Assembly: GCF_030010375.1 (NCBI RefSeq)
Contig: NZ_JASCRY010000001.1
Coordinates: 1,364,001-1,428,000 of the forward strand
Source of the DNA: Flavobacterium yafengii
GTDB lineage: Bacteria > Bacteroidota > Bacteroidia > Flavobacteriales > Flavobacteriaceae
Length of the DNA stretch: 64,000 nucleotides
Reading direction: 5' to 3'
Made by a program: the position numbers and the translations under genes. Below the pieces are notes generated by a model. The model was not told the origin of the DNA. It searched no databases and saw only the letters and a program-made list of their open reading frames with translations. Positions 1-64,000 of this stretch are shown here, piece by piece; position 1 is the first letter of the stretch, and every line of letters starts with the position of its first letter.

Positions 1-546
1 TAAATTGTATTGGATAGCAACATCATAGAATTTAATCATAGCTTCATGCTTGTCAGCCAAAGCTCTGTAACGATCTGCAAAATCTTCTAATTCAATATCA
101 CCTACACGAAGACCATTTCTTCCTGTTTTGTCCATATATGTTGGACCAATACCTTTTAATGTAGAACCAATTTTTGCTTTACCTTTAGAAGCCTCAGAAG
201 CTGCATCTAATAAACGGTGTGTTGGTAAAATTAAATGTGCTTTTCTTGAAATGATTAATTTATTTTTAATGTCTAAATTAAATTTCTCAAGACCTTCAAT
301 TTCTTTTTGAAAAACAACAGGATCAATTACTACTCCATTTCCAATGATGTTTACAGCAGTTTTATGAAAAATACCAGAAGGAATAGTTCTAAGAACATGT
401 TTTATTCCGTCAAATTCCAAAGTATGTCCTGCATTTGGACCTCCTTGAAAACGAGCGATAATATCATAATTTGAAGTTAGAACATCAACAATTTTTCCTT
501 TTCCTTCATCTCCCCATTGTAATCCTAGTAATAAATCTACGGTCAT
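1..546 (-). CDS. purA: Adenylosuccinate synthetase, N-terminal part (cut by the window edge)
   Basis: Joins IMP and aspartate using GTP, the first step from IMP to AMP. Only the first 182 residues are present; the frame runs off the left edge without a stop, so this is an edge effect and not a pseudogene. The start is the ATG at 546-544. The protein opens with the GTP-binding signature WGDEGKGK (residues 11-18, catalytic Asp13), then QGGPNAGHT (34-42, catalytic His41) and STLKGIGPTYMDK (128-140). These three blocks are diagnostic, and the family is usually about 425 residues. The gene lies 60 bp downstream of fur on the same strand, so co-transcription is likely. Confidence 0.97.
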   Translation of the reverse strand, partial: MTVDLLLGLQWGDEGKGKIVDVLTSNYDIIARFQGGPNAGHTLEFDGIKHVLRTIPSGIFHKTAVNIIGNGVVIDPVVFQKEIEGLEKFNLDIKNKLIISRKAHLILPTHRLLDAASEASKGKAKIGSTLKGIGPTYMDKTGRNGLRVGDIELEDFADRYRALADKHEAMIKFYDVAIQYNL

Positions 547-606
547 TCTATCTGTTATTTTGTAGTTAGTGATATATTGAAGGGACAACTAGTAAGTTAT
601 CCTGTA

Positions 607-1062
607 CTATTTTTGTTTTTTTATTCCATATAAATATAAGGAATGGTTGGTAATCTCTATGTCGAATATTTCTTCGATTGTTTTTTTGATACTTTGAATT
701 CTTGGGTCACAAAACTCAATTACTTCGCCAGTATCAGTCATTATAATGTGATCGTGCTGTTTGTCAAAATATGATTTTTCATAATGTGCCTGATTTTGTC
801 CAAATTGGTGTTTACGCACTAAAGCACAATCCAATAGCAATTCGATCGTGTTGTAAAGAGTTGCTCTACTCACACGATAGTTTTTATTTTTCATTTTGAT
901 ATAAAGGTTTTCTACATCAAAATGTTCTTCGCTATCGTAAATTTCCTGAAGGATAGCATAACGTTCAGGAGTCTTGCGATGTCCTTTTTTTTCAAGATAC
1001 ATTGTAAAAACATTTTTTACAATTTCTTGGTTTTTGGTGTTATCTGTGGAAATGAGTGTCAT
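607..1062 (-). CDS. fur: Fur-family metal-dependent transcriptional repressor
   Basis: A 151-residue ferric uptake regulator-type protein that would bind DNA as a metal-loaded dimer in the cytoplasm. Visible are the winged-helix part ([12 protein letters not shown] near 31-42 and [14 protein letters not shown] near 63-76) and the metal-binding HDHII at 103-107. The region after HDHII reads MTDTGEV, so the structural CxxC zinc site of many Fur proteins is missing; Cys118 is one of few cysteines. Upstream is a -7 box TATCTTTG on the minus strand (1077-1070). It sits between rel and purA on the same strand. It is one candidate, on family grounds only, for the regulator of the iron island about 50 kb away. 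PerR or Zur cannot be excluded. Confidence 0.93.
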
Positions 1063-1180
1063 ATGCGGGCAAAGATAAATTTTTTAGTTTAAAGTATAAA
1101 GTTTAAGGTTTGTTTAGTTTCAAGTTTTTTAGTTTCACCTTGAATAAATTGAGATTTGAAACTAAAAACTAGATTTTTTT

Positions 1181-3415
1181 CTATGTTTTATAAACCCTTG
1201 TTACTTTATCGATTCCGTCAATTTTTTTGATGTTGTTGATCATTTTTTTCAAAATGGTATTGTTTTGAACAATTACCGCAACTTGACCATGAAAAATTCC
1301 TGCATCGGTACTCAAAGAAATACTCTGAATATTAACATGCATATTGTTCGAAATTACCTTTGTTAATTGGTTTGTGAGTCCTAAAACATCCATTCCGGTT
1401 ATGTTAATGATGGCTTTGAATTCTTCTTGCGAAGAGTCAATCCATTTGGCTGTCATTATTCGGTAAGCATAGTTGGATTGCATCCCAATGGCGTTTGGAC
1501 AATCTTTTTTATGCACTTTTATTCCTTCGTTAATCGTTACAAATCCAAATACATCATCACCAGGTATTGGGTTGCAGCAAGGCGATAATTTGTAATCCAG
1601 TTTGTCGTGTTCTTTTCCAAAAACAAGCATGTCGTAATTACTGCTTATGATTGGTTTATGAATGTCTTCGTCAGCAGTGCTTGGCGAACGTTTCATTTTA
1701 TTTTTGAAAAAATTAATGAACGTATTACTCTTTTGTGCTGCGTAATCTTTGAGTTGTTGGTTTTCAATAGCGCCAATTCCCACTCTATAAAATAAATCTA
1801 AACTGGTTTTTAGTTTGAAAAAGTTAACCAATTCGTTAACTACTGATTCGTTTAACGTTATTTTTAAATGCTTTAGTTTTCGAGTAAGGAGTTCTTTTCC
1901 TTCCTCGCCAATTTTCTTGGTATTTTCGTTTAAAACATTTTTTATTTTCGTTTTGGCTCTGGAAGTGGTTACATAATCAAGCCAGTTGATTGTAGGTTTC
2001 TGATGTTGCGAGGTGATAACTTCAATCTGATCGCCACTTTTTAATTCGAAATTCAAAGGAACTAATTTCCCATTGACACGCGTTCCTCTGGTTCTAATTC
2101 CTATTTCAGAGTGAATACTGAAAGCAAAATCAAGTGAAGTGGCGCCTTTAGGCAATGATTTTATTTCTCCTTTTGGAGTAAATACAAAGATTTCTTTAGA
2201 ATATAAATTCATTTTGAAATCTTCCACAAAATCTACTGCATTCGTTTCTGAATTTTCTAGCGCTTCTTTAAGTAAATTAAGCCATACATCCAAACCGCTT
2301 TCTTCAGTAGCACCGTTTTTATATTTGTAATGTGCTGCGTATCCTTTTTCGGCAATTTCATCCATGCGTTCACTTCGAACCTGCACTTCAACCCAGCGGC
2401 CTTTTGGTCCCATTACCGTAATATGCAGGGCTTCATAACCGGTGGATTTTGGTGACGAAATCCAGTCACGTAAACGACTTGGACTTGGTCTGTAATGATC
2501 TGTTACGATAGAATAGATCTTCCAGGCAAGAAATTTTTCGTCATGAGGATTTGATTTGTAAACGATTCGCAACGCAAATTTATCATATACTTCGTCGAAG
2601 CTAACGTTTTGCGCTTTCATTTTTCGACGAATAGAATAGATAGATTTTGGACGACCTTTTATAATGTACTCGATTCCTTCTTCATCCAAAGCTGTTTTTA
2701 GAACCGTAGTAATATCAGCAATGTAAGCATCTTGCTCTTCTTTGGTTTCTTTTATTTTACTTACAATATCATTGTATACTGCTGGCTCGGTGTATTTTAA
2801 TCCTAAATCTTCAAGCTTTGTTTTGATGTTGTACAAACCCAGTCGATGCGCTAATGGTGCGTATATGTATAAAGTCTCCGATGCGATTTTAGTTTGTTTG
2901 TCTTCCTGCATCGATTCCATAGTCTGCATATTGTGCAAACGATCGGCTAGTTTGATCAGAATTACTCGAACGTCATCGTTCAGTGTAAGAATCATTTTTC
3001 TGAAATTCTCAGCCTGTAATGATGCATTCAAATCTTTTTGAACCATGGATATTTTTGTTAATCCCTCAACGATTTGAGCCACTTTAGGATTAAACAAACG
3101 TTCAATATCTTGAATAGTAGTTGGTGTGTCTTCAACCACATCATGCAATAATGCAGCAGCGATGGATGTAGCTCCCAAACCTATTTCGGAAGCAACAATT
3201 TTTGCCACAGCAATTGGGTGGAAGATATAGGCTTCACCAGATTTTCTGCGCTGCTCTTTATGAGCTTCTACGGAAACATCAAATGCTTTCCGGATTAATT
3301 TTTTGTCTTCAGGTGTTAAAGTTTGGTAACTTATGCGAAGCAATTCTTTATATTCTTGGGCAATTGCCTTGTTTTCTTTTTCTAAATCTATTTCTGTCAT
3401 AACGGCATTGTTCAT
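1181..3415 (-). CDS. Bifunctional (p)ppGpp synthetase/hydrolase, RelA/SpoT family
   Basis: A 744-residue stringent-response enzyme that makes and degrades (p)ppGpp. Domains in order: HD hydrolase (FHPIAVA near 65-71, then HDVVEDT with His91-Asp92 and Glu95-Asp96, and KLADRLHNMQTM near 155-166); nucleotidyltransferase/synthetase (GRPKSIYSIRRKM near 254-266, DWISSPKSTGYEALH near 317-331, VEVQVRSERMDEIAE near 342-356); TGS (about 405-470, IFVFTPKGEI); and a C-terminal ACT domain (about 665-744). The intact HD motif argues for a bifunctional Rel/SpoT rather than a synthetase-only RelA. A -7 box TACATTTG lies on the minus strand at 3455-3448. Inner ATG codons occur (Met6), so the exact start is uncertain by a few residues. 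Confidence 0.96.
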   Translation of the reverse strand: MNNAVMTEIDLEKENKAIAQEYKELLRISYQTLTPEDKKLIRKAFDVSVEAHKEQRRKSGEAYIFHPIAVAKIVASEIGLGATSIAAALLHDVVEDTPTTIQDIERLFNPKVAQIVEGLTKISMVQKDLNASLQAENFRKMILTLNDDVRVILIKLADRLHNMQTMESMQEDKQTKIASETLYIYAPLAHRLGLYNIKTKLEDLGLKYTEPAVYNDIVSKIKETKEEQDAYIADITTVLKTALDEEGIEYIIKGRPKSIYSIRRKMKAQNVSFDEVYDKFALRIVYKSNPHDEKFLAWKIYSIVTDHYRPSPSRLRDWISSPKSTGYEALHITVMGPKGRWVEVQVRSERMDEIAEKGYAAHYKYKNGATEESGLDVWLNLLKEALENSETNAVDFVEDFKMNLYSKEIFVFTPKGEIKSLPKGATSLDFAFSIHSEIGIRTRGTRVNGKLVPLNFELKSGDQIEVITSQHQKPTINWLDYVTTSRAKTKIKNVLNENTKKIGEEGKELLTRKLKHLKITLNESVVNELVNFFKLKTSLDLFYRVGIGAIENQQLKDYAAQKSNTFINFFKNKMKRSPSTADEDIHKPIISSNYDMLVFGKEHDKLDYKLSPCCNPIPGDDVFGFVTINEGIKVHKKDCPNAIGMQSNYAYRIMTAKWIDSSQEEFKAIINITGMDVLGLTNQLTKVISNNMHVNIQSISLSTDAGIFHGQVAVIVQNNTILKKMINNIKKIDGIDKVTRVYKT

Positions 3416-3447
3416 TTCCTAAAAATAAGAATAAGTTGGGAGATATG

Positions 3448-3455
3448 CAAATGTA
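3448..3455 (-). promoter_or_regulatory. Probable -7 promoter box of the rel/spoT gene
   Basis: TACATTTG on the minus strand matches the Bacteroidota -7 consensus TAnnTTTG, 32 bases before the start codon. I do not see a clean TTG at the usual 17-23 base distance, so only half of the promoter is supported. Confidence 0.5.
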
Positions 3456-3513
3456 TATTTGAATTTTAAACGAAAGAAACTAGAGTTTGTTTTTAAATTT
3501 TTTAATCAAAAAT

Positions 3514-4308
3514 CTAAAATCCTCTCTGTCTTTTGGCTTCAAAAATCAATATGGCAGCTGCAACCGAAACATTCATGGAATCGATCTCGCCTTGCATTGG
3601 AATAATAATATTTTGGGTCGCTGCTTTTCTCCATTCTTCCGTCAATCCAGTGGCTTCCGTTCCTACAACCAAAGCGGTTGGCGTAGTGTAATCTTGTGTG
3701 TGATAGTAAGTGGAGTTTTGTAAAGTAGCACAATAAAAATTGATTTTTCTTTCTTTCAAAAAGGCAATAATTTCAGAGGTAGTTCCGGTTGCAATTTGGT
3801 TGGTGAATAAACAGCCCACACTGGAACGCACAATATTTGGATTGTATAAATCGCTTTTTGGATTGGCGATAATTACCGCATCAAGATTAGCAGCATCGGC
3901 AGTACGAAGTAAAGCTCCAATGTTTCCGGGCTTTTCCGGTGCTTCGGCAATAAGAATCAATGGATTTTCAGATAATTTCAAATCAGATAATTGCAATGAT
4001 TTGGTTTTGGCTACAGCCAAAATTCCTTCAGTAGTATCCCTATAGGCCAGTTTTTGATAAACTTCTTTATTGATTTCTATCAGTTCTGCATTTTTAGATA
4101 ATTGACGGGCTTCGTCTTCGGAACAAATTTCAGGTAAAAACAACAGCCTTTCTATTTCGTAACCACCTTTGATGGCAATAGAAATTTCACGTTTTCCCTC
4201 AATTAAAAAGGTTCCGGATTGTTTACGAGCTTTTGCTTTTTCCTGCAATTGCACTAAAGATTTTATGTGTGGATTTTGTATCGAAGTGATTTGTTTCAAG
4301 AGGTACAA
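3514..4308 (-). CDS. TrmH/SpoU-family RNA 2'-O-methyltransferase
   Basis: A 264-residue cytoplasmic SPOUT-class methyltransferase that would transfer a methyl group from S-adenosylmethionine to a ribose 2'-OH of tRNA or rRNA. An N-terminal substrate-binding part (FLIEGKREISIAI near 34-46) is followed by the SpoU catalytic knot: motif 1 EAPEKPGNIGALLRTADA (about 122-139), NPNIVRSSVGCLF, and motifs 2/3 VVGTEATGL and IPMQGEIDSMNVSVAAAI, which form the trefoil knot. No in-frame ATG exists near the start: a TAG precedes the TTG at 4308-4306, and another TTG lies three codons in, so a TTG start is required. A -7 box TATCTTTG sits at 4335-4328. Which RNA position is modified cannot be told. Confidence 0.92.
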   Translation of the reverse strand: MYLLKQITSIQNPHIKSLVQLQEKAKARKQSGTFLIEGKREISIAIKGGYEIERLLFLPEICSEDEARQLSKNAELIEINKEVYQKLAYRDTTEGILAVAKTKSLQLSDLKLSENPLILIAEAPEKPGNIGALLRTADAANLDAVIIANPKSDLYNPNIVRSSVGCLFTNQIATGTTSEIIAFLKERKINFYCATLQNSTYYHTQDYTTPTALVVGTEATGLTEEWRKAATQNIIIPMQGEIDSMNVSVAAAILIFEAKRQRGF

Positions 4309-4418
4309 CTATTTAATTTTTAGGAAACAAAGATACACAGAGAAAATTCAGTTTTCTATATTTGGATTCGAATATTTATCTGCTGTAATGAACCTTGATT
4401 AAATGTAGACAATAGGAG

Positions 4419-4448
4419 TTGGTTACACGAGTATTTTCTTTAATTTTG
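4419..4448 (+). promoter_or_regulatory. Promoter of the TRIC/YicG-like gene
   Basis: TTG at 4419-4421, then 19 bases, then TAATTTTG at 4441-4448. This fits the Bacteroidota consensus TTG-N17-23-TAnnTTTG and lies about 60 bases before the ATG at 4508. Confidence 0.65.
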
Positions 4449-4507
4449 CCTGAATCATATGCAATTGATAGCATTCTTTTTATCCATTTTTAAATCCAAA
4501 AAACAGC

Positions 4508-5110
4508 ATGTTCCATTTATTAGACATCATCGGTACGATGGCTTTTGCCATGTCTGGCGCTTTGACGGCAATGAATAAAAAAATGGACCCTTTTGGTGTA
4601 TTTATTATTGCATTTGTAACTGCCGTGGGCGGTGGAACGTTGCGGGACATTATGATTGGGCGAACTCCAGTAGGATGGATGCTGGATTTAAAGTACGTTT
4701 ATGTGATAATCATCGGGTTTGTATTGGCCATTATTTTTAGAAAAAAATTCGATCGATTGCGAACTTCTTTATTTTTATTTGACACTATTGGGTTGGGCGT
4801 TTTTACTTTAATAGGTCTCGAAAAAGGAATAAATATTGGACTTCATCCAGTCATTTGCGTAGCTTTAGGGACTATGACAGCTTGTTTTGGAGGCGTTATT
4901 CGAGATATTTTATGTACTGAAATTCCCGTTATTTTTAGAAGGGAAATTTATGCAACGATTTGTATTCTCGGTGGAATTGTTTTCTTCATCCTTCGGGAAT
5001 TTAATTTAGAAAGTGATGTTTTATACTTAGCGACATCCTTAGTTATCATTTCGGTTCGTCTAATGGCGGTGAAATTCAAATGGTATTTATCACCTTTAGA
5101 GAATAAATAA
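4508..5110 (+). CDS. TRIC/YicG-type (UPF0126) membrane protein, putative cation channel
   Basis: A 200-residue inner-membrane protein with about seven hydrophobic segments in two similar halves. Each half begins with a glycine-rich helix: IGTMAFAMSGALTA near 8-21 with VGGGTLRDIMIG near 40-51, and LGTMTACFGGVIRDIL near 120-135. These duplicated GGxxRD blocks are the UPF0126/YicG signature; bacterial members have been described as trimeric intracellular cation (TRIC) channel homologues. It has its own promoter at 4419-4448. The substrate ion is not deducible, and the gene lies between the minus-strand housekeeping block and the glycan locus, so context does not help. Confidence 0.9.
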   Translation: MFHLLDIIGTMAFAMSGALTAMNKKMDPFGVFIIAFVTAVGGGTLRDIMIGRTPVGWMLDLKYVYVIIIGFVLAIIFRKKFDRLRTSLFLFDTIGLGVFTLIGLEKGINIGLHPVICVALGTMTACFGGVIRDILCTEIPVIFRREIYATICILGGIVFFILREFNLESDVLYLATSLVIISVRLMAVKFKWYLSPLENK

Positions 5111-5145
5111 AAAATGCTTAATTTCACGAAGTCTAAAATCAAATA

Positions 5146-6147
5146 GTGAAAAATTATTCAGTCAAACAATACCAGGAAAGCGATTATACAAATTGGAATG
5201 CCTTCATTGGTCAAGCCAAAAACGCTACCTTTTTATTTCACCGTGATTTTATGGAATACCATAACGATCGATTCGAGGATAATTCCTTGATTGTTTTTTA
5301 TAAGGATAAATGGATTGGAGTTATGCCAGCGAATAAAGTTAGGAATGAAATTTTTTCGCATCAAGGATTGACTTATGGTGGCTTGGTTTATAGTGATAAG
5401 TCAAAATTGACAACTATAATCACCGCTTTCAGAGCTGTTTTATTGTTTCTAAATGACAATGAAATCAAGAAACTGCATCTGAAAACGATTCCACCTATTT
5501 ATAATACTAAACCTGCCGAAGAAATTAAGTATGCTTTATTTTTGGCAGAAGCCAAATTGGTAAGACGAGATAGTTTATCGGTTATTGATTTGTCACAGAA
5601 AAATAATTTTTCAAAAATCAGAAAAAGAGGGATTCAAAAAGGGATTTTAAGTGGTTTGATAATCAAAGAAGAAGCGGTTTTTGAATCCTTCTGGAATGAA
5701 ATATTGATTCCAAACTTGAATGAAAGACATAGAGCAAAACCGATTCATTCCATTGCAGAAATGAATCTTTTGAAAAGTCTTTTCCCTAATAATATCAGAC
5801 AGTTTAATGTGTATTATAACAATAAAATTGTAGCAGGAACTACTGTTTTCGAAAGTGAAACGGTTGCGCATTGTCAATACATTTCTAAATATGAAAAAGA
5901 TGAAAATCTTGGAAGTTTAGATTTTTTATATCATTTTTTGATTACAGAAGCTTTTGCTGAAAAGCGATTTTTTGATTTTGGAATTTCCAATGATGCGCAA
6001 GGAAAATTATTGAATGATGGATTGTCTTATTGGAAAGAAAGTTTCGGAGCCAGCACCATAGTTCATGATTTTTATGAAGTCAAGACGGCTAATTATGTTA
6101 AGCTAGATTCCTTTTTTACTAAATCAAAAAATATACTGACCGAATGA
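5146..6147 (+). CDS. FemAB/GNAT-like acyltransferase of the glycan locus
   Basis: A 333-residue cytoplasmic protein with a GTG start at 5146, 35 bases after the preceding stop. Its C-terminal half (about 150-320, with [20 protein letters not shown] and RFFDFGIS) resembles the FemAB-like branch of the GNAT fold, which transfers acyl or aminoacyl groups. The stop overlaps the next ATG (ATGA at 6144-6147), so it is translationally coupled to a sugar aminotransferase. By analogy with enterobacterial common antigen, where an acetyltransferase, a sugar aminotransferase and WzxE are consecutive, I infer that it acylates the amino sugar made by the next gene. A peptidoglycan-bridge or unrelated role is possible. 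Confidence 0.7.
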
Positions 6148-7271
6148 TTTCATTTCTTGATTTAAAAAAAATAAACGAACCGTATGAAACTGCTTTTCAG
6201 GAAAAATTGAAAGCAGTTTTAGCCAATGGTTGGTATGTTTTAGGAAATGAAGTCAAGGAATTTGAATCTAGTTTTGCCAAGTATTGTGGTGCCAAATATT
6301 GCATCGGGACTGGAAATGGGTTAGATGCTTTAGTTTTGATTTTTAAGGGGTATATTCAACTTGGAAAATTGCAAAAAGGGGATGAAGTTATTGTTCCTGC
6401 AAATACTTATATTGCGAGTATTCTGGCTGTTTTACAAGCGGATTTAATTCCTGTTTTGGTCGAGCCAAAATTAGAAACCTACAACATCAATCCCGATTTA
6501 ATTTCACAAAAGATTACTTCAAAAACCAAAGCAATTCTGGTAGTTCATCTTTACGGACAATTGGCAGAAATGGCTGCGATAAATGAAATTGCTGTTGCAA
6601 ATAACTTGTTGGTTGTCGAAGATGCGGCGCAGGCTCATGGAGCAATTTTAGAAGTCGAAAGTCAAAAGTCGAAAGCCGAAAGTTTGGTCACGCATAAAAT
6701 AATTCCTAAAACTCAAGCGTATAGTTTTTATCCCGGAAAAAATCTTGGCGCTTTAGGAGATGCTGGTGCTGTTACAACAAATGATTCGGAGTTAGCTAAA
6801 GTTATCGAATCGTTGCGAAACTATGGTTCGGAAACGAAATATTACAATGATTATATTGGAGTGAATTCACGATTAGATGAATTGCAAGCGGCTTTCCTTA
6901 ATGTGAAATTGCCCCATTTAGATATTGAAAATGAACGCCGTAGAACAATTGCCAAACGTTATTTATCTGAAATTAAAAACGATAAAATAATAGTGCCAAA
7001 TTGGGATTTATCAAATAATCATGTTTTTCATTTATTTGTCATTCGAACACAAAGCAGACTTGCTTTACAAGACTATTTACACCAAAATGGGATTCAAACG
7101 GTAATACATTATCCCATTCCACCTCACAATCAAAAAGCCTTATCATTTTTGAACCATTTGTCTTTTCCTATTACCCAAAAAATTCATGATGAAGTGTTGA
7201 GTTTGCCTATAAGTCCTGTTTTGACAATGGATGAGGTTAGTTTTATTATTGAAATTCTAAATAAATATTAA
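6144..7271 (+). CDS. DegT/DnrJ/EryC1/StrS-family sugar aminotransferase
   Basis: A 375-residue PLP enzyme that would put an amino group on a nucleotide-linked 3- or 4-keto-6-deoxysugar. Visible are GTGNGLDAL (55-63), [12 protein letters not shown] near 85-96, [11 protein letters not shown] (157-167) and the PLP lysine in [14 protein letters not shown] (Lys199). [25 protein letters not shown] is the family's substrate-loop region, shown here in part: [12 protein letters not shown]. Residues 170-190 form an extra polar loop encoded by a degenerate 'gtcgaaa' simple repeat (6652-6684). The FdtA-type isomerase at 10856 suggests a dTDP-3-oxo-6-deoxyhexose substrate (FdtB/QdtB-like role), which is inference. 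Confidence 0.92.
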
Positions 7272-7272
7272 G

Positions 7273-8547
7273 TTGGAATTTATTAAAAAAATTGCCCAAA
7301 CACAACTGTTTAAGATTACGTCTTTAAATAGTTTAAGCGTCATTTTAAAAATTGGAATCGGGTTAATTACTTCAAAATTATTGGCTGTTTTTGTAGGCCC
7401 AAGCGGAATGGCTTTAGTTGGTAATTTGAGAAATTTTTTAACTTCCTTAGAAGGTATTTCGACTTTAGGTTTTCAAAACGGAATTATAAAATATGTTGCT
7501 GAAAACGAAGAAAATGAGAATCAGCTTAAAAAAATAATTACCACAGTTTTTATTAGTTTGCTATGTATTGCGAGTGTTTTAAGTGGCGTCTTATATTTTT
7601 TTGCGTCTTATTGGAACAGTCAAATATTTGGAAATAATTTCGAATATGCAGTTGTTTTTAAAGTACTGGCGTTGGCTTTGCCTTGGTATGCAATTTCTGT
7701 TTTTTTGTTATCCGTAATTAATGGTTTAGGGCAATTCAAAAGAGTAATTTGGGTCAATATAATAGGAAATGCCATTGGTCTATTGGTTTCTATCAGTCTA
7801 ATTTTGAATTATAAAACCTTGGGCGCTTTACTTTCCTTGGTGATTTCGCCAGCTTTATTGTTTTTCGTGACATTCTATTATATAAATAAAGAAATTAATT
7901 TTTTTAAAACGATTCGGTTTCAGCAGTTTGATTTTCAGGTGCTAAAAAATCTATCGTCTTATTCTTTAATGGTCGTAGTTTCAACAGTTTTAGGGCCTTT
8001 GGTGTATTTGTTAATCAGAAATCATGTTATCCAGAATATTGGACTGGAACAAGCCGGTTTTTGGGAAACAATGACCCGTATTTCAACGTATTATATGCTG
8101 TTTGTTACCACAATTTTGACTGTTTATTTTTTACCGAAATTGGCTGTCGCCAAAAACAATCTGGAGACAAAACGTGTTTTTTGGAGTTATTTCAAAAGCA
8201 TTTTACCCGTTTTCATAATAGTATTAGCGGTGCTTTACTTTTTACGATTTTTTATCGTTAATTTACTTTTTACCAATGCGTTTCTACCGGTAGCGACTTT
8301 GTTTTTTTGGCAGTTGGCAGGAGATGTTTTAAAAGTTGCTTCTTTGATTTTAGGGTATCAGTTTTTTGCAAAAAAATTAACTGTAGCCTTTATAATCTCA
8401 GAGTTGTTTTCACTTTTAGTTTTGTACTTTTTGAGTGTTTATTTAGTTAATTTATTTGGAATTCAAGGAGTTGTAATGGCACAGGCTTTTGATAATTTTA
8501 TTTATTTGTTGGTGTTGGTTGTTTATTTTAGGAAGAGTTTGTTTTAG
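7273..8547 (+). CDS. WzxE-like O-antigen/polysaccharide flippase
   Basis: A 424-residue inner-membrane transporter with about 12 hydrophobic segments, of the polysaccharide-specific MATE/MOP superfamily, moving undecaprenyl-linked oligosaccharides to the periplasmic face. The N-terminus (KIGIGLITSKLLAVFVGPSG, about 26-45, followed by NLRNFLTSLEGI and GFQNGIIKYVAE) closely resembles the enterobacterial WzxE pattern. The frame needs a TTG start at 7273, one base after the preceding TAA, so translation is probably coupled. It points to a lipid-carrier (Wzx/Wzy-type) glycan pathway, though no Wzy polymerase is visible in the window. Confidence 0.9.
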   Translation: MEFIKKIAQTQLFKITSLNSLSVILKIGIGLITSKLLAVFVGPSGMALVGNLRNFLTSLEGISTLGFQNGIIKYVAENEENENQLKKIITTVFISLLCIASVLSGVLYFFASYWNSQIFGNNFEYAVVFKVLALALPWYAISVFLLSVINGLGQFKRVIWVNIIGNAIGLLVSISLILNYKTLGALLSLVISPALLFFVTFYYINKEINFFKTIRFQQFDFQVLKNLSSYSLMVVVSTVLGPLVYLLIRNHVIQNIGLEQAGFWETMTRISTYYMLFVTTILTVYFLPKLAVAKNNLETKRVFWSYFKSILPVFIIVLAVLYFLRFFIVNLLFTNAFLPVATLFFWQLAGDVLKVASLILGYQFFAKKLTVAFIISELFSLLVLYFLSVYLVNLFGIQGVVMAQAFDNFIYLLVLVVYFRKSLF

Positions 8548-8555
8548 ATAAAAAC

Positions 8556-9695
8556 TTAAGCTTTTTGCCAAGTTTCTAAGTATTGATTAGCGATTTTTAT
8601 ATAATCATGTTCTTTCTCCACAAATGTTCTTGCCCGTTTGCCAATTGCTATAATCTCTTCAGGATTTTCAATCAAAAAAGACAATTCATTTACTAAATAA
8701 TCTACATTAGGTAAAGCATTTACAGCAACTCGTTCTGATAAATTATAATGCTGTACAAACTCTTTTTCGGCACCAGTGAATACGACTTTTCCTTTTGCCA
8801 TGGCTTCTAGTGCATTATAACCTTGGTCGCAACTAAAAGTTTGGTCTAATAAAATATGTGCTTTATTGTATGAGTCTATATAAACGGGATATGGAACTGT
8901 TTTTGTAATAATTATTTCCACTCGATTTTCGTATTTTATTTTTATAATTTCAAGTGCTTTTTCAAAATAAGGAATGCCTTTTTGATTGTAGCTCCATTCA
9001 TTTATACCAAGAAAAATTACTATTTTATTTTCAATGTTCGATTGCTGAAACATTAATTTTGTATGATTAATTGGGTATGGAATGAAACCGGAATATTTCG
9101 AACTTTTATTTACGGCAGCAACATAATCAAAATCAGTCGCAATAATTCCAATGCATTTATCAAGTACCAAATCGTGTACTTTTTTATGGCTTTCTTTTAA
9201 ATATTCAAATAATGGATAAAACTCTTTGGTTAGTTTTGGATTAAGAAAAAAGGGTTGTAAAATTGATTTTTTATTTTTGTTTTCTATGTCGAATTTCATG
9301 TTCAAATAATCAGCGCCACACGACAAGACGAAAACTCTTTTATTTGATTCGAAAATTTTCTTAATCAAGAAAAGTTCTGATTTTTTTGTTGTTTTTATAG
9401 GAGCTTCATTAACGAACTGAATTACGTCGAAATTTTTAAATTTTGGAAGTAAAAAATAAAAACGGATTCCATATTCTACAGTCGCAAAGTCATATTTAAA
9501 AAGGCGATAAATAATTTGTCTAACTATATTAATTAACTTAAATTTACTCCATTTGGCTTCAAAATCTAAATCAACGGGATAGTTTTTGAAACCATCACTA
9601 TTTGCTGCTAAAATTACTTCATGTCCAAGTTGAACTAACCCTTCCTTCAAAGAATTGTGTAAAAGACTATATTCTCCGATAAGTAAAATTCGCAT
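8556..9695 (-). CDS. Glycosyltransferase (GT4/GT1-like)
   Basis: A protein of about 379 residues with the two-Rossmann GT-B fold. The N-terminus MRILLIGEYSLLHNSLKEGL is a typical GT4 nucleotide-fold entry, and the C-terminal half has DQTFSCDQGYNALEAMAKGK, the NALEAMA acceptor/donor-sugar region of the family. I chose the ATG at 9695; the open frame extends 10 codons upstream to a TTG (9725) that would put residues ahead of the fold. It is convergent with the flippase (8 bases between stops) and divergent from the next gene 36 bases away. Donor and acceptor are unknown. Confidence 0.85.
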   Translation of the reverse strand: MRILLIGEYSLLHNSLKEGLVQLGHEVILAANSDGFKNYPVDLDFEAKWSKFKLINIVRQIIYRLFKYDFATVEYGIRFYFLLPKFKNFDVIQFVNEAPIKTTKKSELFLIKKIFESNKRVFVLSCGADYLNMKFDIENKNKKSILQPFFLNPKLTKEFYPLFEYLKESHKKVHDLVLDKCIGIIATDFDYVAAVNKSSKYSGFIPYPINHTKLMFQQSNIENKIVIFLGINEWSYNQKGIPYFEKALEIIKIKYENRVEIIITKTVPYPVYIDSYNKAHILLDQTFSCDQGYNALEAMAKGKVVFTGAEKEFVQHYNLSERVAVNALPNVDYLVNELSFLIENPEEIIAIGKRARTFVEKEHDYIKIANQYLETWQKA

Positions 9696-9731
9696 GAATA
9701 GTATATTTATAACGAAAATATACAATCAGCA

Positions 9732-10859
9732 ATGATAAAACAAAACTTTAAGTATAAAATTGCTTTAATTGGGTATCGGTTAAGTGGAGGCGGAAGCGAA
9801 AAAGTTATGGCTGCGTTGTCTATTTTTTTTGATAAAATTGGGATAGACGTTTATAACATAATTATTTTAGATGAAGTATCATATCCTTATGCTGGGAAGC
9901 TTGTCAATTTAGGATTGTTGAAAGATAACAAAAATGGATTTGTCGATAAATACAAGCGACTGATTGCTTTACGAAATTGTTTAAATGCGAATGATTTTGA
10001 TTATATAATAGATTTTCGTTTTAGAATTAAACCTATTCAGGAGTTAATTGTATCACGATTGATTTATAACACAAAAACGATATTTACAGTTCATAGTTTT
10101 TTGATAGATCATTATATGCCTAACAATTCTTTGTTAGCCAGGTTTATGTACAATCATTGTTATGCGAATGTTGCTATTGTGGAAGAAATGAAGGAATTGA
10201 TCGAGCGTAAGCATAATTTAAAAAATGTTGTTACGATTTCTAATCCTGTTAATTTAGAGGAAGTTAACGAAAAGTGTACGGAATCAATTGAAATTGAATT
10301 TGATTATATCATAGCGATAGGTCAATATGAGAGTCCAATAAAGCAGTTTGATAAGTTGATATTGAGTTATGCAAATTCAAGTTTACCTCATAAAAATATT
10401 CATCTTATAATACTGGGGAAAGGCAATAAAATTCCATTGGAAAGTATAGCAGAAGCGAGTGGAATTTCAGAATATGTACATTTTTTAGAATACCAAAACA
10501 ATCCTTTTAAGTATATTTCTAAAGCTAAATTTCTCGTATTAACGAGTAAAAACGAAGGATTTGCAAATGTTTTGTTAGAAGCTTTAGCGTGTGAAACTCC
10601 CGTTATAGCATTTGACTGTCCTTGTGGGCCAAGTGTAATTATTAAGGATAAAAAAAATGGTATTTTAGTAGAAAATCAAAACTTGCAAAAACTTACGGAA
10701 GCAATGAATTTATTAGAATCAGATGAATCTTTATATCTCCATTGTAAGCAAAATGCATTAGAAAGCATAAAGCCTTTTTTGTTGAATACAATTGGTCAGC
10801 AATGGCTAGAACTGATGAAAATGGAAGATATTTTAAGTACAACTAAATTAGAATTATGA
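9732..10859 (+). CDS. Glycosyltransferase family 4
   Basis: A 375-residue cytoplasmic GT-B glycosyltransferase. The N-terminal glycine loop GYRLSGGGSEKVMAAL (about 14-29) and the C-terminal KFLVLTSKNEGFANVLLEALACETPVIAFD block, quoted here in part (SKNEGFANVLLEALA), hold the EX7E-type motif of GT4 enzymes. It is followed by DCPCGP, also seen in the GT4 at 11245, suggesting related donor sites (often N-acetylhexosamine or galactosamine donors in this subgroup, inference). Its stop overlaps the next ATG (ATGA at 10856-10859). This part of the locus is very AT-rich. Confidence 0.88.
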   Translation: MIKQNFKYKIALIGYRLSGGGSEKVMAALSIFFDKIGIDVYNIIILDEVSYPYAGKLVNLGLLKDNKNGFVDKYKRLIALRNCLNANDFDYIIDFRFRIKPIQELIVSRLIYNTKTIFTVHSFLIDHYMPNNSLLARFMYNHCYANVAIVEEMKELIERKHNLKNVVTISNPVNLEEVNEKCTESIEIEFDYIIAIGQYESPIKQFDKLILSYANSSLPHKNIHLIILGKGNKIPLESIAEASGISEYVHFLEYQNNPFKYISKAKFLVLTSKNEGFANVLLEALACETPVIAFDCPCGPSVIIKDKKNGILVENQNLQKLTEAMNLLESDESLYLHCKQNALESIKPFLLNTIGQQWLELMKMEDILSTTKLEL

Positions 10860-11248
10860 ATGTAAAAATTATTGACATTCCAAAAATAGAAAATACCTTA
10901 GGAAATATTGCTGTAATGGAAAACGGTTCTATTCCTTTTGATATAAAAAGAGTTTATTATTTATATGACATACCTAGTTCGTCAAAACGCGGAGGTCATT
11001 CCCATAAAAATCTCCAACAAATATTGATAGCCATTTCAGGAAGTTTTGATGTTGTTTTAAAGAATGGAAGTTCAGTCAAAACAATTACATTGAATAAACC
11101 AGACAAAGGATTATTTATAGAAAATCATATTTGGAGGGAATTAGAAAATTTTTCTTCCGGAGCGGTTTGTTTGGTTTTGGCATCTGATGTGTTCGATGAA
11201 GAAGATTATATTCGGGATTTTGATGAATTTTTGATTTCTAAAAAATGA
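10856..11248 (+). CDS. FdtA/QdtA-type dTDP-4-keto-6-deoxyhexose 3,4-ketoisomerase (cupin)
   Basis: A 130-residue single-domain cupin (WxcM-like family). Family members convert dTDP-4-keto-6-deoxyglucose to the 3-keto sugar used for 3-amino-3,6-dideoxyhexoses such as Fuc3NAc or Qui3NAc. The signature RGGHSHKNLQQILIAISGSF (about 43-62) holds the conserved histidines of the active site, and the C-terminal part ends with a small acidic tail (EEDYIRDFDEF). It overlaps the preceding stop by 4 bases and the following ATG by 4, so three genes are translationally coupled. With the aminotransferase at 6144 it defines a 3-amino sugar pathway; the epimer cannot be decided from sequence. Confidence 0.85.
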   Translation: MNVKIIDIPKIENTLGNIAVMENGSIPFDIKRVYYLYDIPSSSKRGGHSHKNLQQILIAISGSFDVVLKNGSSVKTITLNKPDKGLFIENHIWRELENFSSGAVCLVLASDVFDEEDYIRDFDEFLISKK

Positions 11249-12345
11249 AACTTTTATACATTGTTCCCAACATAAATAACGAAGGCGGTGTAGCCCGAAT
11301 GCTTTCTGTAAAGGCAAATTATCTAGTTGAAAAATTGGGATATGAAGTTGATATTCTGACTCAAAACAAGGGTTTTTCTCCTTTGTTTTATTCTTTTAAT
11401 TCCAATATTATTTTTCACGATATACTATTGAAAGGTAATTTTTTTCAGTTTTTTAATTCTTTTTCCAAAGGGTTAAAAAATAAAATTAAAGCAATTCAAC
11501 CTGATGTTATTGTTGTTTGTGATAATGGACTAAAAGCGTATTTGATTCCTTTTATTTTAAAAAATAAAGTTCCTCTTGTGCTAGAAATGCACAGTTCTAA
11601 GTTTATTGAGGAAAGAGAATCAGATAAAAATATTTTGACGAAAGTTGCATTTAATTGGATTCATGCTTTAAAAAAAATTGGAATAAAGGAATACGATCGG
11701 TTTGTTGTGGAAACGAGCGAAAGCATTGCAGAATGGGAAATAAATAATGCAATTGTCATTCCAAATCCTTTATGGTTTACTTCCGAAAAACCAAGTGCTT
11801 TAGAAAATAAAAAAGTCATTGCTGTAGGACGACATACGTACGAAAAAGGATTTGACAGAATGTTACAAATCTGGAAAAAAGTTATTGCAAAACATCCAGA
11901 TTGGATATTGGAAATTTACGGAAAAGCATCAGGAAATCTCGATTTAAAATTGCTGGCCGAAAATCTAAATGTTTCGAATAATGTTGTTTTTCATAAACCG
12001 GTTCAAGATATTGATAAAAAATATTTAGAAGCTTCGTTTTATCTTATGACGTCTCGATTTGAAGGTTTTGGAATGGTTTTGATTGAGGCGATGGCTTCCG
12101 GATTGCCTTGTGTTGCTTATGATTGTCCGTGCGGACCAAGAGGCATTTTGTCTCAAAAAGAAGACGGTTTTTTGATTGAAAACGGCAACCAATCAGATTA
12201 TGTAAAAGCAGTCGAGACTTTAATCGAAAATGTAAAATTAAGAAGAGAGATGGGAAAAAAGGCAAAATTGTCTAGCGAAAAATACAACATCGATGCCATT
12301 ATGCAAACTTGGAATCAATTGTTTATTGGAATCAAAAAGAATTAA
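11245..12345 (+). CDS. Glycosyltransferase family 4
   Basis: A 366-residue GT-B glycosyltransferase. The N-terminal YIVPNINNEGGVARMLSVKA has the glycine-rich loop; the C-terminal half contains AVGRHTYEKGFDRMLQIW (about 192-209) and SRFEGFGMVLIEAMASGLP (about 270-288), the EX7E motif region, followed by DCPCGPRGI, as in the GT4 at 9732. It starts with ATG overlapping the stop of the FdtA-type gene. Its TAA overlaps the TAA of the convergent gene by two bases (TTAA at 12342-12345). Confidence 0.9.
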   Translation: MKLLYIVPNINNEGGVARMLSVKANYLVEKLGYEVDILTQNKGFSPLFYSFNSNIIFHDILLKGNFFQFFNSFSKGLKNKIKAIQPDVIVVCDNGLKAYLIPFILKNKVPLVLEMHSSKFIEERESDKNILTKVAFNWIHALKKIGIKEYDRFVVETSESIAEWEINNAIVIPNPLWFTSEKPSALENKKVIAVGRHTYEKGFDRMLQIWKKVIAKHPDWILEIYGKASGNLDLKLLAENLNVSNNVVFHKPVQDIDKKYLEASFYLMTSRFEGFGMVLIEAMASGLPCVAYDCPCGPRGILSQKEDGFLIENGNQSDYVKAVETLIENVKLRREMGKKAKLSSEKYNIDAIMQTWNQLFIGIKKN

Positions 12346-13232
12346 TTTTTATGATTTAGCGAGCATAAATACCCAACTCGAAACCAATTAAAAAGAAATA
12401 AATTAGGGTTTTTTCCAGTCAAATTTTGCGATAGATATTTCTCGAAAACGGAATGTATTTTTGAAAAGATAAAAGTGGATTTTGTTCTTTTTAAAAAATG
12501 ATACAATTGAATCAGTCTTACAAATTCAATATCAATTTTTTCTTCTTCATACAGCGAAATCAAATTTTCTAAAGACTCTTTGGTTTTGTTCAAATAAACC
12601 AAATTAGTGTCAATATCTCCGTGTTTAACAGGATTTTCAATGTGATTTACTTTAGATTTTAATAGACCTAACTGATACGAAAGTTGGGTGTCATCATGAC
12701 CATATTTCTTTCTGTTTGTGTCAAATTTTACTTTGTTGAAACAGTCTTTTTTGATTACAGTATTGTTAAAAAGTAACGATTGATACGGTTTTTTCTTTCG
12801 GTTTGCTGCAGATTTGTCCTCAATAAATCTTCCGTATTTCCAACGTAGTTTTTGATTGTCGGAAGGACATTTTTCAGGATGCAACCTTCCGCCATAAACA
12901 ACATCAAAATCCTGAAGATTGTCAATGTATTTTTTTATAAAATGGTCATGAATAATAATAGAGTCCCCATCGATAAAAAGCAAATAATCAAATTTTGCTT
13001 GTTTAGCAAGTGAATTTCTGTTTTCTCGATGCGCTAGATTTTCTTTTAAAGAGACAAAACTGCAATTGGATACTGCATTTACATTTTCATTAGATGTATT
13101 CAAACTTGATTCAGAAGCGTCGTCTTGACATAGAATTTCAAAATGTATTCCGCAATCTATACATTGTTTGTGCAGCTCTAAAACAAGCGGATAAACATTG
13201 TAATTGTATATAGGAACAAGAATAGAAAGCAT
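12342..13232 (-). CDS. Glycosyltransferase family 2
   Basis: A 296-residue GT-A glycosyltransferase. It opens MLSILVPIYNYNVYPLVLEL, the typical GT2 nucleotide-binding start, with CQDDASE near 35-41 and the DxD-type metal motif FIDGDSII near 91-98; KKYGHDDTQLSYQLG later matches the acceptor-side acidic motif. No membrane segments are obvious, so it works on a cytoplasmic lipid-linked or nucleotide-linked substrate. Its ATG overlaps the ftsE stop by one base (TAATG), so on the minus strand it is the downstream partner of ftsE, an odd coupling of a cell-division ATPase with a glycan enzyme. Confidence 0.88.
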   Translation of the reverse strand: MLSILVPIYNYNVYPLVLELHKQCIDCGIHFEILCQDDASESSLNTSNENVNAVSNCSFVSLKENLAHRENRNSLAKQAKFDYLLFIDGDSIIIHDHFIKKYIDNLQDFDVVYGGRLHPEKCPSDNQKLRWKYGRFIEDKSAANRKKKPYQSLLFNNTVIKKDCFNKVKFDTNRKKYGHDDTQLSYQLGLLKSKVNHIENPVKHGDIDTNLVYLNKTKESLENLISLYEEEKIDIEFVRLIQLYHFLKRTKSTFIFSKIHSVFEKYLSQNLTGKNPNLFLFNWFRVGYLCSLNHKN

Positions 13233-13915
13233 TATGCCGTTCTCTGAACCACTTCAAAGATTTTTGCATCTTCGCATTTCAATGTTTTTGAAGGGAATTT
13301 CATTAATAATGCATAATCGTGTGTTGCCATAATAATGGTTTTTCCGTTAGCATTGATCTTTTTTAATACTTCTAATACTTCGGCGCTCGTTTGTGGATCT
13401 AAGTTTCCAGTTGGTTCATCAGCAAGGATTAATTCTGGATCGTTAAGCAAAGCTCTGGCGATAGCCACACGCTGTTGTTCTCCTCCAGAAAGTTGATGTG
13501 GCATTTTTTTGCCAAAATCTCTCATTCCCACTTTATTCAAAACTTCGTCGATCTTATTTTGCATTTCTACATTGTCTGTCCAGCCAGTTGCTTTAAGTAC
13601 AAACAACATATTGTCATTTACAGTACGGTCCGGCAGTAATTTGAAATCTTGAAAAACGATTCCAATCTTTCTTCTCAAAAACGGAATGTCATCTTCTTTT
13701 AAAGTGGCTAAATCAAAATCTACTATATGACCTTCTCCTTCCGTTAAAGCTAAATCAGCATATAAAGTTTTCATTAAACTACTTTTTCCGGAACCTGTTT
13801 TTCCAATAATATAAAGGAATTCACCGTGTTTTACCTCCAAGTTTACTTGGGATAAAATAGATTTACCTTCTTGATAAATGTTTACATTTTTTAGAGACAG
13901 TACGGATTGTGACAT
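13232..13915 (-). CDS. ftsE: FtsE-like ABC transporter ATP-binding protein
   Basis: An ATPase of about 227 residues that in the FtsEX complex couples ATP hydrolysis to periplasmic peptidoglycan hydrolysis during division. Walker A is GKTGSGKSS, followed by Q-loop FQDFKLLPD, signature LSGGEQQRVAIARALL and Walker B LILADEPTGNLDP. I chose the ATG at 13915 (MSQSVLSLKN): the open frame reaches 13966, but a promoter (TTG at 13966-13964, 19 bases, TACTTTTA at 13944-13937) lies inside that extension. No ftsX is adjacent; its place is taken by a glycosyltransferase gene coupled by TAATG. Other ABC exporters (LolD type) share these motifs, so the symbol is likely but not certain. Confidence 0.85.
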   Translation of the reverse strand: MSQSVLSLKNVNIYQEGKSILSQVNLEVKHGEFLYIIGKTGSGKSSLMKTLYADLALTEGEGHIVDFDLATLKEDDIPFLRRKIGIVFQDFKLLPDRTVNDNMLFVLKATGWTDNVEMQNKIDEVLNKVGMRDFGKKMPHQLSGGEQQRVAIARALLNDPELILADEPTGNLDPQTSAEVLEVLKKINANGKTIIMATHDYALLMKFPSKTLKCEDAKIFEVVQRTA

Positions 13916-13936
13916 AATTTGCATTTGTTTATTGGG

Positions 13937-13966
13937 TAAAAGTAATAAGATAACGGTTCTATTCAA
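13937..13966 (-). promoter_or_regulatory. Promoter of ftsE with an adjacent palindrome
   Basis: On the minus strand TTG (13966-13964), 19 bases, TACTTTTA (13944-13937) fits the Bacteroidota promoter pattern. A perfect inverted repeat AATTCTAT-N8-ATAGAATT (13971-13994) lies just upstream of the -33 element and could be an operator, which is inference. Confidence 0.5.
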
Positions 13967-14103
13967 AATAAATTCTATTCAATTAGATAGAATTGTGATA
14001 ATTATAAATAATATGTGAAAGTAGCGGAGTTTGCAGGGATGAATAGTACAGCATTGAAAGTTAAATTCTGCAGTGTTAAAAAAAATGTTCATAATAAAAG
14101 CCA

Positions 14104-14142
14104 ATAACGATTCGTTATAGACTTCAGAATATGATACATTTG
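14104..14142 (+). promoter_or_regulatory. 7-1-7 palindrome and -7 box in front of the TPR gene
   Basis: ATAACGA-T-TCGTTAT at 14104-14118 is a perfect 7-1-7 inverted repeat. It ends 16 bases before TACATTTG (14135-14142), a -7 box, and so covers the expected -33 region. The start codon is at 14164. The placement suits a repressor site; the regulator is unknown. Confidence 0.45.
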
Positions 14143-14163
14143 AATTATTAAAATAAAATCACA

Positions 14164-17100
14164 ATGCGTAAAATTTCTTGGCTCTTCTTTATTCCAATTT
14201 TCATTATAACGGCCACTGTTTCGGCACAAAAATCAACCATTTACACACACGATTCGAAAGATTTCAATAAAGCAGTTTCTTTATTTAAAGACGCGCAATA
14301 TGCATCGGCGCAACTAATTTTTAATAAAGTAAAGGAAACGGCCACTACTGAAGAACTAAAATCAGATTGTGCGTATTATGCAGCTAATTGCGCCATTCGA
14401 ACCAACCAATCCAATGCGGATGAATTGATGGAGCAATTTGTTTCGGATTATCCTACGAGCGTAAAACAAAATCAGGCGTACATTGAAGTGGCACATTATC
14501 ATTTTAACCAAGGGAATTATCCGCAAGCTTTAGAATGGTTTGATAAAGTGGACGAAAGTAGTTTAAGCAGAAATGACCAAGATAAATTTAACTTCCAGAA
14601 AGGCTATAGTTTTTTTAATGCCAAAAAGAAAAAGGAAGCTACAGTGTATTTGAATAAAGTGGTAAACTCAGCTGAATATGGATCTCAAGCCAAATATTAT
14701 TTAGGATTTATGGCTTATGAAGGCGATGATTACAAGCAAGCTACAAAGTATTTTGACGAAGTTTCAGGCGAAGAAAAGTACAAAGAAAAGCTTTCTTATT
14801 ATCAGGCTGATATGAACTTTAAGTTAGGAAATTTTCAAAAAGCAATTGATTTAGGTCAGAAAGCTATGGCTAAATCAACTCCTTTGGAAAAATCAGAACT
14901 CAATAAAATCATTGGCGAAAGCTACTTCAATTTGAAGCAATATGATAAAGCAATTCCATATTTAGTAGATTATAAAGGAAAAAAAGGAAAATGGAATAAT
15001 ACTGATTTCTATCAATTGGGATATGCGTATTACAAACAAAAAGACTACGAAAACGCGATTTCTCAGTTCAATAAAATAATTGGCGGGAAAGATTTCGTAG
15101 CGCAAAATGCCTATTATCATTTGGGAGAAAGTTACCTCAATACCGATAAAAAACAACAAGCATTGAATGCTTTTAAAAATGCTTCGGAAATGGAGTTTGA
15201 TGTAGCAATTCAGGAAGATGCCAGTTTAAATTATGCCAAATTAAGTTATGAATTAGGGAATTCGTATCAAAGTGTACCAGCAGTTTTACAAGCTTTTTTG
15301 AAAAAATATCCAGAGAATGCAAGCCGTTCTGAAGTTGAAAAATTACTGATAGATTCTTATATTTCTTCTAAAAACTACAAAGAAGCCTTAGTTTTATTGG
15401 AAAAAAATAAAGCACCAGAAAATAAATTAGCCTACCAAAAAGTGCTTTTTTATAGAGGTTTAGAATTGTATACCGATGGGAATTACCCGGAAGCATTGAA
15501 AATGTTCACGAAATCCGTAAGCGAACAAAAAGATGCTGTTTTTACGGCTCGTGCTACTTTCTGGCAAGGAGAAACAGAATATGTTTTAAATGATTTTAAA
15601 AACGCTTTATTAAGTTTCAAGCAGTTCATTAGTTCAAACCAAGCAGCAACAACACCGGAATTTAAAAACAGTAATTACAATATTGCGTACGCGTATTTCA
15701 AATTGAAAGAATACGATCAAGCAGGTGATTATTTCCAAAAACAAATAGAAAAAGCGCCTAGTGATAAAGTGCGTTTGAATGATTCGTATTTGCGTTTAGC
15801 GGATTGTCGTTTTGTGACTTCAAAATACGGTCCCGCAATGGATGCCTACACTAAAGTGATCGAATCCAAAAGTGTTGATGCAGATTATGCCTACTTCCAA
15901 AAAGCAATTTCCTATGGCTTTATGGCTAAAAACGATAAGAAAATTGACGAGCTAAATGCTTTTTTACAATTGTATCCAAAATCAGAATACAGAGACGATG
16001 CGCTTTTTGAACTGGCAAATACCTACGTTGCTGAGAATAAAAATGACCTTGCCGTTAAAACGTATGACCGTTTAAATACGGAATTTAAAAAAGGATCTTT
16101 CACTTCCAGATCTATTTTGCGTCAGGGATTAGTGTATTATAATACGGATAAAGACGAGCAGGCATTGTTGAAGTTTAAAAAAGTAGCTGCAGATTTCCCT
16201 AGAACTCCTGAGGCTTTAGAAGCGGTAGCAACCGCTCGATTGATTTATGTGGACAATGGCAGAGTAGACGAATATGCAACTTGGGTTCGTACATTAGATT
16301 TTGTTGCTGTAACGGATGCAGAACTGGATAATGATACGTATGAAGCTGCTGAAAAACAATTTCAACAAAATAACACCAAGCAGGCTATTGCAGGATTTAG
16401 TGGGTATATAAATCAATTTCCTAGAGGAATTCATGCTTTGCAGGCTAATTATTATCTGGCTCAATTGTATTATTCTGAAGGATCAGAGAGCAAATCTATT
16501 CCTAATTATGAATACGTGATTGCACAATCCAGAAGTGAATTTACAGAACAATCGTTGTCGCGATTGGCTCAAATTTTCCTTAAAAATAAAGAGTATGAGA
16601 AAGCAATTCCGGTTTTATCCCGTTTAGAAAACGAAGCGGATATTTCTCAGAATAAAACTTTTGCACAATCTAATTTGATGAAATCGTACTATGACAAAAA
16701 AGATTATCCAAATTCGGTTATATATGCTGAGAAGGTTTTAATGAATCCTAAAACGGATGATAATGTAAAAAGTGACGCGCAAATCATCATTGCACGTGCG
16801 GCAATTGAAACCGGTGATGAAGCGAAAGCAAAAGTTGCTTACGCAAAATTAATGACGATTGCCAAAGGAGAATTAGCTGCCGAAGCCTTGTATTATGATG
16901 CTTATTTTAAAAACAAAGATGCAAAATTTGAAGCTTCAAATGTTGCGGTTCAAAAATTAGCGAAGAATTATTCCAGCTATAAATATTTTGGAGCCAAAGG
17001 ATTAGTCTTAATGGCCAAAAACTTTTACGGACTAAAAGACAGTTATCAGGCAACGTATATTTTAGAAAATGTAATTCAGAATTTCACTGGTTTTCCGGAT

Positions 17101-17178
17101 GTAGTTTCAGATGCGCAAAGAGAATTGGATAGTATAAGAGCAGAAGAATCCAAAACAAATTCATCGATTACTAAGTAA
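14164..17178 (+). CDS. Large secreted tetratricopeptide-repeat protein
   Basis: A 1004-residue protein with a Sec signal peptide (hydrophobic FFIPIFIITATVSAQ ending near residue 22) and then almost entirely TPR units of about 34 residues. Recognisable repeats include YPQALEWFDKV, YKQATKYFDEV, YDKAIPYL, YENAISQFNKI, YPEALKMFTKS, YDQAGDYFQKQ and YEKAIPVLSRL. TPR solenoids bind partner proteins, so a periplasmic or outer-membrane-associated scaffold is likely. The gene is followed by a PhzF-like gene (82 bases) and an outer-membrane barrel. I do not recognise a specific function. A promoter with a palindromic operator candidate precedes it (14104-14142). Confidence 0.9.
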   Translation: MRKISWLFFIPIFIITATVSAQKSTIYTHDSKDFNKAVSLFKDAQYASAQLIFNKVKETATTEELKSDCAYYAANCAIRTNQSNADELMEQFVSDYPTSVKQNQAYIEVAHYHFNQGNYPQALEWFDKVDESSLSRNDQDKFNFQKGYSFFNAKKKKEATVYLNKVVNSAEYGSQAKYYLGFMAYEGDDYKQATKYFDEVSGEEKYKEKLSYYQADMNFKLGNFQKAIDLGQKAMAKSTPLEKSELNKIIGESYFNLKQYDKAIPYLVDYKGKKGKWNNTDFYQLGYAYYKQKDYENAISQFNKIIGGKDFVAQNAYYHLGESYLNTDKKQQALNAFKNASEMEFDVAIQEDASLNYAKLSYELGNSYQSVPAVLQAFLKKYPENASRSEVEKLLIDSYISSKNYKEALVLLEKNKAPENKLAYQKVLFYRGLELYTDGNYPEALKMFTKSVSEQKDAVFTARATFWQGETEYVLNDFKNALLSFKQFISSNQAATTPEFKNSNYNIAYAYFKLKEYDQAGDYFQKQIEKAPSDKVRLNDSYLRLADCRFVTSKYGPAMDAYTKVIESKSVDADYAYFQKAISYGFMAKNDKKIDELNAFLQLYPKSEYRDDALFELANTYVAENKNDLAVKTYDRLNTEFKKGSFTSRSILRQGLVYYNTDKDEQALLKFKKVAADFPRTPEALEAVATARLIYVDNGRVDEYATWVRTLDFVAVTDAELDNDTYEAAEKQFQQNNTKQAIAGFSGYINQFPRGIHALQANYYLAQLYYSEGSESKSIPNYEYVIAQSRSEFTEQSLSRLAQIFLKNKEYEKAIPVLSRLENEADISQNKTFAQSNLMKSYYDKKDYPNSVIYAEKVLMNPKTDDNVKSDAQIIIARAAIETGDEAKAKVAYAKLMTIAKGELAAEALYYDAYFKNKDAKFEASNVAVQKLAKNYSSYKYFGAKGLVLMAKNFYGLKDSYQATYILENVIQNFTGFPDVVSDAQRELDSIRAEESKTNSSITK

Positions 17179-17259
17179 AGAAGTCGGGGAATTGTATTAA
17201 GAAAAAAAGAAGAATCGGCATGAAGTTTTTAAAATGATCGAAGCCAAAAAACAAAGAGA

Positions 17260-18123
17260 ATGAATCTACCTTTTTACATCGTTGATGTTTTTACAGAGAA
17301 AAAATATGCAGGCAATCAATTGGCTATTTTTTTAGAGGCTGAAGGCTTAAGTGACGAACAGATGCAAAAAATTGCCCGTGAAATCAACTTTGCGGAAAGT
17401 ACATTCATCACGAAGCTTAGCCCTGAAAGTAATACAGCAACAATTAGAATTTTTACTCCAGAGCACGAAATGAAGTTTGCTGGACATCCAATAATAGGAA
17501 CATCGTGGGTTTTGATGAATAAAATATTTGGAAATCAACCGCGAAATATAACTTTAAAGGTTCCAATTGGTGAAATTCCAGTGCATCAATCGGGAGATTT
17601 GGTTTGGTTGAAGTCGGCTCAACCCCAGTTTTTAGATACTTTTTCAGCAGAGAGTTTTTTATCTTTCAGTAATCTAAGTAGTGCTGATTTTGATGATGCA
17701 TTTCCCATTCAGGAAGTGACCACAGGAAGCGCGTTTGTAATTGTTCCTCTCAAAAACAAAAAAGCATTGGAGAATTTAATTCTTGACAAGGATATAATGA
17801 ACGAATGGTTACACAAGCATTGTAAAACTAATCATAGAGCGTTATATTTCTATTGTTTAGAAGATGATAAACTCATTAGCAGAATGCTGTGTATTGAAAA
17901 TAATCAACTTATTGAAGATGCAGCAACGGGAAGTGCAAGCACTTGTTTACAGGCTTTTCTGTTAAAATATAATGCGCCAGAAATTCAAATTATCAATCAT
18001 CAGGGAGATTTTATTAACAGATCTTCTCAAATTTATTTTGATGGAAAATTAACTGAAAATCATTTTGATATAAAAATAGGTGGAGAAACGCAATTCATTG
18101 CAAAAGGCGAATGGGAAGTTTAA
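17260..18123 (+). CDS. PhzF-family isomerase/epimerase-like protein
   Basis: A 287-residue cytoplasmic protein with the two-lobed diaminopimelate-epimerase-like PhzF fold. Diagnostic blocks: PFYIVDVFTEKKYAGNQLA at the N-terminus, NFAESTFIT (about 44-52, with the Glu that acts as acid/base in PhzF), FTPEHEMKFAGHPIIGT (about 65-81) and EDAATGSASTCLQAFLL in the C-terminal lobe. The substrate is unknown for most family members, and phenazine synthesis is not implied because no other phz gene is present. It follows the TPR gene by 82 bases on the same strand. Confidence 0.9.
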   Translation: MNLPFYIVDVFTEKKYAGNQLAIFLEAEGLSDEQMQKIAREINFAESTFITKLSPESNTATIRIFTPEHEMKFAGHPIIGTSWVLMNKIFGNQPRNITLKVPIGEIPVHQSGDLVWLKSAQPQFLDTFSAESFLSFSNLSSADFDDAFPIQEVTTGSAFVIVPLKNKKALENLILDKDIMNEWLHKHCKTNHRALYFYCLEDDKLISRMLCIENNQLIEDAATGSASTCLQAFLLKYNAPEIQIINHQGDFINRSSQIYFDGKLTENHFDIKIGGETQFIAKGEWEV

Positions 18124-18248
18124 ATTACAGGTTAAGAGTTATAAATAAGTAGTAAAAAAGTAAAGAGGCAATTAGAAAGAAAGTTTAGTGATTAGGCAAT
18201 TTGTAAAGTCTTGTTTCTTTCTTCTTTTATCAAAAAACAACAATAAAA

Positions 18249-20000
18249 ATGAGAATCAATTTCCAAAATAAAATAATTATAAGTTTGTTACTTATTGCAT
18301 TTCAGTTTTCGTTTGCACAAAAGAAAGAGCAAATAGGAACCGAAACTGTAAATGTTGTAAAACCATATACACCAAAAATTTCGGATGCTTTTAAAGTAAA
18401 AGAAATTCCAGAACTAGATGATGAAGGAAATTCCAAGAAAGAAAAGATAAAATACACGATTTTCTCTTTTCCGGTAGCATCTACTTTTACACCGTCAAAA
18501 GGAAAAGCTGAAGGTGTAGAAAAAGAAAAACAAGCGCATTTATTTAAAAATTACGCCACTTTTGGAGTTGGGAATTACGGAACCTTTATTGGGGAATTAT
18601 TCGTAAATCATGATCTTAATGACACGGATTATGTTGGTGGAATGTTCCGTCATCATTCGTCTGAAGGCGGAATTCAAAATGTAGCATTAGAAGATCGTTT
18701 TTATGACACATCGATTGATTTGATGTATGGTTCCAATCAAAAAGACGTGTCTTGGAATCTTGATTTAGGGTATCAAAACCAAATTTATAATTGGTATGGA
18801 TTACCTGAAAATTTTGGGAGTACTTTGACGCCTCAAGACAGAGTGACTTTAATTAACGGAATTAATCCACAGCAAACTTACGGTACGATATCATTAGGCG
18901 GAAATGTAGCATTTAACGAAAGTATTTTAAACAAAGCAAGTCTTAAATACAATCATTTTTCGGATGCTTCCGGATCTTCGGAAAATCGATTTTATGCAAA
19001 GCCGACAGTAGAATTTGATGTAATGGAAAGTGCTGTAAAAACAAATATAATTGTTGATTATGTTGGTGGAAGTTTCAAGAAAAATTATTCAAATACGAAT
19101 ACTGAACGTGTGAAATATGGTTTTACAAATTTTGGAATTGTTCCTAGTTTTGTAATGCAAGAAGATGATTGGACGTTGAATATCGGAGCTGGATTGTTTT
19201 ATAGCTTGGATAATGTAAATAGCAATAATAAGTTTTTAGTGTATCCGCAATTCAATGCTTCGTATAAAGTGGTTGGTGATTTGATGATTTTCTATGCTGG
19301 AGCCGAAGGGAATTTGGAGCAAAATTCCTATATGGATTTTGTGAATGAAAATCCGTTTTTATCACCAACATTGAATATTGCGCCAACAGACAAGCAGTAT
19401 GATGTTTTTGCCGGATTAAAAGGGAAATTGACTAATAATGTGAGTTATAATATTAAAGCTTCGTATGTAAACGAAAGAAATAAAGCCTTGTTTAGAAGCA
19501 ATGATTACAATGAAAACACGAGTAATGATGATTATGCGTATGGAAACTCCTTTCAAGTAGTGTATGATGATATGAAAACATTGAGTTTTTACGGAGAATT
19601 AAAAGCTGATTTTTCTGAAGATGTTACTTTTGGAATCAATGGAACTTTCAGTAGTTATACCAATGATCTTCAACAAGAAGCTTGGAATTTACCAACAATA
19701 AAAATAAATTCAAATCTTGATTTTAATATAACAGAGAAATGGTTCGCTGGTGCAAATGTGTTTTACGTAGGTGAGCGAAAAGATTTCCAGATAAATACTA
19801 ATTTTGTGACTAACGCTGCTCCAGTAACTTTGAAGTCTTATTTTGATGTCAATGCAAATGTAGGATTCAAATACAGCGACCGATTGACTGCTTTTGCAAG
19901 AGCCAATAATATCACTAATAATGCCTACCAAAAATGGTTGAATTACCCAGTTCAGGGATTTCAAGTGATTTTAGGAGTGAACTATAAATTTGATTTTTAA
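18249..20000 (+). CDS. Outer-membrane beta-barrel, TonB-receptor-like without a recognisable plug
   Basis: A 583-residue exported protein: signal peptide (IISLLLIAFQFSFAQ, cleaved near 23), a proline/lysine-rich linker (about 24-85, including VVKPYTPKISDAFKVKEIPEL), then an aromatic-rich barrel from about residue 95 to the end, with a C-terminal strand finishing in VNYKFDF (terminal Phe). The barrel resembles TonB-dependent receptors (AFARANNITNNAYQKWLNYP near the end), but the usual 120-residue plug and TonB-box-like start are not evident. Its proximity to the 1004-residue TPR protein suggests a periplasm/outer-membrane pair; the cargo is unknown. Confidence 0.75.
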   Translation: MRINFQNKIIISLLLIAFQFSFAQKKEQIGTETVNVVKPYTPKISDAFKVKEIPELDDEGNSKKEKIKYTIFSFPVASTFTPSKGKAEGVEKEKQAHLFKNYATFGVGNYGTFIGELFVNHDLNDTDYVGGMFRHHSSEGGIQNVALEDRFYDTSIDLMYGSNQKDVSWNLDLGYQNQIYNWYGLPENFGSTLTPQDRVTLINGINPQQTYGTISLGGNVAFNESILNKASLKYNHFSDASGSSENRFYAKPTVEFDVMESAVKTNIIVDYVGGSFKKNYSNTNTERVKYGFTNFGIVPSFVMQEDDWTLNIGAGLFYSLDNVNSNNKFLVYPQFNASYKVVGDLMIFYAGAEGNLEQNSYMDFVNENPFLSPTLNIAPTDKQYDVFAGLKGKLTNNVSYNIKASYVNERNKALFRSNDYNENTSNDDYAYGNSFQVVYDDMKTLSFYGELKADFSEDVTFGINGTFSSYTNDLQQEAWNLPTIKINSNLDFNITEKWFAGANVFYVGERKDFQINTNFVTNAAPVTLKSYFDVNANVGFKYSDRLTAFARANNITNNAYQKWLNYPVQGFQVILGVNYKFDF

Positions 20001-20008
20001 CTTTTTAC

Positions 20009-20169
20009 TTAACCACCAAGTTCACAAAGAAAGCGCAAAGACCACAAAAAAATATTTAAGATTTTAGGTTAACCTTTTGCCTTTTTTGGTTAAAATTTTT
20101 TAAATATAGAAATATAATTAAAAAAAAACTTCGTGAACATTGTGCTTTCTTTGTGAACTTTGTGGTTAA
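20009..20169. repeat. Inverted repeat with 29-bp arms
   Basis: Left arm 20009-20037 and right arm 20141-20169 are complementary at 27 of 29 positions and flank a roughly 100-base AT-rich centre. The left arm reads TTAACCACCAAGTTCACAAA and onward, ending in AAGCGCA. Each arm also contains AAAG-rich tandem similarity (ttcacaaag). It lies between the barrel gene and the GreA-C-like gene. It resembles intergenic repeats I recall from flavobacterial genomes; no transposase is present. Confidence 0.75.
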
Positions 20170-20179
20170 ACTTTAATAA

Positions 20180-20629
20180 ATGACTTTCAAACAAAAAATA
20201 CATACCCATTATTTACAATTAGTTCAGGACAGAATCGATGTTTTTAAAGACATGATTGCCGCACTTACTGAAGATTCTAAGAACGATGCCAAAGGTTCTG
20301 CCGGAGACAAACATGAAACCGCTTTATCAATGATGCACATTGAGCAGGAAAAACTTAATCGTAAATTGACAGAAGTATTGGATCAAAAAACAGTTTTGGA
20401 TAAAATTGACGCTACTGCAATTGCTGAGACTATTATTGTTGGGAGCTTGGTAAAAGCAAACGGAATCTATTTGTATCTGAGTGTGGCGCTTCCAAAAATT
20501 AATGTCGAAGGAATCAATATTATCGCATTATCACCGCAATCTCCTTTGGGAAATAAACTCATTGGAAATCAAGAAGGTTTTACTTTTGAGATTAATGGTA
20601 CGAAATATTTGGTGGAGACTATTGAATAA
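20180..20629 (+). CDS. Small protein with GreA/GreB-like C-terminal domain
   Basis: A 149-residue cytoplasmic protein. The N-terminal half (about 1-75) is helical and charged, with a coiled-coil look (HIEQEKLNRKLTEVLDQ). The C-terminal end SPQSPLGNKLIGNQEG followed by FEINGTKYLVETIE strongly resembles the GreA/GreB C-terminal FKBP-like domain (SPLGKALLGK-type motif, then a short beta ending). True GreA has two acidic residues at the coiled-coil tip for transcript cleavage; here the helical part is shorter and I cannot identify that tip. It may bind RNA polymerase, but that is inference. Homologues are sometimes mislabelled as 3-oxoacyl-ACP synthase, which the sequence does not support. Confidence 0.7.
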   Translation: MTFKQKIHTHYLQLVQDRIDVFKDMIAALTEDSKNDAKGSAGDKHETALSMMHIEQEKLNRKLTEVLDQKTVLDKIDATAIAETIIVGSLVKANGIYLYLSVALPKINVEGINIIALSPQSPLGNKLIGNQEGFTFEINGTKYLVETIE

Positions 20630-20728
20630 AATCCCTTATAATTGCTGATGCTTGCATCCGTCTTATCTGCATCCCATTTTACAATCCTCAACTTCGATTC
20701 TGTTTTTATTCTCTTTTAATTACATTTT

Positions 20729-20784
20729 AAACACAAATGCTATTTTTTGGTTGTTATTTATAACTAAAAATAGTATTTGTGTTT
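20729..20784 (+). promoter_or_regulatory. 18-bp inverted repeat upstream of the first asparagine synthetase
   Basis: AAACACAAATGCTATTTT (20729-20746) pairs with AAAATAGTATTTGTGTTT (20767-20784), one G:T wobble in 18, around a 20-base loop. The right arm contains the TTTGTG that forms the likely -33 element (TTG at 20777-20779, 25 bases, CATCTTTG). It could be an operator or an earlier terminator; there is no adjacent U-tract beyond TTTTT. Confidence 0.45.
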
Positions 20785-20850
20785 TTCAATTAGAACTATA
20801 ACTCCATCTTTGCCTTATCAAAATAAACAAAACATTAAAAATATATAGTT

Positions 20851-22527
20851 ATGTGCGGAATAGTATGTGCCTTTGATTTAAAACAAAAAGCGGAAGTTTT
20901 AAGACCGCAAGTATTAGAAATGTCTAAAATTATCCGTCATCGTGGACCGGACTGGAGTGGAATTTTTAGTAATGAAAAAGCCATTTTGTCTCACGAACGT
21001 TTGGCGATTGTTGATCCTGCTTCAGGAAAACAACCGTTGTTCAGTGAAGACAAACAACTTGTTTTAGCGGCAAATGGTGAAATCTATAACCACAGAGAAT
21101 TGCGTAAACAATTTGAAGGTAAATACAACTTTCAAACAGAAAGTGACTGTGAAGTAATTCTAGCACTTTACAAAGAAAAAGGACCTCATTTTATAGATGA
21201 AATGAACGGAATTTTTGGATTTGCCATTTATGATGTAGAAAAAGATGAGTATTTTGTTGCTCGTGATCACATGGGAATTATTCCATTATACATTGGTTGG
21301 GATGAGCACGGAACTTTTTATGTAGCTTCAGAATTGAAAGCATTAGAAGGATATTGTACCAAAATCCAATTGTTTCCTCCAGGACATTACATGACGAGCA
21401 AAGACGGTGAATTTGTACAATGGTACAAAAGAGAATGGATAGATTACGATGCCGTAAAAGATAACGTGACCAGCATTGACGAAATTAAAGTGGCTTTAGA
21501 AGCTGCGGTTCACAGACAATTGATGAGTGATGTGCCTTATGGTGTTTTGCTTTCGGGAGGTTTAGATTCTTCTATTACTTCGGCTGTAGCCAAAAAATAT
21601 GCGCAAAAACGAATCGAATCTGGGGATGTTGCCGATGCTTGGTATCCGCAATTGCACTCTTTCTCAGTAGGATTAGAAGGTTCTCCAGATTTAGCAGCGG
21701 CTCAAATTGTGGCGGATCATATTGGAACTATTCACCATGAAATAAAATTCACTATTCAAGAAGGTTTGGATGCGGTTAAAGATGTAATTTACAACTTAGA
21801 AACGTATGATGTGACTACGATTAGAGCATCGACACCAATGTGGTTAATGGCGAGAGTTATTAAATCAATGGGGATCAAAATGGTATTGTCAGGTGAAGGA
21901 GCAGATGAACTTTTTGGAGGATATTTGTATTTCCATAAAGCGCCAAACGCAAGAGAATTCCACGAGGAAAACGTACGTAAATTAGGTAAATTGCACATGT
22001 ATGACTGTTTGCGTGCGAACAAAAGTTTAGCAGCGTGGGGAATTGAAGGACGTGTGCCATTTTTAGATAAAGAATTTATGGATGTGGCAATGAGAGTTAA
22101 TCCACAAGATAAAATGATCAATGCAGAACATCCAATGGAAAAATGGGTCGTTCGTAAAGCTTTTGAAGAGATGTTGCCGCCAAGTGTTGCTTGGAGACAA
22201 AAAGAACAGTTTAGTGATGGTGTAGGATACGGTTGGATTGATACTTTGAAAGAAGTGGTAGCTGTTGAAATTTCGGATGAACAATTAGCAAATGCTAAAT
22301 ATAAGTTCCCTTTACAAACGCCAACTTCAAAAGAGGAATATTATTATCGTTCTATTTTTCATGAGCATTTTCCAAGTGATGCAGCTGCTTTGTGTGTTCC
22401 GCAAGAAGCAAGTGTGGCGTGTAGTACAAAAATTGCCTTGGAATGGGATGAAGCATTCAAGAACATGAATGATCCATCCGGAAGAGCGGTAGCTAGTGTA
22501 CATGATGATGCATATGTAAAAGCATAA
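20851..22527 (+). CDS. asnB: Asparagine synthase B, glutamine-hydrolysing (copy 1)
   Basis: A 558-residue cytoplasmic enzyme making asparagine from aspartate, ATP and glutamine. Cys2 (after Met removal) is the N-terminal nucleophile of the class II glutaminase domain, with HRGPD, NGEIYNH and the ESDCEV block (about 1-195). The synthetase domain has the PP-loop SGGLDS (235-240), STPMWLM and LSGEGADELFGGY, as in E. coli-type AsnB. A strong hairpin terminator follows (22561-22590). A second asnB-like gene lies 2 kb downstream with a similar promoter and the same terminator stem, so the pair arose by duplication. Confidence 0.96.
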   Translation: MCGIVCAFDLKQKAEVLRPQVLEMSKIIRHRGPDWSGIFSNEKAILSHERLAIVDPASGKQPLFSEDKQLVLAANGEIYNHRELRKQFEGKYNFQTESDCEVILALYKEKGPHFIDEMNGIFGFAIYDVEKDEYFVARDHMGIIPLYIGWDEHGTFYVASELKALEGYCTKIQLFPPGHYMTSKDGEFVQWYKREWIDYDAVKDNVTSIDEIKVALEAAVHRQLMSDVPYGVLLSGGLDSSITSAVAKKYAQKRIESGDVADAWYPQLHSFSVGLEGSPDLAAAQIVADHIGTIHHEIKFTIQEGLDAVKDVIYNLETYDVTTIRASTPMWLMARVIKSMGIKMVLSGEGADELFGGYLYFHKAPNAREFHEENVRKLGKLHMYDCLRANKSLAAWGIEGRVPFLDKEFMDVAMRVNPQDKMINAEHPMEKWVVRKAFEEMLPPSVAWRQKEQFSDGVGYGWIDTLKEVVAVEISDEQLANAKYKFPLQTPTSKEEYYYRSIFHEHFPSDAAALCVPQEASVACSTKIALEWDEAFKNMNDPSGRAVASVHDDAYVKA

Positions 22528-22560
22528 ACACTATTAAAATAAGATTTTAGAAATAGATTA

Positions 22561-22590
22561 AAACGCTCTCCATTTCGAGAGCGTTTTTTT
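22561..22590 (+). terminator. Rho-independent terminator of asnB copy 1
   Basis: AACGCTCTC, six-base loop, GAGAGCGTT, then seven T. The stem is the same as that of the terminator behind the second copy at 26145-26178. Confidence 0.9.
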
Positions 22591-22681
22591 ATGGAAATTA
22601 TTTTTATGGAGAAGGATACAATTTGAAAAAACGTTATAATTACGCAGAGTTTTTTATATTAGCATAACTAAATTGTTTACT

Positions 22682-24307
22682 ATGAAATTTATTACATTAT
22701 TTCTTGCTTTATTTTTATTGATTTCCTGTGATCAAAAAAATAAGATTTCCGTTGATACCATTATTACAGATGCCACTATTTACTCGGTCAATAACTCTTT
22801 TGCGGAGGCTTCGGCTATGGCAATAGATAAGGGAAAAATTGTGGCTATTGGTACAAATCGTGAAATTGCAAAACAATATGAATCCAAAAATACGATAGAA
22901 GCGGAAGGAAAATTTATTTATCCTGGTTTGATTGACGCGCATTGCCATTTTTACAGCTATGGATTGAGTTTGCAGGAAGCTGATTTGCGCGGTACCAAAA
23001 GTATGGGCGAAATAATTACTCGTTTAAAGGCTTTTCAAAAAGATAAAAATCCAACGTTTATTGTAGGTAACGGTTGGGATCAAAACGATTGGAAAGTCAA
23101 AAAGTATCCTACAAAAGCAGATTTAGATGCTGCATTTCCTGATATTCCAGTAGTATTGAATAGAGTAGACGGGCATGCAATTATCGTAAATAGTAAAGCA
23201 TTAAAATTAGCTGGAATTACAAAAGATACGAAAGCTGTTGGTGGTCAGATTGAAATAGCAAATGGGGAACCAACAGGGATTTTAGTAGATAATCCGATGG
23301 AATTAGTGTTTAAAATAATTCCAAAACCGACTCGTAAAATACAAATAGCCGCTTTGCTGGATGCTGAAAAAGTGATGTTTGATTATGGATTGACAACCGT
23401 AAATGATGCAGGATTGGATCCGGACATTATTCATTTGATGGATAGTTTGCAAAAAGCAAAAGTGATGAAGCTTAATGTGTATGCTATGGTTACTGCCAAT
23501 CAAAAAAATATCGATTTGTATCTAAAAAAAGGAATTTATAAAACGGATAATCTAAATGTACGGTCTTTTAAAATGTATGGAGATGGTGCTTTGGGTTCCC
23601 GTGGCGCTTGCATGCATAAACCGTATTCTGATAAGCCCGACCAATATGGTGCTTTGTTGGCACCAGTTCCAGAATTAAAAGAAGTAGCCAGACAAATTGC
23701 AGCTTCAAAGTTTCAGCTGAATACACATGCCATTGGTGATTCAGCAAATACGGTGATTTTGAAAATTTACGGAGAAGTTTTGGCAGGCACAAAAGACCGA
23801 AGATGGAAAATTGAGCACGCACAAGTTCTGCGTGAAGCTGATTTTGACTATTTCAAATTTGGAATTATTCCTTCGGTTCAACCCACGCATGCGACATCTG
23901 ATATGTATTGGGCTGAAGACAGATTGGGAAAAGAAAGACTGAAAAATGCCTATGCCTATAAAAAATTGCTTCAAAAAGCGGGAATGGTAGCTCTTGGAAC
24001 TGATTTTCCTGTGGAGGAAGTGAATCCGATGCTAACTTTTCATGCTGCAGTTGCGAGAAAAGACAGTAAGGAATATCCAAAAGGTGGTTTCCAAATGGAA
24101 AATGCGTTGACTAGAGCCGAAACTTTAAGAGGAATGACTATTTGGGCTGCTTTTTCTAATTTCGAAGAAAAAGAAAAAGGAAGTCTGGAAGTAGGAAAAT
24201 GGGCTGATTTTGTAATGTACGATCAGGATTTAATGAAAGTGGAAGAAAATAAAATAGTGAAAATGAAACCAACGAGCACGTATTTAAAAGGTCAGAAAGT
24301 CAAATAA
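22682..24307 (+). CDS. Amidohydrolase-family lipoprotein (YtcJ/NfdA-like)
   Basis: A 541-residue metal-dependent hydrolase of the amidohydrolase_3 group (reported members act on imides or N-substituted formamides). The frame opens at a TTG at 22673, but the ATG at 22682 gives a classic lipoprotein signal, MKFITLFLALFLLISC, so I use that; the enzyme would be anchored in a membrane facing the periplasm. Motifs: DAHCHFYSYG (HxH metal ligands, about 77-86), KMYGDGALGSRGA, NTHAIGDSA, IEHAQVL (His ligand) and GTDFPVEEVNPM (Asp ligand). It has no strong terminator of its own. It sits between the two asnB genes; the substrate is unknown and any link to asparagine metabolism is inference. Confidence 0.88.
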   Translation: MKFITLFLALFLLISCDQKNKISVDTIITDATIYSVNNSFAEASAMAIDKGKIVAIGTNREIAKQYESKNTIEAEGKFIYPGLIDAHCHFYSYGLSLQEADLRGTKSMGEIITRLKAFQKDKNPTFIVGNGWDQNDWKVKKYPTKADLDAAFPDIPVVLNRVDGHAIIVNSKALKLAGITKDTKAVGGQIEIANGEPTGILVDNPMELVFKIIPKPTRKIQIAALLDAEKVMFDYGLTTVNDAGLDPDIIHLMDSLQKAKVMKLNVYAMVTANQKNIDLYLKKGIYKTDNLNVRSFKMYGDGALGSRGACMHKPYSDKPDQYGALLAPVPELKEVARQIAASKFQLNTHAIGDSANTVILKIYGEVLAGTKDRRWKIEHAQVLREADFDYFKFGIIPSVQPTHATSDMYWAEDRLGKERLKNAYAYKKLLQKAGMVALGTDFPVEEVNPMLTFHAAVARKDSKEYPKGGFQMENALTRAETLRGMTIWAAFSNFEEKEKGSLEVGKWADFVMYDQDLMKVEENKIVKMKPTSTYLKGQKVK

Positions 24308-24424
24308 GTTTGTGAAATAACTTTGATGATTTACAGTTGTAACAAGATGTTTTGATTCGGTGGTATTTGAATTACATTTTTAATGTAAAATTTAATTTTT
24401 TGTTTTAAATATAAACTAAATAGT

Positions 24425-24462
24425 GTGTTTGTGTTTTGTATTTGTAACTGCTATCGCATATT
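24425..24462 (+). promoter_or_regulatory. Promoter region of asnB copy 2, related to that of copy 1
   Basis: TTTGTG (TTG near 24429), 25 bases, CATATTTG. The same spacing and TTTGTG element precede copy 1 (TTG 20777-20779, 25 bases, CATCTTTG). The stretches aactaaa...tagtg/tagta...tttgtgtttt are similar between the two loci, so the promoter was duplicated along with the gene. Confidence 0.45.
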
Positions 24463-24500
24463 TGTCGAGTTGAATTGGTAAAAAATAAAAATATAGTGTT

Positions 24501-26117
24501 ATGTGCGGAATATTAGTCATTATTGGAAGAGCAAAAGATGAACAATTAGTTGGAGAACTTTCGAAAAGAATGTCGCATCGTGGCCCGGATGAAAGTGATT
24601 TGCATGTTACCGAAAAAGGACATATTTTAAGTCATGAACGGTTGTCTATAATCGATTTGCATTCCGGAAAACAACCGATACAAGGAACAAAAACGGCCTA
24701 TATGGTTCATAATGGCGAAATATACAATCACCAGGAATTAAGAGATGGTGTTTTGAAGGACCATACTTTTAGAACGAAATCTGATTCAGAGGTTATTGTG
24801 CATTTGTACGAAGAGTTTGGCTACGATTTTTGTAATATGTTAGATGGAGATTGGGCTTTTGTAGTAGTCGATGGAGATGATTTTATTGCCGGTAGAGATC
24901 CAATGGGAGTAAAACCGTTGTATTATGGTTTGGACGAAAGAGGAAGAATCTATTTCTCCTCTGAAATGAAACCTATTGCGGATCAATGTAAAACATTTTC
25001 TACTTTTCCTCCGGGACATTTTTATACTCAAAAAACAGGTTTTGTAAAATATTACAAGCCGGAATATGAAGATTATTTAAAAGCAGATCAAGAATTAGAT
25101 TTGGAATTAATCAGAGAGACTTTGACCGAAGCGACTCGTAAACGATTAATGAGTGATGTACCTATTGGGGTATTGCTTTCGGGAGGATTGGATTCTTCCT
25201 TGACTTCGGCAATTGCTTCCAGATTATTGGCGGAAACCGGTAAAAAATTACATTCATTTTCTATCGGTTTAGATGCGGATGCTCCGGATGCGTCAGCTGC
25301 CAGAAAAGTAGCGGAGTATTTAGGAACAGAACATCATGAAGTTCACTTTACTATCGAGGAAGGAATTAAAATCTTGGATAAATTAATCTGGCATTTAGAA
25401 ACCTATGATGTTACTTCAGTAAGAGCAAGTACTCCAATGTATTTCTTATCTAAAGCGATTACGGATTTGGGAATAAAAGTGGTGCTTTCTGGAGAAGGAG
25501 CCGATGAGATTTTTGGCGGATATTTGTATTTTAGAAATGCACCTTCGATAGAAGATTTTCAAAAAGAAACAATCGAAAGAGTACAGAAATTATTCACTGC
25601 CGATTTATTAAGAGCTGATAAATCAACCATGGCTCATGGATTAGAGGCCAGAGTTCCGTTTTTAGACAAAGCTTTCTTAGATATGGCAGTTCGTATCAAA
25701 GCAGAAGAAAAGATGCCTAAAACGTACGAAGGAAAAGAAAAATACATTTTAAGAAAAGCATTTGATACTCCAGACAACCCGTATCTTCCAGAAGAAGTTT
25801 TGTGGAGGCAAAAAGAACAGTTTTCTGATGGTGTTGGGTACAACTGGATCGATAAATTAATTGATTATTGTGCTACTCAAGTTACTGATGAGCAATTAGC
25901 CGGAGCTGCAGCTGAATTTCCATATAATTTTCCCGCAACTAAAGAAGCTTATTTTTACAGATCAATATTTAATAAATATTATCCGCAAGTAAGTGCAGCT
26001 CAAACGGTTAGAAAGTGGATCCCAAAATGGCAGGAAAACCAAGATCCAAGCGGAAGAGCCAATGCAGCACACGTTCAGGCAGATACTGAAATTGCTAAAA
26101 CAGGAGCTACGGTCTAA
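24501..26117 (+). CDS. asnB: Asparagine synthase B, glutamine-hydrolysing (copy 2)
   Basis: A 538-residue paralogue of the gene at 20851. It keeps Cys2 (MCGIL), HRGPD, NGEIYNH and KSDSEVIVHL in the glutaminase domain and SGGLDS (227-232), STPMYFL and LSGEGADEIFGGY in the synthetase domain, plus RRQKEQFSDGVGY-type LWRQKEQFSDGVGYNW. It is 20 residues shorter than copy 1, mostly at loops and the C-terminus, and clearly diverged, so the duplication is old. Both catalytic halves look intact, so it should be active. The terminator at 26145-26178 matches the one behind copy 1. Confidence 0.95.
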   Translation: MCGILVIIGRAKDEQLVGELSKRMSHRGPDESDLHVTEKGHILSHERLSIIDLHSGKQPIQGTKTAYMVHNGEIYNHQELRDGVLKDHTFRTKSDSEVIVHLYEEFGYDFCNMLDGDWAFVVVDGDDFIAGRDPMGVKPLYYGLDERGRIYFSSEMKPIADQCKTFSTFPPGHFYTQKTGFVKYYKPEYEDYLKADQELDLELIRETLTEATRKRLMSDVPIGVLLSGGLDSSLTSAIASRLLAETGKKLHSFSIGLDADAPDASAARKVAEYLGTEHHEVHFTIEEGIKILDKLIWHLETYDVTSVRASTPMYFLSKAITDLGIKVVLSGEGADEIFGGYLYFRNAPSIEDFQKETIERVQKLFTADLLRADKSTMAHGLEARVPFLDKAFLDMAVRIKAEEKMPKTYEGKEKYILRKAFDTPDNPYLPEEVLWRQKEQFSDGVGYNWIDKLIDYCATQVTDEQLAGAAAEFPYNFPATKEAYFYRSIFNKYYPQVSAAQTVRKWIPKWQENQDPSGRANAAHVQADTEIAKTGATV

Positions 26118-26144
26118 AATAATAATTTGATTTTACATAAATAG

Positions 26145-26178
26145 AAAACGCTCTCGATTTTGAGAGCGTTTTTTTTGC
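26145..26178 (+). terminator. Rho-independent terminator of asnB copy 2
   Basis: AAAACGCTCTC, loop GATTTT partly overlapping the stem, GAGAGCGTT, then eight T. The stem is identical to the one at 22561-22590. Confidence 0.9.
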
Positions 26179-26202
26179 GGTTATATGAACAAATGTTAAT
26201 AA

Positions 26203-28242
<2,040 letters not shown>

Positions 28243-28248
28243 TAAAGT

Positions 28249-28311
28249 TTAATTGTTTATTCCGTTCATTGTTTAGTGATAAACGAAGCGATTAACGGAA
28301 TAAACAATTAA
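28249..28311. repeat. Perfect 18-bp inverted repeat forming a large hairpin between gyrB and mdh
   Basis: TTAATTGTTTATTCCGTT (28249-28266) and AACGGAATAAACAATTAA (28294-28311) are fully complementary, with an inner GTTTA-GTGA-TAAAC stem in the loop. It starts 6 bases after the gyrB stop. No T-run follows, so this may be a 3' stabilising structure or an intergenic repeat rather than a standard terminator. GCGATTAAC is directly repeated (28288 and 28312). Confidence 0.7.
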
Positions 28312-28357
28312 GCGATTAACCATAAAAATTAACTAATAACCGAATAAACTTTAAAAT

Positions 28358-29293
28358 ATGAAAGTTACCATTGTAGGAGCAGGAAATGTAGGTGCAACTT
28401 GTGCGGATGTAATTTCTTATAGAGGAATTGCCAGCGAAGTAGTGTTGTTAGATATCAGAGAAGGTTTTGCCGAAGGTAAAGCTTTGGATATTATGCAATG
28501 CGCTACCAATACGGGTTTTAATACCAAAGTGTCAGGCGTTACCAATGATTATTCTAAAACTGCTGGAAGTGATGTAGTTGTTATTACATCAGGAATTCCA
28601 AGAAAACCAGGAATGACTCGTGAAGAATTAATAGGTATAAATGCAGGAATTGTGAAAACGGTTGCTGAAAACGTATTGAAACATTCACCGGACACTATTA
28701 TAGTGGTAGTTTCTAATCCTATGGATACCATGACTTATTTAGCATTGAAATCTACTGGATTACCAAAAAACAGAATTATAGGTATGGGAGGAGCATTAGA
28801 TAGTTCTCGTTTCAGAACGTATTTGTCTTTGGCTTTAGATAAACCTGCAAATGATATTTCAGCAATGGTTATTGGCGGACACGGTGATACTACTATGATT
28901 CCTTTAACAAGATTGGCTTCTTATAATGGAATTCCGGTTTCTCAATTTCTATCGGAAGAAGAATTGCAAAAAGTAGCTGCAGATACTATGGTTGGTGGAG
29001 CTACACTTACGGGTCTTTTGGGAACATCAGCTTGGTATGCTCCAGGAGCTTCAGTTGCTTTCTTGGTTGATAGTATTTTGAATGACCAAAAGAAAATGAT
29101 TGCTTGTTCTGTTTTTGTTGAAGGAGAATACGGTCAAGAAGATATCTGTATTGGAGTTCCTTGTATTATTGGTAAAAATGGAGTGGAAGAAATCCTTGAC
29201 ATTAACCTCAATGAACAAGAAAAAGCTTTATTTGCTAAAAGTGCTGATGCTGTTAGACAAATGAATGATGCCTTAAAATCGATTTTAGCATAA
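28358..29293 (+). CDS. mdh: Malate dehydrogenase, NAD-dependent (LDH-like type)
   Basis: A 311-residue TCA-cycle enzyme interconverting malate and oxaloacetate. The NAD-binding GAGNVGATCAD (7-17) opens the protein. SGIPRKPGMTREEL (about 78-91) contains the substrate-binding arginines that mark malate rather than lactate specificity; VSNPMDTMTYLAL and the catalytic IGGHGDTTMIPL (His near 174) follow. Its length and motif type match the LDH-like MDH of Bacteroidota. A terminator lies at 29315-29339. Confidence 0.95.
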   Translation: MKVTIVGAGNVGATCADVISYRGIASEVVLLDIREGFAEGKALDIMQCATNTGFNTKVSGVTNDYSKTAGSDVVVITSGIPRKPGMTREELIGINAGIVKTVAENVLKHSPDTIIVVVSNPMDTMTYLALKSTGLPKNRIIGMGGALDSSRFRTYLSLALDKPANDISAMVIGGHGDTTMIPLTRLASYNGIPVSQFLSEEELQKVAADTMVGGATLTGLLGTSAWYAPGASVAFLVDSILNDQKKMIACSVFVEGEYGQEDICIGVPCIIGKNGVEEILDINLNEQEKALFAKSADAVRQMNDALKSILA

Positions 29294-29314
29294 AAAAATA
29301 CATATATAATAAGG

Positions 29315-29339
29315 AAGACTGCTAATATGCAGTCTTTTT
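29315..29339 (+). terminator. Terminator of mdh
   Basis: AAGACTGC, six-base loop, GCAGTCTT, then TTT. The stem is a perfect 8 bp. Confidence 0.8.
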
Positions 29340-29362
29340 CTTGAGATTAATTAATAAATAAA

Positions 29363-29393
29363 TTGGTTAATCTTAACGTTAATTATATATTTG
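29363..29393 (+). promoter_or_regulatory. Promoter of secDF
   Basis: TTG at 29363-29365, 20 bases, TATATTTG at 29386-29393. The 5' untranslated region to the ATG at 29520 would be about 120 bases, AT-rich and without obvious structure. Confidence 0.6.
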
Positions 29394-29519
29394 CTCGGTT
29401 TAAAAAAATGATGTAGTTCGAGATGTTCTTTTTTAAATTTAAAAAATCGATGTCAAGTCTTATTCTATAAGGTTTAAAGCAAAAATAAATAAATAAAAAA
29501 TAATTAATTTTTAGTAATA

Positions 29520-32492
29520 ATGCAGAATAAAGGACTTATTAAATTTTTCGCAATTCTATTTGCATTGGTAAGTATTTACCAACTTTCTTTCACTTTTGTT
29601 GCAAGCAAAGTAAAAAGTGATGCAAAATCTTTTGCTGGTGGAAATCCTGAAAAAGAAGTAAAATATTTAGATTCTATTGGTAAAGAAAAAGTATTTAATC
29701 TTGGTTTTACCGATTTTACATTCAATGAAGTTAGTGACAAACAAATCAATAAAGGTCTTGACTTAGAAGGTGGTATCAATGTTATACTTCAAATATCTGT
29801 AAAAGACATTTTAAAAGGATTATCGAATAATTCTAAAAACCCAGTTTTCAATAAGTCTTTGGCTGATGCCACTGCAGATTTACAAGGGAATAAATCGTAT
29901 TTAGATAAGTTTTTTGATGCTTTTGAAGCTAATTCAAAAGGAACTGTAAAATTAGCGTCTCCTGATATTTTCGCAAACAGAAGTTTGCAAGGTGAAGGTG
30001 GTGTTGATTTTCAAATGACAGATTCAGAAGTTAAAAAAGTAATCAAAAGAAAAGTTGATGAATCTGTAGAAAGTGCTTTTGGCGTTTTAAGAAAACGTAT
30101 CGATCAATTTGGTGTAACGCAACCTAATATTCAAAAATTAGGAAATTCAGGTCAAATTCTTGTTGAACTTCCTGGTGCAAAAGATGTGGATCGTGCTAAA
30201 AAATTATTATCAAGTACAGCTCAATTGCAGTTTTGGGAAACATATAAAATTGAAGAAATTGGTAACTTTTTAATGGCTGCTAATGAGTCATTGAAAAAAA
30301 CTGAAATCAAAATTACTGAAGTAAAACCAGTTGTAAAAGATTCTTTAAGTGCTTTGCTTACGGATACTAAAGATTCAACGGCTACTAAAAAAGGAGAAAA
30401 TCCTTTGTTTGATAAAATTATTGGTCAAGGTGGAGGTCCAGTCTTAGGGCTTTTCTCTCCAAAAGATACTGCTGTTGTAAACGGATATTTAAAAAGAGCT
30501 GATATTAGAATTTTATTGTCAGGTGACCAACGTTATGCAAAATTTGTTTGGGGTAAACCAATGATAATTAAAGATGCTAAAGCAAAAGATATTGATGCTG
30601 TAGAATTATATGCTTTAAAAGGAAACAGAGACAATGTGCCTTCAATGAGTGGTGGTGTGGTTACAGATGCTAGCGATACATTTGACCAATCAGGTAAACC
30701 GGCTGTTTCTATGCAAATGAACGGTCAAGGTGCAAAAGCTTGGGAAGAATTAACAGGTAGAGCGTATACTCAAAAAAGTAATATAGCTATAGTTCTTGAT
30801 GATGTGGTTTATTCTGCACCGGGAGTTTCTACAGGTCCTATTTCAGGTGGTAGATCTGAAATTTCTGGAGCTTTTGATATTACAGAAACTAAAGATTTAG
30901 CGAATGTGTTAAGAGCAGGTAAACTTCCTGCTGCTGCAGATATTGTTCAATCAGAAGTGGTAGGTCCATCCTTAGGTCAAGAAGCAATTGATAATGGTAC
31001 TAATTCTGCTTTGATAGGATTACTTTTAGTATCACTTTGGATGATGATTTATTATGGTAAAGCAGGTTGGTATGCTAATCTAGCATTAGCGGTTAACTTA
31101 CTTTTCTTGTTCGGAATTTTAGCAAGTATAGGAGCAGTTCTTACATTGCCAGGTATTGCCGGTATCGTTTTAACAATGGGAACAGCAGTTGATGCGAATA
31201 TCATTATTTACGAAAGAGCAAAAGAAGAATTACGTGCGGGTAAAACACTAGAAGAAGCGATTAAAACTTCATACAGTTGGAGGGGTGCGATGTCATCTAT
31301 CACGGATGCTAACGTAACGCATATTTTGACTGGAGCTGTATTGTTTATTTTTGGTTCAGGACCAATTAAAGGTTTTGCTACTACATTATTGATTGGTATC
31401 GTAACATCATTATTCACTTCAATCTTTATTGCAAGAATCTTCATTGATTGGAACATAAGCAAAAAGAATAATTTGACGTTTGTTACAAATTTTTCTAAGA
31501 ATATGTTTAATAACTTTCATTTTGATTTCTTAGGAATGAAAAAATGGACGTATTTATTCTCAAGTATAGTAGTTGTTATAAGTGTTATTTCTTTAGCAAC
31601 AAACGGTCTGGATGAAGGGGTTGATTTTGTAGGAGGAAGAACATTTCAAGTACGTTTTGAAAAACCAATTGAAACTGAAACAGTAAAGGCAGAATTATCT
31701 AAAGTTTTTGATGGTAGTGCTGAAGTGAAAATTTTTGGTAGTAATAATCAATTAAAAATCACAACAAAATACAAAGTTCAAGAGCCAGGAATTAAAGCAG
31801 ATGAAGAAGTGAATAAATTGTTATTTGCTACTTTAAAACAGCATTTTTCAGCTGATATGACTTATGATAAGTTTGTAAATTCTTATGATGGTAAAAAATT
31901 AGGAGTTTTACAAGCATCTAAAGTTGGTCCAACCGTAGCAGAAGACATTAAGACTAATGCATATTGGGCTGTTCTTGGAGCGATGGCTATCGTATTTTTA
32001 TACTTGATGATCAGTTACAGAAAATGGCAATATAGTTTAGGTGCAATTGCAGCTATCGCGCATGATGTTATTTTTGTATTAGGAATTTACTCTTTATGCT
32101 ATAAATTTATGCCTTTTGGTATGGAAATCGATCAGCACTTTATCGCTGCAATTCTTACCGTTATTGGGTATTCTATGAATGATACTGTTATTGTATTTGA
32201 CAGGGTTAGAGAGTATTTAGCTGGTAAGACAAAAGGAACTTTTGCTGAGATTGTAAATCAATCTATTAATACAACGATGTCTAGAACAATCAATACTTCA
32301 TTAACAATGATTGTGGTTTTATTAATCATGTTCGTTTTTGGTGGGGAATCTATCAGAGGATTTATATTCGCAATGTTAGTAGGTATTATCGTAGGAACTT
32401 ATTCTTCATTGTTTATTGCAACTCCAGTACTTGTGGATACAATATCTAAAGAAGATAAAAACAAGGTAGAAAAAGCACATCAAGAAAGTTAA
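29520..32492 (+). CDS. secDF: Fused protein translocase subunit SecDF
   Basis: A 990-residue inner-membrane protein that uses the proton gradient to pull exported proteins through SecYEG. SecD half: first membrane helix near 8-25, motif KGLDLEGGINVIL (about 77-89), the P1 periplasmic domain, then a membrane bundle with GIVLTMGTAVDANIIIYERA (TM4 acidic residue) at about 546-565. SecF half from about 665: GVDFVGGRTFQVRF and ILTVIGYSMNDTVIVFDRV, the equivalent TM4. One polypeptide carries both halves, as is usual in Bacteroidota. A promoter at 29363-29393 and a terminator at 32517-32553 bracket it as a single-gene unit. Confidence 0.96.
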   Translation: MQNKGLIKFFAILFALVSIYQLSFTFVASKVKSDAKSFAGGNPEKEVKYLDSIGKEKVFNLGFTDFTFNEVSDKQINKGLDLEGGINVILQISVKDILKGLSNNSKNPVFNKSLADATADLQGNKSYLDKFFDAFEANSKGTVKLASPDIFANRSLQGEGGVDFQMTDSEVKKVIKRKVDESVESAFGVLRKRIDQFGVTQPNIQKLGNSGQILVELPGAKDVDRAKKLLSSTAQLQFWETYKIEEIGNFLMAANESLKKTEIKITEVKPVVKDSLSALLTDTKDSTATKKGENPLFDKIIGQGGGPVLGLFSPKDTAVVNGYLKRADIRILLSGDQRYAKFVWGKPMIIKDAKAKDIDAVELYALKGNRDNVPSMSGGVVTDASDTFDQSGKPAVSMQMNGQGAKAWEELTGRAYTQKSNIAIVLDDVVYSAPGVSTGPISGGRSEISGAFDITETKDLANVLRAGKLPAAADIVQSEVVGPSLGQEAIDNGTNSALIGLLLVSLWMMIYYGKAGWYANLALAVNLLFLFGILASIGAVLTLPGIAGIVLTMGTAVDANIIIYERAKEELRAGKTLEEAIKTSYSWRGAMSSITDANVTHILTGAVLFIFGSGPIKGFATTLLIGIVTSLFTSIFIARIFIDWNISKKNNLTFVTNFSKNMFNNFHFDFLGMKKWTYLFSSIVVVISVISLATNGLDEGVDFVGGRTFQVRFEKPIETETVKAELSKVFDGSAEVKIFGSNNQLKITTKYKVQEPGIKADEEVNKLLFATLKQHFSADMTYDKFVNSYDGKKLGVLQASKVGPTVAEDIKTNAYWAVLGAMAIVFLYLMISYRKWQYSLGAIAAIAHDVIFVLGIYSLCYKFMPFGMEIDQHFIAAILTVIGYSMNDTVIVFDRVREYLAGKTKGTFAEIVNQSINTTMSRTINTSLTMIVVLLIMFVFGGESIRGFIFAMLVGIIVGTYSSLFIATPVLVDTISKEDKNKVEKAHQES

Positions 32493-32516
32493 AAAAGCTT
32501 TTTACATAATTTTTTT

Positions 32517-32553
32517 AAAAGAGATTCAGCGAAAGTTGAATCTCTTTTTTTTT
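32517..32553 (+). terminator. Terminator of secDF
   Basis: AAAGAGATTCA, loop GCGAAAGT, TGAATCTCTTTTTTTT. The 8-bp GAGATTCA/TGAATCTC stem is followed by eight or more T. Confidence 0.9.
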
Positions 32554-32628
32554 AATCTATAATGACAATTTTAAGTTTTTATTTGTAATTTAATGGTAAG
32601 GAAATCGATTGGTTTTAAAATAAATTTC

Positions 32629-33243
32629 ATGTGTAAAAAAATATTTTTTATTTTGATTATTGTCTTTAGTTCTAAGACATTTTATGCTCAAGATAAATTG
32701 AGTAAAGTAAAATTAGGCTTTGATTATGGCTTTGGCAATGAATTGAAAAATACCGATTATACCTATACCAATAGTTATTATAAACTACAATTATACTATA
32801 CAATAAAACAAACAAAAAACTTTGAGTATGAGATCTTGGTGCAACCAGAGCTAAACTTTGCAAAACATCAACTATTGAATTTTTATTTTGTTAAGCCTGA
32901 TGACCCCAATTATATTGAAAAAAGGGAAAGATATACCAAGTTAAAAGATATAAAAGAATATGTCTTGAATATTGGATTTTTGATGCGAAAACCAATTTCT
33001 AAAACTGCAAGTATTTATGTTTTAGGTAGTGTTGGACCTCTGTTTACTGATACAGAAACAGAGCGATTATCAAAAGGTTTTGCTTTTTCGGATGTGCTAG
33101 CTATAGGCTTCACTTTTAAAATAAATAAAATTACATTTGACATAAGGCCTAATTTTCGTCATGTGTCCAATGCTGGATTACAAAGTTCGAATTCAGGCTA
33201 CAATACTAAAAATATTGATTTTGGTTTTTCATTTCCTTTATAG
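32629..33243 (+). CDS. PagL-like lipid A 3-O-deacylase (acyloxyacyl hydrolase family)
   Basis: A roughly 204-residue outer-membrane barrel. Starting at the ATG at 32629 (MCKKIFFILIIVFSSKTFYAQ) gives a clean signal peptide; an upstream in-frame ATG at 32593 adds 12 residues. Near the end, RPNFRHVSNAGLQSSNSGY carries the PagL active-site pattern H-x-S-N (His and Ser of the catalytic triad; residues 190 and 192 counted from 32593), followed by a terminal strand. PagL removes the 3-position acyl chain from lipid A in the outer membrane. I read this from the motif and barrel pattern; the third catalytic residue (Glu) I cannot place with confidence. Confidence 0.72.
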   Translation: MCKKIFFILIIVFSSKTFYAQDKLSKVKLGFDYGFGNELKNTDYTYTNSYYKLQLYYTIKQTKNFEYEILVQPELNFAKHQLLNFYFVKPDDPNYIEKRERYTKLKDIKEYVLNIGFLMRKPISKTASIYVLGSVGPLFTDTETERLSKGFAFSDVLAIGFTFKINKITFDIRPNFRHVSNAGLQSSNSGYNTKNIDFGFSFPL

Positions 33244-33384
33244 AATTACTTCTGAATTTTCTATGTTATGTATAATCTATTAATATCTATGAACTTATAG
33301 ATTATGAAAGTATAAAATTTATATATTTACTAAATATTTGTTAAAGCTCGCTGTTTTTTTGATGAAATTAAAACCTAACTAATA

Positions 33385-35652
33385 ATGGAAAAATTTATTA
33401 AGTCTTTCGTTTTTATTTTTTTGATAACAATTTTATGTAATGCAATTCTTTTTGCGAAAAATGGTATTATTGGTCTTGAAAACAAGAGCCTTGGATTAGT
33501 TAAAAGTGGCTCGATTTTTACTTTAAAAACAAGTTCTAATTCTAAGGATGCTTTACTATTTCTTATATCCAGAAATGAAAATTCAGATATTTTAGCTTCC
33601 CCGCCAACAGTTACTACTCCTGTTTATTATTGCCAAAATGCTGTAGCAACTTCATTGACGGCCACAGTATCTTCCGGAGGAACATTAAATTGGTATGGTA
33701 CAAACGCAACTGGGGGAACGGCATCAGCTACCGCGCCAACTCCTTCAACAGCTACCGTAGGAACTACTTCTTATTATGTTAGTGAAACTGTAGGAGGTGT
33801 TGAAAGTACTCGTTCAAAAATTGATGTTATTGTAGTTGCTAATAATGGCGCCACTATTCTTAATTTCAGATGTGACGCTTCGCAGATTTTACCAGCTGAT
33901 AGAGCTTCTTCCGTATTTTTTGATTGGTCAAATAATCCTCTGATATCTAATTCTTATAATTACACCTATACAGTTCAAAGTGGTTCTCCTGTCACAGGAA
34001 ATACTGGTGTTTCTCATGTTCAGGTATTTAATATGTTGCCTGGGCAATCGGCTACATTAACGTTGTCTTCTGCCACACATCCTTGTGTGCCTCCACAAAC
34101 TATTACTTGTAGTGTACCTTGTGGAACTTCAACAGTAACTCCTAATTTTTCCGCTATAGCTCCTTTTTGTACCGGAACACCAGCACCAATATTAGGTCCA
34201 ACATCTCCAAATGGAATCTCAGGAACTTGGATGCCAGCAATAATAAGTAATACGACTAGCGGAAGTTATGTATTTACTCCAAATTCAACTTTGTTTCCAT
34301 GTGCTACCACACAAACTTTGAATGTGATTGTTACCCCATTGGTAACACCAACTTTTACGGGTATTCCCACCAATGTTTGCCAAAATGCGACTGCGCCAAT
34401 TTTACCAATAACTTCAAATAATACACCGGCTATTTCAGGTTTTTGGAGTCCAGCTTCAGTTAATACGGCAGTTTTAGGTCCAGTTACATATACTTTTACA
34501 CCTAATACAGGACAATGTACTTCAGCAACACCTACAAGAGTCACTATAGATATTGTACCTGTTGTTACGCCAAATTTCGCAAGTATACCACCGTTTTGTT
34601 CTGGAACTACTGCCCCTCTTTTGACTAATACTTCTCCAAATGGTATTGTTGGAACATGGGCTCCGTCAACAGTTAGTAATACAGTTAGCAGAAATTATGT
34701 TTTTACACCAAATCCAAATCAATGTGCGACTACACAAACATTAAGTGTGACGATTATACCAAAAGGAACACCTAATTTCCCCGCAATTGCTCCGTTTTGT
34801 TCAGGCTCTGCTGCGCCAATATTAGCAACAACATCTCCTAATGGAATCACAGGAATCTGGTCGCCATCAACAATTAGTAATACAACTAGCGGAAGCTATG
34901 TTTTTACACCAAATACATCTGAATGTGCAAATAACCAGATATTAACAGTAACGGTTACACCTCTTGTTCAACCTAATTTTTCTAATTTTTCAATCTGTAT
35001 GGGAGGTTTGACACCTATTTTGAATACTACTTCTCCAAATGGAATTTCAGGAACTTGGTCACCTGCAATTGTAAACAATATGGCAAGTGGTGCTTATGTT
35101 TTTTCTCCAAATTCAAATCAATGTGCCACTTCACAAACAATTAATGTTACTGTGAATCCTTCAAATACTCTTTTAGATGTGGATTGGACAGTTTCAGAGG
35201 CTTTTGCAAAAAATCAAGTGGTGACTGTAATCGCTACAGGAACTGGAGATTATTTGTATCAATTAGACGATGGACCATTTCAGGAAAGTCCAGTTTTTGA
35301 ATATGTTTCTTTAGGAACTCATTCCATTACGGTTAAAGATAAAAATGGCTGTAGTCTGCCAATAACTAGAACTAATGTTTTAGTAATTAATTATCCTAAG
35401 TTTTTCACGCCAAATGCTGATGGGTATAATGATACTTGGAATATTTTTACTTTAGAAGACCAATTAAATTTTAGAATTCTAATATTTGATCGTCATGGCA
35501 AATTTTTAAAAGAAATTTTTCCAAATGGTACTGGATGGGACGGAACATATATTGGACAGCCTATGCCAGCCAATGATTATTGGTTCAGTATTGAATACAC
35601 AGAACAAGATATTCCTAAAAAATTCAAATCCCATTTTTCATTAAAAAGATAA
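33385..35652 (+). CDS. Type IX secreted surface protein with five tandem repeats and a type B sorting domain
   Basis: A 755-residue exported protein. Order: signal/anchor segment (about 5-24), an Ig-like fold region with YYCQNAVATSLTATVSSGG (about 78-150), a 100-residue linker, five tandem repeats of about 67-74 residues starting at residues 252, 321, 395, 462 and 529 (pattern TPNF..I.PFC.G...PIL..TSPNGI.G.W.P..I.NT), and a C-terminal domain opening FFTPNADGYNDTWNIF near 672 and ending KFKSHFSLKR. That C-terminus is the gliding-motility-associated / T9SS type B signal, so the protein should be exported and retained at the cell surface. Paired Cys in each repeat may form disulfides. The ligand is unknown; adhesion is plausible. 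Confidence 0.92.
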   Translation: MEKFIKSFVFIFLITILCNAILFAKNGIIGLENKSLGLVKSGSIFTLKTSSNSKDALLFLISRNENSDILASPPTVTTPVYYCQNAVATSLTATVSSGGTLNWYGTNATGGTASATAPTPSTATVGTTSYYVSETVGGVESTRSKIDVIVVANNGATILNFRCDASQILPADRASSVFFDWSNNPLISNSYNYTYTVQSGSPVTGNTGVSHVQVFNMLPGQSATLTLSSATHPCVPPQTITCSVPCGTSTVTPNFSAIAPFCTGTPAPILGPTSPNGISGTWMPAIISNTTSGSYVFTPNSTLFPCATTQTLNVIVTPLVTPTFTGIPTNVCQNATAPILPITSNNTPAISGFWSPASVNTAVLGPVTYTFTPNTGQCTSATPTRVTIDIVPVVTPNFASIPPFCSGTTAPLLTNTSPNGIVGTWAPSTVSNTVSRNYVFTPNPNQCATTQTLSVTIIPKGTPNFPAIAPFCSGSAAPILATTSPNGITGIWSPSTISNTTSGSYVFTPNTSECANNQILTVTVTPLVQPNFSNFSICMGGLTPILNTTSPNGISGTWSPAIVNNMASGAYVFSPNSNQCATSQTINVTVNPSNTLLDVDWTVSEAFAKNQVVTVIATGTGDYLYQLDDGPFQESPVFEYVSLGTHSITVKDKNGCSLPITRTNVLVINYPKFFTPNADGYNDTWNIFTLEDQLNFRILIFDRHGKFLKEIFPNGTGWDGTYIGQPMPANDYWFSIEYTEQDIPKKFKSHFSLKR

Positions 35653-35655
35653 AAT

Positions 35656-35688
35656 AAAAAAGCTCCCACAATGCGGGAGCTTTTTTTA
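35656..35688. terminator. Bidirectional terminator between the surface-protein gene and lgt
   Basis: AAAAAAGCTCCC, short loop, GGGAGCTTTTTTT. A-run and T-run on opposite sides let it serve both convergent genes. Confidence 0.9.
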
Positions 35689-35704
35689 TTAAATAAATAG
35701 GATG

Positions 35705-36631
35705 TTATATTTTAAGCGGTTTTTCGGCAGTAAAAATAAAATACAGTCCTATAAGTATAAAAGGAATACTTAGCCATTGTCCTGTAGAAAATAATCCTAA
35801 AGCACTTTCAAAGCCGCCTTGGCTTTCCTTAACCGATTCCACCACAAAACGAACAGAAAATAACAACACTAGAAACATACCGAATATATATCCTGTTTTA
35901 TTTCTTTTTTCGGTTTTCCAATACAAGAAAAATAAAATAGCAAAAACAAAAACGTAACAAAATGCTTCGTACAATTGCGTAGGATGCCTTACTGGAACCT
36001 GCTCCAGCAATGATGCAAATTTTGGATCGGTTGCTATTGCTGTATAGGCATCTTTAGGATTGGCTATTTGAGTAGCATTGACCGCATCCATTGGGCTGAA
36101 ATGATCTTTGATGAATTTTATTCCAAAAGGAGATGTGGTTTCATGACCTATAATTTCTGAATTGAAAAAATTTCCTAATCTCACAAAAATGGCTCCGCTG
36201 GCAACTGGAATTACCACTCGGTCTAAAATCCACATTTGTGGTTTTTTAAGCACATTTTTACTGTAAAAATACATCGCAATTATGATAGAAATAGCTGCGC
36301 CATGACTTGCTAAACCTTGGTAACCGGTAAATTCAAAATTTGGAGAAAAACGGAAAGGTAAAATGATTTCCAATAAATGATTTCGGTAATATTCCCAATC
36401 ATAAAAGAAAACGTGTCCTAAACGAGCACCAATCAAAGTGGCAAGTACAGTCCAGATAAACAATGAATCTAATTTTTCTATAGATTCTCCTTCACGTTCA
36501 AATATATGTTTCATTATGTACCAGCCTAATCCAAAAGCAATTACAAACATTAAGCTGTAATATCGAATTATAAAAAAGCCTAAATCGATTCCTTCTGATG
36601 GATTCCAAACGATGTTTAAAGCGTGTGTCAT
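35705..36631 (-). CDS. lgt: Prolipoprotein diacylglyceryl transferase
   Basis: A 308-residue inner-membrane enzyme that attaches diacylglycerol to the lipobox cysteine of prelipoproteins. It has about seven membrane segments, with GARLGHVFFYDWEYY (about 68-82), GLASHGAAISI (about 106-116), the Lgt signature FVRLGNFFNSEIIGHETTS (about 149-167) and HPTQLYEAFCY (about 215-225). It supplies the lipoproteins coded in this window (22682, 46260, 60486). It begins a minus-strand set with yidD, cysS and folE upstream. Confidence 0.96.
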   Translation of the reverse strand: MTHALNIVWNPSEGIDLGFFIIRYYSLMFVIAFGLGWYIMKHIFEREGESIEKLDSLFIWTVLATLIGARLGHVFFYDWEYYRNHLLEIILPFRFSPNFEFTGYQGLASHGAAISIIIAMYFYSKNVLKKPQMWILDRVVIPVASGAIFVRLGNFFNSEIIGHETTSPFGIKFIKDHFSPMDAVNATQIANPKDAYTAIATDPKFASLLEQVPVRHPTQLYEAFCYVFVFAILFFLYWKTEKRNKTGYIFGMFLVLLFSVRFVVESVKESQGGFESALGLFSTGQWLSIPFILIGLYFIFTAEKPLKI

Positions 36632-36699
36632 TTAGTGTTAAATTTGTTTATTAGCCGTAAAAATAAAGATTTAAAGTAAAATTTCGTATTTAAAAAAAG

Positions 36700-36948
36700 T
36701 TAATGTTTATGATTACATACTTTTTTGGGAACAGGATCGTAACCTGTTTTCCCCCAAGGATGGCAACTCAAAATACGTTTCATTCCTAAAAATCCACCAT
36801 AAAATAAGCCATGGGTTTGTAATGCTTCAATCATATAGGAAGAGCAGGTAGGCTCAAATCTACAAGCTGCTGGAGTAAAAGGGGAAATGGCAACTTGATA
36901 AAATCGAACCAATAGCAAAAATGGGTAAACAACTATTTTTGACAACAT
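36700..36948 (-). CDS. yidD: YidD-family membrane protein insertion efficiency factor
   Basis: A short (about 82-residue) membrane-associated protein that helps YidC/Sec insert membrane proteins. [20 protein letters not shown], then [15 protein letters not shown] and [19 protein letters not shown], contain the conserved cysteines and the PTCSxY motif of the family. I chose the internal ATG at 36948 ([18 protein letters not shown]), which matches the usual N-terminus; the open frame extends to an ATG at 36990. It is 68 bases upstream of lgt on the same strand. Confidence 0.92.
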
Positions 36949-37030
36949 GACTTTAGTATTAGAATTTAAAACTTCACTTTTGTTAATCAAAATTATTTTA
37001 CGGTATTAATCTGCGACTTGATATAGAAAA

Positions 37031-38509
37031 CTAAATGCTAAAAGTAGTTCCTTCTTTTCCATCTTTCAATTGAATTCCCAATGCAATCAATTGATCTCTA
37101 ATTTGGTCTGATAAAGCAAAATTTTTATTGTCACGAGCTTGTTTTCTCATTTCAATAAGCATGTTTACCGTTCCTTCTAATTTGTCATTACTGCTATCCG
37201 AAACTTTTTCATCTTCCAGTCCAAGGACTTCAAAAACAAAATTGTTCATTGCTTTTTCAAAAGATTTTAAATCCTCGTTATTCAATGTTTCTTTTCCATC
37301 TTTCAACAAATTGATAAAACGAACGCCTTCAAATAACTGCGCAATTAAAATTGGCGTATTAAAATCGTCATTCATGGCATCATAACAGAATTGTTTCCAA
37401 GCTGGAATGTCAATCGTACTTTTTGTGTCAGCAGTGATATCTTTTAACGAATTCATTGCTTCCATCAATCGTTTGTATCCTTTTTCTGCAGCTACAATTG
37501 CATCGTCAGAAAAATCAAGAATGCTTCTATAATGCGCTTGTAACATAAAAAATCGGGCGACCGATGCTGAAAAGGCTTTACTTAAAATGGTGTTGTCTCC
37601 AGTCAATATCTCTCGTGGTAAAATGTTATTACCGGTAGATTTCGCCATTTTTTTACCGTTTAATGTAAGCATATTGGCATGCATCCAGTAATTAACAGGA
37701 GTTTGACCAGTACATGCTTCATTTTGAGCAATTTCACATTCATGATGCGGGAATTTCAAATCCATTCCGCCTCCGTGAATATCAAAATGATTGCCTAAAT
37801 ATTTCGTACTCATTGCAGTACATTCAAGATGCCAGCCCGGAAATCCATCGCTCCATGGCGAAGGCCAACGCATGATATGTTGTGGTTCGGCTTTTTTCCA
37901 AAGCGCAAAATCCTGTGGATTTCTCTTGTCACTTTGACCGTCAAGATCACGGGTATTGGCAAGCATATCCTCAATATTTCTGCCGCTTAATCTTCCGTAA
38001 TGATTAGTTTCATTGAACTTTACTACATCAAAATAAACAGATCCATTGGCTTCATAACCAATTCCTTTGTCAATAATGGTTTTAATAATTTCAATTTGTT
38101 CAATAATATGACCTGTCGCAGTAGGTTCAATGCTTGGTGGTAAAAAATTAAATTCATTCAAAATATCATGGAAATCTACCGTATAGCGCTGCACCACTTC
38201 CATAGGTTCCAGTTGCTCTAAACGCGCTTTTTTTGCAATTTTATCTTCACCTTCGTCCACATCATCTACAATATGCCCCACATCAGTAATGTTTCTTACG
38301 TAACGCACTTTGTAATCCAAATGCAAAAAATACCTGAAAATCACATCAAAGGACATGAATGTTCGCACATTTCCAAGATGCACATTGCTGTAAACCGTAG
38401 GTCCACAAACGTACATTCCAACATTTCCTTCATGTATTGGTGTGAAAATTTCTTTTTCTCCGGAAAGAGAATTGTATATTTTTAGATTTTGGCTACTATA
38501 TAATGGCAT
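37031..38509 (-). CDS. cysS: Cysteinyl-tRNA synthetase
   Basis: A 492-residue class I aminoacyl-tRNA synthetase charging tRNA-Cys. It shows the zinc-site [18 protein letters not shown] (the first Cys and the HIGH-type HLGN near 41-44), [12 protein letters not shown] and [12 protein letters not shown] with further zinc ligands, and KKMAKSTGN as the KMSKS signature (KMAKS here). The C-terminal helical domain (DALR-like) ends in [15 protein letters not shown] repeat cassette (38533-38599) lies in the gap to folE. Confidence 0.97.
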
Positions 38510-38532
38510 TTTTTATTTTTTAGGAGCTTATT

Positions 38533-38599
38533 CCTGCTGTACGCTTAATCTTTTTATGGCAAAAAAGCCATAAAAAGGATACCGCTTCCATCAGGGCTA
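38533..38599. repeat. Hairpin-cassette repeat, copy A
   Basis: Conserved left flank CCTGCTGTACGCTTAATC, hairpin TTTTTATGGC-AAAAAA-GCCATAAAAA (38551-38576, perfect 10-bp stem), conserved right flank GGATACCGCTTCCATCAGGG then CTA. It is preceded by TTTTTAGGAGC. The same flanks recur at 63531-63588 and, diverged, at 52245-52320. It lies between folE and cysS. Confidence 0.75.
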
Positions 38600-38632
38600 G
38601 GGCTTATCGGTACTATGAAATTTATTTATATT

Positions 38633-39313
38633 TTAGAACTTTGTTTCTAATTTGATATAATCCAAAAACTCTCTGCGAGTTACATTGTCTTTAAATTTTC
38701 CACCAAATTCTGATGTCACAGTACTACTCTCGATATCACTGATTCCTCTAGAATTAACGCAAAGGTGTTTGGCATCAATCACACAAGCTACATCTTCAGT
38801 ACCCAAAGCAATTTGTAATTCCTGAACAATTTGCATCGTCAAACGCTCCTGAACCTGAGGTCTTTTGGCATAATATTCTACGATACGGTTCATTTTAGAT
38901 AAGCCAATAACGGTCCCGTTAGAAATATAAGCGACATGCGCTCTTCCAATAATTGGCAATAAATGATGTTCGCAGGTAGAGTAAACGATAATGTTCTTTT
39001 CAACCAACATTTCGCCATATTTGTAATTATTGTCAAATGTAGATGCTTTTGGTTTCTTTGCAGGATTTAAACCTCCAAAAATTTCTTTTACAAACATTTT
39101 TGCAACACGATTGGGCGTGCCTTTCAAACTATCATCAGTCAAGTCCATTCCAAGTGTAATTAGAATGCTCTCAACGTCTTTTTTTATTTTCTCAATTTTT
39201 TCATCATCAGTAATGTCAAATGCATCATCTCTTACTGGATTTTTTGCGGATAAACTAACATGATTATCTCCTATTTCGTCTTGAAACTCTTCGTTTTTTA
39301 TCATTAAAAGCAA
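38633..39313 (-). CDS. folE: GTP cyclohydrolase I
   Basis: A 226-residue enzyme opening GTP to 7,8-dihydroneopterin triphosphate for folate-type cofactors (or queuosine). Motifs: TPNRVAKMFVKEIFGGL (about 66-82), YSTCEHHLLPIIGRAHVAYI (about 111-130, zinc Cys and His) and DAKHLCVNSRGI (about 181-192, second zinc Cys). The N-terminal about 45 residues are poorly conserved and acidic. It is separated from the upstream aminotransferase gene by a terminator at 39448-39481. Confidence 0.96.
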   Translation of the reverse strand: MLLMIKNEEFQDEIGDNHVSLSAKNPVRDDAFDITDDEKIEKIKKDVESILITLGMDLTDDSLKGTPNRVAKMFVKEIFGGLNPAKKPKASTFDNNYKYGEMLVEKNIIVYSTCEHHLLPIIGRAHVAYISNGTVIGLSKMNRIVEYYAKRPQVQERLTMQIVQELQIALGTEDVACVIDAKHLCVNSRGISDIESSTVTSEFGGKFKDNVTRREFLDYIKLETKF

Positions 39314-39447
39314 CTATTATTGTGGGTGTAAATATTTAAGCCGTAAAGATAAATAATAAAAATTAAAGAATTTCTAAAGCTCATACTATTTAATGATGAC
39401 TTTATAGGCTACAAAGTCAATGGCTTGTTTCTATTGGATATAAAAAT

Positions 39448-39481
39448 CAAAAGGCAATAACTCAATAGTTACTGCCTTTTG
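39448..39481. terminator. Terminator between the aminotransferase gene and folE
   Basis: CAAAAGGCAATAACT, loop CAAT, AGTTACTGCCTTTTG: a 14-bp stem with one wobble and A/T-rich ends. On the minus strand it ends the aminotransferase transcript (stop at 39536). Confidence 0.8.
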
Positions 39482-39535
39482 ATACAATATGAATATTTTA
39501 TAGCGTTAGTTTAGCACTAAAAAGCAAAGTTTAAA

Positions 39536-40741
39536 TTAGCTTTTTGATTGGGTAGCATTATAAACTGGAATTGCTGCTTTCAAAATTGATACAGCACTAA
39601 TTAAATCTTCTTTCTTTAGCACATAAGCTATTCGAACCTGATTCAATCCCATTCCTGGAGTCGAATAAAACCCTGCAGCAGGAGCTACCATAACGGTTTC
39701 ACCATTTAAATCATAGGTTTCTAAAAGCCATTGTGCAAAATTATCAGCATTATCAACAGGAAGTTGTGCAATACAATAAAAAGCGCCTTTTGGTTTTGAT
39801 ACTATAACACCTTCAATTTTATTCAACTCACTTATTAAAGTATCTCTTCGCTCTCTATATTCTGAAATTACTTCATCAAAATAACTTTTTGGAGTATCAA
39901 GGGCAGCTTCACTTGCAATTTGTTCAATAGTTGGAGGGCTTAATCTTGCTTGTGCAAATTTCATAGCAGTCGCCATGACTTCTTTATTTTTAGAAACAAT
40001 ACATCCTATTCTTGCACCGCACATACTGTATCTCTTAGAAACAGAATCAATCATAATAGCATGCTCTTCAAGTCCGGGAACATTCATTACTGAATAATGG
40101 ATGTCACCATCATAGGTAAACTCACGATATACTTCGTCAGAAATCAAGAATAAATCATTTTTTTTGACCAAAGCTGCCAGTTGCATAATTTCTTCTTTCG
40201 AATATAAATATCCCGTTGGATTTCCAGGGTTACAAATAAGGATAGCTTTCGTTTTTGGAGTAATCAGTTTTTCAAAATCTTCTACAGCTGGTAAAGCAAA
40301 ACCAGTTTCAATAGTCGAAATTACAGGAACAACTGTAACGCCTGACGCTGTTGAAAATCCATTGTAATTAGCATAAAATGGTTCTGGGATAATGATTTCA
40401 TCTCCTTGGTCCATAGTGCTTCCCATCGCAAACATAAGCGCTTCTGATCCACCAGTTGTGATAATGATGTCTTCAATATTTACTGAAATCCCTTGATTGA
40501 TATAATAGGCAGATAATTTTTTTCTATAGCTTTCATTTCCAGCAGAATGACTGTATTCCAGGATAGTTAAATCAATATTTTTAACTGCATTCATGGCAAC
40601 TTCAGGAGTTTTAATATCCGGTTGACCAATGTTTAAATGGTATACTTTATGTCCTTTTTTCTTCGCTATTTCTGAGTATGGAACTAATTTTCGTATTGGC
40701 GATTCTGGCATTTGTTTGCCTTTGTTTGATATTTTTGGCAT
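39536..40741 (-). CDS. PLP-dependent class I/II aminotransferase (aspartate-aminotransferase-like)
   Basis: A 401-residue cytoplasmic transaminase. Motifs: HLNIGQPDIKTP near 35-46, the PLP-phosphate region GSEAL, NPGNPTGYLYS (about 171-181), ISDEVYREF, and the PLP-lysine motif DSVSKRYSMCGARIG (Lys near 238). I use the ATG at 40741 (MPKISNKGKQMPESPIRKL); the open frame continues 19 codons upstream across a perfect palindrome that is more likely regulatory. Substrate specificity is unknown. The I-gamma AspC-like subgroup and related transaminases share this pattern. Confidence 0.9.
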   Translation of the reverse strand: MPKISNKGKQMPESPIRKLVPYSEIAKKKGHKVYHLNIGQPDIKTPEVAMNAVKNIDLTILEYSHSAGNESYRKKLSAYYINQGISVNIEDIIITTGGSEALMFAMGSTMDQGDEIIIPEPFYANYNGFSTASGVTVVPVISTIETGFALPAVEDFEKLITPKTKAILICNPGNPTGYLYSKEEIMQLAALVKKNDLFLISDEVYREFTYDGDIHYSVMNVPGLEEHAIMIDSVSKRYSMCGARIGCIVSKNKEVMATAMKFAQARLSPPTIEQIASEAALDTPKSYFDEVISEYRERRDTLISELNKIEGVIVSKPKGAFYCIAQLPVDNADNFAQWLLETYDLNGETVMVAPAAGFYSTPGMGLNQVRIAYVLKKEDLISAVSILKAAIPVYNATQSKS

Positions 40742-40755
40742 AGTCTTAATTATTG

Positions 40756-40773
40756 AATTGCAAATTTGCAATT
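40756..40773. promoter_or_regulatory. Perfect 18-bp palindrome before the aminotransferase gene
   Basis: AATTGCAAA/TTTGCAATT, uninterrupted dyad symmetry, starting 15 bases upstream of the ATG at 40741 on the minus strand. Its TTTGC half resembles the end of a -7 box, so it may cover the promoter start region and act as an operator. Confidence 0.5.
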
Positions 40774-40868
40774 TTTTTTTCGAATTTATTATAATCAATG
40801 AGCGTATATATTGTTAAATCTGCATTTTTGATATGATTTATTTAGTATTTTTATGTAAAAGATTAACA

Positions 40869-42200
40869 ATGAAAAAAACAATAGTTATTATTCTCATTTA
40901 CCTGTTTGTTTGCCCTGTTTTTGCACAACAAGGATTTCAGTTTGAAAAAGACGTGAATAAAATTAGCGTTCCTTTTAAACTGATCAATAATTTAGTCTTT
41001 GTGCCTATAAAAGTAAATGGAGTAGAATTGAATTTTTTATTGGATACCGGTGTTGCCGAAACGATATTATTTAGTTTAGAAGATAAAAAGGAAGTTCGTT
41101 TTTTTAATACCGAAAAAATATTACTGAAAGGATTAGGAAGTCAAGAGGCTGTTGAAGGATTGAAATCAACGAATAATATTTTAGAATTCAACAGTATGAA
41201 GTATAGTAATCATATGCTTTATATTATTTTGGACCCTGAATTTAATTTATCGTCACATATTGGAATTCCGGTCAATGGAATTATTGGGTATCATTTTTTT
41301 CAAAATAATTTAGTTGAAGTCAATTACAGGAAAAAAAGAGTTATAGTTTATAAAGACAATGATGAAAACCGAAAAAAAATCGAAAAAAGTTACAAAACAA
41401 TCCCTATTACTGTCGAAAAATCTAAACCCTATTTAAAAAGCACAATAATTCAGGATAATAAAGAAATTCCTGTAAAGTTATTGATAGATATAGGGAACAG
41501 CGATGCAATATGGTTGTTTCAAGATCGTTCAGAATTGATTAAAGTTCCTGCAAAAAATTTCGAAGACTTTTTAGGAAGAGGTTTTAGTGGAGATGTAAAA
41601 GGCAGAAGGGCCATAATTAAAAAATTTGAGATGGGAGATTTTGAATTTAATAATCCAGTAGTTGCCTTTCCTGATTCTGTATCTATTAGGAATGTAAATA
41701 TGGTGCCAGATCGAAAAGGCTCAGTAGGAGGAGAAATTATGAAGCGGTTTACAGTTGTTTTTGATTACGAAAAGAACCAAATGTATTTAAAAAAGAATAG
41801 AGATTACAGCGCTCCTTTCAGCTACAATAAAAGTGGGGTTGAGATACAACAAAATGGATTACAGTGGGTTCAAGAGACCGTACGAATGGAAACGGTTCCG
41901 TTGCTTACAAAATATAATGAGTCCGGAGGTGCTAAGGTATTTACTAATGACTTTAAATATAAATTCCGATTAAAGCCTATTTATGAGATTGCCTATGTCA
42001 GACAAAATTCTCTGGCAGCTAATACAGGATTGCAAAAAGGGGATATAATCATTTCGATTAATAATCATCCCATTCATAAACATTCATTACAAGAAATCAA
42101 TGCTCTTTTTAAGGCAGAAGAAGAAAAATGGATTACTTTAGAAGTGGAACGTAAAAGCGAAATCTTAAAATTCAGGTTTCAATTGTATAATATATTATAG
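40869..42200 (+). CDS. Secreted retropepsin-like aspartic protease with C-terminal PDZ domain
   Basis: A 443-residue exported protein; the ATG at 40869 gives a clean signal peptide (MKKTIVIILIYLFVCPVFAQ), whereas the open frame begins 12 codons earlier. Two retropepsin-like lobes: LNFLLDTGVAETILF with DTG at 59-61 and VKLLIDIGNSDAIWLF with DIG at 207-209. A PDZ domain closes the protein (about 365-440, VRQNSLAANTGLQKGDIIIS, then INNHPI). The periplasm or cell surface is the likely place. The second active-site motif is DIG instead of DTG, so activity is uncertain. Confidence 0.85.
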   Translation: MKKTIVIILIYLFVCPVFAQQGFQFEKDVNKISVPFKLINNLVFVPIKVNGVELNFLLDTGVAETILFSLEDKKEVRFFNTEKILLKGLGSQEAVEGLKSTNNILEFNSMKYSNHMLYIILDPEFNLSSHIGIPVNGIIGYHFFQNNLVEVNYRKKRVIVYKDNDENRKKIEKSYKTIPITVEKSKPYLKSTIIQDNKEIPVKLLIDIGNSDAIWLFQDRSELIKVPAKNFEDFLGRGFSGDVKGRRAIIKKFEMGDFEFNNPVVAFPDSVSIRNVNMVPDRKGSVGGEIMKRFTVVFDYEKNQMYLKKNRDYSAPFSYNKSGVEIQQNGLQWVQETVRMETVPLLTKYNESGGAKVFTNDFKYKFRLKPIYEIAYVRQNSLAANTGLQKGDIIISINNHPIHKHSLQEINALFKAEEEKWITLEVERKSEILKFRFQLYNIL

Positions 42201-42201
42201 A

Positions 42202-42243
42202 CAAAAAACACTTTTGGAAATAGTATCCAAAAGCGTTTTTTTA
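42202..42243. terminator. Bidirectional terminator between the protease and DUF1573 genes
   Basis: AAAAAACACTTTTGGA, loop, TCCAAAAGCGTTTTTTT: a stem of about 14 bp with one A:C position, A-run on one side and T-run on the other, between convergent stops. Confidence 0.85.
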
Positions 42244-42261
42244 TTTATTTTAATTCTGAAA

Positions 42262-42648
42262 TTAATTAGAAATAACTTCTCCTTTAATTTTCAGAGCCAC
42301 TCTTCCACCTTCATAGTTCACTGCATTTGACTCAACAGTTAGTGTTTTTCTGATAGGACCGGGAGCCATATTGTATTTCACAGTTATTTTTCCTGTTTTT
42401 CCTGGCATAATTGGTTGGTCTGGTTTTGTAGGGACCGTGCAGCCACAAGTAGACAGTACATTAGTGATAATTAATGGAGCATTACCAGTATTTGTAAAGA
42501 TAAAATCACGAGAGCCATTTTCATTCTTAGTAACCTTTCCATAATCAATTGTATTGTCTTTGGCTGCAAATTCAATTTTTGGGCCATTCTGAGCAAAACC
42601 GATACTGCTGATTAGTGCAAATGCGAATAAAGCTATTGTTTTTTTCAT
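42262..42648 (-). CDS. Secreted DUF1573 protein
   Basis: A 128-residue exported protein: signal peptide MKKTIALFAFALISSIGFAQ, then a single Ig-like DUF1573 domain (about 25-128) with FIFTNTGNAPLIITNVLSTC and CGCTVP, where the paired cysteines are a family hallmark, and a closing strand ALKIKGEV. Such proteins are abundant in Bacteroidota envelopes and their function is not established. Convergent with the protease gene. Confidence 0.9.
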   Translation of the reverse strand: MKKTIALFAFALISSIGFAQNGPKIEFAAKDNTIDYGKVTKNENGSRDFIFTNTGNAPLIITNVLSTCGCTVPTKPDQPIMPGKTGKITVKYNMAPGPIRKTLTVESNAVNYEGGRVALKIKGEVISN

Positions 42649-42738
42649 TTTCTTATATTTAAATTCATTTAGTAAATTTACTTTCTTTTAATTAACGTAC
42701 AAATTTTTATTTCTCTTTTTATAGTGTACTTAATTATT

Positions 42739-42746
42739 TACTTTTG
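42739..42746 (+). promoter_or_regulatory. Possible -7 box of valS
   Basis: TACTTTTG fits TAnnTTTG and lies 62 bases before the ATG at 42809. No convincing TTG partner was seen. Confidence 0.35.
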
Positions 42747-42808
42747 TTCCCAATTAGAATTACAAATATCAGACCAAAGTTTAATTTTGGTTTTAACAGT
42801 TGCTTTTT

Positions 42809-45442
42809 ATGACAATTCCTGCACAATTTGACGCTAAAACCATTGAAAATAAGTGGTATGACTACTGGATGAAGAACAATTATTTTCACTCAGAACCAGA
42901 CCATAGAACACCATACACCATAGTAATTCCTCCGCCTAATGTTACTGGAGTTTTGCACATGGGACACATGTTGAATAATACCATTCAGGATGTATTAATC
43001 AGAAGAGCGCGTCTTAAAGGATTCAACGCTTGTTGGGTTCCAGGAACGGATCATGCTTCCATAGCTACTGAAGCTAAAGTAGTTGCGAAATTAAAAGCCG
43101 AAGGAATCAATAAAAATGATTTAACACGCGAAGAATTTTTAGCTCATGCTTGGGAATGGACTGATAAATACGGGGGTGTAATTCTAGACCAATTGAAAAA
43201 GCTGGGTGCTTCTTGTGATTGGGAAAGAACCAAGTTTACAATGGATCCTGATATGTCAGCTTCGGTAATTCGTTCTTTTGTGGATTTATACAACAAAGGA
43301 CTGATTTATCGCGGATACCGAATGGTAAACTGGGATCCCGAGGCGAAAACTACTTTGTCTGACGAAGAAGTAATTTATGAAGAACAACAAGGAAAATTAT
43401 ATTTCCTAAAATATAAAATTGAAGGAAGTGAAGACTTTCTGACGATTGCGACAACGCGTCCGGAAACTATTTTTGGAGACACTGCAATTTGTATTAATCC
43501 AAATGACGAACGTTTTGCTCATTTGAAAGGTAAAAAAGCAATTGTCCCAATTTGCGGAAGAGTAATTCCAATAATCGAAGATGAATATGTTGATATCGAA
43601 TTTGGTACTGGTTGTTTAAAAGTGACTCCGGCGCACGATATGAATGACAAGGCATTGGGAGAAAAGCACAATTTGGAGATTATTGATATTTTCAACGAAG
43701 ATGCAACTTTGAATAGTTTTGGATTGCACTATCAAGGACAAGATCGTTTTGTAGTTCGCGAGGCAATTGCAAAAGAATTAGAAACAACTGGCGCTTTAGC
43801 CAAAACAGAAACACACTTGAATAAAGTAGGAACTTCTGAAAGAACCAGAGCGGTTATCGAGCCTCGTTTATCAGACCAATGGTTCTTGAAAATGGAAGAT
43901 TTGGTAAAACCAGCTATTAAATCGGTTTTGGAAGACGGCGAAATCAAATTGCATCCAGCACGTTTTAATAATACGTATGCTCATTGGTTAAATAACATTC
44001 GCGACTGGAATATCTCCCGTCAATTATGGTGGGGACAACAAATTCCTGCCTATTTCTATGGCGATGGAAAAGAAGATTTCGTAGTTGCTGAATCTATCGA
44101 AGAAGCTTTAATTTTAGCTAAAGAAAGAACCAACAACTTACAACTTACAACTTCAGACTTAACTCAGGATGTTGATGCATTAGATACTTGGTTTTCTTCT
44201 TGGCTGTGGCCAATGTCTGTTTTTGGAGGAATTATGGATCCCGAAAGTGAAGATTTTAAATACTATTATCCAACCAATGATTTAGTGACCGGTCCGGATA
44301 TTTTGTTTTTCTGGGTAGCGAGAATGATTATTGCGGGTTATGAATACACAGGCAAAAAACCATTTACAAATGTATATTTGACTGGTTTGGTTCGTGATAA
44401 ACAAAGACGAAAAATGTCTAAATCATTAGGAAATTCTCCGGATCCTTTAGATTTAATTGAAAAATTTGGTGCTGATGGGGTTCGTGTAGGATTGCTTTTG
44501 AGCGCTTCTGCAGGAAATGACATTATGTTTGATGAAGAATTGTGTAACCAAGGAAAAGCGTTTACCAATAAAATCTGGAATGCCTTTAAACTGATAAAAG
44601 GTTGGGAAGTTTCGGATACAATTCCGCAACCAGAATCTTCAAAAGTGGCAATTGAATGGTACGAGGCCAAATTGCAACAAACGCTTTTAGAAATCGAAGA
44701 TAATTTTGAGAAATATAGAATTTCCGATGCGTTGATGGGAATTTATAAATTGGTATGGGACGATTTCTGTTCTTGGTTTTTGGAAATGATAAAACCGGCG
44801 TACCAACAGCCAATTGACAGCGTAACTTTGGCGAAAGCCATAGAAATGCTGGAAAATAACATGAAATTATTGCATCCTTTTATGCCGTTCTTGACAGAGG
44901 AAATTTGGCAAATTCTTGCCGAAAGAACTACAGAAGAAGCATTAATCGTTTCGACTTGGCCAGAAATGAAACCTTTTAACGCAGGTATAATTGCTGATTT
45001 TGAAAATACAATTGAAGTGATTTCTGGAATTAGAACGATTCGTAAAGACAAGAATATTCCGTTTAAAGATACAATCGAATTGAAAGCGGTGAACAATGAC
45101 AAAGCATCGACTTATTTTGATTCGGTAGTGGCCAAATTAGGAAACATCACTTCGTTAGAATATGTTTCGGATAAAGTAGACGGAGCATTATCTTTTCGTG
45201 TAAAATCGAATGAATATTTCATCCCTATTACCGGAAATATAAATGTGGAGGAAGAAATTGCAAAACTGACCGCTGAGTTGATTTACACGCAAGGTTTCTT
45301 GAAATCGGTTCAAAACAAACTGGCTAATGAGAAATTTGTGGCGGGTGCGCCAGAAAAAGTTTTGGCAAACGAAAGACAAAAAGAAGCGGATGCTTTATCT
45401 AAAATTGAAACTATCGAACACAGTTTGGCCGGATTAAAATAA
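42809..45442 (+). CDS. valS: Valyl-tRNA synthetase
   Basis: An 877-residue class I aminoacyl-tRNA synthetase with an editing domain. HIGH motif in [13 protein letters not shown] (about 42-54), CP1 editing domain (about 180-340), [21 protein letters not shown] in [14 protein letters not shown] (about 535-548), anticodon-binding domain and the C-terminal coiled-coil ValS arm (about 815-877, [20 protein letters not shown]). I use the ATG at 42809 ([10 protein letters not shown]) rather than the frame opening 3 codons earlier. Just before the [11 protein letters not shown] block a short polar loop ([13 protein letters not shown]) is encoded by a tandem 'caacttacaactt' repeat (44131-44164). Confidence 0.97.
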
Positions 45443-45465
45443 GATTTAGCTTTTATAGCAATCAA

Positions 45466-45498
45466 GATCCCATTCACCGCGGTGAATGGGATTTTTTT
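45466..45498 (+). terminator. Terminator of valS
   Basis: GATCCCATTCACCGC directly followed by GCGGTGAATGGGAT and T7: a perfect stem of about 14 bp with essentially no loop beyond its centre. Confidence 0.9.
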
Positions 45499-45701
45499 GT
45501 TGAAAAATTAAATACATAATTTTTTTTTTGGTAAAGAGCAGAATAGTTGTGTTTCATTGTAATTTGACAATTTTTCATCGATAAACGTCACTTGTATTGT
45601 GATTTAAAGAGTATTTTCTCCTTTAAACGATTTTTGTGCACTTACTGAAATATTGTTAATATGTTTGTAATGAGATTTTCAATTAATGCTTTAGTATAGA
45701 A

Positions 45702-46079
45702 ATGAAGAAAATATTTAGTCCAGGGTATAGACAACATTATTTTGAAGGGTATTCAATTGGTTTGAATCCATTTTTGGAATTTAATTATGCAAAAAGGAAT
45801 GAAGCTTTTATTGCTGGATTTGATTCTGGAAGATCAGATTATGAGAGGATGAACGGATGTATTAGTGATGGGATTCCACAATGTATTGTCACTAATAAAA
45901 TTCTCGAAGATTTTCTTATGGCTGGTTTATTGGGCTTAAGTATAGATACCGAAGGCTATACTTCACATCAGATGAATTTGATAGCAAAATGGTATCAAAG
46001 CGGTGTAGAAAAATATGAACCAAATCAAAGTATCGCTCTTTTTGAATTACTTGAAAAGAACGGCATTCAAATAAATTAA
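45702..46079 (+). CDS. Conserved-looking small protein of unknown function
   Basis: 125 residues, no signal peptide or membrane segment. The sequence has an aromatic, acidic N-terminal half (GYRQHYFEGYSIGLNPFLEF, then FIAGFDSGRSDYERMNG near 37-53) and a helical C-terminus. I do not recognise a family. A full, non-repetitive reading frame with normal codon use between two good terminators (45466-45498 and 46199-46241) supports it as a real, separately transcribed gene. Only two cysteines (CISDGIPQC) are present. Confidence 0.7.
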   Translation: MKKIFSPGYRQHYFEGYSIGLNPFLEFNYAKRNEAFIAGFDSGRSDYERMNGCISDGIPQCIVTNKILEDFLMAGLLGLSIDTEGYTSHQMNLIAKWYQSGVEKYEPNQSIALFELLEKNGIQIN

Positions 46080-46198
46080 ACTTTTTATTAAATTATTCGC
46101 CGCTTCAATATATCCTTAATGTAAATGGGTTGCAATTCACGAAATTTCCCTTAGATATAAGTATTGAACTAATAATGATAGACTCAGAAGGTTTACAT

Positions 46199-46241
46199 AA
46201 AAAAAAATCCATCTCATTTATAACGAGATGGATTTTTTTTT
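46199..46241. terminator. Bidirectional terminator between the 125-residue gene and the S9 peptidase
   Basis: AAAAAAATCCATCTC, loop, GAGATGGATTTTTTTT: a perfect stem of about 13 bp flanked by A-run and T-run between convergent stops. Confidence 0.92.
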
Positions 46242-46259
46242 GAACTTACTTAATTATTT

Positions 46260-48164
46260 CTATTTCTTAGATTTTAGGTATTTATCCAAGAAGAGTAAGG
46301 TGGTTTTTGTTGTCGCAATTTGGTTTTCCTTTTTTTGAAATCCATGCCCTTCATCTGGATATACTACATATTGAACCGGCACTCCATTTTTCTTTACTCC
46401 TTCTACAATTTCATCACTTTCTACAGGCAATACTCTTACATCATTAGCGCCTTGGAAAACAAGTAATGGTTTGTTTATTTTATCGTAATTGTATAATGGC
46501 GATATTTTTTTCAATCGAATACTATCAGCAGTATACGGATCACCCATTTCATCATAGAGCGCTTTGCGGAATGATTCCCAATAAGGAGGAATACTTTTTA
46601 ATGTTCTGGGCCAATTGGCAACACCAAATAAATCTACACCTACTTTAAATTCTTCGGGATGAAATGCTAATGCGCCTAAAACCATACAGCCACCATAGCT
46701 TCCACCATAAATACCAATAGCATTCGGGTCAATATAATCCTGTTCTGTTAGCCACTTTTTGCCCCAAATACAGTCTTTCAGATCTCCGTTACTGTGATCT
46801 TTATTATCCATTTTGTAAAATGTTTTTCCATACCCACTACTGCCACGATTGTTTACCGCCAAAACTGCATATCCTTTATTAACAAGGTATTGTATGGTGT
46901 TTGAATATCCAATACGACTTTGTCCGCCTGGTCCGCCGTGTACCCAGATTAACGCCGGAACTTTATTGCTTTTAGAAGCTTGTAAAGGCTTATAATAAAT
47001 AGCCGGAATTTCTTTCCCATCAAAAGATTTGAATCGAATCACTTCGGCTTTTGCAAGGTCGTCCTGATTAATTTTTTTACTTAGAGTGGAAGTCAGTTGT
47101 TTTAGTTTTTTGGAAGGAATATCATAAAGATATAGGTTTGGCGAGCTGGTACTGCTTCCTACTGTCAGCAATAATTTATTTTCGCTGTTGGAAATGATTA
47201 CATTTATGACATCACCATCGTCAAAGTCAGGTAATTTCAGCGGTTTTCCGGTAGCATGTTCAAAAAGGAGTACTTTATTTTTTCCGTCATTGTTCACAAA
47301 AATAATATGGTATTTTTCCTTTTCGCTTAAAGACATGTACATTACATCCCATTTATCTTTGAATATTTCTTCTGATTTCCCAGTATTGATATTATATTTG
47401 AGTAACGAACTGAATTCTTTATCCTCATTACTGGTATAATAAAAAATGCTGTCATTTTTTTCAAAAGCCATCGGACTCCAGTTGGCTTCTTTGTCGTTAC
47501 TGAGACGTTTAGTAGTTTTGGTTTTGCTATCGTATAAATACATTTCGTTTTTATCCGTAGTAATTTCTTTGGTAAGTGCTATATAGCGTTCCGTTTTACT
47601 GATTACTGATGGGGTTAAACCGGATTCATTTTGGTACAAAATTGTTGGTTTCCAAGTTAGAGAGTCTAATTTTAAAATATCAAAATACTTTACGTCTCGC
47701 TTATTACTATTTATATACATGCTCTTTTTGTCTTGGCTCCAGCCAATAAAGCTATTGGCACTATTTGTCCAAGGAGTAATATCTTTTGGAGTATTACTTT
47801 TTCGATCCATTAGAAATAAATGATAATTTTCATTTCCTCCTTCATCTGCCGAATAAATGAATTTAGAACTTCCAGGTAAATAATCTACAGTATAAATACT
47901 TTCTTTAATTGACTTTGTCAATGCTATAGAGGTAGTATCAGCAATGGATAACTCATACGCATTGTAGATTCCGGTTGTGTTGTTGTTTATTAGAATTTTA
48001 GTTTCATCGTTATTAAACCCTGATGCACTTATCGATTTGGTGTTGTAAAAATCTTCCAAATCATACTGTTCAGGCAAACGTGCTTCTTCCTTTTTTTTCT
48101 CATCCTTACATGATGAAAGTACCATGATTAATAAAGCCCCAAATAAAATAGATGTTTTTTTCAT
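46260..48164 (-). CDS. S9-family (prolyl oligopeptidase-type) peptidase, lipoprotein
   Basis: A 634-residue envelope hydrolase. The N-terminus MKKTSILFGALLIMVLSSC is a lipoprotein signal (Cys19 lipidation site). A beta-propeller-like region (about 40-370) with repeated SxDxGGNxxLxLMDRK-type blades is followed by an alpha/beta hydrolase domain (about 385-634): WVHGGPGGQSRIGY (oxyanion hole region), GSYGGCMV with the nucleophile Ser (GxSxGG), ANDVRVLPVES with the Asp, and DEGHGF with the His. It should cleave short peptides in the periplasm or at the surface. A -7 box TATATTTG is at 48214-48207. Convergent with the 125-residue gene. Confidence 0.93.
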   Translation of the reverse strand: MKKTSILFGALLIMVLSSCKDEKKKEEARLPEQYDLEDFYNTKSISASGFNNDETKILINNNTTGIYNAYELSIADTTSIALTKSIKESIYTVDYLPGSSKFIYSADEGGNENYHLFLMDRKSNTPKDITPWTNSANSFIGWSQDKKSMYINSNKRDVKYFDILKLDSLTWKPTILYQNESGLTPSVISKTERYIALTKEITTDKNEMYLYDSKTKTTKRLSNDKEANWSPMAFEKNDSIFYYTSNEDKEFSSLLKYNINTGKSEEIFKDKWDVMYMSLSEKEKYHIIFVNNDGKNKVLLFEHATGKPLKLPDFDDGDVINVIISNSENKLLLTVGSSTSSPNLYLYDIPSKKLKQLTSTLSKKINQDDLAKAEVIRFKSFDGKEIPAIYYKPLQASKSNKVPALIWVHGGPGGQSRIGYSNTIQYLVNKGYAVLAVNNRGSSGYGKTFYKMDNKDHSNGDLKDCIWGKKWLTEQDYIDPNAIGIYGGSYGGCMVLGALAFHPEEFKVGVDLFGVANWPRTLKSIPPYWESFRKALYDEMGDPYTADSIRLKKISPLYNYDKINKPLLVFQGANDVRVLPVESDEIVEGVKKNGVPVQYVVYPDEGHGFQKKENQIATTKTTLLFLDKYLKSKK

Positions 48165-48503
48165 AATTTAAAATTTGTTAAGTCATTATATATCAGTTAT
48201 TACTATCAAATATATGAAAAAAATAGTGGTTTGATGAAAAATAGAAAACCCTGTCCATTTCTAAACGAGGTTTTTGAATTTTATTTCTTAATTTAAATTT
48301 TACCCCAATAAAAACAGCCTAAATCGCGGTGTAAATTTCTCAATTTTATTTTTTTATGATTTTTAATTCAATGAGGGAATCGTGTTTTTATTCTTTTATA
48401 AACACACTTTTTAGTTTGTTAAAATAACAAAAACTTTTTCTGCTTTTCAAAAAAATGAAATTGGCAGAAAAAGTTTTCAATGAAATAAAACCAAACTTAA
48501 GTT
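48165..48503. other. Intergenic region, no gene
   Basis: Holds the -7 box TATATTTG of the S9 peptidase on the minus strand (48214-48207), a weak AAACC/GGTTT hairpin near 48246-48275, and the terminator of the siderophore receptor at 48430-48477. Otherwise AT-rich without visible structure. Confidence 0.6.
48430..48477 (-). terminator. Terminator of the siderophore receptor at 48504
   Basis: AAAACTTTTTCTGC (48430-48443) and GCAGAAAAAGTTTT (48464-48477) form a perfect 14-bp stem around a 20-base loop, 27 bases after the receptor stop on the minus strand. No long U-run follows. Confidence 0.65.
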
Positions 48504-50720
48504 TTAGAATTTATATTTTAAACTTGTCAATATTTGACGCGGTGCAATTGGATTGATACTGTAGTTTTCGTGTACCGTATAATTCAACTCATTTGTAATA
48601 TTTGACAACCTACATAAGATTGAGATTTTTTTCCAAGTATAACCTGCAGAAACATCGATTGTAGTATAACCACTCATTGGAATTTCTCTGTCATTGATTG
48701 TTTGAGCTCCAGTATTAGGATTAATTACTACTAGATTATTCCAACCTCCAAGACGGTCACCAATGTAGTTCCCGATTGCTCCAAAAGAAACACCTTTTAA
48801 TGCTCCGGCTGGCAAGGTATAGAAAAAGCTTAAATTAGCGGTATTAGCTGGAGTTCTTACCACACGATCTCCTTCAATAGTACTTCCGTTTAATCCTGAT
48901 GTTTTGGTATAACGCATATCGTTGTAGCTGTAACCGGCAATAATGTTTAAGCCTTCAGTAGGTCTGGCAGTAATATCAATTTCAATTCCTTTGCTAGTAG
49001 TTTCTCCGTTCAAGACTTTTATAGTAGTATCAGTATTGTTTGATCCATCAGCTTTAAATTCTGCTGTTTGTGCCAAATTGCTGTTTGTGATTTGGTACGC
49101 AGTAATATTTGTACTCAAAATACCTCTCCAGAAATCTTTTTTAATACCTGCTTCATATTGGTCTATGATTGAGGGTTTTATTGGTTTTAAATCAACTGTT
49201 GTTCCAGTATTTGGTGTAAATGAGTTAGAGTAGCTGGCAAACAAAGACATCTCTTTTGTTGGTTGATACACTAATCCAAATTTTGGAGAGAATGCCTCAT
49301 CTTTACGTATTGGAGCTTGAGTTGTCAAGCTGTTGTTGATTACTTCTGCTTCTTGCCAAGACCAACGAATACCCGCTAAAAGCTTAATTTTTTCTGTAAA
49401 TGAAATCAAATCTTGTGCATAAACCCCAAAACGGTTTGTATCAGTGCTTACTATTCGGGTAAGTGTAGAATTTGGCTCATCCATTCGCTGTGTTGCAGGG
49501 TCGAAAGTAAAGATATTTACTGTATCATAATTGGCAGGACTAAAAGCAAACGTATACGCTTGTGCGAAAGAGTTTTCAAAATCTACACCTGTAAATAATT
49601 GATGTTTTATTTTTCCGGTGTTGAAGTTTCCTTGTATGCTTAATTGATCTCCAAAAATTTGTTCGGTACCTTTATTCTGTCCTAATGGTCTATTGAAATT
49701 TCCATAAGGATTAGCTGTTGGAGATATTACAATACGTTCTGTAGCTTTTGATTCTCTATCGAAATTTTGAAAAGAAGCATTGAAATTTAATTTCCAGTTG
49801 TCATTGAAACTGTGATTAAGTAATGCGGAAGCACTTGCTGATTTTGTTTCTCCATTTGACCAAAGTGCACCATAATAGTTACTACGAGGTACCTCTACAA
49901 TTTCTTTTCCAATTACTCCAGTTCCAAAATCTGGTGTCCAATTGCTTTTCAAGTAATCTCCTTGTACCGTAATTTGAGTTTTATCACTTACATTAAAAAG
50001 GAAAGAGGGGTTGATGTATAAACGTTCGTTTTTTACAACATCTCTAAAGCTTTCTGAATTTTCATATGAACCTGTAAAACGATATGCAATATGTTTATTT
50101 AATGGTCCGTAAAAATCAACCGATGGTTTATAATAAGCAAAACTCCCTGCTTGCATAGAAATTTCTCCCCCACTTTTGAAAGAAGGTGTTTTGGTAACTA
50201 AATTTAAAATTCCTCCAGGTGCTACGTTTCCAAATAATAAAGCCGCACTACCTTTTAAGAATTCTACTTTATCTAAAGAAGAAACTTCAGGCATTGACCC
50301 TCCATTGTAACGAAAACCATTTTTAAACATGTTGTTAGCTGACATATCATATCCTCTTGAATAAAAGGATTCTTGAGCGCCACCACGTGCGGAACCTACA
50401 TATACACCATTTGCATTTTTCAGTACCTCACTCAAACGAATACTTTGTTGTTGCGCTATAATTTCAGATCCAATAACTTGTACACTTTGTGGAGTATCCA
50501 TTGGTTTTAAACCTGATCTCAATGCAGAAACTGGCTTTTTCTCTTTATTGGCTGTAATAATAACTTCTTTAAGTATTCCTCCTTTTTTGTTTTTTATAGT
50601 ATCAAATTCTGAAGAAATAGTTTCATCATAATTTTTATCACCAGAAGCATTTGCTGATTCTTGTGCTAAACACGATAGGCTAAATAAAAGTGTTAAAGTT
50701 GGAAGTAAAATATATTTCAT
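48504..50720 (-). CDS. TonB-dependent siderophore receptor (receptor A)
   Basis: A 738-residue outer-membrane receptor that imports ferric siderophores using TonB energy. Signal peptide MKYILLPTLTLLFSLSCLAQ; plug (about 70-185) with QSVQVIGSEIIAQQQSIRLS, SFYSRGYDMSANNMFKNG and LKGSAALLFGNVAPGGILNL; a 22-strand barrel with SLFASYSNSFTPNTG and a C-terminal strand ending SLKYKF. The features fit the FhuA/FpvA-type siderophore receptor class; the ligand is unknown. It is transcribed from its own promoter with two copies of the 23-bp dyad element (50727-50749 and 50788-50810), which implies control together with receptor B and the ankyrin-DUF2271 unit. Confidence 0.93.
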   Translation of the reverse strand: MKYILLPTLTLLFSLSCLAQESANASGDKNYDETISSEFDTIKNKKGGILKEVIITANKEKKPVSALRSGLKPMDTPQSVQVIGSEIIAQQQSIRLSEVLKNANGVYVGSARGGAQESFYSRGYDMSANNMFKNGFRYNGGSMPEVSSLDKVEFLKGSAALLFGNVAPGGILNLVTKTPSFKSGGEISMQAGSFAYYKPSVDFYGPLNKHIAYRFTGSYENSESFRDVVKNERLYINPSFLFNVSDKTQITVQGDYLKSNWTPDFGTGVIGKEIVEVPRSNYYGALWSNGETKSASASALLNHSFNDNWKLNFNASFQNFDRESKATERIVISPTANPYGNFNRPLGQNKGTEQIFGDQLSIQGNFNTGKIKHQLFTGVDFENSFAQAYTFAFSPANYDTVNIFTFDPATQRMDEPNSTLTRIVSTDTNRFGVYAQDLISFTEKIKLLAGIRWSWQEAEVINNSLTTQAPIRKDEAFSPKFGLVYQPTKEMSLFASYSNSFTPNTGTTVDLKPIKPSIIDQYEAGIKKDFWRGILSTNITAYQITNSNLAQTAEFKADGSNNTDTTIKVLNGETTSKGIEIDITARPTEGLNIIAGYSYNDMRYTKTSGLNGSTIEGDRVVRTPANTANLSFFYTLPAGALKGVSFGAIGNYIGDRLGGWNNLVVINPNTGAQTINDREIPMSGYTTIDVSAGYTWKKISILCRLSNITNELNYTVHENYSINPIAPRQILTSLKYKF

Positions 50721-50726
50721 GATTGT

Positions 50727-50749
50727 TTATTTGGAATAATTAAAAATAA
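50727..50749 (-). promoter_or_regulatory. 23-bp dyad operator candidate, receptor A, downstream copy
   Basis: TTATTT-N11-AAATAA on the minus strand, with A9 and T15 also symmetric about the central T12. It overlies the expected transcription start, five bases downstream of the -7 box TATATTTG (50762-50755). Confidence 0.65.
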
Positions 50750-50754
50750 CGATG

Positions 50755-50784
50755 CAAATATAAAACTGAAGTATTGATTTGCAA
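50755..50784 (-). promoter_or_regulatory. Promoter of receptor A
   Basis: Minus strand TTG (50784-50782), exactly 19 bases, TATATTTG (50762-50755). The same TTG-N19-TAyATTTG layout occurs at 60354-60325 and 56802-56773. Confidence 0.75.
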
Positions 50785-50787
50785 AAT

Positions 50788-50810
50788 TTATTTAGATTAA
50801 ATATTAATGA
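50788..50810 (-). promoter_or_regulatory. 23-bp dyad operator candidate, receptor A, upstream copy
   Basis: Minus strand ends TTTAATCTAAATAA, with a T-to-C change and a T-to-A change in the other half. It begins 3 bases upstream of the -33 TTG, the same spacing as at receptor B. Confidence 0.6.
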
Positions 50811-51176
50811 AAATTAAAAATATATTTAACTATTTGTTTTTTAGATTTTTATGTTTTTTAAAATTGATTTTTTTTGTAGATAATTTCCTTTTTTTGACCT
50901 TTGTCTGGTTAAAATTGGTTTTTTGAGCCTATTAATTATCTGATTTTATCTCCAAAAGTAGTTTGAAGATCTTTTATGTTAAATTTTGTTAAAGGAGTAA
51001 TCCAAATACTAGCGCTGAGGAGGGCATTTTTTGTGCTGCGGATTTTTAATAGAAATGCTTGATTTGTGAAATTTGTATTAAAGTAGGGGTATTCTAATTA
51101 ACCATTTCTGACCACAAATACGAAATTTGTTTTTGTAGAAATAGTATTTAATTTCGGAAGTTTAAGCTTAGAAGAA

Positions 51177-52178
51177 TTAAAGTCGTGCCTTAAATTTCTT
51201 CATTCGGAAGTTTTTTGATTGCACAACTTTTCCATTATCAGTAATCATGACGCAACTATAATCAGGGTATTTGTTGAGCAGAAGCAGTCCTGCTGTTTTT
51301 CCTAAAACCATTAAGGAAGTACTCAAGCCATTCGCCGTTTCAGCATTTGGTCCAAAAACCGTCACACTACATAATCCTGTAGCGGGATAACCCGTTGCCG
51401 GATTGATAATGTGTGAATAGCGTTTGCTATCAAACACAACAAATTTCTCATAGCTGCCTGAAGTGGTTACCGCATCTTGTTTTAATGGAACAACAGCCAG
51501 AAGTTTTTCAGGATGAAAAGGATTCGTAATGCCGATATTCCAATTCTTTCCATTGGGCTGTTTTCCCCACGTACTCATATCACCCGATCCGTTTATAATC
51601 CCGGCTTTGATACCTTTTGCAAGCATCATATCCCGGCATTTATCGGTGGCATATCCTTCTCCCAAAGCGCCAAAACCAATTTTCATCCCTTTTAGTTTTA
51701 GAAAAATGGTGGATTGAACACTATCCAAAATTATGTTTTTATAGCCCACTTTTTCAACCGATTTCCGAATGGCTTCCGCCGAAGGCATCGCTGTCATGGA
51801 ACCGTCAAATTTCCAGATTTTATCCATTGCTGCAAAGCTGATATCAAAACCGCCATTAGTAATTTCAGAAAACCGAATCGCTCTTTGCGTTAATTCAAAA
51901 ACTTCTCTATCTACTTTCACAGGACGAATACCCGCATTTTGGTTCACTTCAGATAGCTGTGAGTCCGGTTTCCAGTCGGATATCAAATTTTCGATTCGTG
52001 TAATTTCTGCAATAACAGCATCTATGTTTTGTTCTGCCAATAATGAATCTTTGGCAACGATGGTAATGTCAAATCGACCGCCCATAAGTAAGGTGGTTCT
52101 TTTTCGTACGATTTGTGCATAACTTCCTTGACTCACAAAAAGTATCGCAATCAGCAAAAAGAAGTATTTTCTAGACAT
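51177..52178 (-). CDS. apbE: Secreted FAD:protein FMN transferase (ApbE-like)
   Basis: A 333-residue periplasmic enzyme that attaches FMN from FAD to a Thr/Ser of target flavoproteins. Signal peptide YFFLLIAILFVSQGSYAQ (cleaved near 22); then MGGRFDITIVA, NGGFDISFAAM near 108-118, GFGALGEGYATD at 168-179, INGSGDMSTWGKQP near 195-208, a TTSGSYEKF loop and SHIINPATGYP. In classic ApbE the 168-179 block has Lys where Glu174 is found here. It lies in the operon-like run with the PepSY-FNR reductase and DUF2271 protein, whose TGAS motif is its likely target. A repeat cassette separates it from the reductase gene. Confidence 0.93.
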   Translation of the reverse strand: MSRKYFFLLIAILFVSQGSYAQIVRKRTTLLMGGRFDITIVAKDSLLAEQNIDAVIAEITRIENLISDWKPDSQLSEVNQNAGIRPVKVDREVFELTQRAIRFSEITNGGFDISFAAMDKIWKFDGSMTAMPSAEAIRKSVEKVGYKNIILDSVQSTIFLKLKGMKIGFGALGEGYATDKCRDMMLAKGIKAGIINGSGDMSTWGKQPNGKNWNIGITNPFHPEKLLAVVPLKQDAVTTSGSYEKFVVFDSKRYSHIINPATGYPATGLCSVTVFGPNAETANGLSTSLMVLGKTAGLLLLNKYPDYSCVMITDNGKVVQSKNFRMKKFKARL

Positions 52179-52215
52179 AAAATTCAGTGTTAAAATAATT
52201 TGGGCGTGACCCTCC

Positions 52216-52237
52216 GTCTCGTCCCAAAAGACGAGAC
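52216..52237. repeat. Short hairpin 5' of repeat cassette B
   Basis: GTCTCGTC-CCAAAA-GACGAGAC, a perfect 8-bp stem, 7 bases before the start of the cassette at 52245-52320. Confidence 0.6.
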
Positions 52238-52244
52238 TACGGGT

Positions 52245-52320
52245 CGTGCTGTACGTTCCCGCTTTTTTATGAGAGGCAAAAAAAGCCTCTCATAAAAAGA
52301 GCTCCACTGCCATCACTCAC
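52245..52320. repeat. Hairpin-cassette repeat, copy B (diverged)
   Basis: Left flank CGTGCTGTACGTTCCCGC, hairpin TTTTTATGAGAGGC-A7-GCCTCTCATAAAAA (52264-52298, perfect 14-bp stem), right flank GAGCTCCACTGCCATCACTC. Flank and hairpin layout match copy A at 38533-38599 with substitutions. It lies in the gap between the reductase and apbE genes. Confidence 0.6.
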
Positions 52321-52388
52321 GCATAGCAATATGCAATTCATTAATATTTACACAAAAAGTATTATTATAATTTTATCCAGTTTCGCCT

Positions 52389-52407
52389 CCCTCTCCTTTG
52401 GAGAGGG
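52389..52407. terminator. Hairpin after the PepSY-FNR reductase gene
   Basis: CCCTCTCC-TTT-GGAGAGGG, 8-bp stem, followed by a third related GGGGAGAGG. It is 14 bases past the stop of the minus-strand gene at 52421. It resembles a GC-rich intergenic repeat and may act as a terminator, but has no T-run. Confidence 0.45.
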
Positions 52408-52420
52408 CTGGGGAGAGGAC

Positions 52421-54619
52421 TTAATAACAATCCGTCAGCACTTGTCCATTAGCTTTATAGTCTGCAATTCCCATAGTTGCTCTTGCAAGACAGAGCGCAT
52501 CAAGAGCCGCTTCCACGTCCTTTTGCATCGCAAGCGAACCGCAAATCATTACAACGCCTCCTTGTGACAGTAAATCCATAAAAAAACCAGCATCTCGTTT
52601 GATTAGATCCATTACATAGTGATGGTTCGCTTCGCGAGATAATGCTACATGAAAACTTTTAAGATGCTGTTTTTGGATCATTTCAGCAGCAAATTTTTCA
52701 TACCCTAAAACAGTTTCAGTTGCTTTTCGAAAGCCACAATACAAATGAATTTCGGTTTTTTTCTTATTTTGTTCCATCATTCCCAGGAAGGGAGCAATAC
52801 CGGTTCCATTTGAAATCAACGCTACTTTAGATGCTTTTTTCGGGAAGTGAAAAGAGAGATTTTTAATAATTCGCGCTTTGAAAACAGAGCCTTTTTCAAC
52901 AGCATATAAATAGCCTGAACCCAAACCAGAAGGATGCAGTTTTACCACTAATTGTATGTTGCCGTTATGATTTCCGATGGAGTAGAGGCGTTCTTGGTTG
53001 TCGTTTGCAGGATAAATAGCCAAGAGGTCACCCGACGTAAATTTAGCGCTCATACTAGCTCGTAATGTGAGTAAAAAAGTATGTTCCGTATCAGAAATGG
53101 CAGTTTTATCGAGTACCGTCAGCTTTTGTAAACCTTTTGGAACTTCATTGTATAAGGATGGAGTAGCCGAAAGTGGAATTCCTGTTTTGGCACTCCATAA
53201 TTTCACCCAACCTACAAATTCTTCTGCTGATTTGTCATTTACGGTTTGTAATTCTAACAAGCGTTCTGCCCAACTCTGTTTTTCCAATACGGTATCAATT
53301 TCACGGGCAAAACCGCAAAAATCTGGATACGCTTTCGACCCAAAACCGACTACAGAAATATTGATTTTTTGCTGTTGTTTAGTTTTGTTGACCAATGCTG
53401 TAAATTTACTTCCATTAGAAGGGGCATCGCCTAACCCGTGGGTTGAAGTAAATACGATAAGATGTTCTGCTTTTGGATAAACCGAATAATTATTCAATTC
53501 GGTAAGAAAGACTTTTTTTCCGTTGGCAAGCAATTGTTTCTGAATAGCATTGGCAAATAGTAATGAACTTCCATTTTCGGAACCAACCAACAATATGAAT
53601 GCGCTGTCTTCGGCTTTGTACTTGTTTTTAATGCGACTCGCTCTTCGTTTTAACGTCATGGCAAAACCCGAGTAGATAAAAAAGAGAATATTTAAACTCG
53701 CGATTCCTAAAATTATGGCCCATAAAATACTTGCTCTCCCAGTATGCAAATCAAGACTCCAGTCCGATACTAAAGTTTGCAACGGAAAAGGAGTTTCGCT
53801 TACAATTGCTCCGGTAATCTGGTTGACTTCGATTTCTCGATCTTTTAATGTAATGATATAATATTCCTCGGGATCATCCGAAAAAGGGAATTCAATTTTT
53901 TGAACATCAGCCAGAAGCGTATTTTTAAAAAAAGAAGTAGCAGCACCTTTTTTTGCAATAGGCGCAGTTACAGTCATTTCAGTTTTTTCTTCAGAATCTG
54001 TTTTTTCAAGGAAAAAATTAAACTTTTCCAGGGTTAAATAGGTTCCGGAAAGTGCAATAATCAGAATCGGAATCAGCGATAATCGTCCTAAAAAAATATG
54101 GTAATATTGGGCAAAATTTTCTTTTACAATTTTAGAAAATAAACTGCGAAGACTTCTTTGGCGGTTTAGTATCAAAGCAAAACCCGAAATGGAAATCAAT
54201 GCTAACAAAAAGGAAATAAAACCAACAAAAAAACGCCCTGTTTCTTTAAGGAATAAAGAACGATGGAGCGCTGTTGTCCATTGGATAAACTCACTTTTTT
54301 TGATGGGTTCTCCTAATGTTTTTCCAGTTCTTGGGTCGATGTAAGCGTTGACATCATTGTCTTCCTGATCAATACCTTGCAGCGTCACAAATTGATTGTG
54401 GTCAACACTCAATTCCGTTATTTCAGGATACGCTTTTTTTAGTACAGGTAAAGTTTTTTCAAATGTTATTTTTTCGAAATTTTCTACTCGGTAGGGCGGT
54501 GTTTTCTCCTGTATTGCATCGACTGCAAGTATAACGCCAGTTACCGATGCCAATACTAAAAATGCTGTAGAAAATACAGCCAAGGCCAAGTGTGAGTAAC
54601 GCCAAAAAGAAAGAGTCAT
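52421..54619 (-). CDS. PepSY-TM / flavodoxin / FNR fusion reductase
   Basis: A 732-residue membrane reductase. Residues 1-330: PepSY-associated transmembrane region with helices near 11-33, 128-150, 181-197 and 297-320 and periplasmic PepSY parts. About 340-480: flavodoxin-like FMN domain (ILLVGSENGSSLLFANAI and FTSTHGLGDAPSNG). About 500-732: ferredoxin-NADP-reductase module with ERLYSIGNHNGN for FAD and NGTGIAPFLGMM plus MICGSLAMQKDVE for NADPH. It should carry electrons from NADPH in the cytoplasm across the inner membrane to periplasmic acceptors, as CysJ-like modules do. With ApbE and DUF2271 beside it, the acceptor is probably a flavinylated protein that reduces ferric siderophores (inference). 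Confidence 0.92.
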   Translation of the reverse strand: MTLSFWRYSHLALAVFSTAFLVLASVTGVILAVDAIQEKTPPYRVENFEKITFEKTLPVLKKAYPEITELSVDHNQFVTLQGIDQEDNDVNAYIDPRTGKTLGEPIKKSEFIQWTTALHRSLFLKETGRFFVGFISFLLALISISGFALILNRQRSLRSLFSKIVKENFAQYYHIFLGRLSLIPILIIALSGTYLTLEKFNFFLEKTDSEEKTEMTVTAPIAKKGAATSFFKNTLLADVQKIEFPFSDDPEEYYIITLKDREIEVNQITGAIVSETPFPLQTLVSDWSLDLHTGRASILWAIILGIASLNILFFIYSGFAMTLKRRASRIKNKYKAEDSAFILLVGSENGSSLLFANAIQKQLLANGKKVFLTELNNYSVYPKAEHLIVFTSTHGLGDAPSNGSKFTALVNKTKQQQKINISVVGFGSKAYPDFCGFAREIDTVLEKQSWAERLLELQTVNDKSAEEFVGWVKLWSAKTGIPLSATPSLYNEVPKGLQKLTVLDKTAISDTEHTFLLTLRASMSAKFTSGDLLAIYPANDNQERLYSIGNHNGNIQLVVKLHPSGLGSGYLYAVEKGSVFKARIIKNLSFHFPKKASKVALISNGTGIAPFLGMMEQNKKKTEIHLYCGFRKATETVLGYEKFAAEMIQKQHLKSFHVALSREANHHYVMDLIKRDAGFFMDLLSQGGVVMICGSLAMQKDVEAALDALCLARATMGIADYKANGQVLTDCY

Positions 54620-54638
54620 TGATAATAAATTTTAACAT

Positions 54639-54684
54639 ATAAGTCATATAAGTTTTACGTTTTGTAAAAGCTTATATGACTTAT
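54639..54684. repeat. Long stem-loop between DUF2271 and reductase genes
   Basis: ATAAGTCATATAAGTTTTAC (54639-54658) pairs with GTAAAAGCTTATATGACTTA plus T (54664-54684) with a single bulge around a 5-base loop. It lies in the 91-base gap inside the run of co-oriented genes, so it could attenuate or process the transcript. Confidence 0.7.
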
Positions 54685-54710
54685 TTGGTTTAATGTGAAA
54701 GCTGTTTATT

Positions 54711-55193
54711 TTATATTTTGTTTAATCTTACGTAGCGAATATAGCCTTTACCTTCTGTTTTTGCAGCAATTCCTTCGGTTGTGAGCGGAATTTCTAAATC
54801 AGCGGTATAATATTTATGATCTTCTACCGCTGTTTCAAAGCGCAATTTAAATCCCTTGTTGATTTTAGCATCTTCAATTTCAATTGTGGTGATGCTGCGG
54901 TCGCCGCCAGTTACGGAAGCTCCCGTTTTTGCACTTATGTTTTCTGGTTTTTTAGAGTAGAATTTGTGCCATTCTTTTATGGTTTTGTACCATTTTTTAT
55001 CGTCACCCATTACATATAGTGTTTTCACATATTCGCCTTTTGCGTTTACAAGTGAAACTACAATATAAGCGCCTTCTCCCATGTAATTTGACATTTGGAG
55101 CATGCATTTATATTTACTGGTTTGTGCGGCAGCTTGAAACGATAAAAAGCATAGTAGCACAGCTATCAGACCGAATTTTAGTATTGATTTCAT
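54711..55193 (-). CDS. Periplasmic DUF2271 protein with candidate flavinylation motif
   Basis: A 160-residue exported protein: signal peptide MKSILKFGLIAVLLCFLSFQ then AAAQ (cleaved near 24), then a DUF2271 domain with GEGAYIVVSLVNAKGEYVKT and KWYKTIKEWHKFY. At 87-95 SAKTGASVT matches the ApbE target pattern (S/T)GA(T/S), with Ser93 as the candidate FMN-bearing residue. DUF2271 proteins are recurrent neighbours of PepSY and ApbE genes in iron-related clusters, and here they are direct neighbours too. It starts 4 bases after the ankyrin gene stop. The modification is inferred, not proven. Confidence 0.85.
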   Translation of the reverse strand: MKSILKFGLIAVLLCFLSFQAAAQTSKYKCMLQMSNYMGEGAYIVVSLVNAKGEYVKTLYVMGDDKKWYKTIKEWHKFYSKKPENISAKTGASVTGGDRSITTIEIEDAKINKGFKLRFETAVEDHKYYTADLEIPLTTEGIAAKTEGKGYIRYVRLNKI

Positions 55194-55197
55194 ACGA

Positions 55198-56694
55198 TTA
55201 TTTTAAAAATTCTAGAGATACGTTATTTTTTGTTAAAGATTCATTTTCTTTTGCTAAGGCGTAGGCACTTTCGTAAAAATCAGTGGTAATTTCTTTTTTG
55301 GCACCAATAGACACTAGGTATTTCAAAATAGCATCGTCTTTAGAAATCATAGCTGCTTTGTGCAACGCTGTTAAACCATCTTTGTTTTTGGTATTGATAT
55401 CGATGTTTAAAGCGGCGATTTTTTTCAATAAAGCCAAGTCGTTTTTAATTATAGCGAAATGATATAATGTATTCCCGTCTTTTTGAGGAGTGCCCAAGTT
55501 TAAACCTTTATCCTGAAGTAATTTTATTTTAGTCTCAAAAGGATCTTGAGTGGTTGCCTCTGGTCCGCGACCTGATGGTCTGTAGGATTGAATCAGGTAA
55601 TACCCTAAATTGTTTCCTTCTTTGTCCAGTACTTTTGCATCAGCTCCTTTGTTTAAAAGTACTTTTATAGCCTCAGGAATTCCTGCTTTTACAGCTATTG
55701 TCAATGCCGATTCTCCTTTTAGATTTTGAACATTGTTGTTTTTTACTATTGGTAATAACAGTTCTAATACTGCAATATCTCTAGCTGAAGCAGCCGCCAT
55801 TAATGCCGTATTTCCCTCGTTACTGGCTTTATTAGCATCTACGCCTTTGGACAAAAAATAGTTGATAATTTCGGTTTGGTTGGCTTTGCTTGCCAATAAA
55901 TGAAGCACCGTTTCACCCGATTTGCTCGTAGCAGTTGGTTTGATTTTTAAATCTTCAACTAAATATTTGTAGGTTTCAAGAGAAGTCACATCTCTACGGG
56001 AACCTTGTGCTGCAAACAGCAGTGCATTGTCAGTATATTTTACTCCTTTTTCTAATAGGGATTTTAATAATGGTAGGTTGCCTGATTTTGCAGCGTAATT
56101 AAAAGCTGTGTTGCCGTCACTATCAGTATCCTTAATTGACATTCCTTTAGTGGTGAAATAGGTAGTAAGCGCTAGGTTTTTGTCGGATGCGATCGCCATT
56201 AATAACAGGTTGACACCGTCTTTGTATTTTTTCTTAGGATCAGTTCCAGCTTTAAAAAAGGCATCATACAGTGCGGTATTGCTTTGACTTCCAACAGCTG
56301 CAAAGGTTAGCGGAGTTTCTCCTTTGCTGTCTTCTAGATTAAGATCAGCCCCTTTGCTAATAAGGTATTCTACAATTGCTACATTTCCTTTATTGGCGGC
56401 CCAGTGTAAATAAATACGATTGTCGTGTGTCAATTTGCTGACTTCATTCCCGGGTTGCTCCAGTAAGAATTGTATTGTTGCTGTAGGCGCATCATTATTA
56501 ATTGCCATAACGGTTACATCAAAAGCATTTGGGGTTGATGCTGATGGGCTGTTTCCTTTTGCTATTTCTGCTTTAACCGCATTTACATCTGGTGTTGTTT
56601 TCCAAAAAGATTGCTCCAAAAGGGTGTTTTTTTGCTGCGCACTAACAAATAAAGTAGCGACTAAAGCAAAAGAAATAAAAAGATTCTTTTTCAT
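55198..56694 (-). CDS. Periplasmic ankyrin-repeat protein
   Basis: A 498-residue exported protein. Signal peptide MKKNLFISFALVATLFVSAQ; then about 12 ankyrin units, for example NRIYLHWAANKGNVAIVEYL, SKGADLNLEDSKGETPLTFA, DSDGNTAFNYAAKSGNLPLL, KGADAKVLDKEGNNL and KNKDGLTALHKAAMISK. Ankyrin arrays bind partners, and nothing catalytic is visible. It stands directly upstream of DUF2271 (4-base gap) and is the first gene behind an iron-type promoter with the dyad element (56748-56770). I infer that it scaffolds or protects the DUF2271 electron carrier in the periplasm; other roles are open. Confidence 0.88.
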   Translation of the reverse strand: MKKNLFISFALVATLFVSAQQKNTLLEQSFWKTTPDVNAVKAEIAKGNSPSASTPNAFDVTVMAINNDAPTATIQFLLEQPGNEVSKLTHDNRIYLHWAANKGNVAIVEYLISKGADLNLEDSKGETPLTFAAVGSQSNTALYDAFFKAGTDPKKKYKDGVNLLLMAIASDKNLALTTYFTTKGMSIKDTDSDGNTAFNYAAKSGNLPLLKSLLEKGVKYTDNALLFAAQGSRRDVTSLETYKYLVEDLKIKPTATSKSGETVLHLLASKANQTEIINYFLSKGVDANKASNEGNTALMAAASARDIAVLELLLPIVKNNNVQNLKGESALTIAVKAGIPEAIKVLLNKGADAKVLDKEGNNLGYYLIQSYRPSGRGPEATTQDPFETKIKLLQDKGLNLGTPQKDGNTLYHFAIIKNDLALLKKIAALNIDINTKNKDGLTALHKAAMISKDDAILKYLVSIGAKKEITTDFYESAYALAKENESLTKNNVSLEFLK

Positions 56695-56747
56695 AAATTT
56701 TTTATCAAGGTTCTTATTAATAGAGGATGTGTGTTTGTTTAATTTAG

Positions 56748-56770
56748 TTATTTAGAATAAATAAAAATAA
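56748..56770 (-). promoter_or_regulatory. 23-bp dyad operator candidate, ankyrin gene
   Basis: TTATTT-N11-AAATAA on the minus strand, starting 2 bases after the -7 box (56780-56773), so over the transcription start. There is no second copy upstream here. Confidence 0.65.
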
Positions 56771-56772
56771 CG

Positions 56773-56802
56773 CAAATGTAAAAATAAATAGCATAATACC
56801 AA
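56773..56802 (-). promoter_or_regulatory. Promoter of the ankyrin-DUF2271 unit
   Basis: Minus strand TTG (56802-56800), exactly 19 bases, TACATTTG (56780-56773), as at both receptors. The untranslated leader to the ATG at 56694 is about 70 bases. Confidence 0.7.
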
Positions 56803-56938
56803 TTATTATTTATGCCATTAAATAAAATTTTTATTGTTTTTTTATGCTTGTTTGCACTATTTAGATATAAAAAGAATTGAAAGGTTTAATGCAATTGCTT
56901 TAAATTATTCAACTTTGCTTTTTTATATCGATTTATGC

Positions 56939-58084
56939 CTAAGCTTTTGTTGTGTTTGTCTTTTTTTTATTTCGTCCCCACCAAATGTAGCATCCGGATA
57001 TTGGTAGACTTGCAATGAGTAAACTAAATAAACAGGCGAATATTTTTCCGGGTAATCCTAATATGGCTCCCGTGTGAATGTCATAATTCATTTTCATGAG
57101 GTTATCGGCAACTTTATCCGCTGTTTTTCTGCCCCAAATATGGGAAACAGGCATCTCTTTCAAACTGTATTGATCAAAATACCGATAGTCAATTTTCCAA
57201 TACGTTCCTTTGTCGCTATTCGCATTTGCGGCTATCGGTGATAGATTCGTTTCAGGCGGATGAATTTCAATTGATTTAGCCAATGGATATTCTTTTTGCA
57301 TTTGAAGCCAAACGGCATCTAATGGTTTTACGGTTGAAGTAGTTGCGGTTTTCTGGTTTTTTTTCGAAAGCGGTTCTTCATATAATAATGATTTTTCACC
57401 ACCGGATACTTTATAATACGAATACGCAAACCATTGAAATCCCCATACTAATCCTGTAATGGCGAAAATAATTCCGATTATCAAGATGTAAAAACCGGTG
57501 ACATTATGTAAGTCATAATTTTTTCTTTTCCATTTCGTTCCTTTTTTCCATTTGAACCAAAAGCGTTGTTTTGCTGCACTTTTATTTTTTGGATACCAAA
57601 GAATTAATCCCGAAATCAACATTATCAGAAATACTATTGTCGCTGATGCCACAACAGTTTGCCCAATTTGATGTGGCAGCCAAAGATAGAAATGCCCTTC
57701 GAGTATAAATGGAAAAAAACCTTCCTCATTATTGATCGTTTTCAGCACTTTTCCCGTGTAAGGATTAAGGTAAGTCGTATAATGATAACTGGGTTCGTAA
57801 TGAAAAAATATAGCCTCAACAGAATTATTTTTTTCGTTGTATTTGATGGCGTGAAGCACCTTATTAGGAACTTCTTTTCTGGCGATGGTTTCCAACTGAG
57901 ATGGAGGTAGAAAAGATTTATTTTGTGTTTCCACAAAACGATATTCTTCTGTGATGTTTTGTATTTCCTCTTGAAAGGCATACAAACATCCCGTGATGGC
58001 GATTATAAAAACAATTAAACCAGAGGACAAACCAAGCCAAAGATGGATTTTTCGAGTTGCTTTTTTGAAGTTATTATTTTTCAT
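56939..58084 (-). CDS. PepSY-associated transmembrane protein
   Basis: A 381-residue inner-membrane protein with the PepSY_TM layout: first helix TRKIHLWLGLSSGLIVFIIA (about 10-29), a periplasmic PepSY part (about 45-135), helices near 140-165, 195-225 and 350-372, and conserved histidines (HLWLGL, EGHFYLWLP, YDLHNVTGF) suited to heme or quinone ligation. Similar proteins accompany siderophore receptors and ferric reductases. Its start lies 63 bases downstream of receptor B and it is probably read from receptor B's promoter through a weak hairpin. Unlike the fusion at 52421 it has no flavin domains. Confidence 0.9.
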   Translation of the reverse strand: MKNNNFKKATRKIHLWLGLSSGLIVFIIAITGCLYAFQEEIQNITEEYRFVETQNKSFLPPSQLETIARKEVPNKVLHAIKYNEKNNSVEAIFFHYEPSYHYTTYLNPYTGKVLKTINNEEGFFPFILEGHFYLWLPHQIGQTVVASATIVFLIMLISGLILWYPKNKSAAKQRFWFKWKKGTKWKRKNYDLHNVTGFYILIIGIIFAITGLVWGFQWFAYSYYKVSGGEKSLLYEEPLSKKNQKTATTSTVKPLDAVWLQMQKEYPLAKSIEIHPPETNLSPIAANANSDKGTYWKIDYRYFDQYSLKEMPVSHIWGRKTADKVADNLMKMNYDIHTGAILGLPGKIFACLFSLLIASLPISGCYIWWGRNKKKTNTTKA

Positions 58085-58096
58085 TTAAAAAGGATA

Positions 58097-58122
58097 AAAC
58101 TCCCCACCGAAATGAGGAGTTT
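58097..58122 (-). terminator. Weak hairpin between receptor B and PepSY genes
   Basis: AAACTCCCCA, loop CCGAAA, TGAGGAGTTT: a 10-bp stem with one mismatch. No T-run on the minus strand, so read-through into the PepSY gene is likely. Confidence 0.4.
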
Positions 58123-58147
58123 AGTGAAACAAAACCAATTATGAAAC

Positions 58148-60295
58148 TTAAAATTTATAGGTTAAACCTGCTGTTACACTTCTCAAACGCTGAGGTGTTA
58201 CAGTAGACCATCCTGAATAATATTTTTCGTTTAAAGCATTATTTAATTTCAATGAGATGTTGAATTTATCACTCGAATACGATAATGCTGAATTTAAAAC
58301 GGTATAACTTGGTAAGGCAAAGGTTCCTATATTCGCTCTGTTCAATGTTTTGTATTCGCTGGCATAATTTCCACCAAATCCTATTCCGAAACCTTTTAAT
58401 TTTCCTGAAGTCAACGTGTAATTAGCCCAGAAATTAACTAAGGTTTCCGGTCCTGCTTCTTCAGGTCTTAATCCTAAATAACCATCTCCGGGATTGTCTT
58501 TTGTGACTTCACTTTTATTGTTACTGAATCCTGCAATGATGTTAAATCCTTTGACTGGATTTGCCGTAAAACTCACCTCGACTCCTTTACTGTTTACTTC
58601 GCCGCCTTGAATGGAGTTGTTGATATTATTGGGATCAGTCATTATTCTATTTTTTACATCAATGTTGTAATAGCTAATCGATGCCGAAATAATATCCTTG
58701 TATAAGTTTGTTTTTAATCCAACTTCATATTGATTGGCTTGCTCCGGGTCAAAAGATTCCATTCTCGGATTAGAACCATCCACTTCAGAAACTTGTCTTG
58801 GAGTTACATTTACAAAGCCATTCATATAATTTGAAAAGACAGAAACTTTATCTTTAATAAGCATATAAACCAGGCCAAATTTTGGAGAAACGGCCGCTTG
58901 ACTGTTTTCTTCGTCTGCCGTTGTAGATTTGAAATGATCAATTCTCAAACTCGCCATGGCAGATAATTTATCGGTAATATTCAGCACATCCGAAGCATAA
59001 GCACTAATTACTTCAACTTCAGCAGTTGAATTTCCTTCAAACGAACCTACTAAAAGATTATCAACTCCCGCTTGGGTCAAATCTCCGGTATCAGATCCAT
59101 CGACTAAGGAAACTATTCCATTTCCAACCCAACCAGTACCTCCGTTTATAATATTTGATTTATAATAATCGACACCTGCGACCAATCGGTTTCTTAAACT
59201 TCCAATTTTAAAGTCTCCAATGAAATTCTGCTGAATATCAGTCGCCAAAGTTTCTCCGTTTCTTTTAGAAATGGATCTTGAAAAATCATTTCCGTTTGAA
59301 GCATCAAATAAATACGAATAATACCCGCTGGTTTTGCTGTTACTTCTGGACAATACTGTTTGAGAAGTCCATTGATCAGAAAGCTTATAAAACATTTGAG
59401 CCTGTAAACTATAGGTTGGATTGCTGATTGATAATTCGTTGGAAGTAAACGATTTTTTATAATTTCTTTCGAATAATTCGATTGAATTAAACGATAGAGC
59501 AGAATATCTGCTCAAGAAAAGCATGGGCGCATTAGCAGAATTTCTGTTAGTAAATTCTGTATTGATTAAGAACGAAAGTTTATCGTTTACTTTATAACTC
59601 AACGAAGGCGCAAAGAAAAATGATTTGCCAAAACCTGCATCTTGAAACGAATTCTCTTTTTGATATGCAGTATTTATTCGTACGGCAACATCTTTATTTA
59701 AAGGTAGGTTTACATCGGCTGTAATTCGGTCTAATCCATAGGATCCTGATAGGTAACTTATTTCTCCACCAAATGTTGAGTATGGTTTTTTAGTCACAGT
59801 GTTTATTAAACCTCCGTAAGAAATCAAACTGCTTCCAAATAATGTTCCTGATGGCCCTTTTATTACTTCAATATTATCCACATTTGCAGGATCGATACTT
59901 CCATTATTGATTCCCGGAAGTCCATTAATCATTGTGGGCTGAACGGCAAAACCTCTCATAGAAAAATATTCTGCTCCATCGCCGCCACGTCCGGTTGATT
60001 CCCAAAGACGCGTTATACCAGTTGCATTTTTTAAAGCATCATTAAAATTGGTTACCAATTGCTCTTTCAATAATTCGCTGGTAACAGTATTGTACACTTG
60101 AGGATTTTCAATATTGTTCAAAGGCATTTTAGAAACTGTAGTGCTTTTTTCTCTTTTGTACTTGAATTTGTTGGTGTTAACAATAACTTCTTTCAGGGTT
60201 TTAACAGAATCTTTTTCTTGCTCTTTTTTTTCTTGAGCGCTAGCTGTTATACCAATTAATAAAACGGACAGGTAAAATGTATGTATCGACTTCAT
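58148..60295 (-). CDS. TonB-dependent siderophore receptor (receptor B)
   Basis: A 715-residue outer-membrane receptor. Signal peptide MKSIHTFYLSVLLIGITASA; plug (about 60-175) with FNDALKNATGITRLWESTGR, YFSMRGFAVQPTMINGLPG and VIKGPSGTLFGSSLISYGGL; barrel to the C-terminal LTYKF. It is a different family member from receptor A, so it probably takes another siderophore. The two operator copies (60296-60318 and 60358-60380) and promoter are laid out like those of receptor A. The ATG directly abuts the downstream operator (60296). Confidence 0.93.
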   Translation of the reverse strand: MKSIHTFYLSVLLIGITASAQEKKEQEKDSVKTLKEVIVNTNKFKYKREKSTTVSKMPLNNIENPQVYNTVTSELLKEQLVTNFNDALKNATGITRLWESTGRGGDGAEYFSMRGFAVQPTMINGLPGINNGSIDPANVDNIEVIKGPSGTLFGSSLISYGGLINTVTKKPYSTFGGEISYLSGSYGLDRITADVNLPLNKDVAVRINTAYQKENSFQDAGFGKSFFFAPSLSYKVNDKLSFLINTEFTNRNSANAPMLFLSRYSALSFNSIELFERNYKKSFTSNELSISNPTYSLQAQMFYKLSDQWTSQTVLSRSNSKTSGYYSYLFDASNGNDFSRSISKRNGETLATDIQQNFIGDFKIGSLRNRLVAGVDYYKSNIINGGTGWVGNGIVSLVDGSDTGDLTQAGVDNLLVGSFEGNSTAEVEVISAYASDVLNITDKLSAMASLRIDHFKSTTADEENSQAAVSPKFGLVYMLIKDKVSVFSNYMNGFVNVTPRQVSEVDGSNPRMESFDPEQANQYEVGLKTNLYKDIISASISYYNIDVKNRIMTDPNNINNSIQGGEVNSKGVEVSFTANPVKGFNIIAGFSNNKSEVTKDNPGDGYLGLRPEEAGPETLVNFWANYTLTSGKLKGFGIGFGGNYASEYKTLNRANIGTFALPSYTVLNSALSYSSDKFNISLKLNNALNEKYYSGWSTVTPQRLRSVTAGLTYKF

Positions 60296-60318
60296 TTATT
60301 TAGATTAATTAAAAATAA
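60296..60318 (-). promoter_or_regulatory. 23-bp dyad operator candidate, receptor B, downstream copy
   Basis: TTATTT-N11-AAATAA on the minus strand, 6 bases after the -7 box TATATTTG (60332-60325) and immediately before the ATG. Confidence 0.65.
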
Positions 60319-60324
60319 TAATTG

Positions 60325-60354
60325 CAAATATAATAGTGCTTTTTGTTTTAACAA
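60325..60354 (-). promoter_or_regulatory. Promoter of receptor B
   Basis: Minus strand TTG (60354-60352), exactly 19 bases, TATATTTG (60332-60325). Confidence 0.75.
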
Positions 60355-60357
60355 AAC

Positions 60358-60380
60358 TTATTTAGACTAAATATAAATAA
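60358..60380 (-). promoter_or_regulatory. 23-bp dyad operator candidate, receptor B, upstream copy
   Basis: TTATTT-N11-AAATAA on the minus strand with TTTAGTCTAAA inside it, 3 bases upstream of the -33 TTG, as at receptor A. Confidence 0.65.
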
Positions 60381-60432
60381 TATTAAAAAATAATTTTCAG
60401 TAATTTGAAAGTCAGTATTTTAACAGCATAAA

Positions 60433-60461
60433 AAAACCTTACTTATTTAGAGCAAGGTTTT
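60433..60461 (-). terminator. Terminator of the DUF6265-like gene
   Basis: AAAACCTTAC/GCAAGGTTTT around a short loop: a 10-bp stem with one mismatch, followed on the minus strand by a TTTT run. Confidence 0.6.
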
Positions 60462-60485
60462 GATTATAACAGAAATGTTAAAGTT

Positions 60486-60965
60486 TTATTTGATTTTTTT
60501 CATCGAAAACTGTTCTGAACTGGGTTTTCCTTGTTGGATTCCCGAAATTTTAGCTGCCAAACTGTCTGGAGTAATTTGGGTATAACTAATTTTTTGAGGA
60601 TAGTCGTGTTTCAGATTTTCAAAAGCCAATTGTTTCTCTGTTCCGATTGTTAATTTGAAAGCAACTGGTTTGTCATTATTTTGACCTTTTACGGTTGCAG
60701 TATACGTTAAGTTTTCTCCTTTTTGTTGTAATGTGATTGATTCAAAATGTAACGTATCTTTTTCTTTAATGTAATAGGATTGTGCTTGATAGGTGCTGTC
60801 GTTCACTTTCTCCCAATTTTCCGTTAGATTACCATCGGCTGATTTGTTTTCCCAATTCCCCAAAAGCCAACTTGCCGCCTTGATTTTTTCGTTTTTATTT
60901 GAATCAGAATTTTTGCAGGAAACAATGGCTAACAAAAGTAGTATAAGAGTTGTTTTTTGAAACAT
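60486..60965 (-). CDS. DUF6265-like lipoprotein
   Basis: 159 residues. MFQKTTLILLLLAIVSCKNS is a lipoprotein signal (Cys17). The body has AASWLLGNWENKSADGNLTE near 31-50 and FENLKHDYPQKISYTQITPD near 114-133, which matches the small lipocalin-like family of envelope proteins I know as DUF6265. No function is established. It is separated from receptor B by a terminator, so it is a neighbour rather than a clear member of the iron unit. Confidence 0.75.
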   Translation of the reverse strand: MFQKTTLILLLLAIVSCKNSDSNKNEKIKAASWLLGNWENKSADGNLTENWEKVNDSTYQAQSYYIKEKDTLHFESITLQQKGENLTYTATVKGQNNDKPVAFKLTIGTEKQLAFENLKHDYPQKISYTQITPDSLAAKISGIQQGKPSSEQFSMKKIK

Positions 60966-61106
60966 TAGTGTAAATATTAAGTTTTATTTTGAATAAGCTA
61001 AAGTATGAAAAAATAAAATAGAAAGATTTTTGATTTCAGATATTGTAGACCTCTTAAATCGAAAATCTAATATTTATTGACCTCAAATCAGAAATCAGCA
61101 ATTATT

Positions 61107-63395
61107 TTAGCTTTCTTTCAAAATAGTATAAACCAATTCTTTCGTGGGTTTTTGATCTTTTAGTTTCGCTCGAACCACATCAAAAGTCACTTTAAAATCA
61201 CAACCCAATTTATAATCGCTGCAACCATAAGCGGTTTTCCCCTTGAGAACAGTTCCTTTTTGACATTTCGGACAGATTAATTCGTCCGGAATGGCTTTCG
61301 CCAAAGTTTTCTTAGGCTCTAATTTAAGCTTGAAATTTTCATCAAAGCGAAGTAAACCTTCCACAATACCGGCATCGGTTTTAAAGTCTTTCAAATTTAC
61401 AGTAGATCCTTTTTGTAGTAATCGTAAGTATTGGTTCTCTGATATTTTTTTCTCTGCAAAACTATAGGGCAATAAAAACGTGCAACCCGTTTTATAATCT
61501 GCACAACCATACGAAGATTTTCCTTTGATAAGTGTCGCTTTTTTGCATTTAGGGCAGGCTTCCGCCAAAATTCCTGCTGCTTTCTTTTTCTCCACTTTAG
61601 CGACTTCTTTCTGAATGCTTCCTGCATGCGAGATATTGGCGCGTCTGGTTTCACTGCGTACTTCATACACCAAAACTTCTACCATATTTTTCATGTTCTT
61701 AATAAACGCGGCGGCGGTAAAGGTTCCTTTTTCAATATCTTTCAATTGCTTTTCCCAGGAACCCGTCAATTCTGCCGACTTTACCAAGTCATTTTGAATC
61801 GTATCAATAAGCTGAATCCCAGTTGGTGTTGGCAAAACCTGTTTTTTGTTTCTTACGATGTATTGCCGTCTGAAAAGAGTTTCAATAATATTGGCTCGTG
61901 TTGAAGGACGACCAATGCCGTTTTCTTTCATCAATTCGCGTAAATCTTCATCATCGACCTGCTTGCCCGCAGTTTCCATTGCGCGTAATAAGGTGGCTTC
62001 CGTAAATTGATTGGGTGGTTTGGTTTCCTTTTCTAAAAACGAAGGTTCGTGTGGGCCTTTTTCACCTACAACAAAACTCGGTAATATATCGGCTTCTTTT
62101 TCTTTGGCGTTTGGGTCTTCAAAAACTATTCTAAAGCCTTTTTTTAAGATTTCTTTTCCGGTGGTTTTGAAAGCTACATCGGCAGCTTTCCCGATAACGG
62201 TAGTATTGGCAACCAAACAATCGTCATAAAATACGGCAATAAATCGCTTGGTAATTATGTCATACACTTGCTGCTGATTGTATTGCAAGTTGGTTTGAAT
62301 CCCCGTTGGAATAATCGCGTGGTGATCCGTAACTTTTTTATCATTGAAAACTTTGGTCGATTTTTTAATCTTTTTTTCCAAAAGTGGTTGCGTCAACGCC
62401 GCATAATTCGTCAAGTTTTTCAGAATTCCGGGTACTTTTGGATAAATATCATTCGGCAAAAACGTGGTGTCGACTCTGGGATACGTGACTACTTTTTGTT
62501 CGTACAAAGTCTGGACAATTTTAAGCGTTTCATCTGCCGTAAAGCCAAATTTGGTATTGCAATACACTTGTAATCCTGTTAAATCAAATAGTTTTGGTGC
62601 AAACTCATTACCATTCTTTTTTTCGACAGAGACAATTTCGAATTCACTTTCCTTGACTTTATTGGCTAAAATCTCTCCATCTTCCTTTTTCAAAAAGCGT
62701 CCTTCCTCATAACTAAAAAGCGTCTCTCGATATAAAGTTTGTAATTCCCAATACGGTTGCGGCTTGAAATTCTCAATCTCTTTGAATCGGTCCACGACCA
62801 TGGCCAAAGTTGGGGTTTGTACTCGACCGATAGACAATACTTGTTTGTATCCGCCGTGTTTTACGGTGTACAAACGGGTAGCATTCATACCGAGTAACCA
62901 GTCGCCAATGGCTCTGGAAAATCCTGCATAGTATAAATTATCGTAATTGGCGGATGGTTTCAAGTTCTCAAAACCTTCTTTGATGGCTTCTGTGGTCAGG
63001 GATGAAATCCATAAGCGTTGTACCTCGCCTTTGTACTGGGCTTCGTTCATGACCCAGCGCTGAATGAGTTCTCCCTCTTGCCCGGCATCCCCGCAGTTGA
63101 TGACCAAGGTCGCTTTGTCGAATAGGCTTTTTATGATTTTGAATTGCTTTTGAATACCCGAATTTTCCACCACTTTGGTCTCAAATTTGTCGGGAAGCAT
63201 GGGCAGGTTGTTCAAATCCCAACTTTTCCAGTGGGGCTTATAATCGTTCGGTTCTTTCAAGGTGCATAAATGCCCAAAAGTGTACGTTACCTGATAACCA
63301 TTGCCTTCGTAATACCCGTCGTGCTTGGTATTGGCTCCTAAAACGGATGCGATTTCGCGTGCTACACTTGGTTTCTCGGCAATACAGACCTTCAT
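61107..63395 (-). CDS. topB: DNA topoisomerase III (type IA)
   Basis: A 762-residue type IA topoisomerase relaxing or decatenating DNA. The Toprim domain opens the protein (MKVCIAEKPSVAREIASVLG; INCGDAGQEGELIQRWV with the metal-binding DAGQEGE near 103-109). The active-site Tyr305 lies in TYPRVDTTFLP, and DHHAIIPTG and GIGRPSTRANIIETLF follow. Two C-terminal zinc-ribbon repeats, CPKCKKATLIKGKSSYGC and CPKCQKGTVLKGKTAYGC, end the protein. It starts with a clear ATG at 63395 and lacks adjacent mobilisation genes, so I read it as chromosomal, although topB is also common on Bacteroidota conjugative elements. Confidence 0.95.
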   Translation of the reverse strand: MKVCIAEKPSVAREIASVLGANTKHDGYYEGNGYQVTYTFGHLCTLKEPNDYKPHWKSWDLNNLPMLPDKFETKVVENSGIQKQFKIIKSLFDKATLVINCGDAGQEGELIQRWVMNEAQYKGEVQRLWISSLTTEAIKEGFENLKPSANYDNLYYAGFSRAIGDWLLGMNATRLYTVKHGGYKQVLSIGRVQTPTLAMVVDRFKEIENFKPQPYWELQTLYRETLFSYEEGRFLKKEDGEILANKVKESEFEIVSVEKKNGNEFAPKLFDLTGLQVYCNTKFGFTADETLKIVQTLYEQKVVTYPRVDTTFLPNDIYPKVPGILKNLTNYAALTQPLLEKKIKKSTKVFNDKKVTDHHAIIPTGIQTNLQYNQQQVYDIITKRFIAVFYDDCLVANTTVIGKAADVAFKTTGKEILKKGFRIVFEDPNAKEKEADILPSFVVGEKGPHEPSFLEKETKPPNQFTEATLLRAMETAGKQVDDEDLRELMKENGIGRPSTRANIIETLFRRQYIVRNKKQVLPTPTGIQLIDTIQNDLVKSAELTGSWEKQLKDIEKGTFTAAAFIKNMKNMVEVLVYEVRSETRRANISHAGSIQKEVAKVEKKKAAGILAEACPKCKKATLIKGKSSYGCADYKTGCTFLLPYSFAEKKISENQYLRLLQKGSTVNLKDFKTDAGIVEGLLRFDENFKLKLEPKKTLAKAIPDELICPKCQKGTVLKGKTAYGCSDYKLGCDFKVTFDVVRAKLKDQKPTKELVYTILKES

Positions 63396-63530
63396 TTTCT
63401 CCTACTGATTTTGAAGCCGCAAATTAGGAATTTAGAAATTGGTATTAAAAAGAAATCTTTAGGAGTTATGAACGGGTAGGGTTTGCTGTTTTTTAGGAGC
63501 AGAACGAATAGTTTTTCAAGGATGAAACTT

Positions 63531-63588
63531 CCTGCTGTCCGCTGTATCTCTACGCTACGCTACGAGGATGCCACTTCCATCAGGGCTA
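63531..63588. repeat. Hairpin-cassette repeat, copy C
   Basis: Left flank CCTGCTGTCCGCTGTATC and right flank GGATGCCACTTCCATCAGGG then CTA match copy A (38533-38599) closely, but the centre (CTC-TACGCTACGCTAC-GAG) is not a long palindrome. It is preceded at 63491-63500 by TTTTAGGAGC, also present before copy A. Confidence 0.75.
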
Positions 63589-63839
63589 AAGATTTCGTTT
63601 TGGTTTCATAATAACGAAAGAAAAAAATCTTTAAATATTAGAAACAGATTTTTCTAGTAAACGCTCTTGATAGCTGGGATTGGCAGGATGAGACCGGTTA
63701 ATTCATTGCCAGGCACAAAGTCTATTGTTTTACTCGTTCCTCTTTCTGTGAGGAACGTTATTTACAGGTAAAGTACACACTTTATACACGCTGCGGTTAT
63801 GCTCTAAATTACAATTGAAACTCGTTGCAAACGAGCGCC

Positions 63840-63961
63840 CAATGTCATTAAGTTAAGCTGTTTTGAAGGCTTCTCGATACAATTTTAAATAGTAAAGCTT
63901 TCGCATTAATGTTCAAAATTACTCGAAGTGACGGTTAAAACAGCTTAACTTAATAACATTG
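63840..63961. repeat. Inverted repeat with 25-bp arms
   Basis: Left arm 63840-63864 and right arm 63937-63961 are complementary at 24 of 25 positions; the core is AATGTCATTAAGTTAAGCTG. Flanking GAGCGCC (63832-63839) and GAACGAGCGCC are also similar. The 72-base centre has a weaker CTTCTCGA/CTCGAAG pairing. No coding content. Confidence 0.75.
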
Positions 63962-64000
63962 AACGAGCGCCAGTGGGGAAATGGTTGTGTAAATAAATTT

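Follow-up and report, generated by a model that had tools for sequence, protein, structure and literature searches.

A predicted Fur box shared by two siderophore receptors and a flavin-based reductase unit in Flavobacterium yafengii

What regulator would act on a 23-bp dyad that recurs at the promoters of iron-related genes in Flavobacterium yafengii, and is this element a local feature or part of a wider set of sites? The window analysed here, a stretch of 64,000 nucleotides, carries five copies of the dyad, and an original prediction had taken them as an iron-responsive repressor site coordinating the genes of an iron island. The genes and dyad copies concerned are as follows.

607..1062, minus strand: fur, the sole Fur-family gene found in the genome (PF01475, E 1.5e-26), followed by purA
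48504..50720, minus strand: TonB-dependent siderophore receptor A (TIGR01783, above cut-off)
50727..50749, minus strand: predicted Fur box, start-site copy of receptor A (dyad match)
50788..50810, minus strand: predicted Fur box of receptor A, upstream copy next to the -33 TTG (weak)
51177..52178, minus strand: ApbE, FAD:protein FMN transferase
52421..54619, minus strand: membrane reductase with PepSY_TM, flavodoxin and FAD/NAD-binding parts
54711..55193, minus strand: DUF2271 protein carrying a TGAS motif, a predicted target of flavinylation by ApbE
55198..56694, minus strand: ankyrin-repeat protein, first gene of the reductase unit (N-terminus resembling a signal peptide)
56748..56770, minus strand: predicted Fur box, single start-site copy of the ankyrin/reductase unit (dyad match)
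56939..58084, minus strand: PepSY_TM protein, behind receptor B
58148..60295, minus strand: TonB-dependent siderophore receptor B (TIGR01783, above cut-off)
60296..60318, minus strand: predicted Fur box, start-site copy of receptor B (dyad match)
60358..60380, minus strand: predicted Fur box of receptor B, upstream copy next to the -33 TTG (one mismatch to the symmetrical form, the best of the five)

All five dyads were found where they had been predicted. The exact form TTATTT-N11-AAATAA occurs four times in the 64 kb (50727, 56748, 60296 and 60358), and the copy at 50788-50810 shows two substitutions in one half, as described earlier. The proposed symmetry around a central T was also confirmed, the central letter being T in 5/5 copies when read on the coding (minus) strand. 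The coding-strand form, TTATTTnTAnTTAnTCTAAATAA, consists of a 7-1-7 core, TTAGAAT-N-ATTCTAA, with TTAT/ATAA extensions, and it is most likely a flavobacterial Fur box. Sequence beyond the 23 bp carries little information, and since the sites were preselected, these flat flanks are the sole independent part of the information profile. From the 63-bp gap, the PepSY_TM gene behind receptor B is probably co-transcribed with it.

A similar site is known from Riemerella anatipestifer, in which a 19-bp Fur box, ATTTAGAATTATTCTAAAT, was shifted by purified Fur in EMSA (PMC5609570), the rhuB box ATTTAGAATTATCCTAAAT was studied by EMSA and with a fur mutant (PMC10986502), and a Fur-box mutant increased rhuH transcription, the letters of the box being absent from the passages concerned (PMC11967795). 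One R. anatipestifer paper cites an E. coli-type Fur consensus instead. Each of the five window sites matches the R. anatipestifer consensus at 15-16 of 19 positions, and all five have the Fur-family 7-1-7 palindrome of the box bound by a flavobacterial Fur. The R. anatipestifer box also has asymmetric variants, for example ATTTAGAATAATTAAAAAA at an oxidoreductase, and its distance from the start codon is no more than 100 bp, at iron receptors as at other genes (PMC5609570). In contrast, the element in the window and the genus spans 23 bp and often occurs at receptors as two copies at fixed promoter positions, whereas the relevant passages on R. anatipestifer mention no box pair (PMC5609570, PMC10986502). 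The E. coli-type Fur box, GATAATGATAATCATTATC, is likewise a Fur-family 7-1-7 palindrome, but its half-site is TGATAAT instead of TTAGAAT. The PerR box is another such palindrome, and its half-site, TTATAAT, is closer to TTAGAAT than TGATAAT is. In the open-licence literature searched, we found no account of a Fur box or Fur regulon from Flavobacterium itself and none of a regular two-operator Fur promoter layout; attempts at fur deletion failed in two Flavobacterium fish pathogens.

The promoters next to the boxes can be defined by a common pattern.

50755..50784, minus strand: receptor A promoter, TTG-N19-TATATTTG (50784 to 50755)
56773..56802, minus strand: ankyrin/reductase unit promoter, TTG-N19-TACATTTG (56802 to 56773)
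60325..60354, minus strand: receptor B promoter, TTG-N19-TATATTTG (60354 to 60325)

The predicted arrangement of TTG, exactly 19 bases and TAyATTTG is exact in all three, and it occurs nowhere else in the window (0 on the plus strand, 3 on the minus strand). It agrees with the Bacteroidetes sigma-A promoter, in which TTG lies about 19 bp upstream of a TAnnTTTG -7 box, and TAnnTTTG is the -7 consensus in F. psychrophilum. The sites stand before iron acquisition genes and overlap their promoters. Three bases (ATT and GTT) separate the upstream copy from the TTG at both receptors, and the ankyrin gene has its start-site copy only, a search of about 220 bp before its start codon having revealed no upstream copy; both points had been claimed beforehand. 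The claim that one copy overlies the transcription start depends on a start position that is itself inferred.

Matches were scored against the published 19-mer at thresholds of 15 or 16 of 19, with shuffled palindromes as controls. At 15/19 or better the window gave seven hits, five of which are the dyads, and 60 shuffled palindromes gave a mean of 2.1 and a maximum of 6; at 16/19 or better there were four hits, compared with a mean of 0.18 and a maximum of 1. The symmetrical form occurs genome-wide at four places with at most one mismatch and at nine with at most two, compared with 0 and 1.2, respectively, expected under a Markov model of the window. With up to three mismatches, 23 places were found, fewer than for the reversed pattern (33) and near the 17.6 expected; the copies at 50.7-50.8 kb have three mismatches, so that position and conservation support them and the sequence score does not. 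The reversed 19-mer gave two window hits, both overlapping real boxes, and at 15/19 or better it was present in 15/30 receptor-A, 4/30 receptor-B and 1/30 ankyrin upstream regions. The refuting condition set beforehand, a motif equally frequent in random AT-rich DNA, fails, and chance in AT-rich DNA was rejected by the shuffled palindromes, the Markov model and the reversed control of the dual-box pattern, found in 0/299 genomes.

The element is also retained at related loci. Among the best 30 loci for each gene of the window, a box (a match of at least 15/19 upstream) recurs at 24/30 for receptor B, 29/30 for the ankyrin gene and 21/30 for receptor A, and 200 shuffled palindromes at the same loci gave means of 0.9, 0.7 and 1.4, none reaching the real count. 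Whereas the ATG varies in position, the boxes stay at a fixed distance from the -7 element, with the upstream copy at -36 to -38 and the start-site copy mostly at +21 to +27. The upstream box at -36 to -38 is missing in 13/30 receptor-A loci, and the box pair is absent in 10/30 loci of receptor B or its paralogues. Across the genus, the dual-box promoter pattern was detected in 115 of 299 Flavobacterium genomes, the reversed control in none, and a strict single-box promoter pattern in only 82/299. Elsewhere in the same genome, two further TonB receptors, sufS, araC-hemH and a small ORF have an upstream site with no more than two mismatches; a site at C1:222139, also with two mismatches, lies over a gene's 3' end and was excluded as not being a promoter site. 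The original prediction was of a local island, whereas the element forms part of a set of sites spread over the genome and the genus. The perfect palindrome was found in 53/101 genus genomes, with 69 sites versus 32 for the reversed control (columns summed by hand). Of the 30 such loci fetched, six are hemA/araC loci and seven are at neither sufS nor hemA/araC, only one of these seven being shown as a TonB receptor. In an order-level scan, for which no enrichment is claimed, the exact palindrome occurred in at least 83/296 genomes, and 13/27 new loci among the matches listed correspond to no reference gene used.

Regarding the regulator, the PF01475 search of the genome returned one match, the gene at 607-1062 inside the window. 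Its protein passes the Pfam FUR model; it reaches 71.8 bits with the best NCBIfam Fur model (cut-off 146) and stays below cut-off in all listed NCBIfam Fur, PerR and Irr models. Its HDH and subsequent E and H residues align with those of Fur proteins of solved structure, and we take them to be metal ligands. The neighbouring purA is conserved in 110/110 fetched loci, one being the own-genome locus, and fur of F. psychrophilum (THC0290_0812) likewise adjoins purA. Autoregulation of fur through the dyad was discarded, the best match within 200 bp upstream being 12/19 here and 11-14/19 in 80 named loci. The Irr iron control element of alphaproteobacteria, TTTAGAA-N3-TTCTAAA, resembles the dyad in its nearly identical half-site, its spacing and its targets, which include haem synthesis. 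However, the 607-1062 protein does not match the Irr models, with 39.9 bits of 170 for NF045677 and 40.9 of 150 for NF045678, both lower than its Fur score, and neither the Irr nor the Fur cut-off is passed. A DtxR-family repressor of the IdeR/MntR type might bind the dyad instead, as the genome holds one family match over cut-off and a second below it. The former has DNA-binding, metal-binding and FeoA domains and scores 154.8 bits of 350 with the MntR model (its best) and 78.3 of 290 with the DtxR model, both below cut-off, and no NCBIfam model settles its metal. The adjacent Nramp transporter gene, however, points to manganese, and the dyad equals the site that Fur binds in R. anatipestifer. 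Binding by this protein is highly improbable, DtxR/MntR having been judged unlikely from gene content, and between the two families Fur is much the likelier regulator.

The dyad could also be a general part of strong flavobacterial promoters, an AT-rich start region and no regulator site. Its sequence is AT-rich, and it is placed at the start site and found with all three promoters of the window, but it is palindromic with flat flanks and clusters at iron genes: of the 30 dual-box loci fetched, 25 are TonB receptors by similarity, and the other five are DUF4856 (four) or imelysin (one) genes. We consider this reading close to untenable. Alternatively, Fur may bind the site and activate, or act metal-free, at some genes (araC-hemH, sufS, cytochrome). 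The box centre at araC-hemH lies at +46 from the -7 start in 12/13 loci, beyond the usual repressor position, and 23/30 fetched perfect palindromes are at sufS or hemA/araC; at sufS, however, the box centre is at +18 in 21/21 loci and overlaps the inferred start, which fits repression. Such a role is rather unlikely.

The dyad is very probably a Fur box, with Fe(II)-Fur repressing through the start-site box and, at the receptors, a second box. The sequence analysis itself establishes the letters and places of the boxes, their locking to the promoter, their conservation and the gene content. Binding and repression through the box are taken from R. anatipestifer, and by analogy the same action, its mechanism and the value of two boxes would extend to F. 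yafengii. When iron is plentiful, the Fe(II)-loaded 607-1062 protein would bind the box and block sigma-A RNA polymerase at the -33/-7 promoters. The start-site box, centred at about +10 to +14 from the inferred start, would cover initiation, and the second box at both receptors, centred at about -49, would add a second Fur dimer for tighter repression. Once iron falls, Fur would leave, allowing joint expression of the two receptors and the flavin-based reductase unit. The repressor site proposed for these genes is favoured by the published Fur-box match and the single Fur-family gene, and the whole is most likely an ordinary Fur regulon, a known type of switch with an unusually regular two-operator layout. 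PepSY/ApbE/DUF2271 flavinylation clusters, similar in gene content to the unit behind the ankyrin gene, are reported as Fur-repressed in Shewanella and Caulobacter; in contrast, the unit here is led by an ankyrin-repeat protein, a term absent from the main text of that report (PMC8238504). For Flavobacterium, these results provide a specific Fur box, a candidate gene for its regulator and an initial set of predicted targets, and they tie the ankyrin/DUF2271/PepSY/ApbE unit to iron uptake. A pattern search suffices to locate the dual-box promoter, which allows iron-uptake genes to be predicted in many Flavobacterium genomes.

The fixed dual-box geometry offers a clear biophysical test case for Fur blocking a -33/-7 promoter. 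More tentatively, and rather less likely than not, the dimers three bases upstream of the -33 element and at the start may form a two-operator clamp that cooperatively traps or excludes RNA polymerase by a short loop or sandwich, and perfect single palindromes may give Fur direct control of araC-hemH and sufS. Elsewhere, iron-using genes are controlled by Irr or small RNA. In the dual-box scan, in which the upstream box position is set by the search pattern itself, the box-to-box distance was 57-62 bp in 116/133 promoters and peaked at exactly 61. Beyond that peak, the spacings gave no support for strict helical phasing of the two boxes; they ran from 57 to 72, with 61 dominant. The lower edge of 57 is roughly the point at which the downstream box would begin to overlap the -7 element.

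All five 23-bp dyads of the original prediction were located by a sequence check of the window (50727-50749, 50788-50810, 56748-56770, 60296-60318 and 60358-60380), where the gene strand is minus. Read on that strand, they are TTATTTTTAATTATTCCAAATAA, TCATTAATATTTAATCTAAATAA, TTATTTTTATTTATTCTAAATAA, TTATTTTTAATTAATCTAAATAA and TTATTTATATTTAGTCTAAATAA. One half of each is strong and reads TCTAAATAA (in one dyad, TCCAAATAA); the opposite half is degenerate, with TTATTTTTA, TTATTTATA or TCATTAATA. The promoter proposed together with them, TTG-N19-TAyATTTG, was found upstream of the following three units, whose limits are those suggested by gene order, and nowhere else in the 64 kb.

48504-50720, minus strand, receptor A (TonB-dependent siderophore receptor)
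58148-60295, minus strand, receptor B (TonB-dependent siderophore receptor); a PepSY protein probably shares its promoter
minus strand, unit of ankyrin, DUF2271, PepSY-flavoreductase and ApbE genes

In the last unit, the DUF2271 protein carries a TGAS flavinylation motif. Excerpts of one study (PMC8238504) connect PepSY/ApbE/DUF2271 clusters with iron reduction and report them as Fur-repressed elsewhere. The lead gene of the reductase unit encodes an ankyrin-repeat protein (55198-56694), and the portions of the literature that we consulted mention no iron-uptake role for it.

As far as can be judged, the iron-repressor role originally assigned to the dyad is right, and the element matches the Fur box of Riemerella anatipestifer. 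In the excerpts available, that box, ATTTAGAATTATTCTAAAT, was assigned using motif software, and mobility shifts were obtained at four promoters (PMC5609570); later papers support a box at rhuB (PMC10986502) and rhuH (PMC11967795), and one R. anatipestifer paper quotes an E. coli-type consensus instead. Using this independently published 19-mer as the query and 60 shuffled palindromes of the same letters as controls, we found seven window matches at ≥15/19 compared with a mean of 2.1 (maximum 6), and four at ≥16/19 compared with a mean of 0.18. Genome-wide, the symmetrical pattern occurred at four places when up to one mismatch was allowed and at nine when up to two were, whereas 0 and 1.2, respectively, were predicted by a second-order Markov model built on the window. 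Once three mismatches are allowed, the pattern does not rise above background (23 places; 33 for the reversed control; 17.6 expected). Three of the nine places are window boxes and six lie elsewhere in the genome; one of the latter, C1:222139 (two mismatches), was set aside as it overlaps a gene's 3' end, and the others are as follows (C1, positions in the organism's own genome, outside window numbering).

C1:218431, upstream of a TonB receptor, at most two mismatches
C1:434167, upstream of a TonB receptor, at most two mismatches
C1:471362 (1501-1523 of fetched locus L010), between hemA and araC-hemH, perfect palindrome
C1:620301, upstream of a class-V aminotransferase, here called sufS, at most two mismatches
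C1:786065 (1501-1523 of fetched locus L005), just upstream of TATATTTG of a 118-aa ORF, one mismatch

The 118-aa ORF, which matches DUF6686 below the cut-off only, is a candidate new iron-regulated gene.

From sequence comparison, the element is very probably a Fur box of the kind already published in the order. The genome has one Fur-family gene (window 607-1062, minus strand), followed by purA; this neighbourhood recurs in 110/110 loci examined (80 named records and 30 from the family, one of the latter being the locus of the present genome), and the part of the F. psychrophilum literature seen also describes a single fur ahead of purA. Within the family, 118/120 genomes encode a relative of this Fur, and the named records with an identical Fur place the present genome in Flavobacterium. 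The protein passes the Pfam FUR cut-off and falls below every NCBIfam Fur, PerR and Irr cut-off, its top NCBIfam score being to a Fur model. The sole DtxR-family protein over cut-off is encoded next to an Nramp gene; its highest score, to an MntR model, is below the cut-off of that model. Our confidence in the Fur explanation is slightly reduced, as no NCBIfam Fur model passed and these models do not settle which metal the DtxR-family protein uses.

The boxes are conserved upstream of all three genes. When 200 bp upstream of the best 30 loci per window gene from 101 genus genomes was searched, the 19-mer matched at ≥15/19 in 24/30 loci for receptor B and its paralogues, 29/30 for ankyrin and 21/30 for receptor A, and none of 200 shuffled palindromes equalled these counts (means 0.9, 0.7 and 1.4). 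The reversed 19-mer gave 4/30, 1/30 and 15/30, respectively; this control is weak for receptor A because both of its window matches overlap real boxes. The 19-bp core of the ankyrin box is identical in 23/30 loci.

Position relative to the promoter is also fixed; distances here run from the -7 element (its first base) to the box centre. For the ankyrin box the distance is 20-22 in 30/30 loci, with start codons at 62 to 127, and for the sufS box it is 18 in 21/21 loci, with start codons at 12 to 105. Counting matches of at least 17/23 in the locus listing, box pairs occur in 17/30 receptor A, 20/30 receptor B and 0/30 ankyrin loci; in the paired loci the centre of the upstream copy falls between -36 and -38, and that of the start-site copy usually within 21-27, the exceptions being one at 29 and two at 35. 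In place of the usual upstream copy, several receptor A loci carry another box at around -107 to -125. The araC-hemH palindrome, centred at +46 from the araC -7 element in 12/13 loci, lies further downstream than simple occlusion of the promoter would allow; own-genome loci excepted, the sufS and araC loci were chosen by a perfect palindrome and are uninformative on loci lacking one. Because TAnnTTTG spans -12 to -5 in the F. psychrophilum promoter map, as given in the part of that source seen, start-site boxes (sufS, ankyrin and window receptors) would be centred at about +7 to +14 and upstream boxes at about -49. We infer that iron-loaded Fur would bind the start-site box and stop initiation, and that at receptor genes having the upstream box a second dimer just upstream of -33 would strengthen the block. 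Iron loss would then free all three units, and the receptors and the flavin-based reductase would be made together.

The dual-box pattern (half-box, five bases, TTG, 19-20 bases, TAnnTTTG, 4-34 bases, half-box) occurred in 115/299 genomes and its reversed control in 0/299, with a pair spacing of 61 bp in 67/133 matches and 57-62 bp in 116/133. The 30 loci fetched comprised 25 TonB receptors, by similarity to the window receptors, four DUF4856 proteins (L291, L292, L305 and L318) and one imelysin. The strict single-box promoter was found in 82/299 genomes (control 0), and 30 fetched loci gave 22 receptors, five ankyrin orthologues and three that are neither, one of which (L346) shows DUF4856. 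As DUF4856 proteins share the dual-box promoter with siderophore receptors, this uncharacterised family may take part in iron uptake. Perfect 19-bp palindromes were present in 53/101 genomes, at 69 sites, the reversed pattern giving 32 (manual totals); 30 fetched loci fell at sufS (17), hemA/araC (6) and elsewhere (7). Neither the genus-wide, position-locked pairing of boxes at receptor promoters nor the occurrence of perfect boxes singly at haem and Fe-S genes was found described in the portions of the literature surveyed.

Three genomes with dual-box matches (G058, G076 and G665) have an extra half-box, TTATTTAGAATCAC, between -33 and -7, and judging from sequence, some genomes may have three Fur sites overlying a single promoter. 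Among 27 new loci of an order-level set, 13 matched no reference gene, and the remaining 14 lay at sufS, hemA/araC or a cytochrome gene. A Fur-like box near a multihaem cytochrome c gene, presumably of the alternative complex III type, was seen in two families of the order (L013, L186, L191, L193, L194 and L200; 1501-1523 of L013 is C1:924394 of the own genome). Its distance from the ATG varies from 17 to 147 bp, and for L013 and L200 the gene served may instead be the small divergent one.
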